Of a stretch of DNA of 42,438 bases, positions 1 through 42,438 are shown one piece after another. Where the stretch lies: positions 1 through 42,438 of IMG/VR virus record IMGVR_UViG_3300006916_000096. One strand, 5' to 3'. The translations under genes were made by a program, and so were the position numbers. The notes beneath the pieces were generated by a model that was not told where the DNA came from, searched no databases, and worked only from the letters and a program-made list of their open reading frames with translations. The DNA is from a virus. Numbering within the stretch: the first letter of the stretch is position 1; each line of letters begins with the position of its first letter.

Positions 1-1
1 A

Positions 2-1357
2 ACTAACAATAATATAATCTCAGACCCAAGCAATCAAGAAGCTAAAGTTTTAATTGATAACGCTGTAGATGAAACTTTAATTACTGAAGACTTCCCAAGG
101 TTAATGCCTGGTGAAGGGTCAAACCAACAAACAATAGAAGAAACTTTTAATCAAGAAATCCTTGATAATAAAAATAATGTTGTAAAAGACCCTAAGAAAA
201 GTTTCTTATCTAAGCTATGGGATGGTGTTAAGGATGTAATAGTAACACAAGTCCAAGACCCTGCAAACCAACGAGCACTCTTTGCATACGCTGTTAGTCG
301 TGCTTTGGGATACGATGGGGTTACCCTTGCAAGCCAAGTATTAGCTAATGAGTGGGAGCAAAAAGCTGCTACTACAAAACATGAGCGAGAGCTTGAGCGT
401 ATCTATGGTAAAGAGAAAATAGCTGCAATGAAAAAGCAAAGAGAAAATCAAACTATTGATTACTCTAAACCTGTTGTTCTTTATAATGCAGATCAGAATC
501 AAAACGTTACAGTATATTTATCTAAAGACAATCAAAGCTTTACATTTGGAACTGGAGATACGCAACCCTACTCAATACAATCTTTATTAAGTAAAGGGTA
601 TGTTGTTGGTGAGGGGCTAGACTTTGAAGATCAAAGGCAAGTACTCACTGACTTTATGTTAACAGATGCAGAAACAATAACTGGTGATTTGATTGATGAG
701 TTAAATGCTAATGAAGATATAAAGCCTGGTGTTAGGCAAGGTATTATTAAGGAGCTTAACAACGCTAAGTCACCTTATGTTATTAGAGAAGCTATGGTTG
801 CTTTTACTAACAAGTATGGTAAAACAGCAGATTATAATTCTAGTGATGTTCAGGCTATGGCTAGCAGAGGTATTCAAAATTACCTTCGTGCAGTATCTCA
901 GGGTAGAGCTAAAGGTTCTAAAGATCTTATAGGTTATATGGACTATGAAGCACTTACGTACGACATTAGTAAAACTAATATACCAGAAGCATTCTTTAGT
1001 ATTGCTGGTAATCCAGAGCAAGAGATAGGTGTTAACGGTTGGTCTCGTACTAACAATGTAGTAGGTAAAATTACGAATAACATTAACTCAAGATTAGGTA
1101 AAGGTTCTTACACAGAGGCAGATATATATGGTGTATTGTCTGACGAATTCCTTAAAGAATTTGGAGATGGTACAAATAAGTTTGCTACTTACTGGACCAA
1201 AGCATCTAAAAATACTTCAGATAAAAAAGCTGAAGCTGTATCACCAGCTATGTTGTGGATTCAAGGTATTGTATCAGGACAAGAAGCATCACCTGATTAC
1301 AAATCTCCAAGCTTAAAAGAAGTACTTGATATGCTAGCTGATAGAAAGAAATCCTAA
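2..1357 (+). CDS. Internal virion protein, 5' end cut by the window
   Basis: The frame is open to the left edge with no stop, so the true start lies outside the window; the first internal ATG, at 104, is not preceded by a convincing ribosome binding site. About 451 codons are visible. I recognise no catalytic motif. It begins with an acidic, glutamine- and asparagine-rich stretch, then a short hydrophobic region near the sequence ALFAYAVSRALGYDG, then a lysine/glutamate-rich helix that could be a coiled coil (around nucleotides 350-450). It sits 25 bp upstream of the very large lysozyme-bearing virion protein and is read in the same direction. In T7-supergroup phages the genes just before the gp16-like protein encode inner-core or ejection proteins (gp14, gp15), so this role is inferred from position, not from sequence similarity. 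Confidence 0.6.
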   Translation, partial: TNNNIISDPSNQEAKVLIDNAVDETLITEDFPRLMPGEGSNQQTIEETFNQEILDNKNNVVKDPKKSFLSKLWDGVKDVIVTQVQDPANQRALFAYAVSRALGYDGVTLASQVLANEWEQKAATTKHERELERIYGKEKIAAMKKQRENQTIDYSKPVVLYNADQNQNVTVYLSKDNQSFTFGTGDTQPYSIQSLLSKGYVVGEGLDFEDQRQVLTDFMLTDAETITGDLIDELNANEDIKPGVRQGIIKELNNAKSPYVIREAMVAFTNKYGKTADYNSSDVQAMASRGIQNYLRAVSQGRAKGSKDLIGYMDYEALTYDISKTNIPEAFFSIAGNPEQEIGVNGWSRTNNVVGKITNNINSRLGKGSYTEADIYGVLSDEFLKEFGDGTNKFATYWTKASKNTSDKKAEAVSPAMLWIQGIVSGQEASPDYKSPSLKEVLDMLADRKKS

Positions 1358-1382
1358 CCTGATTACAGGAGAATAGTCGATT

Positions 1383-4300
1383 ATGAGCGACAACAAACAA
1401 GTATATTATGGGCAAGACGCAATAGCTCAAGTCGAACAAAACATAGGTAGAGAACTAACCTATGCGGAGAAACGAGTAGTTGAGGAAGAGGGGTACGTTG
1501 CTACCCCTTACCTTGACACTAAAGGTATTATTACACAGGGAGTTGGTCAAACTGGGGAATGGATTGAAAAAGGTTTTGAAGCTGCTTATCAACACCACGT
1601 TGACAGAGCTGAAAGACGAATCCCAGGCCTAAGAGATCTACCAGAAGCCTTGCAAGCTGAGCTAATACAAGCTGAGTATAGAGGTGACTTGGGTACTTCT
1701 CCGACTTTTGTACGATTATTAAATGAAGGTAACTACGAAGAAGCGTCTTCTGAGTTCCTTGATAACAATGATTATCGCAGATCACAGGAAGAAGGTACAG
1801 GCGTGCACAAGAGAATGAAAAAAGTCTCTGATGCAGTAGCCTCTTATGCCTCAGAAAAGAGGAGAGCAGTACCTGAGGCTGCACTTCTCACAGACGACTT
1901 TCAAGTCGGAAACTCAGGGTTCTCTTTTCTTGACGGTGATACTATCATTAATCAAGAAACTGGGGAGCGTGTTAGGTTTCCAGAAATAGACTTAGCTGAG
2001 CTTACTAAAGTAACTCGTGAAGAGGGTTACTCAGTAGGTGAAGCTGGTGGTGAGAAGGTAAAACAATATGTTTCTTATCTTGCCAATAAGTATGGATACA
2101 CAAACGTAACAACAACTGATAAAGAAGATAAGTATGGTCGTAAGATTGGGGACCTTAGGGACTCCAATGGAAACTCTTTTACTAACTTCTTGATTAGTGC
2201 AGGTATCGCAAGGCCTACCTTTATAGGTGAATCTACACACATGATGTCTGATGATAGCTATACAAGGTTTTTGTATGGTGAAGGTCTTAGAGCCCTGCGT
2301 AAGGATGAACCACAAACAGATTATGAACTAGCTTCAGAGCTAATTAAAGTAGCAAGCCTTGATCCTACTAATGGTGTACCTCTTGCTAAGATGGATGCAT
2401 TTAATGAGGAAGAGTATGCTTCATTTCCTGATTTGTTTTCGGGTGTAGTCTTAAGAAACAAAGATGCAAACTTTGATAACACATCTAAAACACCATGGTC
2501 TGATGCATGGGGTGCAGGTATTAGTTCTGCAAGTAATGCTTTTAAGCTTACTGGTGCAGCTCTTATGGATACTATGGACCTTGATAATGCTCAAGCCTGG
2601 CTAGAAGGTAGTGTAGCTGAAAGTAAATTTACATTAGCTAGAGCACCTAAGGTTAGACTTAGTTATAAGGATGTAGATTGGACTTCGTTCGATCAGGTTA
2701 CAGAGTTCTTAGGTGCTAATGTTGCAATGTCCTTGCCGTTTATGGGTGTTACTGCAGCTTCGGTACTTGCTGCTCCATTTACATATGGTGGTAGTCTTGC
2801 AGCACCTGTAGCTATGTACTCAGGTATGATACTTGATGAAATGCCAGGCAGAATGGAAGATAAAAGCTATGGTGCAGCCCTTGCTGGTGGTACTCTTGCA
2901 GCTGCATTGGATCGTTTAGGTCTTAAGGCAGCAATGGGTACTTTTACGCCTAGTCATTTTCTTACAGGAGAAGCTAAAGAAAAAGCATTAGATGCTATAT
3001 TGCAAGCTGGTATGGCTGAAACTAGAGATCAAGCTAAACAAGTATTAGCTAACTCTACTAAACGTGAGCTGCTATCTTATGTAGGGGATGCTGGTGATTT
3101 TGTAAAGAACCAAATTACTAAGTCATACATTTTAAAACAGACAGCTAAACGATTGGCTGTTGCTGGTGGTATTGAGGGGTCTACAGAGGTTCTCCAAGAG
3201 CTTACCCAATACACTGCGGCTGTACTTGGATCTGATAAAACTTGGGACTACGCTGAGTTAGAAGAACGTATGGCTAATGCTTTGATTGCTGGTGGTATGA
3301 TTGGTAGTGCCTTCTCTGTACCTGGCGCTGCATTTCAAGCAGGTTCATGGACAGATGCAGGTGTTGCTAAATCTGAGTATGATAAAAGATTTGATGATGC
3401 TACTACAGGGTTTAGGCAAGAAGCGGCTGATGATACTTCTGATGGGACAAAGATAGGCGTAGTGCCTAGTATTACATACAAGTTAAACAATGTATGGCGA
3501 AGTCTTAGAAGTAGAGATGAAGCTGATAGAAGGTCTGGTAGAGACCCTGACAGCAGGGAAAAGTTTGATACAGTAGCAGATGCTGGTGAGACTAGAAGAG
3601 AAGAGCGTACTCGTACACAAAAGCTTAAGGATGCTTTGTCAGATCCTGTAGCGGCATTACGTACCGCTCTAGATACTCGCATTACCACTGATATGCTACA
3701 AAAAAGTAAAGCACTACGATTACTATACGATCAGTTTGGTGGTAGAAAAAATAAAACATATGGTGGTGTAGACTTTCAGAATGATAAGATACTTAACTTT
3801 ACACACTTTGAAAGTTTCTTACGTCCTATTGAGGATGTCCTAAGTAGCTTTAAGGTTAAGGCTAAGTCTTATGGTAAAAGAAAGAAAGCTATATCAGCTT
3901 TAATGTATGACTTTTATTTATCGGAAATAAAACCTATTACTGATGGTAAAGGTAATAAGAAACACATGGGTGTGGATCAGATCTTAGAGGCTATTGATTG
4001 GAATAACTTATCCAAGCAAGAGTTTACAGACAACGCTCAAGCTATCAAAGAGTTTATGGCTGATCTGTATGCAGTAGATGATGCAATGTTTCGTAACATT
4101 ACAGCAGTTCAAGAAGCCACAGGTGAAACTAGAATTGGTAACTTGCAAGACCACATCTTTAGAAGTAAAACATTTTTAAAATCAGCTATAGCTAAGGATA
4201 GAGCTAAGTTCTCTAAGTTGTTACAAGAAGAGTATGACTTAAGCCCTGAGGTAGCCAATGCTGTTACTGATTTAATAGTTGATAATCCAGATGTTAACAC

Positions 4301-5936
4301 ATTAGATGAAGCCTTTGACTTAACTAAGGGTGGTATCTTCCCCAAGACACACAAGAGACGTTCATTAAATATCTCTGATAACCCTAAGTTTTCTAATTAC
4401 TTAGAGCAAGATCTGTTTAGAAACCTTGAGAACCTAATGAAAGGTTCTGCACGTTACATGACTATGAGTAGGTTTATTGGTCGTGACAGTAAGGTTCTTA
4501 TGGAACAGCTTAGACAAGTATATGAGGACCTAAGGGGTGACGCTGAGATCGGGTCAGAAGCTGAGATAGCAGCCCGAGAAGCTATAGAAGATATTGCATC
4601 AGACATTAGAGATTTGGTTAACGCTGATTCTGGTAACTATAAAAGGATTGATAATACAGCTATACGTGGAGCACAAAAGTTCTTAACTGTTACAGCTACA
4701 TTATCTATGTTACCACTAGCAGCTATATCATCTATTGTAGAACTTGCCTTAGTATCTAAAGGTGCATCATTACGTAACTTACATAAGAATGCAGGATCAT
4801 TTGGGATGCTGGCAGGTAAGGAAATGTATGAGTACTTTAGAGAGATGGGTAGGATCACTGGTGTTGCACCTAAGTTTAGTACATTTGACTGGCAGTTAAA
4901 GTCAAGAGCTAAAAGATTAGGTGAGGACTACAGGCACAAGGATATTGATGACCCCCGTAAGATGATGAGAGAAGCAGGCTTCCTGTCGCAAAAGACTGGT
5001 GCTGCTACAGTAGTCGGTGTATCTGAGACTAACCAGTTTACAGAAGCATTGATGAACTCGTTCTTTAAAATTATTGGTTTGCAAGGTATTACTAACCTTA
5101 CACGTACCATGAGGGCAGCTATCTACAATGATTTCTTAATAGAAAATATTGACATCATCCATAGACAAGAAGGTAAACCACCTACTAATGAATCTATGGA
5201 AGCTGAAAAGATGTTAAGGTATATGGGTATACCTATAGATAGAATGCTAGAGCTATCTCGTAGACTGATGGTAGCTCAAGACATGGGTGTAATGCCTGAT
5301 GAAGCTTTGCTTGCTGCTTGGGATAAAGAGTTTAACAATGGTTTGATAAACTTTATTAATGCTGCAGTACCAATGCCAGGTGCTATGAGTAGACCTTTGT
5401 TCTACAGTAACCCGCACTTTGCAATGTTTACGCAGTTCCAAGGTTTTATCTCTGAGTTTACAGCAAATCACTTACCTAATATGTGGGATAGTATTAAGAC
5501 TGCAAATCCAGGCATGAAGTTCTCAGCCTTTGCATCAATCATGTCTATGCTTATGTTAGGTTACGCTTCACAACATCTTAAAGATCTCATCAAGTTTGGT
5601 GAATCATCACCATATCTTTCTGATCAAGAGAAATATTTGAGAGCCTTGTACTCTACAGGGTTGTTAGGTACAACAGAAAGAATATGGAGTAACAATTATG
5701 TCTTGCCTCTCTACAAGGATAGAAGTAGAAATGCAGGAGAAGCAGTTTGGAATCTTGTATCAGGAGAAGCCCCTGTTGCAGGTATCTTTGAAAACATAGT
5801 GGGCTTCGGACAGGGTGTCATGGAGGGTAGTTCCCGTAGTATTATGAAGAGAGGCTTAGGCTTAACTCCGCTAGGTCCCTTTAAACATAGACTGTATGAC
5901 ACATCTGTAGAACAAGGTTGGATAACAGGAGAATAG
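1383..5936 (+). CDS. Giant internal virion protein with lysozyme and SNase-like domains
   Basis: This 1517-residue protein is placed like T7 gp16, an ejected inner-core protein that helps DNA cross the cell envelope. Residues about 20-160 look like a T4-type (GH24) lysozyme: E36, D45 and T51 have exactly the spacing of T4 lysozyme E11, D20 and T26. Residues about 178-280 resemble staphylococcal nuclease: DGDT at 184-187, R198, D203, E206 and DKYGR at 249-253 match its metal-binding and catalytic positions (D21, R35, D40, E43, R87). The remaining 1200 residues contain several hydrophobic stretches (about 440-480, 495-520, 632-655, 1100-1125, 1380-1398) that could insert into membranes. An AGGAGAA site precedes the ATG by about 12 nt. 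The gene ends TAG TAA and the next begins 4 bp later. The virion role is inferred from size and neighbours; the two domains are read from motifs. Confidence 0.8.
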   Translation: MSDNKQVYYGQDAIAQVEQNIGRELTYAEKRVVEEEGYVATPYLDTKGIITQGVGQTGEWIEKGFEAAYQHHVDRAERRIPGLRDLPEALQAELIQAEYRGDLGTSPTFVRLLNEGNYEEASSEFLDNNDYRRSQEEGTGVHKRMKKVSDAVASYASEKRRAVPEAALLTDDFQVGNSGFSFLDGDTIINQETGERVRFPEIDLAELTKVTREEGYSVGEAGGEKVKQYVSYLANKYGYTNVTTTDKEDKYGRKIGDLRDSNGNSFTNFLISAGIARPTFIGESTHMMSDDSYTRFLYGEGLRALRKDEPQTDYELASELIKVASLDPTNGVPLAKMDAFNEEEYASFPDLFSGVVLRNKDANFDNTSKTPWSDAWGAGISSASNAFKLTGAALMDTMDLDNAQAWLEGSVAESKFTLARAPKVRLSYKDVDWTSFDQVTEFLGANVAMSLPFMGVTAASVLAAPFTYGGSLAAPVAMYSGMILDEMPGRMEDKSYGAALAGGTLAAALDRLGLKAAMGTFTPSHFLTGEAKEKALDAILQAGMAETRDQAKQVLANSTKRELLSYVGDAGDFVKNQITKSYILKQTAKRLAVAGGIEGSTEVLQELTQYTAAVLGSDKTWDYAELEERMANALIAGGMIGSAFSVPGAAFQAGSWTDAGVAKSEYDKRFDDATTGFRQEAADDTSDGTKIGVVPSITYKLNNVWRSLRSRDEADRRSGRDPDSREKFDTVADAGETRREERTRTQKLKDALSDPVAALRTALDTRITTDMLQKSKALRLLYDQFGGRKNKTYGGVDFQNDKILNFTHFESFLRPIEDVLSSFKVKAKSYGKRKKAISALMYDFYLSEIKPITDGKGNKKHMGVDQILEAIDWNNLSKQEFTDNAQAIKEFMADLYAVDDAMFRNITAVQEATGETRIGNLQDHIFRSKTFLKSAIAKDRAKFSKLLQEEYDLSPEVANAVTDLIVDNPDVNTLDEAFDLTKGGIFPKTHKRRSLNISDNPKFSNYLEQDLFRNLENLMKGSARYMTMSRFIGRDSKVLMEQLRQVYEDLRGDAEIGSEAEIAAREAIEDIASDIRDLVNADSGNYKRIDNTAIRGAQKFLTVTATLSMLPLAAISSIVELALVSKGASLRNLHKNAGSFGMLAGKEMYEYFREMGRITGVAPKFSTFDWQLKSRAKRLGEDYRHKDIDDPRKMMREAGFLSQKTGAATVVGVSETNQFTEALMNSFFKIIGLQGITNLTRTMRAAIYNDFLIENIDIIHRQEGKPPTNESMEAEKMLRYMGIPIDRMLELSRRLMVAQDMGVMPDEALLAAWDKEFNNGLINFINAAVPMPGAMSRPLFYSNPHFAMFTQFQGFISEFTANHLPNMWDSIKTANPGMKFSAFASIMSMLMLGYASQHLKDLIKFGESSPYLSDQEKYLRALYSTGLLGTTERIWSNNYVLPLYKDRSRNAGEAVWNLVSGEAPVAGIFENIVGFGQGVMEGSSRSIMKRGLGLTPLGPFKHRLYDTSVEQGWITGE

Positions 5937-5939
5937 TAA

Positions 5940-8900
5940 ATGGCTAGAAGAGCAGGCGGGTCTACGATTGTAGGCCCCAAGGAACTTACAGCAGAAGAGA
6001 TGGATCAAAGGCTAGAGGAACAGCTAGCACAGTTACGAGGTCAGGCTGAGGAAGGCAGGGCTGAACGTGAAAGAATGGATGAAGAGTTTGGGCCAACGGA
6101 AGGCCTTCTTCCTTCAGATGATTTGGAACAGCGTCTTGTTACTGAGACTACAGCTGACCCGAGTCAAGTAGACTTAGCACCCCCTCAAGCCCAACAGGGT
6201 ATTGATGAAGACCCAAGGGCAGCACAGCGTGAAGCTGAAAGAGTCCCAGGATTACTTGAGCGTACAGGTATACAACCTGCACAACAAGGTGAGACTGTTG
6301 GTTTGTTAGGTGTAGAGGAATCTTTAGGTCATGACATGACTAACAGATTAAGAGGTTTTGCTGATACAATATCTAATCAACTTGACCCTATATCTCTACC
6401 TATAAAGCAAGCAACTGATATGGACCCTAATAATCCATTGTTTGATAGTCAGTTAGAAAAGTTTAACAGGGATGACAAAGAGACTACCATGCGTATGAAC
6501 AAGGGCCCAAGCTCCCTTGCTCTTACAAAGTCTAACCTACTATTATCTAGACAAGGTTTGGGTATAGGTCAATGGAACCCTAAGTGGAATCCAGCTGAAG
6601 TAGATATAGATGGAGATGGTAAACTAACTAACTATAATGACCTAACGACCACACAGCCTGCAATAATTAACCCAGTGTATGGGCTAGCTATTGCTTCTGT
6701 AATAGAACCATTTATGTTACAGCAAGAAGCTATGGGTGCTACTCAGGAAGTAGAAGCTCAACGTGGAAGACCACAAGAGATGGAGCAAGACTTCTCTATG
6801 CAGGGCTTAGGTCGTGAGTTGTTTAAGGGTGTACGTAAGATGCGTTCTGAAATGGAAGGTGAATCTTCTGATGCATACGTACAAGACTACAATAACATGA
6901 CACCTGAAGCCTTTGAGTTATTAGGTAAGTGGGGTATGGATACCTACGCCCAAGCTAATCCTAACATGGTAACTATATTACCAGGTCAGAAGGGTGAGGC
7001 TACTAGAGGTTATGCACTAACTAGAGAAGGTTTTGAAACTTTAGAAAAAGAAGTACACAAGTACAGACCTGTGGACTTTGACTACCCGTTGATGGTTAGT
7101 AAATCACCAACAGGTGGCATGGAGTTTGAAGGCTCTCTGGCTAGAACTAGCACTGGTCAAAACCCTAACCCCGATCCTGATGTTGTGCAAGAAGCAAAGC
7201 AAAATGCCCATGAGGTAGATGTTGTATTTGATAATCAAAGATCTAAGATTGCTTTGATGTTTGGTTCTTATGCGTTTGCTACTAATCCTATATCATCAGG
7301 TAGAGGTACGGGTGGTAACTACACTCACAATGCTTTTGATTTAGGTGAGCAAAGATACAATAAAATTTTAGGGATAGCTAAGAAGCAGGAAACTATTGTT
7401 CAGAAAAAACAAATAGCTTTGAAAGAAGCACAAGCTGCGTATACAGAAAACCCTTTACCATTTTTAATGTATAAGATTAATAAATTAAAAGAGGATATAA
7501 CGTTTAGGCAAGAGCTTGTTAGAAAGTTTAGTGACCCTAACGTACTTAGGAACTTGTACTATCAGAATGCTAACAAACACTTAGAGGTTTTAGTTAACCT
7601 AGCTAAGTATGATGGACAAGTGTTCCACTATAGCTACTTTAATCAGAAAGCTACTCAAAGACTTACTACTCATCAAAACAAGATGTCATTCCAAAACAGT
7701 CACCTTGTTAGAAACATAGTAGGATCTGGTGTTAAGTATCAGATACAACCCCGAAGTGGATCTCCAATGGAAAAGAACTTCTTAGAGAACATGGGGTATT
7801 TATTCTTTGATGGTGCTGGATTAATACCTGAAGCATCTGTAAAGAATGCTAGGGAACATATGTATGGTAGAACACCTAGGTATAACAAACTAGTAGCTAT
7901 TGGTACTAAGATTAAAAATGCACTAGACAACTATGATCCTACTGCTACACAGAATCAACTCAAGAATGTTAAGAGTACTCCTAAGGGTATCTCGGGTGTA
8001 GATGGAATCAAAGCTACTTTGCCTCAGGTTCTTCTACAAGATATGGATGTTAAGTCTTTCTTAGAATCTATAACTAATGAGAACGATTCGCACAAACACT
8101 TTATTCAAGTGGTAGATTATTTAGTTGAGTTAGCAAAGTATGATGCAGCTGTAAAGTCTGGATCATCATTTCATACATCTATAAATGCTATAGAGATTGA
8201 TGGGATATCTAACGGGCTAGCATCTATGTTTGCTGCTTTAGGCATGGAGTCTAAGTTGTATCGTGTAGGTGTTAAGAGAGCTGCAGGTCAAGAGAAAATA
8301 CTAGGTAACTTTAAAGACATACCTAACAGGGATGCCTATGAAGGAGACATAAGAGATACTCTGCAAGAAAACCTTGAAGAAATTATGAATGGCGAGGTTG
8401 GTTCTACTGTATTGCATGATGCCGCTTGGATGCGTAAGTATGGATACAATGAAGCGCAAGTAGATATGCTTAGGGATATGATTACATTAGCATCAGAAGA
8501 TAAAGGTAACTTTAGGAAGATGCCGTTGATGACATTCAGTTACGGGCAAGAACTACAGAACCTTATTGATTCCGTGTATGATACTATACTAAGTAACCCA
8601 GAGCTTGAGACTCTAATTAAAAGTGATTTCCCTGGGGGTGTACCTAAAGCTGCAGAGTTCCTTAATGATTTCAGAAATCAAGCTATTGAGCTAACATTAG
8701 GTAATGAGATAACTAACTTTGCATCTAGCCTAAAAAGATTTGTAGAAGTGTCTGCTTTGTACGGTAGACCTGTAACTCTTGATAGTCCTTCAGGTGGCAA
8801 GGTATCCTTTGGTGGGTTTGTAACTAAGGATGATCCTACAAGATCTACTTACAAGACGCAAGCTGCTGCCCCAGTAGATACTTCTGGAAGAAGATTGAAC

Positions 8901-9740
8901 AGGAAAAAGCTTGAGGCTCAACTAGAAAAGACTACTGATCCTAAACGTAAAGCTGCAATACAAAAACAGATTGATAGAATACCACCAGAAACTAAGGTAG
9001 TTGTTACACCTAAAGTACGGGAGTTTACTCCGTATGCTGAGAAGCAAGGCATGATAGGTGCAAGGGCTAGGGGTTCTATCTTGATTGCATTTGGTCAGGG
9101 ATATGACGGTGCTACTATGTTAAATGTATTTGCTGGAAAGAACTGGCAGAATATTACAAGAGAAAATAAAGGGAAGGGACCTTTTGTACTACCTATTTAT
9201 GATGCTATTGTAACAGACTTAGGTTCTATGACAGCTTCTCGTAGAGCTATTAATAACTCTTGGTTAGACCTAACTACATCAGGTGGTGTACTTAAAAGTT
9301 TAGAAAAGAATGTTATTGGTAATGTACATTTTGGTAGAAAAGATTACATGGGCAAGAACTTGAAGTCTGCTATAGACATGGAAGCTGATGGTGATCTTGT
9401 GAAATGGGTAGCTAGTAAACTTGTTAGATTATCTACAGCTAATCCTGATGTAAAAGAAACTGGAAGAACTTTCAGGGATAGATTGTTGGAAGAGACAGCA
9501 ACATATGGAGATCTCGTAGCTGCTCAAGAGTTCTTGTTAAGAAATGAATACACCATTGATGGTCAATCTCCACAAGAACAAGTAGGGAAGCTAGTCAGGG
9601 ATGCTATTAAGAACTCAAGGAAGGCAGCTCAGAATATCAAAAAGGATTATGATGTTATGGGCACAGAAGCAGAGGTACTACAGTATGCTGCTGATGATTT
9701 AAAACTTAGCAAAGTCCTTAAAGCTTTTGACGAGCAGTGA
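5940..9740 (+). CDS. Large internal virion protein, 1266 aa
   Basis: No known domain is recognised. The first about 110 residues are rich in Glu, Gln and Arg and are probably coiled coil or disordered. D222, D224, D226 and G227 form an EF-hand-like calcium loop (DIDGDGKL), but the usual acidic residue at loop position 12 is Asn, so metal binding is uncertain. Lysine-rich helical segments follow near residues 475-525. It starts 3 bp after the preceding gene, whose 3' end supplies an AGGAGAA ribosome binding site, so the two are probably translated together. It is the last plus-strand gene before a strong terminator. Size and position suggest a second ejection or inner-core protein, like T7 gp15 or gp16; this is inference. 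Confidence 0.6.
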   Translation: MARRAGGSTIVGPKELTAEEMDQRLEEQLAQLRGQAEEGRAERERMDEEFGPTEGLLPSDDLEQRLVTETTADPSQVDLAPPQAQQGIDEDPRAAQREAERVPGLLERTGIQPAQQGETVGLLGVEESLGHDMTNRLRGFADTISNQLDPISLPIKQATDMDPNNPLFDSQLEKFNRDDKETTMRMNKGPSSLALTKSNLLLSRQGLGIGQWNPKWNPAEVDIDGDGKLTNYNDLTTTQPAIINPVYGLAIASVIEPFMLQQEAMGATQEVEAQRGRPQEMEQDFSMQGLGRELFKGVRKMRSEMEGESSDAYVQDYNNMTPEAFELLGKWGMDTYAQANPNMVTILPGQKGEATRGYALTREGFETLEKEVHKYRPVDFDYPLMVSKSPTGGMEFEGSLARTSTGQNPNPDPDVVQEAKQNAHEVDVVFDNQRSKIALMFGSYAFATNPISSGRGTGGNYTHNAFDLGEQRYNKILGIAKKQETIVQKKQIALKEAQAAYTENPLPFLMYKINKLKEDITFRQELVRKFSDPNVLRNLYYQNANKHLEVLVNLAKYDGQVFHYSYFNQKATQRLTTHQNKMSFQNSHLVRNIVGSGVKYQIQPRSGSPMEKNFLENMGYLFFDGAGLIPEASVKNAREHMYGRTPRYNKLVAIGTKIKNALDNYDPTATQNQLKNVKSTPKGISGVDGIKATLPQVLLQDMDVKSFLESITNENDSHKHFIQVVDYLVELAKYDAAVKSGSSFHTSINAIEIDGISNGLASMFAALGMESKLYRVGVKRAAGQEKILGNFKDIPNRDAYEGDIRDTLQENLEEIMNGEVGSTVLHDAAWMRKYGYNEAQVDMLRDMITLASEDKGNFRKMPLMTFSYGQELQNLIDSVYDTILSNPELETLIKSDFPGGVPKAAEFLNDFRNQAIELTLGNEITNFASSLKRFVEVSALYGRPVTLDSPSGGKVSFGGFVTKDDPTRSTYKTQAAAPVDTSGRRLNRKKLEAQLEKTTDPKRKAAIQKQIDRIPPETKVVVTPKVREFTPYAEKQGMIGARARGSILIAFGQGYDGATMLNVFAGKNWQNITRENKGKGPFVLPIYDAIVTDLGSMTASRRAINNSWLDLTTSGGVLKSLEKNVIGNVHFGRKDYMGKNLKSAIDMEADGDLVKWVASKLVRLSTANPDVKETGRTFRDRLLEETATYGDLVAAQEFLLRNEYTIDGQSPQEQVGKLVRDAIKNSRKAAQNIKKDYDVMGTEAEVLQYAADDLKLSKVLKAFDEQ

Positions 9741-9764
9741 GAACTTACCCGACATATAACAACT

Positions 9765-9793
9765 AAAAAAATAAGGGGCCCGCTAAGGCCCCT
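9765..9793 (-). terminator. Rho-independent terminator of the minus-strand module
   Basis: Read on the minus strand, a 7-bp stem (AGGGGCC / GGCCCCT) with a 6-nt loop is followed by TTATTTTTTT. It follows the last minus-strand gene, at 9825, and prevents read-through into the virion genes. Confidence 0.85.
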
Positions 9794-9796
9794 CTT

Positions 9797-9826
9797 GGAC
9801 CCCTTTATTGGGGTCCTTTTTTTTTT
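9797..9826 (+). terminator. Rho-independent terminator of the virion gene module
   Basis: A perfect 7-bp stem (GGACCCC / GGGGTCC) with a TTTATT loop is followed by ten T residues. It lies 57 bp after the last plus-strand virion gene and its T tract touches the stop codon of the converging gene. With the neighbouring minus-strand terminator it insulates two converging units. Confidence 0.92.
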
Positions 9827-10094
9827 AATAACCTTTCTTATTTAGAATAGGTTGTGCTTCTTTCACTGTAGCTCTAGCTTTGTTTGCTAAATCATTAGCC
9901 ATTGCCTCGGCCCTTTCAGGCTCCATCCCTTGGGCAATATAACCTGCAAAGTTTTCTGCAGCTACGTGTTCAATGATAGCCTCGTTGATCTCTGGTGTAT
10001 ATGCAAGTGCTGGATCAAGACCTAGCTCCTCTACGTATTCCATATCATCAATACCATCATGTCTCATAATGTTATATGATTTCTTTTCACTCAT
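9825..10094 (-). CDS. Small acidic protein of unknown function, 89 aa
   Basis: Not recognised. It is an acidic, alanine- and glutamate-rich, probably helical protein with no cysteine pairs and no membrane segment. It begins 2 bp after the stop of the MazG-like gene, with AAGGAT as a likely ribosome binding site, and is the last gene of the leftward operon, directly before the terminator. It follows RNA polymerase, a small unknown gene and the MazG-like gene, so it would be made together with them. Coding status is supported by its tight packing in the operon and by the terminator placed at its end. Confidence 0.65.
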   Translation of the reverse strand: MSEKKSYNIMRHDGIDDMEYVEELGLDPALAYTPEINEAIIEHVAAENFAGYIAQGMEPERAEAMANDLANKARATVKEAQPILNKKGY

Positions 10095-10096
10095 TG

Positions 10097-10435
10097 TTAT
10101 TCATCCTTGACGAAGATACCATCTACCATTCGCCCTGTTCGTTTACTAATAACCTCATATGCTTCGTTAAGGCAATCGTATAGGTTTGTATTCCAAAGCT
10201 TAGCTTGCATAATCAGGGTTACTAAGATATCACCGATAGCATCTACAGCTTCATCCTTGTCATCAGCTTTAATAGCTTCAAACAATTCTATTACTTCTTC
10301 TTCCGTCTTGGTAAACTGTTTTAGTTTTCTTTCTGTAGTTGGAGGATCGTAGGTTAGAATCCCCTTATCATACCCCCAGTCTACAACTTTGTTTTCTAGA
10401 TCTTCAAAGATCTCATAACCACTAGACATTTTCAT
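10097..10435 (-). CDS. MazG-like nucleotide pyrophosphohydrolase
   Basis: The protein has 112 residues, close to single-domain MazG proteins. The family hydrolyses nucleoside triphosphates to monophosphates and pyrophosphate, and in phages has been proposed to clear non-canonical nucleotides or lower ppGpp-type signals. The metal-binding pattern is visible: EEVIE at residues 46-50 on one helix and D65 and D69 in DAIGDILV on the next, matching the EExxE and D/E-rich helices of all-alpha NTP pyrophosphohydrolases. Its ATG lies within the 3' end of the upstream gene (14-nt overlap), and that gene's tail carries the GGAGG ribosome binding site, so translation is probably coupled. The natural substrate cannot be told from sequence. 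Confidence 0.75.
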   Translation of the reverse strand: MKMSSGYEIFEDLENKVVDWGYDKGILTYDPPTTERKLKQFTKTEEEVIELFEAIKADDKDEAVDAIGDILVTLIMQAKLWNTNLYDCLNEAYEVISKRTGRMVDGIFVKDE

Positions 10436-10646
10436 TCATTACCTCCAAAGACCCAAGGGAAATCATATTGGCGTAAAGACCCAGTGCACCTATCATTGCG
10501 ATGTTAGAAACTTTACCGTTATACTTATGGACTAACTCCTCAATATCTCTTACCATCTCTTGCTCTGTCTCGAAGTGGTCCTCAGTTAGCACTGGTGCTT
10601 CAGTATCCACTACACCAGGCATTTTTACTACTTTATTTTTCTTCAT
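10422..10646 (-). CDS. Small protein of unknown function, 74 aa
   Basis: Not recognised. The N-terminus is basic (MKKNKVVKMPG), the middle is acidic, and residues about 48-64 are moderately hydrophobic (VSNIAMIGALGLYANMI), possibly a short membrane or amphipathic helix. AAGGA lies 7 nt before the ATG. It lies between RNA polymerase and the MazG-like gene in the same leftward operon, and its TAG stop overlaps the start of the MazG gene. A small protein directly after the phage RNA polymerase could be a transcription accessory factor, but nothing in the sequence shows this. Confidence 0.6.
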   Translation of the reverse strand: MKKNKVVKMPGVVDTEAPVLTEDHFETEQEMVRDIEELVHKYNGKVSNIAMIGALGLYANMISLGSLEVMNENV

Positions 10647-10661
10647 ATAATTATCCTTAGG

Positions 10662-12758
10662 TTAAGAAAAGAAATAATCTGAGCTAACTACCTCTTCAAC
10701 TTTCAAGGTACCTAGTTCAGGTTGTGTTACAGAGTATCCTCTGAAGTCATCAATCAACATAGATTGAATCGTATCAAAGAAATTATCTACATTATATAAC
10801 ATGGCGAACTGCCACTTAGTATGTTCTATTAGTTTATCTACATCGCATGCATGGGTAGAGAACGAGTCATGCACAGCACCAAAGGTTCCAGGGAATGCTT
10901 TGATTACCATAGCCATATGTGCTGCATCCATTGAGTGCACAAAGTTAGGTGAACATCCAGATGCAAACGATCTACGACAGGGTATTAAGTTACCATCTTT
11001 AGTTACTACAGGTATCTTAACGCTATGACCTATACGACCCAAGGTTCTTATGGTGCTTCTAAACGTCATGTTCTTTTGCTTCCACACTTCGTATAGCACA
11101 GGGAACCCTGAGGGTGTAGTCCATTCCAGGCAAGGCTTACCACTATCTATTATAAAGTTAGTTACCTTTTGCAAGAACTTCATGGTCTTTAGGGGACCTA
11201 CACATGTATCGTTGATAGCAAGTATTAAGTTCTTAGCAAGCAAATCACAGTCCTCTCTAGTGATCTTATACTTCTTATCGTAACCTTCTACTTTACAATC
11301 ATGATACATATTCTCTGCGATCTTACGTTGTCCTGCAGAGTAGGCTCTTGTCATAGACCCACGTTTAGCAATGCCCTTACGTATAGACTTCATTGGCATG
11401 TTACGTTCAGCAAACCATTCAGGCATACGAGCGATCAAACGTTTCGCAACCTGTACATAAAAGTCTTTTTGTATACTCTGAGGAACAAGTGATACTAACT
11501 CACCAGCTTGTTTATCTTTAGACATTGCGGCTAGGTGTTGCCAACCATTGTTACTACCATCAACTGGTATAGGTAGGTGTGAGTAATACTCTCCTGTACT
11601 ATCTCTGTACCCCTTTAGGTCCAAGCAACAAGCCAGTAGTGTTATGGGCTTCTCCGCTTCTACTCTGAACTTCAGGTTCTCTGCGTCCTCTATCAGACTC
11701 TTCATGTTCTGTATTGTCCACTGAGCCCTGTCATCTAAGGTCATCTTGTCTACTGAAATAGTATCTAAGCCTTCCTCTTCTAAGTGAGTCCTGTAGTCTT
11801 CGGTTAACCAGTCTAACGATGCTAACTCTTCTAGTGTATACGATTGATTGTAAGAACACGCAGTGTGTATGCACAACCAGTAGAACCCACGCTCATCTAG
11901 TAACTTACTATCAGAGAACTCAAAGAGTCCCTTAGCCAAGTCAGAACCTTGGAAGTTTAGGAAGGGTTCTGTATAGTAAACCCTGCCACGATAGTCACAC
12001 TCCACCGCTTGGTAGAAAGTCTTATCACCAATAGCTCTAGCTTTGTTTAAGATAAACTTCATCTCGATTCTTTTAGATCTACCCTTGTCAGTCCTGTCCT
12101 CCATATCCAGGAACTTAGATACATTATCTCGTAATGCTTTTACTAGGGTAGTGTTAAGTCTCCAAGGAACTCTCTGTAGTTTATCTAATGCTTTAACAAA
12201 TGGTTCGTTAAGACACTGACTAAAGTCTCTCTCTGAAGTCATACGTTTTATGTATGGCCTTTTAGTTACTGGGTTTCTCAGTCCACGGATAAGAGGGAAC
12301 TTATGGAATGCAGTACCTAGCAGGGTAGCGTTCTCATAAGCTGCAGGTATTTCACCTAGCTCTTCCCACTTCTCTGTAAGGTATAGAACATACGGAGCAC
12401 GAAACCCTTCGTACTCTCTTTCGATCTCTAGGAATCCAAGGATAAGGAAAGCTTCTATAAATAAATCACCTAATGAAAACAGTTCAGTGTAGGTGCTGTT
12501 TCTCAATCCTATCCTCGACACTACTGCGAGACCTATGGCAGACGATGTAGCTGTTAGCTTGAACGGTTTACCGTTAGCTCTACGTGACTTAAGGAACACG
12601 CTCTGTGCAGCCTGCACTGCTGCAATGACTAGCTCCTCGTAGTCAACACCGTAGTCTACATGTCTGTTAAGCAGTTCGATGCCCAAGTGATTTCTCCCTC
12701 GGGCACCTTCTCTGTTACTTCTAATGTACTCTGCTACTTTGTGAATAGCATTAGTCAT
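10662..12758 (-). CDS. T7-type single-subunit DNA-dependent RNA polymerase
   Basis: It transcribes phage genes from phage promoters in the cytoplasm. The catalytic core is intact: motif A DGSNNGWQH with D400 (T7 D537), motif B with K465 and Y473 in AKRGSMTRAYS (T7 K631 and Y639, same 8-residue spacing), and motif C HDS with D631 (T7 D812). At 698 residues it is about 185 shorter than T7 RNA polymerase; the shortening lies mainly before motif A, so the N-terminal promoter-binding and AT-rich recognition part is reduced. It begins directly after the stop of the primase-helicase gene, with GGAG in the preceding gene's tail. The gene is near the end of the replication operon, as in phiKMV-like phages and unlike T7, where it is first. 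Its likely target promoters are listed at 21496-21512 and 29688-29707. Confidence 0.95.
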   Translation of the reverse strand: MTNAIHKVAEYIRSNREGARGRNHLGIELLNRHVDYGVDYEELVIAAVQAAQSVFLKSRRANGKPFKLTATSSAIGLAVVSRIGLRNSTYTELFSLGDLFIEAFLILGFLEIEREYEGFRAPYVLYLTEKWEELGEIPAAYENATLLGTAFHKFPLIRGLRNPVTKRPYIKRMTSERDFSQCLNEPFVKALDKLQRVPWRLNTTLVKALRDNVSKFLDMEDRTDKGRSKRIEMKFILNKARAIGDKTFYQAVECDYRGRVYYTEPFLNFQGSDLAKGLFEFSDSKLLDERGFYWLCIHTACSYNQSYTLEELASLDWLTEDYRTHLEEEGLDTISVDKMTLDDRAQWTIQNMKSLIEDAENLKFRVEAEKPITLLACCLDLKGYRDSTGEYYSHLPIPVDGSNNGWQHLAAMSKDKQAGELVSLVPQSIQKDFYVQVAKRLIARMPEWFAERNMPMKSIRKGIAKRGSMTRAYSAGQRKIAENMYHDCKVEGYDKKYKITREDCDLLAKNLILAINDTCVGPLKTMKFLQKVTNFIIDSGKPCLEWTTPSGFPVLYEVWKQKNMTFRSTIRTLGRIGHSVKIPVVTKDGNLIPCRRSFASGCSPNFVHSMDAAHMAMVIKAFPGTFGAVHDSFSTHACDVDKLIEHTKWQFAMLYNVDNFFDTIQSMLIDDFRGYSVTQPELGTLKVEEVVSSDYFFS

Positions 12759-14372
12759 TTAAGCTCCTACGTTATAGTCCAAGAAATCTACTTGACCTTT
12801 CAAACGTTTAGTTCTTTGGTCATAGTAGGCAGAACCACAGTCCCCTGTCAAGCCAGTGAAGCGTGACTTCAAGACTCTCAAGTGGATAGTGTTACGTTCA
12901 TCTTCGTTAGATGCTACCATGTTACGAGCGAAAGTAATAATATCAAAGCTGATCTGTTTGATGGAACCAGAACCTTTGATGTCATCAATAGATGCAAGGT
13001 GACCTTCTTCGAAGGACTTACCTTGTGACTTACGGAGGTGAGAGATTACACCTAACCATACGTCATGCTTCTTTACTACCTTTAGCAGGTCAGACATGAT
13101 GGCATCAATAGCCTCGTTACCAGTCTTACCATCAGCACCCTCAGATACAGCAATGGTAATATGGTCAAGGACTAGGTACTTACAACCCAACAAACATAGG
13201 TTTTCTATCTGATCTATAAGAGATGAATCAGATACAGCACCGTTATGATCAAGCAGAATGAGACGATCATCTCCAAATACTTTATCAAAAGCTTCTCTCT
13301 CCTGTTCTTCAGTTGGATCTTCGGGGGTGAACATCTGTATGAACTTCTGAGCAGAGTCACCAATAGATTCTTCTAAAGAAATAATACCAATGTTATCCTC
13401 GGTCTCTTGCTTTAGCTGTAAGATAATCTCTTTAATCATGGTTGACTTACCTGACCCAGTACCTGAGGTGAACAATGTAATCTCACCCTGACGCATACCC
13501 TCAAGCTTATCATTAAGACCTGATAGGCAAGTGGGATAAGGTACAGACTTGACTGACTTACGTTTTGCAAACTCTTCCCAGATAGCTTCACCACGTACCA
13601 CACTGGCAGGTGTGTATTGCTTAGCACCCCAGAAGGCACTGATGATAGCTGACGGTCCGTGTTTTATCAGGGTTTCACAGGGATCATTCTCAGGTAGGTG
13701 TGCTACCTTTACTTTATCCCAGCCGATAATCTTAGCTGCTTTATCTACAGCACCCTCACCAGCTTCGTCCTGATCAAACATAAGTACTACGGTATCAAAC
13801 GATCTTACCCACTCACGATTAGCAATCAACGGTTGTAGATTACTTGATGATGGTAAGGATACCGCAGGGTATATCTTGTTACCTTGAGATAGATTAGCCT
13901 GGGCTACAGCCATAGCATCTAGCTCCCCCTCTGTGATAACAAGAGTCTTACCGCCTCTACTAAATGACGACTGACCAAACAGTTCGATGTCATTGAAGTT
14001 ACCCTTGACCCTGAAGTCTTTAGGTAACTGGCGGATCTTGTAAGCTACCACTCCACCCTTCTTAGTATAGGGGTAGTAGTGTGCTTCGATAGTACCATCC
14101 ATGTTGTACGATACTTTCATTCCGTAATGCATTGCAACTTGCTTTGTGATCCCTCGCTCTTGCACTCCACGAGTGTCGTAGGAATCAATGGTGTCTAGAG
14201 TTTCGTTTGGTATTGAAGGTTTAGGTTGTGACATATCAACTTCTCTATCTTTTTCATACGTAACTTTACCACATACATAACACTTGCCCACACCGTTAGA
14301 GTACATACCGACTCCATCAGATGAGCCACAGTGTTTGCATGGCATGTGTTTTACAAATCTATCTTTACCCAT
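12759..14372 (-). CDS. T7 gp4-like DNA primase-helicase
   Basis: It primes lagging-strand synthesis and unwinds DNA at the replication fork. The order of domains matches T7 gp4: a zinc finger with C12, C15, C31 and C34; a TOPRIM domain with EGELDA at 148-153 and DQDEAGE at 200-206; and a RecA-like helicase with Walker A GTGSGKST at 304-311 and a Walker B-like LVLDH segment near residue 390. Its 537 residues are close to T7 gp4 (566). I choose the ATG at 14372 over an upstream GTG at 14381 because GGTGG is well spaced from it. It is followed without gap by RNA polymerase and preceded by the GIY-YIG-like gene. It probably works with the split DNA polymerase and one of the two gp2.5-like ssDNA-binding proteins encoded here. 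Confidence 0.95.
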   Translation of the reverse strand: MGKDRFVKHMPCKHCGSSDGVGMYSNGVGKCYVCGKVTYEKDREVDMSQPKPSIPNETLDTIDSYDTRGVQERGITKQVAMHYGMKVSYNMDGTIEAHYYPYTKKGGVVAYKIRQLPKDFRVKGNFNDIELFGQSSFSRGGKTLVITEGELDAMAVAQANLSQGNKIYPAVSLPSSSNLQPLIANREWVRSFDTVVLMFDQDEAGEGAVDKAAKIIGWDKVKVAHLPENDPCETLIKHGPSAIISAFWGAKQYTPASVVRGEAIWEEFAKRKSVKSVPYPTCLSGLNDKLEGMRQGEITLFTSGTGSGKSTMIKEIILQLKQETEDNIGIISLEESIGDSAQKFIQMFTPEDPTEEQEREAFDKVFGDDRLILLDHNGAVSDSSLIDQIENLCLLGCKYLVLDHITIAVSEGADGKTGNEAIDAIMSDLLKVVKKHDVWLGVISHLRKSQGKSFEEGHLASIDDIKGSGSIKQISFDIITFARNMVASNEDERNTIHLRVLKSRFTGLTGDCGSAYYDQRTKRLKGQVDFLDYNVGA

Positions 14373-14390
14373 TAAGACCACCGTTCTTCT

Positions 14391-15071
14391 TTAAGGTTCT
14401 TTACCATCCTTCGTTTCTGTTGAGACTCCTTCTTCTTTTTCATTCGTGCTTGCTTCTTGTTTCTTGAACTCTTCTCGTATGTCGTTGGTGATTCCGAGAA
14501 GTTTCTTTCTTGTTTCATTGTTTACTGATTCCTTAGGAATAAATTTAATTGCACCTATCTGTCTGTTCAGGAACACTGGGGTTCCATCAGGATACTTCTC
14601 GGTCAGCACATCTAAGCTCCACTGTACCTTGACTTCTCCTGCAGATAAGCCACCTTTAGTTTCAAACAACTGCAGTATCTCATACGTAAAGTACTCTTCA
14701 CCCAGATCACTTATTAGTTTATTGATATGAGATGAAGAACTCTTGTATGTTTTCCAATTAGATACCTTACGCTCTTTACCTTTGCGATACATATGGAATT
14801 GTTTCTTACCAATGTATCTCTTTGGTTCATCGGGATGACTGCAAGTTATCATATAGATAAACCCGAAGTAATCTTCAGGATCAAAAGGAGGACCACTGTA
14901 TAACCAGTGGCCCAAGTCTTGGTTAAAGGGGACTATTGATTTTGGATAATTATCGCTATAGATATCCTCCAAAAACAGATTATAGTCTCCGTTATAATAC
15001 TCTTTAATATACTCCTCTTCGGTTATCCCTTCATCCTCTAGCTGTTGCTTTACAAAATTAAAATTAGTCAT
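14391..15071 (-). CDS. GIY-YIG-like endonuclease
   Basis: A GIY-YIG-like core is visible: GFIYMIT at residues 70-76 and RYIGKK at 85-90, with a following basic helix (HMYRKGKERK) and a possible metal-binding Glu in ETKGGLSAGE. These are the two signature strands of the GIY-YIG nuclease fold. The ATG overlaps the stop of the upstream exonuclease gene by 4 nt (ATGA), so translation is coupled. In T7 the matching operon position holds the gp3 Holliday-junction endonuclease; this gene may be an unrelated replacement that resolves or debranches DNA, or degrades host DNA. Homing activity is less likely because the gene is an integral operon member, with no sign of an insertion. The C-terminal 40 residues are highly charged and probably disordered. 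Confidence 0.65.
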   Translation of the reverse strand: MTNFNFVKQQLEDEGITEEEYIKEYYNGDYNLFLEDIYSDNYPKSIVPFNQDLGHWLYSGPPFDPEDYFGFIYMITCSHPDEPKRYIGKKQFHMYRKGKERKVSNWKTYKSSSSHINKLISDLGEEYFTYEILQLFETKGGLSAGEVKVQWSLDVLTEKYPDGTPVFLNRQIGAIKFIPKESVNNETRKKLLGITNDIREEFKKQEASTNEKEEGVSTETKDGKEP

Positions 15072-15826
15072 CTTAAGTTACTCTTCCCAAAGACTTCTTC
15101 TAAAGTAAGCTCTTTAATATCGTCAAAAGATCTACGCATGTAGATTAGATTAAAGCATAACGCAAGCTTCTCTTCCCAATCACGAGGGTGTTTATCCCTC
15201 CATGTAGATCTAACTACGTCTAGCATATCATCTTTAGAAACATCTTTGAGAATCTTCTCAGCAGTCTTAGGGCCTACTCCTTTCAAACCTTGGATGTTAT
15301 CTGATGAGTCACCAGTTAGTAGTTGTTTACACAGTAGGTAATGACCATTCTCTTCACTGATTTCATACAGCTTATCTTTATTAAAGTTGTAATGCCAACC
15401 AGGGATCATGTCAATGTCTTTATCTATGTGAGCAATAACCCAAGAGTCTCCAGCTTCTTGTGCTTCGGTTGCCCAGATAGATACTAGGTCATCTGCTTCG
15501 CAACCATCAGCGGGTACACACTCAGTATCCCAACAGTACTTGTATAAGTTATCAAGTCTTTCTTTAATCTTTGGATCTACTTCATACTTGTTACGGTTAG
15601 CCTTGTAGTCTTCCGCTAAGTCGTGCCTAAAGTTACCCTTACCTTTTACAGCAACGTAACCCTTCGAGCTGTTGGTGTCTCTCATCACAGCTTTCAATGC
15701 CAAGTCAAAGGTACTCTGGGCTTGGCTGTCTGTATCTACAGTAGCTGCAATGCGGTACAACATAGAGTCTGCATCAATAAAACATTTATCAAACTCAAAC
15801 TCTTCTTCATTAGTGAACGTCAGCAT
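15068..15826 (-). CDS. 5'-3' exonuclease of the FEN/T7 gp6 family
   Basis: It removes RNA primers and degrades DNA from 5' ends. The 252-residue protein has the acidic metal-binding sets of the family: FIDAD (D18, D20), EADD (E110, D112, D113), DKD (D135, D137) and GDSSDN (D173, D176), followed by a helix-hairpin-helix segment GVGPKTAEKIL beginning near residue 183. The start overlaps the end of the DNA polymerase gene by 17 nt and the stop overlaps the GIY-YIG-like gene by 4 nt. T7 gp6 also lies after DNA polymerase. Together with the primase-helicase and polymerase it forms the replication core. Confidence 0.9.
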   Translation of the reverse strand: MLTFTNEEEFEFDKCFIDADSMLYRIAATVDTDSQAQSTFDLALKAVMRDTNSSKGYVAVKGKGNFRHDLAEDYKANRNKYEVDPKIKERLDNLYKYCWDTECVPADGCEADDLVSIWATEAQEAGDSWVIAHIDKDIDMIPGWHYNFNKDKLYEISEENGHYLLCKQLLTGDSSDNIQGLKGVGPKTAEKILKDVSKDDMLDVVRSTWRDKHPRDWEEKLALCFNLIYMRRSFDDIKELTLEEVFGKSNLR

Positions 15827-16832
15827 AGCTATCTCCTATTTCTCCGTCACCGTCCATACACATAACACCTACAGATTTAGGTGCCTCTCTGAAAGCTTCA
15901 ACACAGATATCCTTTACGGCCTCTGCATCGCTTTCTTTTGCTACGAATACTACTTCATCATGATAGAACAGAGTAGGATAGGCGTCAAGGTTTTTCTCCT
16001 TGATCTTATCATAAGCATATACCAACGCAGCTTTACAGGTAATACCTTCCAGTGTTTGCAACAGGTAGTTCAATGATTGATGCTCTGAACCTACCATGAT
16101 ACGTCTACCATCTGCACCCATAATAAACCCTTGCCCTGTTCTCATAAGAGAGTGTCGGTACTCATCTTCTAAGTTATCCTTCAGACTTTTAAGTCCAGGT
16201 AATGCAGCCTTGAATTTATCATCAGCATCCTTACCAATCTTAGCAGACTTCTTACCTGACACAGCTTCACCTAGCTTAGCGTGACCTGCACCAAACAAGT
16301 AGGCATAGATGAATGTCTTAGCCTGTGGCCTGGAGATCCCAAGGATATCTGCATTACGTTGGTGTACATCCCCGTTGATTACCTCATTGGTAAAGGTATC
16401 ATCATTAATATAATGACACAACCCACGGAACTGATTACCTGCAGAGTCTGCACCGATAACTTTGTAGCCATCTTCAGCAATCAACAGGCTCCGTAGTTCC
16501 TTACCATAGGGGGCATAGACACCTGGAATGTTGACGATTGTCCTGTGCCTACACCTGAAAGATGGAGTGCCGATTGTAAACATAGAGCCATGAAGACGAC
16601 CGTCATTAAACTTCTCTTCATCTTTAACCTCTTCTATCCAACCTTCGACTGTACCCAGTCTGTTACGTAACATGTAGTAGTCACTGATAAGCTTACCCAA
16701 TCTACCCAACGGCTTCAAAGAACTGTCGGTTAGCTTAGGGCTTTGTCTAATCCACTTACCATTAATCTTCTTAACAGTCCAATCATCAGGCTTCCACCCC
16801 CTATCCATAAGGAACTTCTTAACCTCTGCCAT
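15810..16832 (-). CDS. DNA polymerase (family A), C-terminal polymerase part
   Basis: It carries the nucleotidyl-transfer domain of a T7 gp5-like polymerase. Motif A is GADSAGNQFR with catalytic D129; motif B is R168, K172 and Y176 in KTFIYAYLFGAG; motif C is HDE at 291-293. Y176 matches T7 Y526, the residue that lets the enzyme accept dideoxynucleotides and that is common in virulent phages. Q134 stands where T7 has the steric-gate E480. The frame continues upstream without a frameshift for 42 codons to a TAG at 16959-16961 that separates it from the exonuclease part, so the natural protein may be one chain of about 610 residues. The ATG at 16830-16832 has only a weak AGG before it and is not a convincing independent start. 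Its 3' end overlaps the exonuclease gene. Confidence 0.85.
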   Translation of the reverse strand: MAEVKKFLMDRGWKPDDWTVKKINGKWIRQSPKLTDSSLKPLGRLGKLISDYYMLRNRLGTVEGWIEEVKDEEKFNDGRLHGSMFTIGTPSFRCRHRTIVNIPGVYAPYGKELRSLLIAEDGYKVIGADSAGNQFRGLCHYINDDTFTNEVINGDVHQRNADILGISRPQAKTFIYAYLFGAGHAKLGEAVSGKKSAKIGKDADDKFKAALPGLKSLKDNLEDEYRHSLMRTGQGFIMGADGRRIMVGSEHQSLNYLLQTLEGITCKAALVYAYDKIKEKNLDAYPTLFYHDEVVFVAKESDAEAVKDICVEAFREAPKSVGVMCMDGDGEIGDSYADVH

Positions 16833-16958
16833 CTGACCTATGTTAACATTGACTAACTCTACTCGAGTGTATGGTCCAGCTACAATACCATCGGATGCCC
16901 GACAGTCTTCTTCAATCTGGAACCAATCAGTTACCCTTTTATAGTAGTAGCCATCTTT

Positions 16959-16961
16959 CTA
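16959..16961 (-). other. In-frame amber codon inside the DNA polymerase gene
   Basis: The exonuclease and polymerase parts are in the same frame (the two ATGs differ by 810 nt, 270 codons). Only this TAG separates them. The 42 codons after it read as ordinary protein up to the next ATG. CAG to TAG is one simple origin. TAG ends at least five other genes here. Confidence 0.85.
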
Positions 16962-17642
16962 TGTGATCTGATCTACTTCTTTGTTGCCTCTCATAACAGC
17001 AACCTTACCAAGCTGGGGGTTTATCTCTTCCTCGATATGCTCCATCTCTTCAATGATATGTTCATACAAAGCCTCTGCTTTATCCATATCAAATACCCAA
17101 CCCTTCTGAGTAATCTCTGCATTTACTTTTGCAAAGTCATGCTCAAGGTTAAGTGCTTGAAGGAACATAGGGTTCTGTTTGATCAGCACTGATGCTTCTT
17201 TAGATAACCGTTGGTACACCTTGGTGTTTAGGTTAACGTCACGTATACAATACTTAAGCATCTCTTTGCTGTAACAAGTCCAGTCTTCGTGATTACCTTT
17301 CGGATACTCAAAGAACTCACCCCAACCTTTAAGGCCATGCATATGACCCCTGTTGTACTTACATATCTGTGACATCAAGAAGGTATCCCAGAGTTTAGTC
17401 TTACTATCTGGTACCCAACCTGTTAGTTTCTTAAGCACAGGTAAATCAAAGGCTATGATGTTATGACCTGCTAGTATTGTTGCCCCTGACATTAACGATA
17501 GACCTTGATCCAGTGGTGGTAAGCTATCATCATAGTCAGAGAAGGAATGGACATCCCCTGTCTGAGTATCTTCTAATACAAGACACCAGATCTTATCAGG
17601 GAATAGCCCATTAGTTTCTATATCAAATACATACTTGCTCAT
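16959..17642 (-). CDS. DNA polymerase (family A), N-terminal 3'-5' exonuclease part
   Basis: It is the proofreading domain of a T7 gp5-like DNA polymerase. Exo I DIETNGL (D7, E9), Exo II GHNIIAFDLPVL and Exo III YCIRDVNLN are all present, so the exonuclease should be active. The last about 60 residues (LEHDFAKVNAEITQKGWVFD onward) begin the thumb region of the polymerase domain, so the TAG cuts inside a domain rather than at a boundary. That argues against a naturally split two-subunit enzyme. GAGG lies 9 nt before the ATG. A 7-bp hairpin at 17655-17680 separates it from the ribonucleotide reductase gene. Confidence 0.88.
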   Translation of the reverse strand: MSKYVFDIETNGLFPDKIWCLVLEDTQTGDVHSFSDYDDSLPPLDQGLSLMSGATILAGHNIIAFDLPVLKKLTGWVPDSKTKLWDTFLMSQICKYNRGHMHGLKGWGEFFEYPKGNHEDWTCYSKEMLKYCIRDVNLNTKVYQRLSKEASVLIKQNPMFLQALNLEHDFAKVNAEITQKGWVFDMDKAEALYEHIIEEMEHIEEEINPQLGKVAVMRGNKEVDQIT

Positions 17643-17654
17643 ATTTAGTCCTCT

Positions 17655-17680
17655 CTGAGCAGTTTAAGGACTATGCTCAG
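17655..17680 (-). other. Stem-loop between RNR and DNA polymerase genes
   Basis: A perfect 7-bp inverted repeat (CTGAGCA / TGCTCAG) has a 12-nt loop and no T tract after it. It is more likely an RNA-processing or stability element than a terminator. It lies just before the GAGG ribosome binding site of the polymerase gene. Confidence 0.5.
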
Positions 17681-17690
17681 GTCAATTAGT

Positions 17691-19544
17691 TTAGTATGTT
17701 ATTTCACAAGCACCGCCTGCACATGCAGCTTCGGCACTTAGGTCAGTCTTATCTTCTACCTCTTGAACTCTAGTAAGATCAATACCAGTCAATGCATTTT
17801 CCATTAGACGGTAACGTTCTTCTGTGATGTCTTCGAATGGTGCTTGCACATAAGTACCACCATCGTATGGTAAGACAGAGATACCGTTGAAATGATAACG
17901 GTTCTTCCACATCCACTCACCTACCAGTTCCCACTCATCATCTTTGATAGAGATAGTACATGATACGTTGTGACTGTTCTGACCTTCACGGTGACCTGGA
18001 GCCACCCACTCTGTATTATACCGACCAACCCTGTTAAGTAGATCAATCGGACTTTCGTTACGAAGTATAGAACCTTCAGGTGCAGCTTGAGGTATCTCGA
18101 TTACAGCTTGCTCTTCAGGTTTGAAATACTCGTCCTCCACCAACTCTGGGTGGTGCTCAGCGAAGTATCCATATAAGGCTTCATTCTTTCCGATACGTTG
18201 CCTACGAATGTAGTAATCGTTATGCCAAGCATGAATACCAGAACTGCTGCCCAGCACACAAGAACTAGTGCCGCTTGGCTTGACAGTAGTACAACGTGCA
18301 GCGCAGTTGATGCCCAATAGTTTAGCGACTCTTTCATTCTCTTTCTTTACCTCCTCAGCGGCTTCTTCTAAATCATATTCTAGCACAGTACCAGAACCAA
18401 TACCAGTTTGACCTACACCGATAAGAGCTTCACGTTCACAAGTCTCTTGCCATTCAGGTCGTAGGTAATGGAAGTCTGTATACCCTGCTTGTAATGTGCC
18501 AATCAATGATGCAGCTCTTGCTCGTTCATTGAGATCCTTTTGGGATGTAATGTCAGATACATTCATCTCAGTTAGGTTACACATTTGATATGGACGTAGA
18601 CCAATCTCACAACATGGGTTAGTACCCCAGTCTTTGTCGTTGGTAAGATAGATACCTGGCTCACCAGAACCTGATAGTCTTACACGTTCCCATAGTTTAT
18701 CAAAGGATTCTTTAGTAATCTTGTGACGTAGTATTACAGCAGAATTGTTTGCTCGTGCTCGTTGTGGATTCTGTTCCCACCAAGAACCAGACTTACAACC
18801 TAGCATAGCAGAGTCATCCATAGAGAACAACGATATCATAGCAGCCCTACGGATACCACCAGTTAATACAGCGTCAGCAATGTAGCACATCATGTCATGT
18901 ACTTCTAGTGTGGTAAGCTGACGTCCTACTGCTTGGTCAAAGATAGATCTCATATTGTGGATACAATCTTTAAGGGGCTGAGGACCTGGGGCTTTACCAC
19001 CTGTAGTAATTAGCATGGCTCCCTTAGGTCTGATGTCACGGTAATCAAACTCTACATCCATCATGTTGTAGAAGTAAGATTCACATAGAACTTTTACTGC
19101 ATCTGCCCAGCCCTCAATATTATCTGACACAAGGAACCTACGCTTACGTTTCTTAGGCCCTGCTACTTCAGGTAACTTACGAACATGATGACGTTGAACT
19201 GAGTAGCCTACCCCAGTACCGCCAAGTAATAAGAACATACTCTCAGGAAATGATTCGGTACTTTCAATAGGTAAGTATGCACAGTTGTAGATTCTATTGG
19301 GGGCTAGCTCGATAGGTGCACCACCAAACTGCAATGCTCTCATTGAAGGTAGGCATTTCTTTTCATACACCAGCTTGTATGCTTTTTCAATTTCTTTCTT
19401 CATCTTAGGGTACTTGCGTTGGTGCATCTCTTTGTTTCGAGTAACCAACTCATGCCAAGTTTCCCTGCGTTGTAACTCAGGTATGTACTTTGCGTACTTG
19501 CTGAATACAGTTATGTCTGATAAGATTTTATTTGATGTGTTCAT
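17691..19544 (-). CDS. Class II (adenosylcobalamin-dependent) ribonucleotide reductase
   Basis: It reduces ribonucleotides to deoxyribonucleotides for phage DNA synthesis, using a B12-derived radical. It resembles the monomeric Lactobacillus leichmannii ribonucleoside triphosphate reductase. C311 and E313 in NPCCEIG match its thiyl-radical C408 and E410; C322 lies exactly 11 residues later like C419; C88 in YNCAYLP fits the partner cysteine C119; and C608 and C613 near the C-terminus match the C731/C736 redox shuttle. The phosphate-binding PSGTSSCVLGSSSG loop is present. At 617 residues it is about 120 shorter than the Lactobacillus enzyme. Its start overlaps the stop of the Endo VII-like gene (ATGA). 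It works upstream of the polymerase encoded next. The host must supply or import cobalamin; no B12 gene is in the window. Confidence 0.93.
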   Translation of the reverse strand: MNTSNKILSDITVFSKYAKYIPELQRRETWHELVTRNKEMHQRKYPKMKKEIEKAYKLVYEKKCLPSMRALQFGGAPIELAPNRIYNCAYLPIESTESFPESMFLLLGGTGVGYSVQRHHVRKLPEVAGPKKRKRRFLVSDNIEGWADAVKVLCESYFYNMMDVEFDYRDIRPKGAMLITTGGKAPGPQPLKDCIHNMRSIFDQAVGRQLTTLEVHDMMCYIADAVLTGGIRRAAMISLFSMDDSAMLGCKSGSWWEQNPQRARANNSAVILRHKITKESFDKLWERVRLSGSGEPGIYLTNDKDWGTNPCCEIGLRPYQMCNLTEMNVSDITSQKDLNERARAASLIGTLQAGYTDFHYLRPEWQETCEREALIGVGQTGIGSGTVLEYDLEEAAEEVKKENERVAKLLGINCAARCTTVKPSGTSSCVLGSSSGIHAWHNDYYIRRQRIGKNEALYGYFAEHHPELVEDEYFKPEEQAVIEIPQAAPEGSILRNESPIDLLNRVGRYNTEWVAPGHREGQNSHNVSCTISIKDDEWELVGEWMWKNRYHFNGISVLPYDGGTYVQAPFEDITEERYRLMENALTGIDLTRVQEVEDKTDLSAEAACAGGACEITY

Positions 19545-19915
19545 TCTCTACCTTTCTTTAAATAGTTTCTGATTCTTGCAAGTGCACCGAAGTCATCCTT
19601 CAATCCACCTAATGTCCTGTTACACGAGTGGCATATCCAACCTCTGAACTTACTAGTCAAGTGGTCATGGTCTAATGCCCATGGTGATTTGTTCTTGCCG
19701 CCACAACCTTTAGCTTCTTCTGCGTTACGCAAACAGATTGGGCATTGATAATCCTCTGGTGGTTCTTCTACAGTTTCTCGTAATTCCTTTCGTACCTTTG
19801 CTATAGATCTTATGCAGAGCCTACAAGTTGTTTTACGATATCCCCTACCACTTTCCATAGGGAAATCTTCACAGCTTTTCTTTACTCCACACTTATTACA
19901 GGTCATGTATTCCAT
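19541..19915 (-). CDS. Endonuclease VII-like HNH nuclease
   Basis: The family resolves branched DNA such as Holliday junctions and trims DNA for packaging. The 124-residue protein has zinc-ligand pairs C58/C61 and C95/C98, the DHDH motif at 82-85 and N99 in CNRTLGGL, matching the beta-beta-alpha-metal core of T4 endonuclease VII. An extra N-terminal finger (C6, C9, C31, C34) is also present. I place the start at the ATG at 19915, preceded by CGGAGATAAC, rather than at an ATG 48 nt upstream that would overlap the previous gene. It overlaps the RNR start by 4 nt. A free-standing homing nuclease is possible, but the compact operon position favours a recombination role. Confidence 0.82.
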   Translation of the reverse strand: MEYMTCNKCGVKKSCEDFPMESGRGYRKTTCRLCIRSIAKVRKELRETVEEPPEDYQCPICLRNAEEAKGCGGKNKSPWALDHDHLTSKFRGWICHSCNRTLGGLKDDFGALARIRNYLKKGRE

Positions 19916-19916
19916 G

Positions 19917-20096
19917 TTATCTCCGACTAAGTTTGACAATCTCTGCGTCTCCCTTAGATACAAAATTAATAAAGCCTTTAGGCTCTTTAGATTTATACTC
20001 TGTTTTTTCTACATCGAGTAACGGTACAACCTCTCCCACAAGAGAGGCGTACCATTTATTGGGGTCGTCACATTTAATTATACGTAATGCTTTCAT
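19917..20096 (-). CDS. Small protein of unknown function, 59 aa
   Basis: Not recognised. A basic N-terminus (MKALRIIKCDD) is followed by a mixed strand-forming sequence, and there is no membrane segment. I choose the ATG at 20096, which overlaps the TGA of the upstream membrane gene (ATGA), over a TTG two codons earlier. Its stop lies one base before the Endo VII-like gene's ATG, and its last codons supply that gene's ribosome binding site. Tight coupling on both sides supports it as a real gene. Confidence 0.6.
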   Translation of the reverse strand: MKALRIIKCDDPNKWYASLVGEVVPLLDVEKTEYKSKEPKGFINFVSKGDAEIVKLSRR

Positions 20097-20260
20097 ATCC
20101 AACCTAACTTAGTTGCGTTGTGAATTATAATCATAAAGCAGGTTATGATATGCACAACCCACCAGAAAGTTCTGATAGCTGCTACAATATCTGCTTGACT
20201 ATCAGTCTCTCCCACCTTTTCGCCCAAAGATTTTGCCCAGATACGCCACCACTTTTTCAT
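20093..20260 (-). CDS. Small membrane protein, 55 aa
   Basis: The start MKKWWRIWAKSLGEKVGE is basic and tryptophan-rich, and residues about 32-50 (FWWVVHIITCFMIIIHN) are one membrane helix. A perfect AGAGGAG lies about 8 nt before the ATG. The first about 59 nt overlap, in another frame, the 3' end of the preceding membrane gene; its own TGA overlaps the next gene's ATG. Size, single helix and charge would suit a holin, an antiholin or an envelope-interfering peptide, but no family is identified. Confidence 0.6.
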   Translation of the reverse strand: MKKWWRIWAKSLGEKVGETDSQADIVAAIRTFWWVVHIITCFMIIIHNATKLGWI

Positions 20261-20378
20261 AACGAGTTACTCCTCTGAGCCATTCCTTTTGTACCTCATT
20301 TAGAAATACATTCGAGCTTAATAAAATGAATACTGCTACCGCAAGTATAACACCTACTTCAATAATATCTACTATCAT
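20202..20378 (-). CDS. Small membrane protein overlapping the next gene, 58 aa
   Basis: Residues 4-24 (IIEVGVILAVAVFILLSS) form a clear membrane helix, followed by a charged, basic tail ending GRKGGRD. AAAGG lies 9 nt before the ATG. Its last 19 codons overlap the following membrane gene in a different frame, a layout that recalls nested lysis genes such as the Rz/Rz1 spanin pair, although neither product has a lipoprotein signal. Lysis or membrane function is a guess. Coding is supported by the ribosome binding site and the placement 2 bp after the previous stop. Confidence 0.5.
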   Translation of the reverse strand: MIVDIIEVGVILAVAVFILLSSNVFLNEVQKEWLRGVTRYEKVVAYLGKIFGRKGGRD

Positions 20379-20380
20379 AA

Positions 20381-20521
20381 TTATTTACCTTTCTTTTTGG
20401 AGCCCGAAGGGCTCTTAGTTTTATCTTGTTTATCTTCCTTCTTGCCAAAGATTGCATCCCAATTGTTGGAGTAACTCTCTTGATTAGGGATAGGTCTTGG
20501 CGCTGAGCCTTTGCCTGCCAT
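20381..20521 (-). CDS. Small basic protein of unknown function, 46 aa
   Basis: The sequence begins MAGKGSAPRPIP and ends in a lysine- and serine-rich tail (PSGSKKKGK); a central NNWDAIFGKK segment could be a short helix. GGAG lies 6 nt before the ATG, which follows the previous stop by one base. Codons near the 3' end contain GAGCCCTTCGGGCTC-like DNA that can form a hairpin, also found at 29194-29208. The protein is probably disordered. No function is recognised. Confidence 0.5.
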   Translation of the reverse strand: MAGKGSAPRPIPNQESYSNNWDAIFGKKEDKQDKTKSPSGSKKKGK

Positions 20522-20522
20522 G

Positions 20523-20792
20523 TTATTCTCCAGTTAGTTGTTGGTCAATCAGTGTTGCATACCCTGCTATGTCATGCCAGCTATCAGCATAGTTAGGATC
20601 ACCGTTAAGTATCCTACCTATCTTATGCACGATCATTTCTAAGGATTCTTTTTGTGAGTAGCTAAGCGTGTCCCAGTTGTCGGTGACTCTCATTATAGCT
20701 TTCATACTCTGAGATATCTCACCTTGAGATTCAAAGGAACCGTACCTTTTTTCACGTTGTTTTAAAGTATTGTTAGTGGATTGTTGTGTCAT
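20523..20792 (-). CDS. DUF6378-like phage protein, 89 aa
   Basis: The second half (ESLEMIVHKIGRILNGDPNY followed by ADSWHDIAGYATL) resembles a conserved phage domain that I recall as DUF6378, found in many phages as a small all-helical protein of unknown function. The assignment is from memory of the motif, not from a search. The first 25 residues are polar and rich in Gln and Arg. Its start overlaps the end of the preceding gene by 20 nt, whose 3' end carries GGAGG at a somewhat long distance. It is followed at once by the 46-residue gene. Confidence 0.65.
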   Translation of the reverse strand: MTQQSTNNTLKQREKRYGSFESQGEISQSMKAIMRVTDNWDTLSYSQKESLEMIVHKIGRILNGDPNYADSWHDIAGYATLIDQQLTGE

Positions 20793-20955
20793 CTATATAA
20801 TCATCCTCCAAACCTTGTACACAATCTAATAGGTATGCACATAGTTGGAATGCTTTGCTTTCTTCATCCACTATATCTATACCTTCTGCTTCAAACATAA
20901 CTTTGACGTTTGCTAGGTCTTCGCTATCTTCGATTCTAATAACATATGACGGCAT
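20773..20955 (-). CDS. Small acidic protein of unknown function, 60 aa
   Basis: The sequence begins MPSYVIRIEDSEDLANVKV. It is strongly acidic, ends in a Asp-rich tail (GLEDDYIDDTTIH), and may be a small alpha/beta domain. I choose the ATG at 20955, 9 nt after GGAGGA, rather than an ATG 36 nt upstream. It is the first gene after a terminator and two copies of a 14-bp repeat, so it probably begins a new transcript. A DNA-mimic or inhibitor role would fit the acidity, but this is speculation. Confidence 0.55.
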   Translation of the reverse strand: MPSYVIRIEDSEDLANVKVMFEAEGIDIVDEESKAFQLCAYLLDCVQGLEDDYIDDTTIH

Positions 20956-20968
20956 GTGCCTGTCCTCC

Positions 20969-21011
20969 GTTGTCGGTTGCTCAAAAAGCATGTAAACGTT
21001 GTCGGTTGAGC
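20969..21011 (-). repeat. Two direct copies of a 14-bp element upstream of a small gene
   Basis: GTTGTCGGTTGCTC (20969-20982) and GTTGTCGGTTGAGC (20998-21011) are 29 bp apart. On the minus strand both contain ACCGACAAC. Related ACCGACAAC or ACCGACACC elements stand in the leaders at 28310-28318 and 28528-28536. The pair lies between a terminator and the next ribosome binding site, so it is a candidate promoter or leader element. Confidence 0.55.
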
Positions 21012-21037
21012 AATAAAATAAGGGGCATAAAGCCCCT
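21007..21037 (-). terminator. Rho-independent terminator after the possible small terminase gene
   Basis: On the minus strand a 6-bp stem AGGGGC / GCCCCT with a 5-nt loop is followed by TATTTTATTG. It lies 3 bp after the stop of the 144-residue gene. Confidence 0.8.
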
Positions 21038-21039
21038 GA

Positions 21040-21474
21040 TTAACCACCTGAAAGTCTATTAATCTCTGCCTGTAGTTCCTCATCAGTGAGGTCTGTATAG
21101 TCAAAGTTAGTGTTTACATTTTCAGATCGTTGTAGTTTAGGTTGTTCATACTCAGCTACTATTGAAGCAAGTCTTGCAGCTTCAACCATATCGTCAGTAG
21201 ATATAGCTTTAATCATAGCGAGTTTCATAACAGTCAGACCTTTAGGTATACTTTCCATAAGACTGTCTGATAAATTGTTGACGAGAGCAAGAACATCTTT
21301 CATTTCTTCTTTCATCTTTTCATTCTTAATCCTAGCTTCAGTAGCTTTCTCTGTCATCATCGCCATATGTTCTTTATCATGACGTGGTTTTAGATTAGCT
21401 AATGAGTTAGGGTGTATCTTTTTCTTTCCTTTTGTTACATCATCTTGCGTATAAATTTTTTGGGCTTCTGACAT
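21040..21474 (-). CDS. Possible terminase small subunit, 144 aa
   Basis: The protein has a basic KGKKKIHPNSLANLKP start, a long charged helical middle that looks like a coiled coil, and a C-terminus with DLTDEELQAEINRLSGG. Proteins with this arrangement are sometimes labelled terminase small subunits in phages, where they bind pac DNA and guide the large subunit. No small subunit is found next to the large subunit gene, so this is a candidate by elimination only. I use the ATG at 21474, 6 nt after GGAG, rather than the one at 21480. The gene has its own promoter and hairpin control element upstream and its own terminator downstream, so it is expressed as a single-gene unit. Confidence 0.5.
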   Translation of the reverse strand: MSEAQKIYTQDDVTKGKKKIHPNSLANLKPRHDKEHMAMMTEKATEARIKNEKMKEEMKDVLALVNNLSDSLMESIPKGLTVMKLAMIKAISTDDMVEAARLASIVAEYEQPKLQRSENVNTNFDYTDLTDEELQAEINRLSGG

Positions 21475-21480
21475 TATCAT

Positions 21481-21534
21481 CTCCGTTTCTAGGTAGTTCC
21501 CTATAAGGTACCTAATTACCTAGAATCTACGGAG
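21481..21534 (-). promoter_or_regulatory. RBS-sequestering hairpin
   Basis: On the minus strand CTCCGT (21534-21529) pairs with ACGGAG (21486-21481), and TTCTAGGTA (21525-21517) pairs with TACCTAGAA (21495-21487): 15 bp with one 3-nt bulge and a 21-nt loop. The 3' arm contains the GGAG ribosome binding site of the gene starting at 21474. RNA that contains both arms should hide the site. Confidence 0.75.
21496..21512 (-). promoter_or_regulatory. T7-like phage promoter inside the hairpin loop
   Basis: GGTACCTTATAGGGAAC resembles the -11 to +6 part of T7-type promoters (CTATAGGGA). The first 12 bases are identical to those of the plus-strand candidate at 29688. By T7 analogy transcription would start at 21501, so the transcript would lack the 5' arm of the hairpin. 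Confidence 0.6.
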
Positions 21535-21556
21535 AGCCCTCTGGTTTGACGTATAA

Positions 21557-21605
21557 CAAAGAATAATCAAGGCCCTAGCTACCCCTTAGTGAGATAGCTA
21601 GAGCC
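21557..21605 (-). terminator. Rho-independent terminator
   Basis: On the minus strand an 11-bp stem (GGCTCTAGCTA / TAGCTAGGGCC, one G-T pair) is followed by TTGATTATTCTTTG. It ends the unit containing the ssDNA-binding protein and the 23-residue peptide and lies just before the hairpin and promoter element. Confidence 0.75.
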
Positions 21606-21618
21606 CCTTAGGATGGAT

Positions 21619-21690
21619 TTACTGGCGTTTATCTAGGTAATCTAGAACCATTAGTCCAATAAACCCTACTGAAATAAGAATAACAAACAT
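21619..21690 (-). CDS. Membrane micro-protein, 23 aa
   Basis: MFVILISVGFIGLMVLDYLD plus KRQ is almost wholly one membrane helix with a basic end. AAGG lies 6 nt before the ATG. It stands alone between the ssDNA-binding gene and a terminator, so the RNA seems organised around it. It is too short for statistical support; conservation in relatives would decide. Confidence 0.45.
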   Translation of the reverse strand: MFVILISVGFIGLMVLDYLDKRQ

Positions 21691-21750
21691 CCTTTGCCTT
21701 AGTATTCTTATCCCCTTGGTAAATTAGTTTACATATTAAGACAGTAAACC

Positions 21751-21778
21751 ATTATACCTTAGAACTCAGAGTCGTCAG
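21751..21778 (-). promoter_or_regulatory. Possible host sigma-70 promoter
   Basis: A perfect -10 box TATAAT (21756-21751) lies 16 bp after CTGACG (21778-21773), a 4/6 match to TTGACA. It overlaps the end of the ssDNA-binding gene and would transcribe the 23-residue peptide. Confidence 0.3.
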
Positions 21779-22226
21779 CCTCTGTTCCTTCCACATCAAA
21801 GTCAACAGACCCAGTGTACTCAATTAGGTTTGTGATTTGAATTGCAGTCAAGATTGTGGAGACACCTTGACGACCAGCTACATCATACTCTCGTCGATAT
21901 ACTTTTACATTACCAACTGAGCCGTTACCAATCTTAATGGTAGCAGGTATAGCTTTCTTTTGACTGTCAACAATAGCAACAGGATCGTTTGCAGATCCAT
22001 CTTTGCGTACAGCTTTACGCTTCAAGTTAACAGCGACTCTACTTGGGTCATCTTTGACGGGCTTAACTGTGCCGTACTGAGCGAGTTCTTCTGAACGATC
22101 AGAAGGTACAACGATCTGACATTCCCATTGCAGAGTACCGAAAGGTTCTGTAGGGTTGTCAGGGTCTACCTTAACATAGTTAAGAGTCACATCACGGATG
22201 ATTGAAGTACCAAGATTTGCAGTCAT
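21759..22226 (-). CDS. gp2.5-like single-stranded DNA-binding protein
   Basis: The 155-residue protein is rich in beta strand and has the tell-tale acidic tail ending in phenylalanine (FDVEGTEADDSEF), as in T7 gp2.5, where the tail contacts polymerase and helicase. The body fits an OB-fold protein, with basic and aromatic residues (KVYRREYDVAGRQG) for DNA contact. It would coat lagging-strand DNA and recruit the replication proteins encoded downstream. AGGA lies 8 nt before the ATG. A second gene with a similar pattern is at 28629-29126. The assignment rests on tail, size and context rather than on clear sequence identity. Confidence 0.65.
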   Translation of the reverse strand: MTANLGTSIIRDVTLNYVKVDPDNPTEPFGTLQWECQIVVPSDRSEELAQYGTVKPVKDDPSRVAVNLKRKAVRKDGSANDPVAIVDSQKKAIPATIKIGNGSVGNVKVYRREYDVAGRQGVSTILTAIQITNLIEYTGSVDFDVEGTEADDSEF

Positions 22227-22243
22227 AATAGTTTCCTGTTTAA

Positions 22244-22624
22244 TTAAATAAGTTCTTTGAGTTGTACACTATGTTTAGTCCAGTCTCCAGACTCAACAAT
22301 AGGTTGTGATTTGTAGCGATGACCTTGTAATGTATAGATCAAAGCTGTTCCATAATCAGTAGACACTTCCTCCCTGTCATAAAAGTTAGTGGCTTCATTG
22401 CCACTGTAACCTTCAAGTGTGTCTAGTTTTCGTAGTGTATCTTCACTCACCTCATAAACTTCTACAAGGATATGTGAGTCTCCACTACGGATGCCTGGGT
22501 AGCTACCAAGAGAGAACATCTCGTAGTCTGGTATCCATTGTGTCCCAATCATTTTAGATTCACCAAGGACTCGATGATTACCGAGCCCCTTTCTAAGTGA
22601 ACCATATACAGCTACGTTACGCAT
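22244..22624 (-). CDS. GGCT/AIG2-like gamma-glutamyl cyclotransferase
   Basis: The family cleaves gamma-glutamyl amides, releasing 5-oxoproline. The 126-residue protein has the signature YGSLRKG (Y7-G8-S9-L10) that binds the substrate carboxylate, SYPGI at 41-45, and LDTLEGY with E71 at the place of the catalytic glutamate of human GGCT. I use the ATG at 22624, directly after AGGAGGAACT, because upstream ATGs overlap the ATP-grasp gene and lack the motif context. It is the last gene of the amidoligase cassette. It may undo or trim gamma-glutamyl-type amides formed by the ligases. Confidence 0.82.
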   Translation of the reverse strand: MRNVAVYGSLRKGLGNHRVLGESKMIGTQWIPDYEMFSLGSYPGIRSGDSHILVEVYEVSEDTLRKLDTLEGYSGNEATNFYDREEVSTDYGTALIYTLQGHRYKSQPIVESGDWTKHSVQLKELI

Positions 22625-22632
22625 AGTTCCTC

Positions 22633-23790
22633 CTAAGTATACACGTGGCATGGAGCAATAGTAATTGGTAAGCACCACTGCTCTTCTTCGCTATCATTAT
22701 AACACAAGACTAGCTCACCGTCATCACCTACGACTTCGTAGACAAAGAAGTAACCAGACCTACCATGATAGTCATCTTCCATCCAACGTTCGAGTGCATC
22801 TGACTTGCCACCGTTGTTCATAAATCTTCTTAGGCAAGTGTATAGATTATCTGTAAGGTATACTGTTTCACCTTCTTCAATATAATAATCATCAACATCG
22901 TATGGAACATTCAATGCTTCATCTAACTCCGTTAAAGATTGCAAGGCAAGTTGATCTGAAGTTAATACTTCATCATACCTTGGTATCTTTTTATTATCTA
23001 TTAGAGCCTGAAGGGCTCCGGAGTATCTAGCTAACGTTGTGTTACCATTCAGTCCACATGCAGTGTTCACCTCTAATACAGTTGCTTCCTTCTTTCTTTC
23101 ATTCCATATCACATCTACCGCACCGAAGTCTAACCCTAATACATTTACTGCATTAACTGCACTAGATATTACTGAAGGTGATGGCTTAACATCTGAGATT
23201 GTAAATACAAATCCGTTACTGTGGTTTCTGATTTGATAGTTCTCAGGTGTTGTACCATGTGGTACTGCCTTACGTTGTATAAGTATAGGTACATTCTTTA
23301 CTACATGCACACGATACTCGTCACGCTTCTTCATGTATTTAGTATACAAAGGTGCATTGTATACAGCACTGCTTGCAGATACATCTTCCTTGTATCTTAC
23401 AAGATCTAGCCCTTCACCTGAATGACCTTGCATTACATTACGAATAACAACATCATGCCCTTCATCGTACCACTGTCTAGCAATGCTTACATGTGTTGTC
23501 CAGTCAGGTATAGGTATCGGTAGTATTGAATCAGCATTATCTCTGTCGATAGTCTTGAAGAACTCTAGCTTATGAGATGCTAATCGAATCTTATGGGGTT
23601 TGTTAAATACTCTAGCTTGTCTAAATGAAGACAGATCTATAGTTGAGTTACCCCAGTTGATTAAAACTAAATCGTTTTTATCTGTAACAGATGAGCCTTC
23701 AAGTTTCATTCTCTTACAGTTTAAAGAATTAGCTAACAGTTTTGCAGATTCACTTCCAGATTTATAAGGTACTACTAATACTTGGCTCAT
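22633..23790 (-). CDS. ATP-grasp carboxylate-amine ligase
   Basis: ATP-grasp enzymes activate a carboxylate as an acyl phosphate and join it to an amine. The 385-residue protein has a glycine-rich loop QGHSGEGL at 121-128, DEYRVHVV at 157-164, DFGAVDVIW at 221-229 and the magnesium-binding ExN pair (E240, N242) in EVNTACGLNGN. The last 100 residues form an additional acidic domain (YDVDDYYIEEGETVYL) of unknown role. Its ATG overlaps the stop of the amidotransferase gene (ATGA), a sign of coupled synthesis, and its TAG stop lies just before the GGCT gene. Substrate is unknown: peptide, amino acid or a phage or host surface component are all possible. Confidence 0.82.
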   Translation of the reverse strand: MSQVLVVPYKSGSESAKLLANSLNCKRMKLEGSSVTDKNDLVLINWGNSTIDLSSFRQARVFNKPHKIRLASHKLEFFKTIDRDNADSILPIPIPDWTTHVSIARQWYDEGHDVVIRNVMQGHSGEGLDLVRYKEDVSASSAVYNAPLYTKYMKKRDEYRVHVVKNVPILIQRKAVPHGTTPENYQIRNHSNGFVFTISDVKPSPSVISSAVNAVNVLGLDFGAVDVIWNERKKEATVLEVNTACGLNGNTTLARYSGALQALIDNKKIPRYDEVLTSDQLALQSLTELDEALNVPYDVDDYYIEEGETVYLTDNLYTCLRRFMNNGGKSDALERWMEDDYHGRSGYFFVYEVVGDDGELVLCYNDSEEEQWCLPITIAPCHVYT

Positions 23791-24941
23791 TGTATTGTCT
23801 CCATACAGAAGTCATCGTCTGTTAAAAGATAAACATCTTTTTGTGATTGAAGTATCTCTTCTACTTCATCCTTCTTATCTAAGTTGTTTACATCCTCAGC
23901 TATTATTTCTTGCAACCAAGGTGTAGTTAAGATAAGTTCGTAAGTGCTTCCAGTCTTTACCATACTCTGAACTATACCTGTGTAGTACCCAGCTACTGCA
24001 GGTACAGGAGCTTGGAAGCATTTGATCTCCAAGTTCTGACCATCGGTAGTGATACCACCCATCGGCGTGGTTTGTTTGGAACCTGTCGGTATGCCTTCAG
24101 AATAAAATTCTACTTCATCACCAGTCTTTAAACCATAGTCCTTTAGTTTATTTAACGGATGACCTGGTGTCTTTTTTACATCGTTAGACCATTTGTTTTG
24201 ATTCCAATTGTTGTAGTACACAGTCGTAGGTTTAACATACTTAGGTTGTATCTTTACCTTTCTGAAAGATGGTTTAAGACCTGTAGTATCTTCAACGTTA
24301 AAGGTAGCAAGCATACCTACAGGTAACTCTTCAATGGTATAGTCTATATCATTACGAGTTAGGATAGCTTCAAGCATATACCTTTCTGATGCATAATAAA
24401 ATGTATCTCTGGTCTTATGCTTAGCAATCCACATAGGTCTCTCTTGATTACGAACAATATAAAACTCCATCTTATTATCGTTGTACCAAGTCAGAGCAAA
24501 CGCACCTTTCAATACACTAATAACTTCTTCAGGGTTATCAGTCAGACCCATAGCATATGCAATGTTCTCACTGTCTACCTTAAAGTCTTTGTAATCTGGA
24601 AGTGTAGTCTGATCACCAAGTGTACCGTTGTGAGCTAGCGTTACATTACCGTAAGTAAACGGGTGAGCATTGATGTCATTCACTGCACCCTGAGTAGCAT
24701 ATCTGTTGTGACCTAGGAGAAAGTCACCGTATATATTACCAGCAATAGCAGAACCCTGCTTAAGTTGTAGGTAATCTGGAGCACTAACAGCACGTTTGTA
24801 TGTTAAAACCTCGTTGTTTGCATCGTTGGTTGCTACACCTGTACTATGAGAACCACGAAGAGTATCTACAAATAGTAATTGTTGAAACACTTTTGCATCT
24901 TGGAAGTTGATATCGCCTATCACGCCAACTAATCCGCACAT
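23787..24941 (-). CDS. Class II glutamine amidotransferase (Ntn hydrolase)
   Basis: It releases ammonia from glutamine for amide formation. The catalytic Cys is C2 (MCGLVGVIGD), exposed after removal of Met1. The other family marks are present: RGSHSTG at 29-35, GHNRYATQG at 77-85, AHPF at 92-95 and HNG at 104-106, where the Asn and Gly form the oxyanion hole. The glutaminase domain covers about the first 220 residues; the remaining 160 have a basic linker and a small beta domain and show no synthase domain such as those of GlmS or PurF. The acceptor enzyme is therefore probably a separate ligase in this cassette. It overlaps the amidoligase gene upstream by 13 nt and the ATP-grasp gene by 4 nt. 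Confidence 0.88.
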   Translation of the reverse strand: MCGLVGVIGDINFQDAKVFQQLLFVDTLRGSHSTGVATNDANNEVLTYKRAVSAPDYLQLKQGSAIAGNIYGDFLLGHNRYATQGAVNDINAHPFTYGNVTLAHNGTLGDQTTLPDYKDFKVDSENIAYAMGLTDNPEEVISVLKGAFALTWYNDNKMEFYIVRNQERPMWIAKHKTRDTFYYASERYMLEAILTRNDIDYTIEELPVGMLATFNVEDTTGLKPSFRKVKIQPKYVKPTTVYYNNWNQNKWSNDVKKTPGHPLNKLKDYGLKTGDEVEFYSEGIPTGSKQTTPMGGITTDGQNLEIKCFQAPVPAVAGYYTGIVQSMVKTGSTYELILTTPWLQEIIAEDVNNLDKKDEVEEILQSQKDVYLLTDDDFCMETIQ

Positions 24942-25834
24942 AATTTATCCTTTATCTTTGACAATTGTCTTGAGCCTATATTGTGATGCATGATGTTGGT
25001 TTGTACCTCTCTCATGCGTGATTGAAATAGAAGTTCTTCTGCTACCCACACACCCTCGAACAGTTTCATATTAGACAGTGACACATGTTCTTGGTTATCG
25101 TTTACAAGATCACCGAATACATACGTTAGCATAGCATTCGCACCGCTTACGCTAAGTATCTTAGGGATTCTGCTTATAGATTTGTTAGGATTTTGAACAA
25201 ACTTCTTGAGTGCTAGTATATGATTAATCCAATTGGTTAGCACATAGCAATTGGAGGTGCCCCGATGGCCTCTGAACTCGATAGCCCCACGTTCCCTAAG
25301 GGAAAGTAAGTTTATCGCAGAGTACTTAGTCCATGATGGTTCCTGCAAAGAGTCAGGACCAGCTTCAAATATACGTAGTAGGTTTTGTATTTGATTCTGC
25401 CCACGATATAAAGACAGAGAGTATATACTTTCTTCTCTCTCTTGTCCACATATACTGAACAGATACGGTTCTACCATAGCATACAAAGTTACAAGGTCAC
25501 ACACAGAAGACCATAGCATATCTCTAGCATCCATGTGTACATGCACAGACGTACGGTAACCAAACGTACCTTGATTAGTCAAAGCTAATGCTAGCTTCTC
25601 TACTCTTTTCTGTGCACCAGATCCACCTATAGGTCCATCGAATACATACTCTACTCCGTTGTTACGAAGGGATCCATCGGGTATGCATCGCCATCCAGGT
25701 ATTCTTGGAGGGTCCATAAGGTTTTCTACTTCTACCTCAACGCCTATCCTGGTGCCTGATATCAGGTTACCAAGACGGTTTGTCTCTGGTTCTTGAGGTC
25801 TAAGATTGTATCGAGATTGAATTGTGGAATCCAT
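24929..25834 (-). CDS. Putative amidoligase of the glutamine-synthetase-like fold
   Basis: The 301-residue protein matches the pattern of the putative amidoligase family (Pfam PF12224 as I recall): GVEVEVE with E33, E35 and E37; DGSLRNNGVEYVF at 53-65 with E62; GYRTSVHVHMD with H98 and H100; and a later GAIEFRGHRG segment. In glutamine-synthetase-like ligases such Glu and His residues bind the metals and ATP, and the Arg binds phosphate. I choose the ATG at 25834 over a TTG at 25843 because GAGGA would be too close to the TTG. It overlaps the unknown gene upstream by 35 nt and the amidotransferase downstream by 13 nt. It probably forms an amide or peptide-like bond on an unknown substrate. 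Confidence 0.78.
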   Translation of the reverse strand: MDSTIQSRYNLRPQEPETNRLGNLISGTRIGVEVEVENLMDPPRIPGWRCIPDGSLRNNGVEYVFDGPIGGSGAQKRVEKLALALTNQGTFGYRTSVHVHMDARDMLWSSVCDLVTLYAMVEPYLFSICGQEREESIYSLSLYRGQNQIQNLLRIFEAGPDSLQEPSWTKYSAINLLSLRERGAIEFRGHRGTSNCYVLTNWINHILALKKFVQNPNKSISRIPKILSVSGANAMLTYVFGDLVNDNQEHVSLSNMKLFEGVWVAEELLFQSRMREVQTNIMHHNIGSRQLSKIKDKLCAD

Positions 25835-26486
25835 TTGGGACAATCCTCATTATCATTGGAATCAAGTGATCAACTTTGCAGGAGACTTCTATCCTGCCAT
25901 CTTTAATCACACCTATTGGTCTACCCTTGTACGACAGCACAGGGTGTTCGACATCATACATAGAAGAGAATGCAAAGTGTGGAGAGATAGCTCGTGAAAT
26001 CATTTCACCACTCACCACGGTTTCAAAGGCTTCTTCAAATGGACTGTAGGTTGGATTGAATAACTCTGATATCTCATTGTTACCTATATCTAACCTGTAA
26101 TTAATGTTGTCGTTTACTACGAGATGCCTGATAATTCTTTTATCAAGAATCTTATGCTCAACATTACTCCATCTAAAACCTTTCTTCCATTGTCTTCTAG
26201 CTACACGTTCTACATACATAGTATGTTTGTTACTATTAATGAAACCTAGTTTAGGCCAGTCAAAGTTAATATCATTACTTGGATCGTCACTGTATAGTAA
26301 CACACGATCACCGTTAACTTTATCTACACTAATAGCTAGAGCACCATCATCAGTTTCTATATTGGATACTCTACCAACATACCAGCCATCATCATCCCTG
26401 CTTTTAAACTGTAGGTATGTATCTGCGTAAGTTGCATAGAAGTCTCTTGGACTTATGTCCGACAGTATTAGTTCACCGTTTCTCAT
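25800..26486 (-). CDS. Unknown protein of the amidoligase cassette, 228 aa
   Basis: No family is recognised. The first half is beta-rich and acidic (YLQFKSRDDDGWYVGRV), resembling a small SH3-like or tudor-like barrel in strand pattern only; the second half is mixed. There are no cysteine pairs, no signal peptide and no membrane segment. Its ATG overlaps the stop of the ligase-type-2 gene (ATGA), and its 3' end overlaps the next ligase gene. Such wedging between two ligases suggests that it is a partner, a scaffold or a substrate of the pathway. That is inference from context. Confidence 0.7.
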   Translation of the reverse strand: MRNGELILSDISPRDFYATYADTYLQFKSRDDDGWYVGRVSNIETDDGALAISVDKVNGDRVLLYSDDPSNDINFDWPKLGFINSNKHTMYVERVARRQWKKGFRWSNVEHKILDKRIIRHLVVNDNINYRLDIGNNEISELFNPTYSPFEEAFETVVSGEMISRAISPHFAFSSMYDVEHPVLSYKGRPIGVIKDGRIEVSCKVDHLIPMIMRIVPNGFHNSISIQS

Positions 26487-27274
26487 GTCATCTCCAAATT
26501 CAACTCCTGCATTATAGCTTTAGCATCATCAGTTTTACTACGATTAATAATCTTACTGATAGTTTTACCATCAGCAACTTCAAGCATCTGAGGTAGCATG
26601 TGTAGGTTTTGAGTAGCCCACATGGTTTTATCATACACCCATGACATTAACTCATTAGAGTTTAGCCAGAAGTTACTAAGGGTTCTGTACTCTACACCGT
26701 ATTGCTTGTGGCGCATTGAGCCAGCCTTACCATAAAGCTTCCGTCTTAGTTTGTCGGTGTCAATTAAAAGAGATGGCAACCCAATAACGAAGTCCATCAT
26801 CTTTACAAGGTCCTCATTGGTACCAATACTTGGGTTGTCATAGCCTACATGTATGTGCCCACCAGCAGTCCTAAGGGTATTACCTTCAGACTTTGGGGGT
26901 GGTACTGCCTTACCAGACCAAGCGTTTATATCGGGACTACAGCCAAACTCAAGGGCGTTAGGTCCATACTCTCTGAGTTGCTCTTGGGTGTAGGTGTAGC
27001 TTGGTATAATAATAGGCTGTAAGTTGTTACCTTCTAAGATGTTTCGTAGGTCAGCCATCACTGAGTCCATGTTGTGTATGAACTCCATCTTGGATTTAGC
27101 AGGATTGATATTAAACTCTGCAAGAACATTGTCCTCCTGTACACCACCGTCTTTGACAGGACGAGGACAAACTTTATTGCCACCGACATAACCGATAGCA
27201 GATGTAACAGAGCCAGTGGAATCCGCAACGAATACCTCAGGGTCTGCACCGATAGTTACATTTTCTAGACGCAT
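26483..27274 (-). CDS. phiEco32-like COOH-NH2 ligase type 2
   Basis: The 263-residue protein begins with IGADPEVFV (D11, E13), a hallmark of the phage phiEco32-like carboxylate-amine ligase type 2 family of the glutamine-synthetase fold. Further likely active-site marks are AEFNINP with E53 and N55, AGGHIHVGYD with H140 and H142, and a later VEYRTLSNFW with an Arg for phosphate binding. GAGG lies 7 nt before the ATG. It is a different type from the ligase at 24929-25834, so the cassette has two glutamine-synthetase-like ligases plus an ATP-grasp enzyme. The substrate is unknown; published proposals for the family are peptide or cell-envelope modification. Confidence 0.82.
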   Translation of the reverse strand: MRLENVTIGADPEVFVADSTGSVTSAIGYVGGNKVCPRPVKDGGVQEDNVLAEFNINPAKSKMEFIHNMDSVMADLRNILEGNNLQPIIIPSYTYTQEQLREYGPNALEFGCSPDINAWSGKAVPPPKSEGNTLRTAGGHIHVGYDNPSIGTNEDLVKMMDFVIGLPSLLIDTDKLRRKLYGKAGSMRHKQYGVEYRTLSNFWLNSNELMSWVYDKTMWATQNLHMLPQMLEVADGKTISKIINRSKTDDAKAIMQELNLEMT

Positions 27275-27286
27275 ACGTATACCTCA

Positions 27287-28198
27287 TTACGCTTGTATTA
27301 GGTGAATGATCTCATTCATTTGATCGTCATCAATCCTTGTATTAAGATAACGCAAGGAACTACCACTGTTACCGTGCTTGCGTGTGTACTCATTACGAAG
27401 GATATCATTGTTAATAATTAACTGTAGGTTACCTGTGCTGTAACTCATACCAGGTTTCTTACAGAAGAATCTACCCAAAGCACTCTTGGATGTTGCACCA
27501 TACCGCTCGTACTTGTTGACTGTAGATAGGTTAGGTTGCACACCAGAGTATAGGTCAGTATCAGGGTCATCGCACAACAATCTGTTGAGCATTAGCTTAG
27601 CACCCTTGTAACTAAAGTATGCTGGATAGATGATAGAACTCTCTTGATCAGTGCATGGGTTCATGTATTGCAACTGGTGACTAGGATCATCACCTTCCAC
27701 GATCGAACCAGATGTCGTGTTGTTCAATACAAATGCCGTCACGAACGCTACATCTTCGGGACAATTAAATTTATCAATCAGATGACAGAAGGTTCTAACG
27801 ATACCACCTTGGAACTGTGGGGCTCTAAGCAGAAACAGTGTAAGCATCGCACGATCTGCAGGGAGTCTTGCGGATACACTGAATCCATGCTTGTAACCTT
27901 TGACATTCCCAGGGGTTGTGTGTCGTACAAGACCATTGGAAATGTAAGGTAACGACAATAGGTAAGTCCACCATCGGTTGGCTATGTCCCATGTCATGTT
28001 ACTATTCATCTGTTGTTTGTCGATGGTAGCCTGTGCATCTGAGTCCCAAGTCTGTTGAAGGAACGGCAGGTAACGTACGGAATCAATGCTAGTATAGTCT
28101 ATGTTGTAGGTAGCATTGTTTACAGAAGCGAAGCAAGGTCTTGAACGGTACTGTAGGGTACGACCGTCACTGAGTTGAACATTGAAAGATACACTCAT
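27287..28198 (-). CDS. Unknown first gene of the amidoligase cassette, 303 aa
   Basis: No family is recognised. It is a soluble-looking mixed protein with several aromatic clusters (NRWWTYLLSLPYI) and scattered cysteines (CLI-, PCT-, FCKK-), and no signal peptide or membrane segment. I choose the ATG at 28198, 9 nt after AAGGATG, rather than the ATG three codons earlier, which nearly touches that site. It ends 12 bp before the ligase-type-2 gene. As the first gene of a seven-gene overlapping set it could carry the modified residue or bind the target. Confidence 0.7.
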   Translation of the reverse strand: MSVSFNVQLSDGRTLQYRSRPCFASVNNATYNIDYTSIDSVRYLPFLQQTWDSDAQATIDKQQMNSNMTWDIANRWWTYLLSLPYISNGLVRHTTPGNVKGYKHGFSVSARLPADRAMLTLFLLRAPQFQGGIVRTFCHLIDKFNCPEDVAFVTAFVLNNTTSGSIVEGDDPSHQLQYMNPCTDQESSIIYPAYFSYKGAKLMLNRLLCDDPDTDLYSGVQPNLSTVNKYERYGATSKSALGRFFCKKPGMSYSTGNLQLIINNDILRNEYTRKHGNSGSSLRYLNTRIDDDQMNEIIHLIQA

Positions 28199-28199
28199 A

Positions 28200-28286
28200 T
28201 CATTCATCCTTATGGTGATATAGGCACCAGCCTATGTGAATAAAAAGAATAGCATACAATAGTATGCCTGCGTCATTGAGCGACAT
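28200..28286 (-). CDS. Membrane micro-protein, 28 aa
   Basis: MSLNDAGILLYAILFIHIG followed by WCLYHHKDE forms one membrane helix with a His- and charge-rich end. A strong CAGGAGGTATT site precedes the ATG by a few bases. Its leader matches that of the 59-residue gene at 28322-28501. The stop touches the start region of the amidoligase cassette, so it may also act as a translated leader for it. Confidence 0.55.
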   Translation of the reverse strand: MSLNDAGILLYAILFIHIGWCLYHHKDE

Positions 28287-28319
28287 AATACCTCCTGCGT
28301 TTGCGTATAGGTGTCGGTT
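28284..28319 (-). promoter_or_regulatory. Duplicated leader, copy 2
   Basis: On the minus strand ACCGACACC is followed by a short A/C-rich spacer, then GCAGGAGGTATTATGT. The same order and nearly the same bases occur at 28499-28536. It joins a shared motif, a strong ribosome binding site and the start codon. Confidence 0.6.
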
Positions 28320-28321
28320 AA

Positions 28322-28501
28322 TTATATTTCATGACACTGGGATACTGAGTCCCAGTCAATCTCTTGTAACACTGAGTTGTCATGATACAGATGCTTGAGG
28401 TTCTTGAGGGAACCATCAGAGAAGACAACAACTACTTTGTCGTCGAAGGATACGTCCGGGAACTTGCGGGTCCACGGGGCGTCACAGTCACAGCTACACA
28501 T
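28322..28501 (-). CDS. Small cysteine-containing protein, 59 aa
   Basis: The N-terminus MCSCDCDAPW has three cysteines in five residues, and another cysteine lies near the C-terminus (SQCHEI); the middle (VVVVFSDGSLKNLKHLYHD) suggests a small beta hairpin and helix. The cluster could bind a metal. GCAGGAGGTATT immediately precedes the ATG, the strongest ribosome binding site class in the window. It is the first gene after a terminator and has the duplicated leader. No family is recognised. Confidence 0.6.
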   Translation of the reverse strand: MCSCDCDAPWTRKFPDVSFDDKVVVVFSDGSLKNLKHLYHDNSVLQEIDWDSVSQCHEI

Positions 28502-28536
28502 AATACCTCCTGCATTTGCATGTATGTGTTGTCGGT
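28499..28536 (-). promoter_or_regulatory. Duplicated leader, copy 1
   Basis: On the minus strand ACCGACAAC, a short spacer and GCAGGAGGTATTATGT follow a terminator by 8 bp. The space is too short for a separate host promoter after the terminator, so a compact phage promoter or an RNA element is more likely. Confidence 0.6.
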
Positions 28537-28537
28537 A

Positions 28538-28580
28538 TGCTATAAAAAACCGAAGGCACCCAGTTAAGGGATACCTCCGG
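28538..28580 (-). terminator. Rho-independent terminator downstream of the second SSB-like gene
   Basis: On the minus strand a 12-bp stem with three G-T pairs (CCGGAGGTATCC / GGGTGCCTTCGG) is followed by TTTTTT. Confidence 0.85.
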
Positions 28581-28597
28581 AAGTGGGGGAATAAGTG

Positions 28598-28613
28598 GGA
28601 GCACAGGGCTCCC
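28598..28613 (-). other. Hairpin after the second SSB-like gene
   Basis: A 6-bp stem (GGGAGC / GCTCCC) with a short loop lies 15 bp after the stop. It has no T tract, so it is either a 3'-end stabiliser or part of a two-step terminator with the stem at 28544-28580. Confidence 0.5.
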
Positions 28614-28628
28614 GTAGAACACTAGGGG

Positions 28629-29126
28629 CTAGAAGTTAACCGCCGTAGCTGATGAAGTAGCTGTGTCCGAATCAACCTCTAACTGTAGCAAAGCAGTAGA
28701 TAGTCGATCTTGGTTGGACTTCTTAGTGTTGAAGTCTAACGCTCGAACCGCAACTATACGCACGTTAGTACCAGCTTTGAACTTGGTACCATCTTTACGT
28801 ACACCAGCAGGGTAGTCACGAAGCTCAAAGAGAACATGAGCAGTAGCACCATTCTCTAAGTCATCCTCGATATCATTGCCATCCGTATCCTGAATACTAA
28901 CAGGAGGAACAGTAACATCCATCGCACCATACTTGGCATTCGTACTATACCAGTAACCACCATCACCAGCTTCTTTCAGTCCTAGCTCAGCCAGACCGTC
29001 ACCACTAAGATGGGCTCCGTACTGTAGACCGAATTTACCATTGTATGCTCTACGTAGTTTACACGCAGAAATGGTTACGTTAGGTATAGCAACTTCTCTA
29101 ATTTGAACTTTGGTTTGTTTAGACAC
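28629..29126 (-). CDS. Second possible ssDNA-binding protein, 165 aa
   Basis: The protein is beta-rich with a C-terminal Phe (TAVNF), and has KDGTKFKAGTNVRIVAVRAL and aromatic residues (YWYS) that suit an OB-fold nucleic-acid binder. The tail (VDSDTATSSATAVNF) is less acidic than in T7 gp2.5. It is similar in size and strand pattern to the gene at 21759-22226. I use the GTG at 29126, 8 nt after GAGG, instead of a GTG nine codons upstream. It is followed by a hairpin and a terminator, so it forms an early unit with the 61-residue membrane gene. A different beta-rich nucleic-acid protein is possible. Confidence 0.55.
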   Translation of the reverse strand: MSKQTKVQIREVAIPNVTISACKLRRAYNGKFGLQYGAHLSGDGLAELGLKEAGDGGYWYSTNAKYGAMDVTVPPVSIQDTDGNDIEDDLENGATAHVLFELRDYPAGVRKDGTKFKAGTNVRIVAVRALDFNTKKSNQDRLSTALLQLEVDSDTATSSATAVNF

Positions 29127-29169
29127 GATAATATCCTCTTGGTATAAAACCACTTGGTAAATGAATTTA

Positions 29170-29210
29170 AAGAGCCCCTAAGGACTCTCAAAGGAGCCCG
29201 AAGGGCTCTA
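29170..29210 (-). terminator. Two tandem terminator-like hairpins
   Basis: On the minus strand GAGCCC-TTC-GGGCTC is followed by CTTTG, and then GAGTCC-TTAG-GGGCTC is followed by TTTAAATT. They lie 5 bp after the stop of the membrane gene. The short T tracts suggest partial read-through. Confidence 0.6.
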
Positions 29211-29215
29211 AGTAA

Positions 29216-29401
29216 TTACACACGATTACGGAGTCGACGACGCAACTCACGATCACACATTTTAGTAGCACCATACTTAGGCTTAGAGGCTACAAGGTAA
29301 CCTATAACTAGAACGAAAGCATATACTACAACAACCATCATTGACCCTATCACAAAGGACAAGGCAAGAAGACCCCAAGGGTCATTAAGAATGTGTTCCA
29401 T
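29216..29401 (-). CDS. Small membrane protein with basic tail, 61 aa
   Basis: Residues about 10-38 (LLALSFVIGSMMVVVVYAFV and on) form one long or two short membrane helices, followed by a basic tail CDRELRRRLRNRV. GGAGGTATCGTC directly precedes the ATG. It is the first gene of the minus module after the control region, so it should be made earliest. Size and charge would suit a holin-like or superinfection-exclusion peptide; no family is recognised. No clear holin or endolysin gene is otherwise visible. Confidence 0.65.
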   Translation of the reverse strand: MEHILNDPWGLLALSFVIGSMMVVVVYAFVLVIGYLVASKPKYGATKMCDRELRRRLRNRV

Positions 29402-29687
29402 GACGATACCTCCACAGTATCTTAGAGGCTCCCTAAGGAGCTTTATTAGTTGTGTGTACCTGCAGTATTCTGAGGTACTCTATTGAGTTCTAAAGGGTCT
29501 TTAGGGGCTACCCTGAGGTACCCCTGGGGTCTCCCTACGCTAGCGAGAAACTAGGGGAACTCTAGGGCTACCCGATAGAACCTCAAAGGAGACCGAAGGG
29601 CTCCCAAGGGACTCTCAGGGGGTAGGAAATAACTACAGGGTACCAGATATCACGGGTTTTACTGTATGCTCCCTAAAGACCCATTTC

Positions 29688-29707
29688 GGTACCTTATAGA
29701 GAGAGAG
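29688..29707 (+). promoter_or_regulatory. T7-like phage promoter ahead of terminase
   Basis: GGTACCTTATAGAGAGAGAG shares its first 12 bases with the minus-strand element at 21512-21501 and resembles the T7 core CTATAGGGAGA. The expected start is G29699, 254 bp before the terminase gene. It would serve the late plus-strand module. Confidence 0.6.
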
Positions 29708-29769
29708 TATACGTAGGAAAACTACAACCACATATATCTATTGCTTAGGGTACGGAGGGGGCCCTAAGA

Positions 29770-29790
29770 TCTTATGGTCCCTATAGGCCC
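29770..29790 (-). promoter_or_regulatory. Possible T7-like promoter for the leftward module
   Basis: On the minus strand GGGCCTATAGGGACC contains the T7-like core CCTATAGGGA, with an expected start near 29781. The upstream half differs from the other two candidates, so support is weaker. Confidence 0.35.
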
Positions 29791-29952
29791 ATATGAAAAA
29801 TATAGATATCTGTGTAGAGGCTAGACCCCTCCCCTTAAGGATCTTTGGGGGCATCCTCGACACGGCAAGAACCCTTAGAGAAAGAAACCTTAGGATAATA
29901 TTCCTATGGTACCTCTCTCTCTGGTAACCCTAAAGGTCTGGGAGGACTACCC

Positions 29953-31590
29953 ATGGATAACAAGAGAAGACTAGCTTTAGCTAAAGAAGCCCAAAGGCGT
30001 AGGAAGCTAGCAGAATACGAAAAGAACTTTGAACTCTTTTCAAAAGAACAGATTAAGATATTGACTAAAGATTCTTCTAAAGGCTTTGTACCTTTTGAGT
30101 TTAACGATGCCCAGAAGATAGTCAATGAGAAGATTGATAAGCAGCTTCAGGAAACAGGCCGTGTCAGGGCCATCATCCTTAAAGGTCGTCAGATGGGCTT
30201 GTCAACCTTCACGACTGCCAGAGTATTCTGGAAGTCATACTTCAATGCTTATAACAAATCAGTTGTCATGGCTCATGACTCAGCCACTTCTGATGCCCTC
30301 TTTAATATGTCACGGAATACTATTTCCAACATGCCTGAAGAGTTTAGGCCAAGCTTTAAGAAATCTAATGCCAAAGAAATTATGTTCGAGCACAATGACT
30401 CGGGCTATAGACTATACACGGCAGGATCCCCTGAAGCTGGTCGAGGTACAACTCCAACCATTGCACACCTCTCTGAGGTTGCTTTCTGGACCCATGATGA
30501 GAAGATCCTTGCAGGTCTTTTCCAGGGTATCTCAGAAGCCGATGGTACTGAAGTTATACTTGAGTCAACCGCAAATGGTGTGGGTAACGAATTCCATAGA
30601 TTATGGAAAGGTGCTTGTGAAGGTGAGAATGATTACCTTCCTATATTCGTACCCTGGTACTTAATGACGGAATACAGAAGAACTGTCCTTGACCCCGAAG
30701 CTTTCCAAGAGACTCTTACAGATGAAGAAAAGCAGATACAAGAAATACATGGTCTTGATCTGGAACAACTTTACTGGAGGAGACTAAAGGTCGCTGAGGG
30801 TGGGCTAAGTAAATTCCGACAAGAATACCCATTAACTCCAGAAGAAGCGTTTCAAGTTTCTGGTGCTAATGTGTTTAACCTTGAGAAGCTACAGTCCCTT
30901 CTTCCTTCTACTATAATGAAGAAACAAAACTTTAACTTAGAATCATCTACCTTTATAGATCATGATCAAGGTAGCTTAGAGATATACCAGTATCCTAAGT
31001 TTGATGAGAACTTTGTTATTGGTGCTGACTGTGCCCTTGGGGTAGGTCAAGACTCATCTGCTTGTGCAGTTATGAACACAAACAATGAAGTCGTGGCCCT
31101 GTACAGAAATAACAGAATTGATCCTACACAGTATGGAGATCTTTTGTTTTATCTGGGGAGATACTACAACAACGCCCTATTGGCTGTTGAATCTAATTCC
31201 TTAGGTATAGCTACATTGAATCGTCTTAAACAGATGAGCTATGTTAATCTATACCATCAAACTAAAGTAGCTAATGTGTCTAATGAGGAAGGCACTCGTC
31301 TGGGTTGGAGAACAACTCAAGCTACTAAGCCAATGATTATTGGTCATCTTAAGAATGCGATTGAAAATGACGATATCAATCTTGCGTCCCCACGAATCAT
31401 CCAGGAATGTATGGATTACGTGGCTGATGACAATGGTCGTACCAATGCTATTGCGGGTGCTCATGACGACACCGTAATCGCTACAGCTATAGCCTTAGAA
31501 GTCCTAAGAACTCACAGAGACCGTTTGTCTCGGAATAGAGTTGGATTTCAGAATCAGCAGTTTACGGAGGATACTACTGACTGGTTATAG
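29953..31590 (+). CDS. Terminase large subunit
   Basis: It is the motor that packages DNA into the prohead and cuts it. The 545-residue protein has a Walker A-like KGRQMGLST at 77-85, a Walker B-like IAHLSEVAFW at 170-179 with E175, and the coupling motif ESTANG at 204-209. The C-terminal RNase H-like nuclease shows VIGADCALG, LAVESNSLG and AGAHDDTV, each with the expected acidic residue. GGAGG lies 7 nt before the ATG. It is the first gene of the late plus-strand module, and the portal gene follows 140 bp later. The small subunit is not adjacent; a candidate is at 21040-21474. Confidence 0.95.
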   Translation: MDNKRRLALAKEAQRRRKLAEYEKNFELFSKEQIKILTKDSSKGFVPFEFNDAQKIVNEKIDKQLQETGRVRAIILKGRQMGLSTFTTARVFWKSYFNAYNKSVVMAHDSATSDALFNMSRNTISNMPEEFRPSFKKSNAKEIMFEHNDSGYRLYTAGSPEAGRGTTPTIAHLSEVAFWTHDEKILAGLFQGISEADGTEVILESTANGVGNEFHRLWKGACEGENDYLPIFVPWYLMTEYRRTVLDPEAFQETLTDEEKQIQEIHGLDLEQLYWRRLKVAEGGLSKFRQEYPLTPEEAFQVSGANVFNLEKLQSLLPSTIMKKQNFNLESSTFIDHDQGSLEIYQYPKFDENFVIGADCALGVGQDSSACAVMNTNNEVVALYRNNRIDPTQYGDLLFYLGRYYNNALLAVESNSLGIATLNRLKQMSYVNLYHQTKVANVSNEEGTRLGWRTTQATKPMIIGHLKNAIENDDINLASPRIIQECMDYVADDNGRTNAIAGAHDDTVIATAIALEVLRTHRDRLSRNRVGFQNQQFTEDTTDWL

Positions 31591-31730
31591 TTGTCTAAGT
31601 TTCCCCATTAGTCCTCCAGCTAACGTTGTGGTTTAGGGTGACATGCACGTTTCGGGAATAGAAGAAACAGGAACCTTACTTACTTGAATGAATGATGGAT
31701 TGTGTTAATCCAATAACGAGGAATATAATA

Positions 31731-33932
31731 ATGCACGAACCAGAAGGTTATAAAGAAATTGTAACAGATGAGGAGTTGATGAACATCATTGACTCAGAAG
31801 TAGCGAATGCCCAGGGTAACTTTTTGGATTCCTCTGATCTTTCAGACGAGCGAGAGAAAGCTACATTTGAGTATGCGATGCAACCAATCGGACATCTTAC
31901 ACCGCAAGGTGTGTCTAAGATTGTGTCCTCAGATACCGTTGAAGCGGTTGAGGGGTACTCAGCAGTTTTATCCGAACTGCTACTAAATAATAAAAAACTA
32001 GCAAAATTTATACCGCATTCACAAACAGCTGTGGATGTGCACCGAGCCCGTGTTGCTTCAGACGTAGCCAATTATTGTATATTTAAAAAGAATAAAGGTT
32101 GGGAGATAATTAACACCTGGATGAAAGCAGCCCTTCTATGGAAGAATGCTGCAGTAGTCTGGGAGTATGTTGAAGATTACGAATATAAGTTTGAAGAATA
32201 CGAAGAGATCTCTGCAGAAGCTCTAGATGTAGTGCTTGCAGATATAGACTCTGAAGTAGTAGGTGATTTATTTATAGATGAAGATGGTATGTACAAAGAT
32301 GTACGTATCAAAAAGAAGTGCAATAAAAGCGGTGTTAAGATCCGTAACATCGAGCCAGAGTCATTCCTTATAAGCCAAGGTGCATCCTCTATTGAAGACG
32401 CATCGTTCGTTGGTATTACTACTGAAATGACTAGGTCAGAGATTCGTAAGCAATATCCAGAGCAAGCTGATAATATTGACTGGGATTCTACTGATGACCG
32501 CTATACCTTTGCACAAGCAATTAATACAGAAAGGACAGCCCGAAGAACTTCTGTGGGTCTGTCTAATGTTTCATTTAACAGCAATCAAACTACAGAAGCT
32601 AACCAAGTAGCCAGTGTACTGGAGTGTTGGTTACGTGTAGACCGTGATGGTGATGGCATCTCAGAACTAAAAAGATTTATTACTGTTGGTGATAATATCT
32701 TATTTGAAGAAGATGTTGAGTATATTCCAGTAGCAGAGCTAAAGCCTTTTGACATTCCACATGAGTGGGCTGGTCTATCTATGGCTGACATGACTCGACC
32801 TGCTACCCTTGCGTCTACTGCAATACTACGTGGTTTTGTAGAGAATACTTATCTTACTAACTATTCTCCTAAGCTAGCGGACCCTAATGTAGTTGACTTC
32901 TCTGCATTGCAAAACATGAAACCAAAACAAATTGTACCTACCAATGGTAACCCTGCAGCGGCTGTTCAGAACATGCCACCAGAAGCGTTATCAACAGGTA
33001 CAGTGCCTCTGCTAGAATTTTTGCAGAAGCATAAAGAGCAAGCTAATGGGCTGTCTAAAGCAGCTCAAGGTTTGAATGATACTCTCTATGTGTCAGGTAA
33101 CTCAGAACAGAAAGTATCCGCTGTACAATCTGCAGCTCAAACCCGCATCCAACATATTGCCAGAAGGTTTATGGAGACAGGCTTAGCCCATCTCTGTGAA
33201 GGTGTGTATAAGACAATGCGTACCGAGATGCGAACTCAAAGTATGAACTACTACGACCGAAACGATTTCTACAAAACCATCGAAGTTAAGGACTTACCTG
33301 ACAATATGATGTTGCAAGTAGAAGCAGATGTCGGCGATGCTAGTAATCAAACTGTGTTACAAAAAATGCAAATGATTGGCCAAACGGTCCTACCTGCGCT
33401 TATGCAGGCTGGATTCCAAGGGGCCATTAATCCTGTAGCACCTGCTACTGTTGCATTTAAAACCATTGAGGCACTAGGAGAAGATCCGTTAGACTACATA
33501 GTAGACTACACTTCCGAAGAGTACAAGGAATCCGCAATGGCAGGTAAGAAACAACAGCAAGAATCTGAGCAGAAAAAGAAAGCTATGGAAGAGAAAACAC
33601 TTATGACTAAGATGGCTCTCGACCAAGCAAATGTCGATTACACAAACGTACAATCTCAGAATGCTATTCAGGATAACCTGAAACAACTTGTTGTTGCCTT
33701 GGACAAATCATATCAAGAATGGTCTAAGCTATCAATCAGTGCTGCTAAAGAAGGTCAACCAGAACCTACTAAGCCTGATGTACAAGAAATGTACGAGACA
33801 GCTCAAGCCTTAATCCAAAGAACCATGACACCACCACAGGCTAATGGAGCTGGGCAACAACCCCAGCAACCAAACGGATTAACCCCAGAGATGTTACAAG
33901 CTATCATGCAAAAGGGTGGAGGTATGATGTAA
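31731..33932 (+). CDS. Portal protein
   Basis: It forms the ring through which DNA enters and leaves the head. The 733-residue length, the segment LRVDRDGDGISELKRFI and the following DIPHEWAGLSMADMTRPATL resemble P22 gp1-type and related large portals, in which a VDxDGDG turn is common. The last about 130 residues are Gln-rich and helical, probably a coiled-coil barrel, and end in a low-complexity Pro/Gln/Gly tail (NGAGQQPQQPNGL). I choose the ATG at 31731, 9 nt after GAGG, over one at 31692. The 140 bp upstream hold no gene. It is followed by an unusual perfect match to the 16S rRNA 3' end. Confidence 0.88.
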   Translation: MHEPEGYKEIVTDEELMNIIDSEVANAQGNFLDSSDLSDEREKATFEYAMQPIGHLTPQGVSKIVSSDTVEAVEGYSAVLSELLLNNKKLAKFIPHSQTAVDVHRARVASDVANYCIFKKNKGWEIINTWMKAALLWKNAAVVWEYVEDYEYKFEEYEEISAEALDVVLADIDSEVVGDLFIDEDGMYKDVRIKKKCNKSGVKIRNIEPESFLISQGASSIEDASFVGITTEMTRSEIRKQYPEQADNIDWDSTDDRYTFAQAINTERTARRTSVGLSNVSFNSNQTTEANQVASVLECWLRVDRDGDGISELKRFITVGDNILFEEDVEYIPVAELKPFDIPHEWAGLSMADMTRPATLASTAILRGFVENTYLTNYSPKLADPNVVDFSALQNMKPKQIVPTNGNPAAAVQNMPPEALSTGTVPLLEFLQKHKEQANGLSKAAQGLNDTLYVSGNSEQKVSAVQSAAQTRIQHIARRFMETGLAHLCEGVYKTMRTEMRTQSMNYYDRNDFYKTIEVKDLPDNMMLQVEADVGDASNQTVLQKMQMIGQTVLPALMQAGFQGAINPVAPATVAFKTIEALGEDPLDYIVDYTSEEYKESAMAGKKQQQESEQKKKAMEEKTLMTKMALDQANVDYTNVQSQNAIQDNLKQLVVALDKSYQEWSKLSISAAKEGQPEPTKPDVQEMYETAQALIQRTMTPPQANGAGQQPQQPNGLTPEMLQAIMQKGGGMM

Positions 33933-33943
33933 GGAGGTGATCC
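33930..33943 (+). promoter_or_regulatory. 14-nt perfect match to the anti-Shine-Dalgarno end of 16S rRNA
   Basis: TAAGGAGGTGATCC is the exact complement of the 3' end GGATCACCTCCTTA of typical bacterial 16S rRNA. It begins with the portal stop codon. No good start codon stands at normal spacing after it. Confidence 0.8.
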
Positions 33944-33956
33944 TTAGAAACACTTG

Positions 33957-33976
33957 AGGGGCCCAGATGGGCCCTT
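33957..33976 (+). other. Hairpin after the portal gene
   Basis: An 8-bp stem around AGAT (AGGGGCCC-like arm / GGGCCCTT arm) lies 24 bp after the portal stop. The following sequence TTCAAACTT is a weak T tract, so it may attenuate transcription or protect the RNA 3' end. Confidence 0.55.
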
Positions 33977-34007
33977 CAAACTTAAGACGCTGACCAGAGG
34001 AGATCTA

Positions 34008-34355
34008 GTGGATAAGTATAAGAATGGGGCTAAGCGTAAGTTTAAGCCTAAGATGGACCAACAAACAGGGGAATATAAAACCAACCCCTTCATTGATTCT
34101 CAAGAATCCTTGACAAGAGCAATGTTTTCGAAGAAGCAAAGAGATGAGTTTTTTACTGAAGCTTACTCCGATATCCTCGTAGACTTATTTGTTCAATGGT
34201 TACAAACAGAACCGCACTGTACTAAAGAACGTGAATACTTATATCATGTAGCTATGGGGCTGGGTTCTGTTAAAGAACGTTTAATACAAATAGAAACTTA
34301 TGGTTTCAACCAAGAGTTATTAGATCACAATAAATCTCAAGAAGGAGATAAATAG
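34008..34355 (+). CDS. Small structural-module protein, 115 aa
   Basis: Not recognised. It has a basic start (VDKYKNGAKRKFKPK), a helical middle with aromatic residues, and an acidic end. I choose the GTG at 34008, 5 nt after GAGGAG, rather than a TTG at 33954 that lies on top of the hairpin arm. Its TAG stop overlaps by one base the GTG of the next gene. It sits between portal and scaffold, a position where T7-like phages keep small head-assembly proteins; that is context only. Confidence 0.55.
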   Translation: MDKYKNGAKRKFKPKMDQQTGEYKTNPFIDSQESLTRAMFSKKQRDEFFTEAYSDILVDLFVQWLQTEPHCTKEREYLYHVAMGLGSVKERLIQIETYGFNQELLDHNKSQEGDK

Positions 34356-34570
34356 TGGATTATACAAAGATTAATGATGTAAAACTACCGAAGGCACTAG
34401 AGAGCGCTAAGCGATCCCTAGCTGCAATTGTTGACGAAGTTGCTGTAGGCCCTGGTAAAGCCAGGTTCTTTTCACAGGATTTAGTTAACGCATATAAATC
34501 TGTTCAAATTTTAGAAGAGATTACAAAAGCCCGAGCGCCTAAGAAGAAGGCAGCGGTTAACAAGGACTAA
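34355..34570 (+). CDS. Small helical protein, 71 aa
   Basis: Not recognised. It is basic and mostly helical, ending in a Lys/Ala-rich tail (KARAPKKKAAVNKD). The likely start is the GTG at 34355, about 7 nt after GGAG; no ATG near the 5' end is in frame. It lies directly before the scaffold gene, with 17 bp between. A small head-assembly or DNA-binding role is possible. Confidence 0.55.
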   Translation: MDYTKINDVKLPKALESAKRSLAAIVDEVAVGPGKARFFSQDLVNAYKSVQILEEITKARAPKKKAAVNKD

Positions 34571-34587
34571 TATAGGATAACAATTTT

Positions 34588-35700
34588 ATGAGCAATGAAA
34601 ACGATACAGCCTCTACCCAATTGGATGACGCTGGTTTACATGCTGGTCAAGATAGCCAATCTATAGATGACATTCCAGTACCCATGGGACCAATGGGTGA
34701 GGCCTTAGGCCTTACTCAACCTGAGGAGGAATCTCTACCAGAAGAAGATGAATCTGATCTTGACCCGGAAGATTCTGCAGAAGAAGAAGATGTACCCGAA
34801 GGAGACGCTGCAGATGAAGACGATACCGATGATTATGAGGAAGACGCTGACGAAGATGAAGAGTATGAGGATGATGACGATGAGGATTCTACCCAAGATG
34901 ACGATTTACCTTTGGAAGAGGAAGTTGACTGGGAATATGAAGTACCCGTAAAAATTGATGGGGAAATTGAATATGTTTCTATTGGTGAGCTTCGTAAAGG
35001 TTTTGCTACTGATCAACACTTGTCTAAGAAGGGTAGAGAAGTTAGTGAACTCGAAAGTCAATTAAAAGAGGAATACTCTGCAAAGACTGCCGAGATTACT
35101 GAACTTGGGGCTACTTTAGCAGCACAACTACAAAACGATGAAAACGTGTTAGCTAAAGAGTACCATGACTTAGAAGCTAAGATTGAGAAAGCTCGTGATG
35201 AAGGTGATACATATGAGTTAAATGATCTTAAGGATAAACGAGAAACTGCCCAGAAGAAATACTGGGAAGCCCGCAACAAACGGGAGGGTCTCGTAGGTGC
35301 AATTCAAAAACAACAACAAGAACAACAGCAAAAACATATAGATAATCTTATGGCTCAGTTTGATGAAGATATCAAAGAACTAGTGCCAGATTTTGATGCT
35401 GATCTTGTTAGAGAGTTTGCACTTAGTGAGGGGGTACCTCAAGAGTTCCTTGATTTCATTATGGATGCTCGAGTTGTTAAGTTTGTAGATGATTACCGAA
35501 AGCTAAAACAAAAAGCTAGTACGGGCTCTGCAAAACGTAAACGAGCACCAAAAGTAAAAGGTGTACCAACAAAGCGCAAGTTATCTAAATCCAAAAAGTC
35601 GGAACAAAGAAGCGCAGCATTGCGTGAATCTGTTCTAGCTGGAAAAGGTAATGAGCAATCTGAATTAGAGTTTCTTAAGTCATTAAGCAAGTTCCGCTAA
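34588..35700 (+). CDS. Capsid scaffolding protein
   Basis: The 370-residue protein has a very acidic first third (residues about 45-115 are mainly Asp and Glu), a central charged coiled coil (about 145-255) with a Gln-rich stretch, and a very basic C-terminal segment (about 310-345, KRKRAPKVKGVPTKRKLSKS). This acidic, coiled-coil, basic-tail profile and the place directly before the major capsid gene are typical of phage scaffolds, which guide prohead assembly and then leave. In P22 and T7 the basic helical end binds the capsid protein. AGGAT lies about 9 nt before the ATG. Confidence 0.85.
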   Translation: MSNENDTASTQLDDAGLHAGQDSQSIDDIPVPMGPMGEALGLTQPEEESLPEEDESDLDPEDSAEEEDVPEGDAADEDDTDDYEEDADEDEEYEDDDDEDSTQDDDLPLEEEVDWEYEVPVKIDGEIEYVSIGELRKGFATDQHLSKKGREVSELESQLKEEYSAKTAEITELGATLAAQLQNDENVLAKEYHDLEAKIEKARDEGDTYELNDLKDKRETAQKKYWEARNKREGLVGAIQKQQQEQQQKHIDNLMAQFDEDIKELVPDFDADLVREFALSEGVPQEFLDFIMDARVVKFVDDYRKLKQKASTGSAKRKRAPKVKGVPTKRKLSKSKKSEQRSAALRESVLAGKGNEQSELEFLKSLSKFR

Positions 35701-35738
35701 CATAAGATTCAATTTTTATATTATAAGGAAATTATAAA

Positions 35739-36770
35739 ATGGCTGCAACAAACTTTCAAACTACGGCTGTAGCTAGCCGTACATCAGAGACTGAAGATCT
35801 CGCAAGCTTTATCTCGATGATTACTCGAGATGAAACTCCGTTCTTGGCATCTATTGGCAAGACAACTTCTAAGGGTATTTTCCACGAATGGCAAACTGAT
35901 GAGCTTCTTGCTCCAGGTTCTAACGCTGTTGCTGAAGGTTCTACTTTCTCAACTGTTGCTTCTGGTCAGGCTGCTGGTGGTGATCGTACTCGTTTGGGTA
36001 ACTACACTCAAATTAACTCTAAGACCGTCCAGGTTTCTGGCACTAAGCGTGCAGTAGACCAAGCTGGTGTTGCTGACGAATATGCTTATCAACTTAAGAA
36101 AGTTGGTACTGAGCTTCGTCGTGACGTTGAGCTTGACGCTATTCACAGCTTTAACAGCTCAGACGCTACTGGTACTCGTACTATGGGTGGTTACCAGGCT
36201 TGGGTTAACAACAATGTAGTTAATGCTGGTGATGCAGCTGCATACACTGCCCCTGCTGCTTTAGGTGCTGGTACTGCTGGTACTATTGCTCGTGGTGCTT
36301 CTGATGCTAACCTTGATGCTATCGAACTAGGTGATGTTGATGACATCATGCAGAAAATCTATGAAGAAGGCGGTAAGGCAACTACCCTTATGACCTCTCC
36401 AAAGAACAAGCGTGAGCTGTCTTCAAAAGCACACGGTACTAGTCAAAACACTGTTCGTAACTTGGACGACACTGGTAAAATCCGTCAGAGCATTGAGTTG
36501 TTTGACTCTGACTTTGGTTCTATCCGCATCGTACCTAACTACATTATGGGTCTTTCTCACAACACTGGTGCTGATGCTACCACTGATAGTAAAGACTTCT
36601 GTGCGCTAGTATACGATCCCTCGTTCTTCAAAGTTGCTACTTTGCGTCCGCTTCAAGAAACTGAAGTAGGTCAGCAAGGTGATAGCACTATCGGTCAAAT
36701 CGTCGAAGAGTGCACACTTGAAGTACGTAACCCTAAAGCTTGCGGTATGATCGTAGGTCTAGGTGGGTAA
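35739..36770 (+). CDS. Major capsid protein (DUF5309/SU10-like)
   Basis: The 343-residue protein begins TSETEDLASFISMITRDETP and continues IGKTTSKGIFHEWQTDEL, a pattern I recognise from the DUF5309 family, which includes capsid proteins of the SU10 type with the HK97 fold. It follows the scaffold gene and is the only gene here with strongly biased codon use (GGT, GCT, CGT, AAC), as expected for the most abundant virion protein. AAGGA lies about 9 nt before the ATG. A strong terminator follows, which would raise its relative expression. A T7 gp10-like family is not supported. Confidence 0.9.
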   Translation: MAATNFQTTAVASRTSETEDLASFISMITRDETPFLASIGKTTSKGIFHEWQTDELLAPGSNAVAEGSTFSTVASGQAAGGDRTRLGNYTQINSKTVQVSGTKRAVDQAGVADEYAYQLKKVGTELRRDVELDAIHSFNSSDATGTRTMGGYQAWVNNNVVNAGDAAAYTAPAALGAGTAGTIARGASDANLDAIELGDVDDIMQKIYEEGGKATTLMTSPKNKRELSSKAHGTSQNTVRNLDDTGKIRQSIELFDSDFGSIRIVPNYIMGLSHNTGADATTDSKDFCALVYDPSFFKVATLRPLQETEVGQQGDSTIGQIVEECTLEVRNPKACGMIVGLGG

Positions 36771-36794
36771 TAAGTTTTAATACTTATATACCTT

Positions 36795-36830
36795 GGGGGC
36801 TCCTTATGGAGTCCCCTTCTTTTTATTTGG
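36795..36830 (+). terminator. Terminator after the major capsid gene
   Basis: A 9-bp stem (GGGGGCTCC / GGAGTCCCC, one G-T pair) with a TTAT loop is followed by TTCTTTTTATTT. It lies 24 bp after the capsid stop; the downstream tail genes must be read by read-through or another promoter. T7 also has its main terminator after gene 10. Confidence 0.88.
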
Positions 36831-36837
36831 AGGAATA

Positions 36838-37143
36838 ATGGATAACAAAATTAAAACAAATCAAGATGGAAGGACAATTCAAGTAGCTCAGGATGTTTCT
36901 GGGTATCTTGACTTTGCTAAACAATCTCGTGAATTACAAGCGAGAGGTGGTGATGCTTCCCACTATAGATCTTTTGCAATCATTCCCGATATTGTAGCAT
37001 TAGAGATCTTAACTAAGCACGGATTAAATCTACATGAAGCTGAGTTTATGACAAACAAAGAAGATGTAGCTAAATTAAAAAGAATAATTAAATCAGAATA
37101 CCCAAGCCTGTTGACATCCAATGTATCAAGGGCTCGTGGTTAA
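36838..37143 (+). CDS. Small protein between capsid and tail adaptor, 101 aa
   Basis: Not recognised. It has a polar N-terminus (MDNKIKTNQDGRTIQVAQD) and a mixed helix and strand body. I use the ATG at 36838, directly after GGAGGAATA; the longer frame would read through the terminator. Position between major capsid and adaptor suggests a decoration or head-completion protein, by context only. Confidence 0.6.
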   Translation: MDNKIKTNQDGRTIQVAQDVSGYLDFAKQSRELQARGGDASHYRSFAIIPDIVALEILTKHGLNLHEAEFMTNKEDVAKLKRIIKSEYPSLLTSNVSRARG

Positions 37144-37158
37144 CACAGGAGACAATAC

Positions 37159-37911
37159 ATGTCAACGCCATTATATGATGCTTTAGTTAATAAAGTAAGG
37201 TCATGGGCCAACAGGGATTCTAGTGTATTAACAGATGAGTTAATAAGAAGCTTTTTAGATTACTCTGCAGATTACTGCTATAGAAATTTAAGGATACCAG
37301 CATTAGAACATACCTTTGTATACAACCCTATTGATAGTGACGATGTAGGTGAAGATGTTATTACATTACCTTCAGATCTATCCGAGTTAATACAGTTTGG
37401 TAAAACAGACCCTAAGGGTTTATTTACAGCATACGACGAAAGAGCTGCATTAGCTTCTATGCAAGATAATAATTTTAAAAAAGCTGAAGGGACTTTTGCA
37501 AGAAAAGGTAGAGCCTTAATTTTTTATCCAGCTGCAGAGTTAAATGACAGATTTGAAGTTTACTATTACAGGCGACTACCTGATCTAGACGCTACGTATA
37601 CTGTAAACCAAACTAACGTAGATGCTGGTCTTTGCACCCAGGTAGATGAAACAACTGCTGGTGCTGTTCAAGTAGGAAGCTCATATTATTTAGGTAATGA
37701 AGTCCCTAACTGGCTTAGAGATGATAACGAACGTATACTTGTATTTGGTGCGGTATCTCACGCTTTAGATTACTTAGGTGAAGATGAAAGATCTGAAAAG
37801 TTTTTTAATAAGCAAAAAGAAATAATTCTTGAATTAAATCAAGAAGAAATAAAAAGGAAAGCTAAGGGCGGATCAATAGTTACTGCGTACTCTGATGTTG
37901 CTCAATTTTAA
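37159..37911 (+). CDS. Tail adaptor / head-tail connector protein
   Basis: The 250-residue protein begins with a helix-rich segment (LYDALVNKVRSWANRDSSVL) and contains DYCYRNLRIPALEH, LPSDLSELI and FYPAAELNDRFEVYYYRRLP. This pattern is seen in phage adaptor proteins that close the portal, such as T7 gp11 and P22 gp4-like families, and in short-tailed phages lies after the capsid gene. AGGAG lies about 8 nt before the ATG. It is followed 11 bp later by a tail fibre gene. The function is supported by motif memory and position. Confidence 0.68.
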   Translation: MSTPLYDALVNKVRSWANRDSSVLTDELIRSFLDYSADYCYRNLRIPALEHTFVYNPIDSDDVGEDVITLPSDLSELIQFGKTDPKGLFTAYDERAALASMQDNNFKKAEGTFARKGRALIFYPAAELNDRFEVYYYRRLPDLDATYTVNQTNVDAGLCTQVDETTAGAVQVGSSYYLGNEVPNWLRDDNERILVFGAVSHALDYLGEDERSEKFFNKQKEIILELNQEEIKRKAKGGSIVTAYSDVAQF

Positions 37912-37922
37912 GGAGAATATAA

Positions 37923-39917
37923 ATGGCTATTGATTACGAACAGTCTTCATCTGCAAACTTAGTAGGTGATCCAGCAGAAGGTGGTGTATTTAGTTCAGGT
38001 AATAAAGCAGAAGTGTCATCAGCTACCTCTGCATCAGCTACAGCTACTAATGCTGCAACCACTGCAACTAACAAAGCTACGGAAGCTGAAGGGTATGCGA
38101 CTACAGCGTCGGGGCACGCAAGCACTGCAAGCAATGCAGCTGGCACTGCTAGCTCTGCACTGTCAGATATACAAACAATTCAAGGTCAAATAAACACTGC
38201 ATTAAGCGATGCTCAAGCAGCTCAAGCAGCCGCTGAAGCGGCTCTAGATACTTTTGATGATTCTTACTTAGGACCTAAAAGCTTTAACCCTACAGCTAAT
38301 AATGACGGTGATGCTTTAACTGAAGGTAATCTTTATTATAACACTATAAGTAAAAACCTTATGGTTTATGATGGTACTGCTTGGCAAACAGCTGCTCAGT
38401 CTACAACATCAGTGTTCCTTAAATCAAATAACTTTTCAGATATATTAGATGCAGCAGCTGCACGTACTAACCTTGGGTTAGGCACAATGGCTGAAGAAAC
38501 AGCTACAGACTATGCAGCGTTAGCTGGTGCTACATTTACAGGTACTGTAGAAAGCCCAGAGTTTTCTGGAGCACTTGATGGTAATGTTGTGTTTACTGCT
38601 AAAGCAGGTGAAGCATTATCTAAAGGTGATGTTGTTTATGTATCTGGTATAAGTGGGCAAACCCCTGTAGTAAGTAAAGCTGATGCTAACTCTACAGGCA
38701 AGCACCCAGCTTTTGGTGTGGCTGACAGCTCAGTATCTAACAATCAAAACTTAAAAGTAATTAGTCAAGGTCAATTAAAACACATTGATACTAGTGCATT
38801 TAACCTTGGGGATACCTTATACTTATCAACTACACCTGGTGAGTTAACGAATGTACCACCTGCTGGTGAAGGTTCTGTTATACAAAATTTAGGTAAAGTT
38901 GAAAGAGAGCATGCTAGCTCTGGTGCTATTTTAATATCTGGAGCAGGTAGATCTGCAGCAACTCCAAACCTTAATGATGGTAATATATTTATTGGTGATA
39001 GCAATAACAAAGCAGTTACTGCGTCACTATCAAGCAAAGTTGCTGAAGCACTTGCAGGACAACAAGTCCCAGGTACTGGTACATTTACTGGAGACCTATC
39101 AGCAGCTGGTATAAATCTTTCAGATTCAGATCCACGTATTACTTTGACAGACTCCGATACAAATCTTATTGGTGAAATTTATCAAGATGATTCAACCTTA
39201 ATAACTAAATCTGCGAGCAGCTCTAGCTCTGCTTATGGTGGATTTAAATTCAATGCGGTTAATCTTGATGGGTTAAGTAAAACAAGACTTCAGATTCTGA
39301 CTTCTGGTAATGTAACGTTTGGTGATTTAAATGGAACACCAAAGTTTGTTTGGGATGCAAACAATTCAAGAGTAGGTATAGGTTCTTTATTTCCCTCAGA
39401 GGCCTTAGATGTTACTGGTAATATTAAAGCATCTGGTGAATTTATTGGTAACCTATCAAATGCAACTCAACAAGACATTACACAGCTAGGTACTATTGGG
39501 TCTCTTGTAGCTACTACAGCAGATATTAATGGTGGTACAATTAATCAAACTACTATTGATGAATCAGATATTACAGTAGGTTCTGGTAAAACATTAGATG
39601 TATCTTCGGGCACACTAACGCTTGCTGACAATCAAATAAACCCTAGTAAATTAAGTGACGGGGTAATAAGCGGTGGTACTCAAATTAATACCACAGAAAC
39701 AATACAAACAACTAGTTCAGTAACTGCTAATCAAATATCAGTAGGTAGCCACTACTCTTTCCCGCAAACAGACGGGACAGCAGACCAAGTACTGGGAACA
39801 GATGGTAACGGTAATGTTTCTTTTATAGACCCACCTGCTCAAGTTGCATTCTTACAAATGGCTACCGTTATTACTAACACAAACAATAGATACGTGACTC
39901 AACACGCATTTACGTAA
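37923..39917 (+). CDS. Tail fibre protein, 664 aa
   Basis: Residues about 30-110 are an Ala/Thr/Ser-rich repeat that should form a trimeric coiled coil. A domain with AKAGEALSKGDVVYVSG, seen in many tail fibres, is near 220-260. A segment ending RVGIGSLFPSEALDVTGNIK, near residue 485, matches the beta-prism-like repeats of fibres and spikes. The C-terminal part is Thr/Asn-rich beta helix-like and ends TQHAFT with no S74 chaperone domain. AAGGAGA lies 7 nt before the ATG. The next fibre gene begins 11 bp later. It probably forms the shaft to which the second fibre protein attaches. Confidence 0.8.
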   Translation: MAIDYEQSSSANLVGDPAEGGVFSSGNKAEVSSATSASATATNAATTATNKATEAEGYATTASGHASTASNAAGTASSALSDIQTIQGQINTALSDAQAAQAAAEAALDTFDDSYLGPKSFNPTANNDGDALTEGNLYYNTISKNLMVYDGTAWQTAAQSTTSVFLKSNNFSDILDAAAARTNLGLGTMAEETATDYAALAGATFTGTVESPEFSGALDGNVVFTAKAGEALSKGDVVYVSGISGQTPVVSKADANSTGKHPAFGVADSSVSNNQNLKVISQGQLKHIDTSAFNLGDTLYLSTTPGELTNVPPAGEGSVIQNLGKVEREHASSGAILISGAGRSAATPNLNDGNIFIGDSNNKAVTASLSSKVAEALAGQQVPGTGTFTGDLSAAGINLSDSDPRITLTDSDTNLIGEIYQDDSTLITKSASSSSSAYGGFKFNAVNLDGLSKTRLQILTSGNVTFGDLNGTPKFVWDANNSRVGIGSLFPSEALDVTGNIKASGEFIGNLSNATQQDITQLGTIGSLVATTADINGGTINQTTIDESDITVGSGKTLDVSSGTLTLADNQINPSKLSDGVISGGTQINTTETIQTTSSVTANQISVGSHYSFPQTDGTADQVLGTDGNGNVSFIDPPAQVAFLQMATVITNTNNRYVTQHAFT

Positions 39918-39928
39918 AGGATTAAATT

Positions 39929-42438
39929 ATGACAGTAGAAACTGAAGTAGCCGCTTTAACCACAGCGGTAGACAAATTAACAACTTCTGTGGACGTATCA
40001 AAAAGTACATTAGATGCTAAGGTTGCAACTGCAGCTTCTTCTATTACATCTGCGGAAGCTCATAAAAATAGTACAAACACTTTAAAAACTGAAACAGGAG
40101 CATTAAAAGACTTAGCAGTTTCTGCAGCTTCTTCTGCTTCTACAGATGCAGCTAATGCTTATCAAGACCTAGCGGCTATCGCTGAGTCAAAGTCAGTTAC
40201 TGCCGCAGACGTATTTGTCTATGACACTAGCAAAGACTCTGACGGTGGTGCATGGCGTAACCGTACTCAGGGTAAATCTTGGTACAACGAAGCTTTTGAC
40301 AGTAACCGAGGTTCAGCTAAAAAGTTCCCTGCGGTTGCTGTAATAACGGTATCAGATACCGAAATGTTTATTTATGACGCTGATGACCCTTCTATGCCTG
40401 TATGGATGCGTTTTGGTATAGGGGGAAGTAATGCATCTCAAACGATGCTAAACAGAGCTGATAATGGCGTTAATGCTGTGACTGCTCTTAATGGTGCAAT
40501 ATATTTAGGGTGTGACTTAGACAACAACGCATCGGGAGGAGCAAGGATAATAGATTTTATAAAAGACACTTGTGTAAGTTATTCTACTGGTCTTTCATAC
40601 CACACCTCAGGAACTTTTAACGGCAATATAAGAAACCGTAATTCAACTTTAGGGTTTGATCAAGTTGGATTAGGCGTTATTGTAAATTCAATAGTAAACG
40701 ACATAGCTGTAACAGTCCTCCCCAACGCACCTATAGACCTTGACACTGGATTACCTGTGCCAACCATAGCGGTTGCTACTGATGGTGGTGTGAGTGTTAT
40801 TAAGGATGATGGGAGTGTTGTTTCAAAAAGCTCTAACCTGTCTAACTACAATCACACCATTACTGATCACATCACATTTGACGGCGAGGATATTCTTTTT
40901 AGTGTTTGGAATAACTCATCGCTTCACACCGTTGCCCGTTGGGATTACGAGCTAACCGCACTAAAAGGTCAGTACACGACCTACGAGTCAATTCCAAGCA
41001 ATACCTATAACAGCCTTAAACTGCCTTTTGATACGACATCAAATTCCAACGGCATGGCGGGTAAAGCAGTCGTTAAGACTGATGATGGTGTTGCGCTTGC
41101 ATTCGATGGATATGTTGTAAACGCTATTTCTGATGGCAATCCGCAAAAAGATCTGATCAATATTGTCGATAACCATTACAACACCGGTTGGATGCTCCCT
41201 GAGACAAAGCTTGCGACTTTAATGGACACGGCTACAGGGACTATCGCTGGTACTGAATACGTCACAAACGGCGATTTCGCTACAGCAAGCGACTGGACCA
41301 TATCCCCTCAGCAGACTGGTGCGGGTATTAGCAACGGTCAATTAGAAATAATTAGCGACGGCACGAATGTAAATGCCGTGCAAACGCTGAGTGGGTTAAC
41401 GGTTGGGGGGAGCTACACATTAACGTTTGACTACATATCTCGCGCCGATCCATCTGCGGTGGGCATTGCCTATCTTCAGTACAGCAGCAGAAACATTTAC
41501 CGAACGGGCGCCTTGTCTCTAGCGGCGGCAGGAACATATAGCTTTAGCTTTATTGCTCACGTCACTACAGGGTCTCTGCTGATAGGGACTTACGCTAATA
41601 CAGGTCAGGGATTCACGATTGATAACGTCTCTGTGAAGCGATCGGTAGCAGACCGTTCAGCTAATGATAAGGCACTGCAAATAACCGGCGACATCACTAA
41701 AGATGTTGTGGCAACTGGTGCAGAGCTTGTGGGTTATGCGTACACCGCTGACTCTAGTAAGTTACAAATGCCAAATGTTGCTGATATAGGCGCACCAGAA
41801 TCCGATTACTGTTGGATGTGGTGGCAAAAAGGCGTCGATTTCTTATTTGGAACCTCACAGGTTACTCAGTGGCAAACTGGCGTTGGTTATAACCCGACAA
41901 CAGCAGGGTACTACTTTAGTTGTGGTGGTTCTGTTGGTAATAAACAGTTAAAACTAAATCATGTTTCTACGGCACTAGCCCAAAACACTGTAACATTAGG
42001 CACATCTGGTTTAGATAACAGAATAGACACTGATAACTTTAACCACTTCTGCGTTGTAAAAAGAGGTGCGGATTTATACACCTACATAAACGGTAAGCTA
42101 GATTATTCTAACCAAGGAAACTCCTTTGTAGATGACATAGAAACTACACAGGGCGATAAGTTTACTTTACAGGATTCGGGTGGATATTCTGCCAGAGTGT
42201 CGTTATTCCGCATCTCAGCCACAGCTCCAACCGCAGAGCAAATCGCTAAAATCTATCGTGACGAGAAACCTCTGTTCCAAGAGGGAGCTAAGTGCACCAT
42301 TTACGGTGATGAGAAGGATGTCCGTGCTCTCGCATTTGATGAAGACACTAAACTTCTCCATGTCGGAACTACAGGCTCTGACGACAGGGGGCGATCTGAC
42401 TTTCAAGGATTTCAGCGTGTAAACAACACTACCTATGG
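39929..42438 (+). CDS. Tail fibre / receptor-binding protein, 3' end cut
   Basis: The frame is open from the ATG at 39929 to the right edge (836 codons), so it is incomplete. AAAGGA lies 6 nt before the ATG. Domains in order: an Ala/Ser-rich coiled coil (1-90); a segment VFVYDTSKDSDGGAWRNRTQ followed by KSWYNE, which recurs in phage fibres; a region about 110-420 with beta-propeller-like repeats; a carbohydrate-binding-like jelly roll (about 448-575, YVTNGDFATASDWTI to FTIDNVSVK); and a LamG-like lectin domain (about 595-790) with CWMWWQKG and NFNHFCVVKRGADLYTYING. The C-terminal half looks richer in G and C than the rest. It probably binds a surface polysaccharide of the host. Confidence 0.82.
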   Translation, partial: MTVETEVAALTTAVDKLTTSVDVSKSTLDAKVATAASSITSAEAHKNSTNTLKTETGALKDLAVSAASSASTDAANAYQDLAAIAESKSVTAADVFVYDTSKDSDGGAWRNRTQGKSWYNEAFDSNRGSAKKFPAVAVITVSDTEMFIYDADDPSMPVWMRFGIGGSNASQTMLNRADNGVNAVTALNGAIYLGCDLDNNASGGARIIDFIKDTCVSYSTGLSYHTSGTFNGNIRNRNSTLGFDQVGLGVIVNSIVNDIAVTVLPNAPIDLDTGLPVPTIAVATDGGVSVIKDDGSVVSKSSNLSNYNHTITDHITFDGEDILFSVWNNSSLHTVARWDYELTALKGQYTTYESIPSNTYNSLKLPFDTTSNSNGMAGKAVVKTDDGVALAFDGYVVNAISDGNPQKDLINIVDNHYNTGWMLPETKLATLMDTATGTIAGTEYVTNGDFATASDWTISPQQTGAGISNGQLEIISDGTNVNAVQTLSGLTVGGSYTLTFDYISRADPSAVGIAYLQYSSRNIYRTGALSLAAAGTYSFSFIAHVTTGSLLIGTYANTGQGFTIDNVSVKRSVADRSANDKALQITGDITKDVVATGAELVGYAYTADSSKLQMPNVADIGAPESDYCWMWWQKGVDFLFGTSQVTQWQTGVGYNPTTAGYYFSCGGSVGNKQLKLNHVSTALAQNTVTLGTSGLDNRIDTDNFNHFCVVKRGADLYTYINGKLDYSNQGNSFVDDIETTQGDKFTLQDSGGYSARVSLFRISATAPTAEQIAKIYRDEKPLFQEGAKCTIYGDEKDVRALAFDEDTKLLHVGTTGSDDRGRSDFQGFQRVNNTTY

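Follow-up and report, generated by a model that had tools for sequence, protein, structure and literature searches.

A staphylococcal-nuclease-like domain at the head of a probable phage ejection protein, joined in one clade by a lysozyme

The DNA analysed here, referred to as the window, is a viral stretch of 42,438 nucleotides (IMG/VR record IMGVR_UViG_3300006916_000096). Its first complete ORF encodes a protein of 1517 amino acids that carries at its N-terminus a T4-type lysozyme domain and a domain resembling staphylococcal nuclease (SNase), followed by two strongly hydrophobic segments and a conserved C-terminal region (Table 1); residues 1200-1417 match a PHROG of virion structural proteins. 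The 3' part of a gp15-like gene lies upstream, and a large gene directly follows. An ORF of about 1160-1480 amino acids occupies the latter position in the other loci listed, which suggests that a fourth large ejection protein may exist in this group. Genes for a T7-type RNA polymerase, a family A DNA polymerase, a terminase, a portal and head proteins are present as well, so that the phage is otherwise an ordinary short-tailed one. Some further genes, all on the minus strand, deserve mention. The DNA polymerase A is found as two ORFs (15810-17642), one 3'-5' exonuclease-like and the other a polymerase. A protein encoded at 14391-15071, between the helicase and 5'-3' exonuclease genes, matches a PHROG named NAD synthetase together with homing-endonuclease PHROGs. 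Adjoining genes at 23787-27274, for a class II glutamine amidotransferase domain, a putative amidoligase and a COOH.NH2 ligase, may together serve to modify peptides or the cell wall.

Table 1. Location of the gp16-like gene, its domains and its neighbours in the window
Feature	Position	Strand	Basis
Upstream gp15-like gene, 3' part (772 aa in near-identical contig L001)	2..1357	+	
gp16-like internal virion (probable ejection) protein, 1517 aa	1383..5936	+	ORF; PHROG match; C-terminal homologues
Lysozyme domain, T4-type (GH24-like), residues ~25-158	1455..1856	+	Pfam, PDB profile, structure comparison
Glu36 (= T4 lysozyme Glu11)	1488..1490	+	invariant in aligned relatives
Asp45 (= T4 lysozyme Asp20)	1515..1517	+	invariant in aligned relatives
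Thr51 (= T4 lysozyme Thr26)	1533..1535	+	invariant in aligned relatives
SNase-like domain, residues ~172-305	1896..2297	+	Pfam, PDB profile, Foldseek, conservation
D184-G-D186-T187 (= SNase D19-G-D21-T22)	1932..1943	+	D184 and D186 in 77/77; T187 is T or S
Arg198 (= SNase Arg35)	1974..1976	+	77/77
Asp203 (= SNase Asp40)	1989..1991	+	invariant in the window's clade; D in 48/77 of the family
Glu206 (= SNase Glu43)	1998..2000	+	77/77
Arg253 (= SNase Arg87)	2139..2141	+	77/77
First strongly hydrophobic segment, residues 442-467, candidate membrane segment	2706..2783	+	
Second strongly hydrophobic segment, residues 1103-1130, candidate membrane segment	4689..4772	+	
Conserved C-terminal region, residues 1130-1420, unbiased search seed	4770..5642	+	
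Large downstream gene, 1266 aa	5940..9740	+	similarly large ORF follows in other listed members

An earlier sequence-only reading had placed in this protein an E-D-T triad of the T4 lysozyme type (E36, D45 and T51, with spacing 9 and 6) and the SNase motifs D184-G-D-T187, R198, D203, E206 and D249-K-Y-G-R253, and all of these residues were located where it had put them. The lysozyme domain is recognized weakly by Pfam (Phage_lysozyme on the 310-residue N-terminus, residues 34-129, E = 1.5e-4, 22.5 bits against a cut-off of 22.3). A lysozyme profile matched P22-type and other phage lysozymes among the PDB sequences, and in VIA-align T4 lysozyme was paired with residues 24-155 with a Z of about 9 and an rmsd of 3-4 Å over about 120 residues. 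The E-x8-D-x5-T triad is invariant in 10 aligned sequences. The same module, about 39-48% identical, is found at the start or the end of ejection-type proteins from Vibrio and Alteromonas phages.

The Pfam SNase match (PF00565) on the 310-residue N-terminus is weak, spans residues 197-284 and falls just below the cut-off (E = 7.7e-4, 20.3 bits against 21), and since a PDB search with the N-terminal 439 residues as a single sequence gave no matches, profiles were needed. A profile of the domain, built on nine relatives that share the architecture, was compared with all PDB sequences; nearly all of its matches were to staphylococcal nuclease (best E 3.8e-4), with D186, R198, E206 and R253 aligned to D21, R35, E43 and R87 of that enzyme. 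An AlphaFold2 model built from nine sequences reached a moderate mean pLDDT of 68; the SNase core strands were near 80-85 and loops 205-222 and 280-292 below 50. Foldseek comparison of this model placed staphylococcal nuclease first (E 3.1e-4, probability 1.00, target TM 0.48) and T4 lysozyme next, the best PDB fold match being therefore the OB-fold nuclease that had been anticipated. The VIA-align rows span the lysozyme part only and neither strengthen nor weaken the SNase assignment. Pfam, PDB profiles, Foldseek and residue conservation thus uphold the presence of both domains in one protein.

The conservation of the SNase domain is centred on its active site. All active-site residues, the catalytic ones included, are invariant in the nine sequences with the same architecture, which are 41-82% identical to the window protein over the domain. 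When the homologue from Roseobacter phage CRP-7 was added, 21 of 142 columns were invariant, and the chance that five residues named beforehand should all lie within them is 4.5e-5 if columns are exchangeable. In an alignment of 77 distinct SNase domains with a median pairwise identity of 27%, invariance was restricted to six of 169 columns, D184, D186, R198, E206, R253 and G263, the first five of which correspond to SNase D19, D21, R35, E43 and R87. With columns again taken as exchangeable, the probability that five of six pre-named residues should be among these six columns is near 3e-8. Relatives devoid of R198, E206 or R253, which would have spoken against a nuclease, were not found among the 77. 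The column of D203, equivalent to the calcium ligand Asp40, is variable (D in 48 members, S in 16, E in 10, N in 2 and T in 1); hence 29 of the 77 relatives have S, E, N or T at this position while the other active-site residues stay constant, and the metal site of these relatives may differ from that of SNase. The earlier statement that every catalytic and calcium position of SNase is matched holds for D184, D186, R198, E206, R253 and D203 and needs one qualification, the position of Thr41 being Leu204 in the window protein. This is no contradiction, because Thr41 ligates calcium through its backbone. At an E of 0.01, Pfam SNase detects only seven of 56 family members (best 2.4e-6), and this escape of most members may explain why the nuclease of the family went unnoticed.

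The distribution of both domains was analyzed by scanning IMG/VR twice with the C-terminal region alone, so as to avoid selecting for the SNase domain. The scans gave the best 80 of 147 and the best 80 of 193 matches, to which three host-genome contigs and CRP-7 were added. In the resulting set, 79 distinct proteins have an ORF that is closed at its 5' end, and in 77 of them this ORF includes the SNase domain. The remaining two ORFs are interrupted: in L084 the domain lies in frame just upstream of an in-frame stop that precedes the remainder of the ejection protein, and L126 is a fragment of 439 residues close to the end of a contig. The stop that parts the domain from the rest in L084 (about 1431-1869), and also in L197, is either a real variant or a sequencing error. 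Compared with 863 ORFs of at least 140 amino acids in these loci, the SNase profile matched family proteins and the separated L084/L197 piece only, and it gave no match in the outside ejection proteins of PaP3, tf, VPp1, JB8, VBP47, VPMCC5, H4/4 and L016. The lysozyme, on the other hand, is restricted to 12 distinct proteins that form one clade (support 98/97), that of the window. Divergence of the SNase domain goes together with that of the C-terminal region (Mantel r 0.85, 0 of 999 permutations). The tree was rooted at its midpoint, and the position of CRP-7 in it is uncertain because of a very long branch. Since the SNase domain is found throughout, the lysozyme in a single clade, and the two divergences are correlated, the former has descended with the protein and the latter was added once. 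Therefore, the SNase domain is an old, near-universal, ancestral N-terminal domain of this gp16-like protein family; the lysozyme joined it later, on one occasion, on its N-terminal side in the window's clade. The scans comprise the best 80 matches each, and more distant relatives may be without SNase, as is PaP3 orf19.

The lysozyme-SNase pairing, which had been put at the core of the sequence-only reading, was consequently dropped as the novelty. It was also considered that the SNase domain might be an optional insert, as suggested by L016, which has the lysozyme and no SNase. Outside the lysozyme, however, L016 shares only about 20% identity with the window protein, and it therefore counts as a distinct ejection protein that carries this lysozyme module. 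Members other than CRP-7, a cultured representative of the SNase-headed family, are all metagenomic, and the group consists mostly of marine short-tailed phages. Of the three host-genome contigs in which relatives occur, one is labelled Pelagibacter, one Bacteroidetes and one Dehalococcoidia, labels that may result from mis-binning. A tblastn search with the SNase domain among phage records yielded little beyond CRP-7.

The upstream gp15-like protein complements this picture. No hydrolase domain was found in that of the window, nor by Pfam in those of nine members of its clade, in which the protein is shorter (about 640-880 residues versus mostly 960-1300). In relatives without the fusion, an N-terminal hydrolase was found in the gp15-like protein as Phage_lysozyme2 in 9 of 24, Phage_lysozyme in 5 and SLT in 4, with overlaps possible. 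In CRP-7 a pesticin/lysozyme-like domain is located on gp35 and the SNase on gp34. That gp15- and gp16-like proteins can exchange their hydrolases is already known from K1E gp35 (PMC8954989). A division of roles emerges, in which the wall hydrolase is swapped or moved between neighbouring ejection proteins and the nuclease stays.

The assignment of the protein to the ejected virion proteins, made earlier from the sequence, is in agreement with gene order, hydrophobic segments and annotated virion homologues. In the near-identical contig L001 three consecutive genes encode 193, 772 and 1517 amino acids, an order and sizes that match T7 gp14-gp15-gp16 (196, 747 and 1318 amino acids; PMC8954989), the protein being the third of three in the late structural region. 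Its C-terminal region is homologous to CRP-7 gp34 and to PaP3 orf19, the latter annotated as a virion structural protein, as is the related gp51 of phage tf. As regards direct sequence homology to T7 gp16, the matches listed by tblastn were from Pseudomonas phages and CRP-7. The first hydrophobic segment comes after the SNase domain in all 77 members, at a median of 159 residues, and the N-terminal domain of T7 gp16 has been placed in the periplasm (PMC8954989). Synteny, size, topology with its hydrophobic segments and homology to annotated virion proteins indicate that the protein is probably ejected.

The explanation that we favour, and hold to be somewhat probable, is that of a gp16-like ejection protein with an active SNase on the periplasmic side acting on non-self nucleic acid, and with a once-added lysozyme. 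The protein of this T7/LUZ24-type phage would be packed in the head, would be ejected ahead of the genome and would span the host envelope, its N-terminal head, which precedes the first hydrophobic segment, taking the position of the periplasmic domain of T7 gp16. The T4-type lysozyme part of this head would open the peptidoglycan, and the SNase part would probably be a calcium-dependent nuclease, the activity of which is suggested by the conservation pattern of its residues. The lysozyme was gained once, by the clade whose gp15-like protein has no recognizable hydrolase. The compartment is proposed by analogy with the topology of T7 gp16 and from the general properties of SNase. Against this explanation count the replacement of D203 in 29 of 77 members, the moderate quality of the structural model with its low-confidence loops, and the danger that a nuclease would pose to the DNA packaged with it, which demands some form of control. 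More speculatively, the SNase would target nucleic acid other than the phage's own, either leaked host DNA or RNA or the DNA of a competing phage. The enzyme would work in the periplasm of seawater hosts, where calcium is plentiful; the ejection tunnel would shield the phage genome from it, and in the cytoplasm there would be too little calcium for it to act afterwards. A broader proposal is tentative and rather doubtful, namely that an obligatory, virion-delivered, calcium-gated nuclease heads the ejection-channel protein in a whole, mostly marine, podovirus group, that compartments separate self from non-self DNA, and that the virion arms the host envelope against, for instance, a competitor genome.

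SNase needs calcium, which is scarce in the cytoplasm, and this speaks against an explanation in which the active enzyme would reach that compartment and destroy the host chromosome or RNA early, the released nucleotides feeding replication. Such an attack would fit with the full retention of the catalytic residues, with the ribonucleotide reductase encoded by the phage and with the proposal of polyvalent proteins as early injected effectors (PMC5512222). However, no protection of the phage DNA is evident, and the domain precedes the first hydrophobic segment, where the topology of T7 gp16 makes the N-terminal domain periplasmic (PMC8954989); on these grounds cytoplasmic attack is judged unlikely. 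The domain could also be a catalytically idle SNase or OB fold whose part in the ejection channel would be to bind DNA or a partner protein. SNase folds without activity occur in other proteins, and the variability of the calcium ligand D203 would agree with this idea, but the strictly conserved residues are those of the active site plus one glycine, which a mere scaffold would not need, so that an idle fold appears less likely still.

A nuclease acting before ejection, on extracellular DNA, in head assembly or in genome processing, would make the ejection incidental. The calcium of seawater would permit activity outside the cell, and CRP-7 and the one host-genome contig labelled Pelagibacter are marine; inside the head, however, the enzyme would meet its own genome, and display on the exterior is not expected, which leaves this explanation very improbable. 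The probability that both domains are chance resemblances is almost nil: the window's own SNase match just under the Pfam cut-off would allow it, but the profile, fold and conservation tests agree in contradicting it, and the lysozyme and SNase resemblances are confirmed as more than chance.

Ejection proteins belong to the most poorly understood components of short-tailed phages. A constant nuclease head in which, over great divergence, only the active-site residues and one glycine are strictly conserved implies that genome entry requires an enzymatic step, of which no description was found in the literature searched. The resulting question, namely how an active nuclease could be packaged alongside the viral DNA and what it would cut, is testable, the domain being carried by the cultured phage CRP-7. 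The literature search, which left most subscription papers outside, found no podovirus ejection protein described as carrying SNase; the main text of the CRP-7 paper does not mention a nuclease. What seems new here is the occurrence of SNase in ejection proteins at the scale of a family, mostly invisible to Pfam.

The sequence-only reading knew of no described virion protein with this pairing of domains; for the idea of such a pairing, precedents exist. The polyvalent proteins of phages include a lysozyme joined to a DdrB-like ParB DNase (Iyer et al. 2017, PMC5512222), so that a hydrolase plus a nuclease in one injected protein is a known kind. Like these, the window protein, which is probably injected, is multi-domain and combines a peptidoglycan hydrolase with a putative nucleic-acid-cutting domain, but no SNase is named in PMC5512222. 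MPTase (zincin-like) or ParB/ART domains were not reported in the window protein by Pfam at an E of 1, a search that may miss divergent versions. In the BtI1 tail-hub protein, a homologue of Bacillus phage 0305phi8-36 gp147, an N-terminal SNase-related domain replaces a transglycosylase (PMC2147016). What this hub has in common with the window protein is that a virion protein begins with an SNase-related domain; it differs in being a tail hub of a myovirus-like element with a Gram-positive host, and a single case, whose function was called obscure (PMC2147016). The virion RNA polymerase of Vibrio Schitoviridae (VBP47) and the internal virion protein of Alteromonas phage vB_AspP-H4/4 have the same N-terminal lysozyme module, with an identity of about 43%, and neither has the SNase domain. 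PHROG 37474, matched by residues 7-256, had been considered as a ready-made two-domain relative and was rejected, VBP47, the related one tested, having the lysozyme only.

Nearer relatives differ in their heads. PaP3 orf19 and tf gp51, from phages of the LUZ24 type, have a homologous C-terminal region and the same late-gene position, but neither matches the SNase or the lysozyme profile, and orf19 is shorter (1056 amino acids). CRP-7 gp34 (MK613349) has an N-terminal SNase with all active-site residues, a homologous C-terminus and the same neighbourhood; unlike the window protein it bears no lysozyme, and it is annotated as hypothetical. With T7 gp16 the protein shares its place as the third of three consecutive ejection genes, a matching size and an N-terminal enzyme head before the hydrophobic segments. 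T7, however, has one hydrolase, an N-terminal SLT transglycosylase, and no nuclease, whereas in the window's family the constant head is the SNase, to which a T4-type lysozyme was added in one clade.

Follow-up and report, generated by a model that had tools for sequence, protein, structure and literature searches.

A phage RNA polymerase promoter nested in a hairpin predicted to hide the ribosome site of a late-type gene in a marine phage

Introduction

Excerpts of PMC3014915 and PMC2988022, including review text on bacteriophage T4, describe late genes carried on RNAs that also bear early and middle genes. For T4 e, soc, 49 and I-TevI, they report that a longer early RNA hides the Shine–Dalgarno sequence and/or the AUG and that transcription from a late promoter within the element leaves out its 5′ part. 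For Bacillus subtilis sigG, excerpted text (PMC5942855) proposes that read-through RNA from the upstream operon is blocked by a large hairpin, which cannot form in RNA from sigG's own promoter.

The locus described here belongs to a marine phage whose genome encodes a T7-type RNA polymerase. It lies in a window of 42,438 nucleotides, the whole stretch of DNA that was analysed (IMG/VR record IMGVR_UViG_3300006916_000096); a search for circularity found no end repeat, and the window is a fragment. In T7-type phages, early and late timing is usually attributed to promoter class and genome entry. A first-pass annotation had proposed, for one small gene of this phage (here gene X), a switch of the T4 e kind, in which a phage promoter sits inside a hairpin that hides the ribosome site. 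We compared this element with its counterparts in related phages and with the known systems.

Results

A hairpin encloses a promoter and the ribosome site of gene X

The minus strand at 21481-21534 reads CTCCGT-AGA-TTCTAGGTA / TACCTAGAA-ACGGAG and forms a 15-bp stem with one bulge; the first-pass description of such a stem, with GGAG in its 3′ arm, is borne out by both sequence and computed fold. The features of the locus and its surroundings are as follows.

10662..12758, minus strand: gene for the phage RNA polymerase; the nested promoter lies upstream of it (phrog_414, E 8.7e-110)
21040..21474, minus strand: gene X, small helical protein, possibly a terminase small subunit (putative)
21481..21486, minus strand: lower 3′ arm ACGGAG, containing the Shine–Dalgarno GGAG at 21481-21484
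21487..21495, minus strand: upper 3′ arm TACCTAGAA, with invariant CCTAGA at 21488-21493 (+9 to +14)
21496..21518, minus strand: predicted promoter for the phage single-subunit RNA polymerase, -17 to +6, start at 21501
21517..21525, minus strand: upper 5′ arm TTCTAGGTA, with TCTAGG at 21519-21524 (-23 to -18) invariant in 37 of 37 close loci
21529..21534, minus strand: lower 5′ arm CTCCGT, upstream of +1 and, from sequence and fold, predicted to be missing from phage-polymerase RNA
21569..21607, minus strand: intrinsic terminator, a 17-pair stem followed by a T-rich tail
21759..22226, minus strand: gene for an ssDNA-binding protein; the terminator and hairpin lie downstream of it (phrog_112, E 6.8e-09)
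29682..29704, plus strand: second copy of the predicted phage promoter, before terminase, without flanking arms
29953..31590, plus strand: terminase large subunit, first late-strand gene (phrog_2, E 5.3e-31)

In the lower stem, CTCCGT (21534-21529) pairs with ACGGAG (21486-21481) over 6 bp; in the upper stem, TTCTAGGTA (21525-21517) pairs with TACCTAGAA (21495-21487) over 9 bp; and AGA forms a 3-nt bulge between the two on the hairpin's 5′ side. GGAG (21484-21481) closes the 3′ arm, and the loop contains GGTACCTTATAGGGAAC (21512-21496). An Rfam search of the region returned nothing at the gathering score, a repeat finder did not report the bulged stem, and no similarity was found between the DNA of this region and that of named phages. 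The open-reading-frame tool placed gene X at 21040-21480 (146 aa), with an ATG at 21480 that abuts GGAG. The likely start is the ATG at 21474, 6 nt from GGAG, as originally annotated, since its spacing is normal, unlike that of the ATG at 21480.

The nested promoter has a twin ahead of terminase

The -17 to +6 stretch around 21501, TAATTAGGTACCTTATAGGGAAC, resembles a T7-type promoter, as judged against the T7 consensus, which the T7 phi13 sequence that we folded displays. Its core GGTACCTTATAG occurs at just one further site in the window, 29688-29699 on the plus strand before terminase, exactly the 12-base identity noted in the first-pass annotation; the +1 of this second site (29699) lies 254 nt ahead of terminase. 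A loosened pattern (up to 3 mismatches) matched the window at 15 sites against 12.7 expected, which is not an enrichment, and exact matches numbered only two, so that the case for the promoter depends on position and on relatives.

Relatives supply that case. Close relatives carry [AG]GTACCTTATAGAGAGAG about 260-340 nt ahead of terminase, and GTACCTTATAGRG was found in 13 of 18 records searched, with two or three sites wherever a record contains both regions: one before gene X and one or two in tandem before terminase. It was not found in the other five (two of clade H, two distant relatives and Roseobacter phage CRP-7), and a reversed control pattern had no match in the 18 records. Base -11 is identical at the two promoters in all 14 sequences that have both (G in 3, A in 11), an agreement to which common ancestry contributes. 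A motif thus recurs before transcription units in a genome that encodes a T7-type polymerase, which is how promoters of this class are recognized. The shared core, the two or three sites per genome and the matching -11 base strongly back the phage promoter originally placed in the loop, and we have little doubt, on this comparative evidence, that the predicted promoter at 21501 is real.

The divergent noncoding region around the terminase promoter spans some 550 bp (29401-29953) and contains a CCTATAGG palindrome near 29780.

Gene X resembles a late gene on the early strand

The strand of gene X differs between close and distant relatives. All 37 loci of the close clade have it on the early-gene strand, and in each of the 12 scored against terminase/portal it lies opposite to them. 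Among 55 distant loci, X is opposite to the early genes in 50 of the 52 that could be scored (the exceptions being L075 and L252), and it shares the terminase/portal strand in all 17 scorable cases. Of the cultured relatives found, Roseobacter phage CRP-7 is the nearest (34% for RNA polymerase and 56% for terminase); it differs from the window in that its X homologue gp61 (E 1e-3) is on the late strand directly after terminase and one gene ahead of portal, and in that the promoter motif is absent. Gene X therefore looks like a late gene by its position in relatives, and this late-strand place gives a reason for keeping X off early.

What the protein does is less clear from similarity. Gene X had no Pfam or PHROG match at E<=0.001, and a PDB sequence-profile search gave no match (best E 0.33). 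Its structure model (pLDDT 74, pTM 0.31) matched no fold in the PDB or among viral models at E<=0.001. No terminase small subunit family matched at E<=0.001, with one member each at E 0.04-0.09; that X is a terminase small subunit is a guess from synteny.

A motif around CYCCTWAAAG immediately precedes X in 40 of the 42 distant loci (for example in L078, L083, L092, L098, L101, L109, L115 and L116), and in L109 it also precedes terminase; it is a candidate for the promoter used by a related group of polymerases.

A terminator precedes the hairpin

The window's intrinsic terminator, judged strong, is separated from the hairpin downstream by about 35 nt. Counterparts with a 14-19 bp stem and a T-rich tail, differing in sequence, are present in all nine close clades sampled. 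Because the terminator lies just upstream, the hairpin, if it acts, would work on leak-through as a second gate, and little read-through may be left for it. Sigma-70-like sites upstream numbered 28, against 22.4 in shuffles (s.d. 4.5), and no host read-through promoter was located there. Sequence and comparison thus show four things: two copies of the promoter, an inverted repeat, a terminator and, in relatives, a late-strand position for X.

Two other features of this stretch of the minus strand were observed. A hydrophobic 23-aa micro-ORF (21619-21690) sits between the ssDNA-binding protein gene and the terminator; counterparts of 22-30 aa occur in most clades, several ending near DKR. Further upstream, 22244-27274 encodes a cluster of gamma-glutamyl cyclotransferase, S6 glutaminyl transferase-like, glutamine amidotransferase and amidoligase/COOH-NH2 ligase proteins.

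Read-through RNA is predicted to conceal the ribosome site

For a 121-nt read-through RNA the computed folding energy is -29.6 kcal/mol (z -2.47), a value equalled by 2 of 200 dinucleotide shuffles, and computed folding of RNA beginning at +1 yields no fold of this kind. Opening GGAG is predicted to cost 8.2 kcal/mol in the read-through RNA and 1.2 in the phage RNA, so that the comparison with and without the 5′ arm, suggested in the first-pass annotation, gives a hidden and a free site, respectively. When the upstream part was shuffled, 1 of 60 copies attained 8.2 kcal/mol, and dinucleotide shuffles of the far flank attained the window's cost in 0 of 100. The GGAG opening cost of X ranks first among the 36 window genes scored; for opening from Shine–Dalgarno to AUG, X ranks fifth and is not its genome's highest. 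These calculations indicate that the ribosome site is probably concealed in the window phage's read-through RNA.

Relatives conserve the inverted repeat and vary the cover

Relatives were collected through their RNA polymerase, gene X, ssDNA-binding and terminase proteins and labelled by clade: W, L037 (window) and L040; A, L005 and L006; B, L043 and L045; C, L017, L019, L047 and L050; D, L020 and L021; E, L028; F, L057; G, L010, L061, L062, L068 and L069; H, L072 and L073. Every one of the 37 close loci retrieved through their proteins (gene X 71-100% identical) has the arrangement TCTAGG-N17-(+1)-N8-CCTAGA. The bases beside the invariant hexamers vary, as does the terminator stem, and the terminase promoter lacks both TCTAGG and CCTAGA. 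Seventeen distinct versions of the element were gathered by the TCTAGG...CCTAGA pattern; the alignment (A3) contains 13 of these, the other four being identical to included rows over its 41 columns.

Compensatory stem changes in relatives, which the first-pass annotation had named as a test, were not seen in the core. The six core pairs never vary, and this lack of covariation speaks neither for nor against the stem; another four pairs are canonical in some of the sequences, and changes on both sides of these are no more frequent than in shuffles. The lower 5′ arm is found in the window subclade (clade A has a CTCTG version), and a change in this arm in L040 still pairs, as G-U. The lower stem that covers GGAG is strong only in the window (8.2 versus 1.2 kcal/mol, as above) and in L040 (7.0 versus 1.8), and for all other versions the cost of opening the Shine–Dalgarno is near control. 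By comparison of the aligned elements, the GGAG cover belongs to the window subclade, and the inverted repeat is what close relatives conserve.

In clade G, the flank is predicted to pair with the AUG instead, raising the Shine–Dalgarno-to-AUG cost to 7.3-11.1 kcal/mol versus 1.2-1.6, with at most 2 of 100 flank shuffles equally high. For clades B, C, E and F, and for one of the two D versions, the minimum-energy structure likewise has an outer helix reaching the AUG, but partition-function costs in these clades are mostly not unusual. Within its own contig, the Shine–Dalgarno-to-AUG cost of X ranks 1 of 16 in the window's sibling and 1 of 20 and 2 of 12 in clade G; it ranks 5 of 26 in E, 6 of 19 in B, 10 of 23 in A, 16 of 22 in C, 13 of 19 in D, 11 of 19 in F and 10 of 19 in H. 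Across nine clades, duplexes between flank and start region were better than with shuffled flanks (Fisher p 0.010; clade H, p 0.84). When flanks were permuted between clades, p was 0.08 for the duplexes, and the median p for opening cost was 0.06 from Shine–Dalgarno to AUG and 0.58 for the Shine–Dalgarno alone. A hairpin over the Shine–Dalgarno or AUG, as in the T4 switches, is thus predicted in the window and L040 and, at the AUG, in clade G. As a model, the hairpin switch is well predicted for two groups, the window and clade G, and is unproven in the other clades.

L075, a deeper relative (X 52% identical), retains TTCTAGG and CCTAGAA with three more bases between them; its promoter match is weaker, and no hiding is predicted (3.0 versus 3.3 kcal/mol). 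The last 98 bases of L075 are exactly the start of G020 (L259), and the other end of L075 resembles the far end of G020, where two GTACCTTATAG sites lie ahead of terminase; the two are probably adjoining parts of one phage type.

Alternative explanations of the hairpin

RNA processing is the main rival to the switch, because T7 offers promoter-spanning hairpins of its own, at phi6.5 and phi13, which we take to be the RNase III sites R6.5 and R13 (the T7 record fetched annotates only the promoters there). When T7 read-through RNAs were folded, a 10-bp stem enclosed the whole of phi6.5 in its loop, and at phi13 the promoter was spanned by a stem of 15 bp. By analogy, the element could be an RNase III-type processing site overlapping the phage promoter, where a cut in the stem frees the ribosome site and gives read-through RNA 5′ ends near those of phage RNA. 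The persistence of the hairpin where no start region is hidden fits such a role. RNase III needs a duplex of at least about 11 bp, however, and most relatives have just 6-10 contiguous core pairs; plain duplex recognition would not call for invariant TCTAGG and CCTAGA letters; and the two T7 hairpins leave the Shine–Dalgarno outside, whereas the window hairpin includes it. We consider this explanation unlikely, if the best of the alternatives.

Somewhat less probable is a DNA operator, with TCTAGG and CCTAGA as inverted half-sites for a protein, perhaps X, that would repress the enclosed promoter or mark a packaging site near a terS-like gene. The constancy of both hexamers in 37 of 37 close loci amid variable neighbours and a variable terminator stem, their centre-to-centre distance of 31 bp and their lack at the terminase promoter would all suit protein binding, and excerpts of PMC2988022 describe I-TevI autorepression at an overlapping late promoter. 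The three extra bases between the arms of L075 argue against fixed half-sites, X has no recognised DNA-binding domain (E<=0.001) and matched nothing in the PDB in either sequence or fold searches, and the lower stem is left unexplained.

Least probable is that the promoter alone matters and the GGAG-covering lower stem is a chance extension: the restriction of the strong lower stem to one subclade and the weak swap tests would allow it, but at most 1 of 60 shuffles attains the window's cost, X ranks first of 36 genes, the L040 change keeps its pairing as G-U, and the invariant arms of 37 loci would have no explanation.

Discussion

Our preferred reading starts from gene X as a late-type gene that this clade carries on its early strand, downstream of a terminator, with an inverted repeat at its start enclosing a promoter for the phage's T7-type polymerase. 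RNA made by the host polymerase and leaking past the terminator would contain both arms and fold, and the predicted hiding of GGAG would leave little X. Once the phage polymerase is present, RNA starting at 21501 would lack the 5′ arms and expose GGAG behind a 27-nt leader, and X would then be made alongside the terminase operon, which is preceded by the same promoter. Host read-through, early silence and late switch-on are what we infer from this layout. Of the switch as originally proposed, the promoter, the folding in the window and the late-strand place of the gene in relatives are supported; the invariant core shows no covariation, and a strong GGAG cover is confined to the window and L040. 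Whether the nested promoter and GGAG-hiding hairpin form a working early/late switch for X is, in our estimation, evenly balanced.

A broader and more tentative reading is that, in a T7-type phage lineage, the invariant promoter hairpin gates a late gene moved onto the early strand and that clades have separately evolved outer helices that hide the start region, a convergent translational timer driven by a single-subunit polymerase. The helices would target the Shine–Dalgarno in the window; in clade G, and less strongly in B, C and E, their target would be the AUG. We regard this as possible but doubtful.

The early/late switch, if true, would mean that T4-style hiding of a late gene on early RNA arose separately in T7-type phages, and it would offer a simple rule by which a phage could bring a late gene under an early operon. 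With two promoters in the genome and so compact an element, the switch lends itself to easy testing with reporters. The literature surveyed, largely outside subscription journals, did not describe a ribosome site being hidden at the promoter of a single-subunit polymerase.

Among known systems, T7 phi6.5 and phi13 share with the window a T7-type promoter nested in a read-through hairpin. The T7 hairpins barely alter the opening of the ribosome site (3.7 versus 3.6 and 1.8 versus 0.5 kcal/mol), and none of the 13 T7 promoters with a scorable gene raises Shine–Dalgarno opening by more than 2.3 kcal/mol; since promoter-spanning hairpins can leave the ribosome site open, a nested promoter by itself is no proof of a switch. 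The sigG arrangement concerns a bacterial sigma-factor gene, with an unrelated polymerase and sequence. As far as the excerpted accounts describe them, the T4 switches of e, soc, 49 and I-TevI are alike in having a late-type gene on early-strand RNA, a covering hairpin and an inner promoter, and in the window both 5′ arms likewise lie upstream of the predicted +1, so that transcripts from it would omit them. The inner promoters of T4 are read by the host enzyme redirected by phage factors, whereas that of the window would be read by a single-subunit phage polymerase. The window further differs in its preceding terminator, in a cover that is predicted from sequence and in the variation of that cover between clades. 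The window thus combines, in prediction, the nested promoter of T7 with the covered ribosome site of T4, and we file it as an element that would work like the T4 switches: a new variant rather than a demonstrated member.

Follow-up and report, generated by a model that had tools for sequence, protein, structure and literature searches.

A complete phiEco32-type amidoligase cassette in a tailed phage genome, its two partner proteins and its gamma-glutamyl-removing enzymes

The minus-strand region between positions 28207 and 22244 of the window, which is the whole 42,438-base IMG/VR virus record analyzed here, is almost certainly a complete phiEco32-type amidoligase cassette. The cassette itself is already known. 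New are the status of its two partner proteins, E and G, as standing members and the exchange of two unrelated gamma-glutamyl-removing enzymes between related cassettes. With active sites intact, the set is carried by phages in the hundreds, among them the K-12-infecting phage Bas92 and LUZ24-like phages that are being considered for therapy, and the two additions narrow its chemistry to something that can be tested in laboratory E. coli.

Genome Context and Organization of the Cassette

The record belongs to a marine phage, which its gene content shows to be tailed. Genes for terminase, portal and capsid are located on the plus strand, whereas those for a T7-type RNA polymerase, a primase-helicase, a family A polymerase and a class II ribonucleotide reductase are found on the minus strand. 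The closest capsid protein is that of Roseobacter phage CRP-7 (52%), and no near match of the window at the DNA level was found among the phage records.

The cassette consists of seven ORFs, which are transcribed in the order G, F, E, D, C, B, A (Table 1). A preliminary description of this DNA had listed seven ORFs with their places and enzyme classes, and these proved to be real, as ORF calls and family matches agree.

Table 1. Genes of the cassette in order of transcription, with family matches (E-values in brackets).
Gene	Product	Position	Strand	Remarks
G	Partner protein, no assigned function	27287..28207	-	306 aa; relatives point to start 28198; model pLDDT 86.7
F	phiEco32-type COOH-NH2 ligase, GS-like	26483..27274	-	PF14395 (5e-13), phrog_3815 (8e-86)
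E	Partner protein, no assigned function	25800..26486	-	228 aa; phrog_11055/4877; model pLDDT 93.1
D	Amidoligase, GCS/GS-like	24929..25843	-	PF12224 (4e-5), phrog_7469 (3.5e-42); start within E, TTG 25843 or ATG 25834
C	Class II (Ntn) glutamine amidotransferase, catalytic Cys2	23787..24941	-	Pfam PF13522 (1e-13); C-terminal extension of ~190 aa
B	RimK-like ATP-grasp ligase	22633..23790	-	phrog_2599, RimK-like glutaminyl transferase (1e-70); C-terminal extension of ~100 aa
A	Gamma-glutamyl cyclotransferase (GGCT), GGACT/AIG2/YtfP type	22244..22678	-	Pfam PF06094 (1e-22); likely start ATG 22624

The genes had been described as joined by ATGA or longer overlaps. This holds for F/E (4 nt), E/D (44 nt, or 35 nt if the in-frame ATG is the start of D), D/C (13 nt) and C/B (4 nt). 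It does not hold for G and F, which are separated by a gap of 12 nt, and probably not for B/A. The overlap of 46 nt called for the latter pair, with an upstream GTG as the start of A, is probably an artefact of that start call, since the GGCT homology begins at the ATG at 22624, from which the overlap is gone. The start of G given earlier is backed by the relatives, as the first methionine of most of them aligns there.

Distribution of the Cassette

Using tblastn, matches to F were detected in 312 of 50,697 phage records. The gene order is common to phiEco32, UFV-P2, PaP3, Clew-1 and the E. coli phage Bas92, with small ORFs inserted, and rearranged versions are found in the Zobellviridae. A set of 99 sequences, of which 97 contain F, was searched with iterative profiles; D was identified in 97, C and B in 96 each, E in 84 and A in 65. 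The seven-gene set is far beyond chance, since the same order recurs in dozens of divergent phages.

The two partners had been regarded as unrecognised. By position, however, they match gp85 (E) and gp87/88 (G) of phiEco32 as well as unannotated genes of LUZ24-like phages, and both were recovered when related cassettes were searched for them.

Active Sites of the Enzymes

In the window, an ATP-grasp ligase, a class II glutaminase with Cys2 and a GGCT are all encoded in one operon. B carries the D/E/N metal residues of the ATP-grasp fold and had no significant match in Pfam. In the sequence search against solved structures, F had no match and B insignificant matches only.

The catalytic residues are highly conserved. 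In F, the residues D11, E13, D48, E53, H140, E195 and R197 are kept in 97 of 97 homologues and H142 is lost once; the protein of the window carries the GxDPE, HxH and ExR residues. All six catalytic sites of D are kept in 98 of 98 homologues, and ExE, HxH and EFR are present in the window. D226/E240/N242 of B are found in 99 of 100 homologues and Glu89 of A in 65 of 66. Cys2 of C is present in 95 of 103, the remaining eight being seven gaps and one Thr.

The phiEco32-type set recognised earlier, comprising three ligases together with a source of ammonia and an enzyme that removes gamma-glutamyl groups, was thus borne out with catalytic residues intact in all enzymes, and the alignment of the ligases, proposed as a check, showed their metal-binding residues to be retained. 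Since the metal- and ATP-binding residues are kept, the ligases are expected to be active. No measured activity or product was found in the literature for any phage member of the cassette.

Partner Protein E

In PHROG, E matched only the two families given in Table 1, both of which are without an assigned function. In 84 of 84 cassettes the distance from E to D is no more than 250 nt, mostly with an overlap, and in 83 of them F is found no farther than 600 nt away. Furthermore, E directly follows F in all of eight additional cassettes from metagenome-assembled bacterial genomes. Its phiEco32 counterpart, gp85, was detected in 115 phage records, whose host groups also occur among the F matches. 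Scans of viral sequences with E or G as the single query returned near-copies only, and E was tallied within cassettes; Pfam matches among relatives of E or G were weak and scattered.

An invariant arginine (Arg98) is located within the motif RxxxRQWKKG. The confident model of E consists of an N-terminal part resembling a Tudor/SH3-like barrel and a second domain, and the whole model had no match among solved structures at an E-value of 0.001. In cassettes without E but with a complete D, the latter has approximately 170–200 extra N-terminal residues. Though of a size similar to E, this extension does not detectably resemble it in sequence (hhalign probability ~0.1%), and the profile comparison gives no support to E being a domain fused into the long D.

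E is therefore a real family and a standing member of the cassette. Its position in the gene order suggests that it forms a complex with D/F.

Partner Protein G

G alone had no match in Pfam or PHROG. A profile detects 47 ORFs. In the alignment of G relatives, Cys25 is kept by all 42 rows that are not gapped at this position and Arg128 by 44 of 44. Among cassette phages, G often occurs in tandem pairs.

The model of G had no fold match in the PDB below E=1. It matches eight viral models at E ≤0.001, the named ones being from CW02, CVT22 and GAP52, followed by slightly weaker matches in the Aeromonas phages LAh_6 and LAh_8, EP335 and Proteus phage 3H10_20. In total, 12 matches were obtained in BFVD up to E=0.01, and the eight named ones all belong to phage groups for which the cassette was observed. 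F matches are listed for CW02, GAP52, EP335 and 3H10_20; for the other phages with the G fold, relatives carry the cassette.

Of 28 distinct ORFs lying directly upstream of F, 21 carry the Cys motif of G, compared to 11 of 933 other ORFs; the motif-bearing upstream ORFs are partly interrelated, so that the proportion counts as support and not as independent events. The 28 ORFs originate from LUZ24-like, phiEco32, Aeromonas and Proteus phages and two others.

G is likewise a family. Its confident model has no counterpart among solved structures, matching only those of other cassette phages, and G thus offers a fold without a solved relative. Its conserved fold, the Cys motif and the invariant Cys25 and Arg128 suggest an enzyme or binding subunit rather than a passive target. 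A role of E and G as target or carrier, suggested before, was dropped as first choice, as globular, widely conserved proteins with invariant polar residues (Arg98; Cys25, Arg128) speak against it; both look more like components of the enzyme machinery.

Exchange of Gamma-Glutamyl Removers

Many sister cassettes encode a Peptidase C26 protein (gamma-glutamyl hydrolase/PuuD family), which is often annotated as a class I amidotransferase. In the 97 cassettes with F, GGCT only was found in 47, C26 only in 28, both in 18 and neither in four, the GGCT tally including Proteus phage 3H10_20, whose GGCT lies elsewhere in the genome. The four cassettes with neither enzyme are in records of 9–16 kb, which are fragments. 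Every record of sufficient length to be judged thus carries GGCT, C26 or both. Searches of whole records showed GGCT to be absent from the 28 C26-only records and C26 from 34 GGCT-only records.

On the tree of F, the three remover states need nine changes, and well-supported branches force at least four per label, which indicates several exchanges, not many. Fisher's exact test on 65 dereplicated loci gave p = 1e-4, a value that ignores relatedness. The pattern largely follows phylogeny and rests on a handful of exchanges.

Gamma-glutamyl amides are cleaved by both kinds of enzyme, as represented by PuuD, GGACT and BtrG. Since GGCT and C26 both remove gamma-glutamyl groups, the pathway most likely runs via a gamma-glutamylated intermediate or a removable cap. 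The two enzymes could, however, serve other gamma-glutamyl compounds, e.g., host glutathione, apart from the ligases, and the 18 loci carrying both cast some doubt on a shared role.

Proposed Pathway and Possible Targets

In PaP3, ORF32-48, including the cassette (ORF42-48), are middle genes with a peak at 10–30 min, and ORF49-50 at the position of G are early by time course and middle by inhibitor tests (PMC4707531). The middle expression disfavours a late decoration of the virion. In the Kyte-Doolittle analysis, none of the seven proteins had a 19-residue window above 1.5, and this lack of a strongly hydrophobic segment points to a cytoplasmic location. An intracellular action around replication fits these data.

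The cassette may therefore be pictured as an ATP- and glutamine-driven assembly line at work in the cytoplasm ahead of genome replication and while it proceeds, a model to which, as a whole, we give about an even chance. C would split glutamine and supply ammonia. F and D, with E as a dedicated partner, and B would make amide or isopeptide bonds one after another on a host substrate that carries an amine or a carboxylate. A gamma-linked glutamate would be among the groups added or used for protection; A would remove it as 5-oxoproline, and the PuuD-like Peptidase C26 of sister cassettes would do so by hydrolysis. We infer that G, in one or two copies, takes part as an additional enzyme or substrate-binding subunit of new fold. 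The substrate is possibly a cell-wall precursor peptide, which is the favourite published guess, or else a protein or a small metabolite.

A modification of peptidoglycan stem peptides is possible and can be held tentatively. Here, the ligases would amidate or extend UDP-MurNAc peptides or lipid II, which would block superinfecting phages or prepare lysis. Precedent is provided by class II (AsnB/LtsA) and class I (GatD-MurT) amidotransferases, which amidate mDAP and D-iGlu. This target is the published proposal and is compatible with the assembly-line model. In the LUZ24-like phage U17 the set was named a putative peptidoglycan modification module, citing the phiRIO-1 paper (PMC11945000), and a cell-wall modification by phiEco32 against superinfection is repeated after Iyer et al. 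2009 in PMC10580990; no biochemical test of the wall-modification suggestion of these two papers was found. The idea in the preliminary description that the set may protect the phage or alter the host surface repeats this published suggestion. However, the cassette is without a Mur-ligase-like or membrane protein, its expression in PaP3 is middle and not late, and no reports of wall chemistry were found.

A RimK/S6-like modification of proteins, in which glutamate or amide tags would be placed on a host protein so that its function is taken over, and trimmed by A or C26, is rather doubtful. The PHROG of B is named ribosomal protein S6 glutaminyl transferase, the middle-phase expression in PaP3 (PMC4707531) would suit such a role, and Burroughs, Zhang and Aravind argue that other phage ATP-grasp peptide ligases have protein targets (PMC4431377). 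Nevertheless, GGCT and PuuD-type enzymes usually use small gamma-glutamyl compounds, the alpha-linked polyglutamate made by RimK would not be their substrate, and there is no evident substrate protein in the cassette.

For Phage-ZRK32, which carries F, E, D, C, B and A, auxiliary metabolic genes feeding amino acid or glutathione turnover were proposed, and growth of a Pseudomonas strain with ammonium was raised in the presence of the phage, an effect that the accessible text of the report does not link to the cassette genes by mutation (PMC10945688). Such a role in nitrogen or glutathione metabolism is improbable, as simple nitrogen assimilation would require neither the conserved E and G nor a pair of distinct GS-like ligases.

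An amide-bearing base or nucleotide for restriction evasion is very improbable: the cassette adjoins the primase-helicase and is middle-expressed, and its carriers of the Gordonclarkvirinae (phiEco32 group) are reported to be unusually resistant to restriction-modification without a recognised cause (PMC11990801), with Bas92 having the full set, but the BASEL authors favour a dCTP deaminase, and global DNA hypermodification is disfavoured by digests of two cassette phages, U17 (cut by 11 of 16 enzymes; PMC11945000) and tf (cut by RsaI, HpaI, EcoRV, SmaI and HaeIII; PMC3517423). Among the window proteins scanned, which are part of the ORFs, no base-modifying enzyme was found, including dTMP/dCMP hydroxymethylases and 7-deazaguanine enzymes.

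A more far-reaching form of the assembly-line model is unlikely on present evidence. It would be a gamma-glutamyl protecting-group pathway whose product is an undescribed modification of the host wall, of a host protein or of the phage genome. G would be a new-fold enzyme using the invariant Cys and Arg, and E an adaptor coupling the two GS-like ligases. If true, such a pathway could explain the restriction resistance of the phiEco32 group.

Comparison With Known Systems

In the amidoligase cluster gp77-gp88 of phiEco32 (Kuravirus), which was discussed by Iyer et al. 2009, the order is the same as in the window: gp88 and gp87 (G-like), gp86 (F), gp85 (E), gp84 (D), gp83 (C), gp80 (B) and gp77 (A), followed by the primase-helicase. 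gp85 was identified as the homologue of E by iterative profile (6.6e-16). Both gp87 and gp88 have the Cys motif and the PADx...R stretch of G, and a 397-aa, gp88-sized protein of the phiEco32-related phage EP335 matches the G fold (E=0.004, probability 1.00). The cassette of the window is more compact than that of phiEco32, lacking small ORFs between the genes and having tight overlaps and a single G where phiEco32 has two, and its C is shorter (384 aa compared to 676 aa).

In the LUZ24-like phages PaP3, UFV-P2 and Clew-1 the order is as in the window, and UFV-P2 has an inserted HNH gene. The counterparts of E are confirmed (UFV-P2 gp22, PaP3 ORF47). Upstream of F, two ORFs of similar size are found; most of them have the Cys motif of G, which was not found in PaP3 ORF49, and the link to G is suggested by motif and position, the profile comparison being weak. 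A T7-type RNA polymerase and a class II ribonucleotide reductase set the window phage apart from these phages.

The cassettes of Zobellviridae and Vibrio phages (CW02, Phriendly, K4, 1.262.O) contain F, E, D, C and B as in the window. A homologue of G was detected by profile, and in CW02 by fold. A PuuD-like Peptidase C26 is present, mostly replacing GGCT. In several of these phages G has a length of about 500 aa, and it usually lies beside C26. C is located upstream of F.

With respect to amidation of the MurT/GatD type, no match to a Mur ligase family was found in the seven proteins and no class I/C26-type ORF in the window. The Puu set of a PuuA-type GS, PuuB, PuuC and PuuD was likewise not recovered, as the seven proteins have no match to glutamine synthetase, oxidase or dehydrogenase families, and the likeness to PuuD is confined to the C26 of sister cassettes.

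In the Puu pathway (PuuA, PuuD) and in butirosin synthesis (BtrJ/BtrG), gamma-glutamate is added with ATP and later removed by a C26 hydrolase or a GGCT-fold cyclotransferase. The cassette shares this logic of adding and then removing gamma-glutamate. Unlike both systems, it has no oxidase, dehydrogenase or acyl carrier protein, and its two ligases belong to other GS-like families; the class II glutaminase and the partner proteins E and G are further differences.

Gene content of the sister cassettes

In many sister cassettes, i.e., the related loci in other sequences (L-numbers), a protein labelled 'class I glutamine amidotransferase' was found to belong in fact to the Peptidase C26 family (PuuD/gamma-glutamyl hydrolase). 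Some cassettes encode an additional RimK-like ATP-grasp protein that is shorter than the first; in L100 and L102 it is flanked by the C26 and glutaminase genes. For the group L048, L049, L050, L055, L067, L075 and L077, the partner protein E was not detectable, the PF12224 amidoligase D is long, and a second short protein of 215–249 aa matches the glutaminase profile.

Location of selected features in the window and in sister cassettes
Feature	Sequence	Position
Class II (B12-type) ribonucleotide reductase	Window	17691-19544
Second, shorter RimK-like ATP-grasp protein	L061	5970-6656
Second, shorter RimK-like ATP-grasp protein	L071	4162-4884
Second, shorter RimK-like ATP-grasp protein	L074	4660-5376
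Second, shorter RimK-like ATP-grasp protein	L080	1708-2394
Second, shorter RimK-like ATP-grasp protein	L082	5894-6601
Peptidase C26 family protein, labelled as above	L003	3467-4150
Peptidase C26 family protein, labelled as above	L093	235-879
Peptidase C26 family protein, labelled as above	L099	4259-4879

Other genes of the window

Upstream of the partner gene G, an ORF of 174 aa with a GTG start (28629-29153) had no family match and is kept in 22 related loci.

The DNA polymerase (15810-17642) is apparently split into a family A polymerase domain (340 aa) and a separate 3′-5′ exonuclease (227 aa). A SegE-like GIY-YIG homing endonuclease (14391-15071) is flanked by the 5′-3′ exonuclease and primase-helicase genes. 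The ribonucleotide reductase shares 63% identity with a Vibrio phage VPs20 gene annotated as 'recombinase' and 64% with its counterpart in Microcystis phage Mel-JY01.
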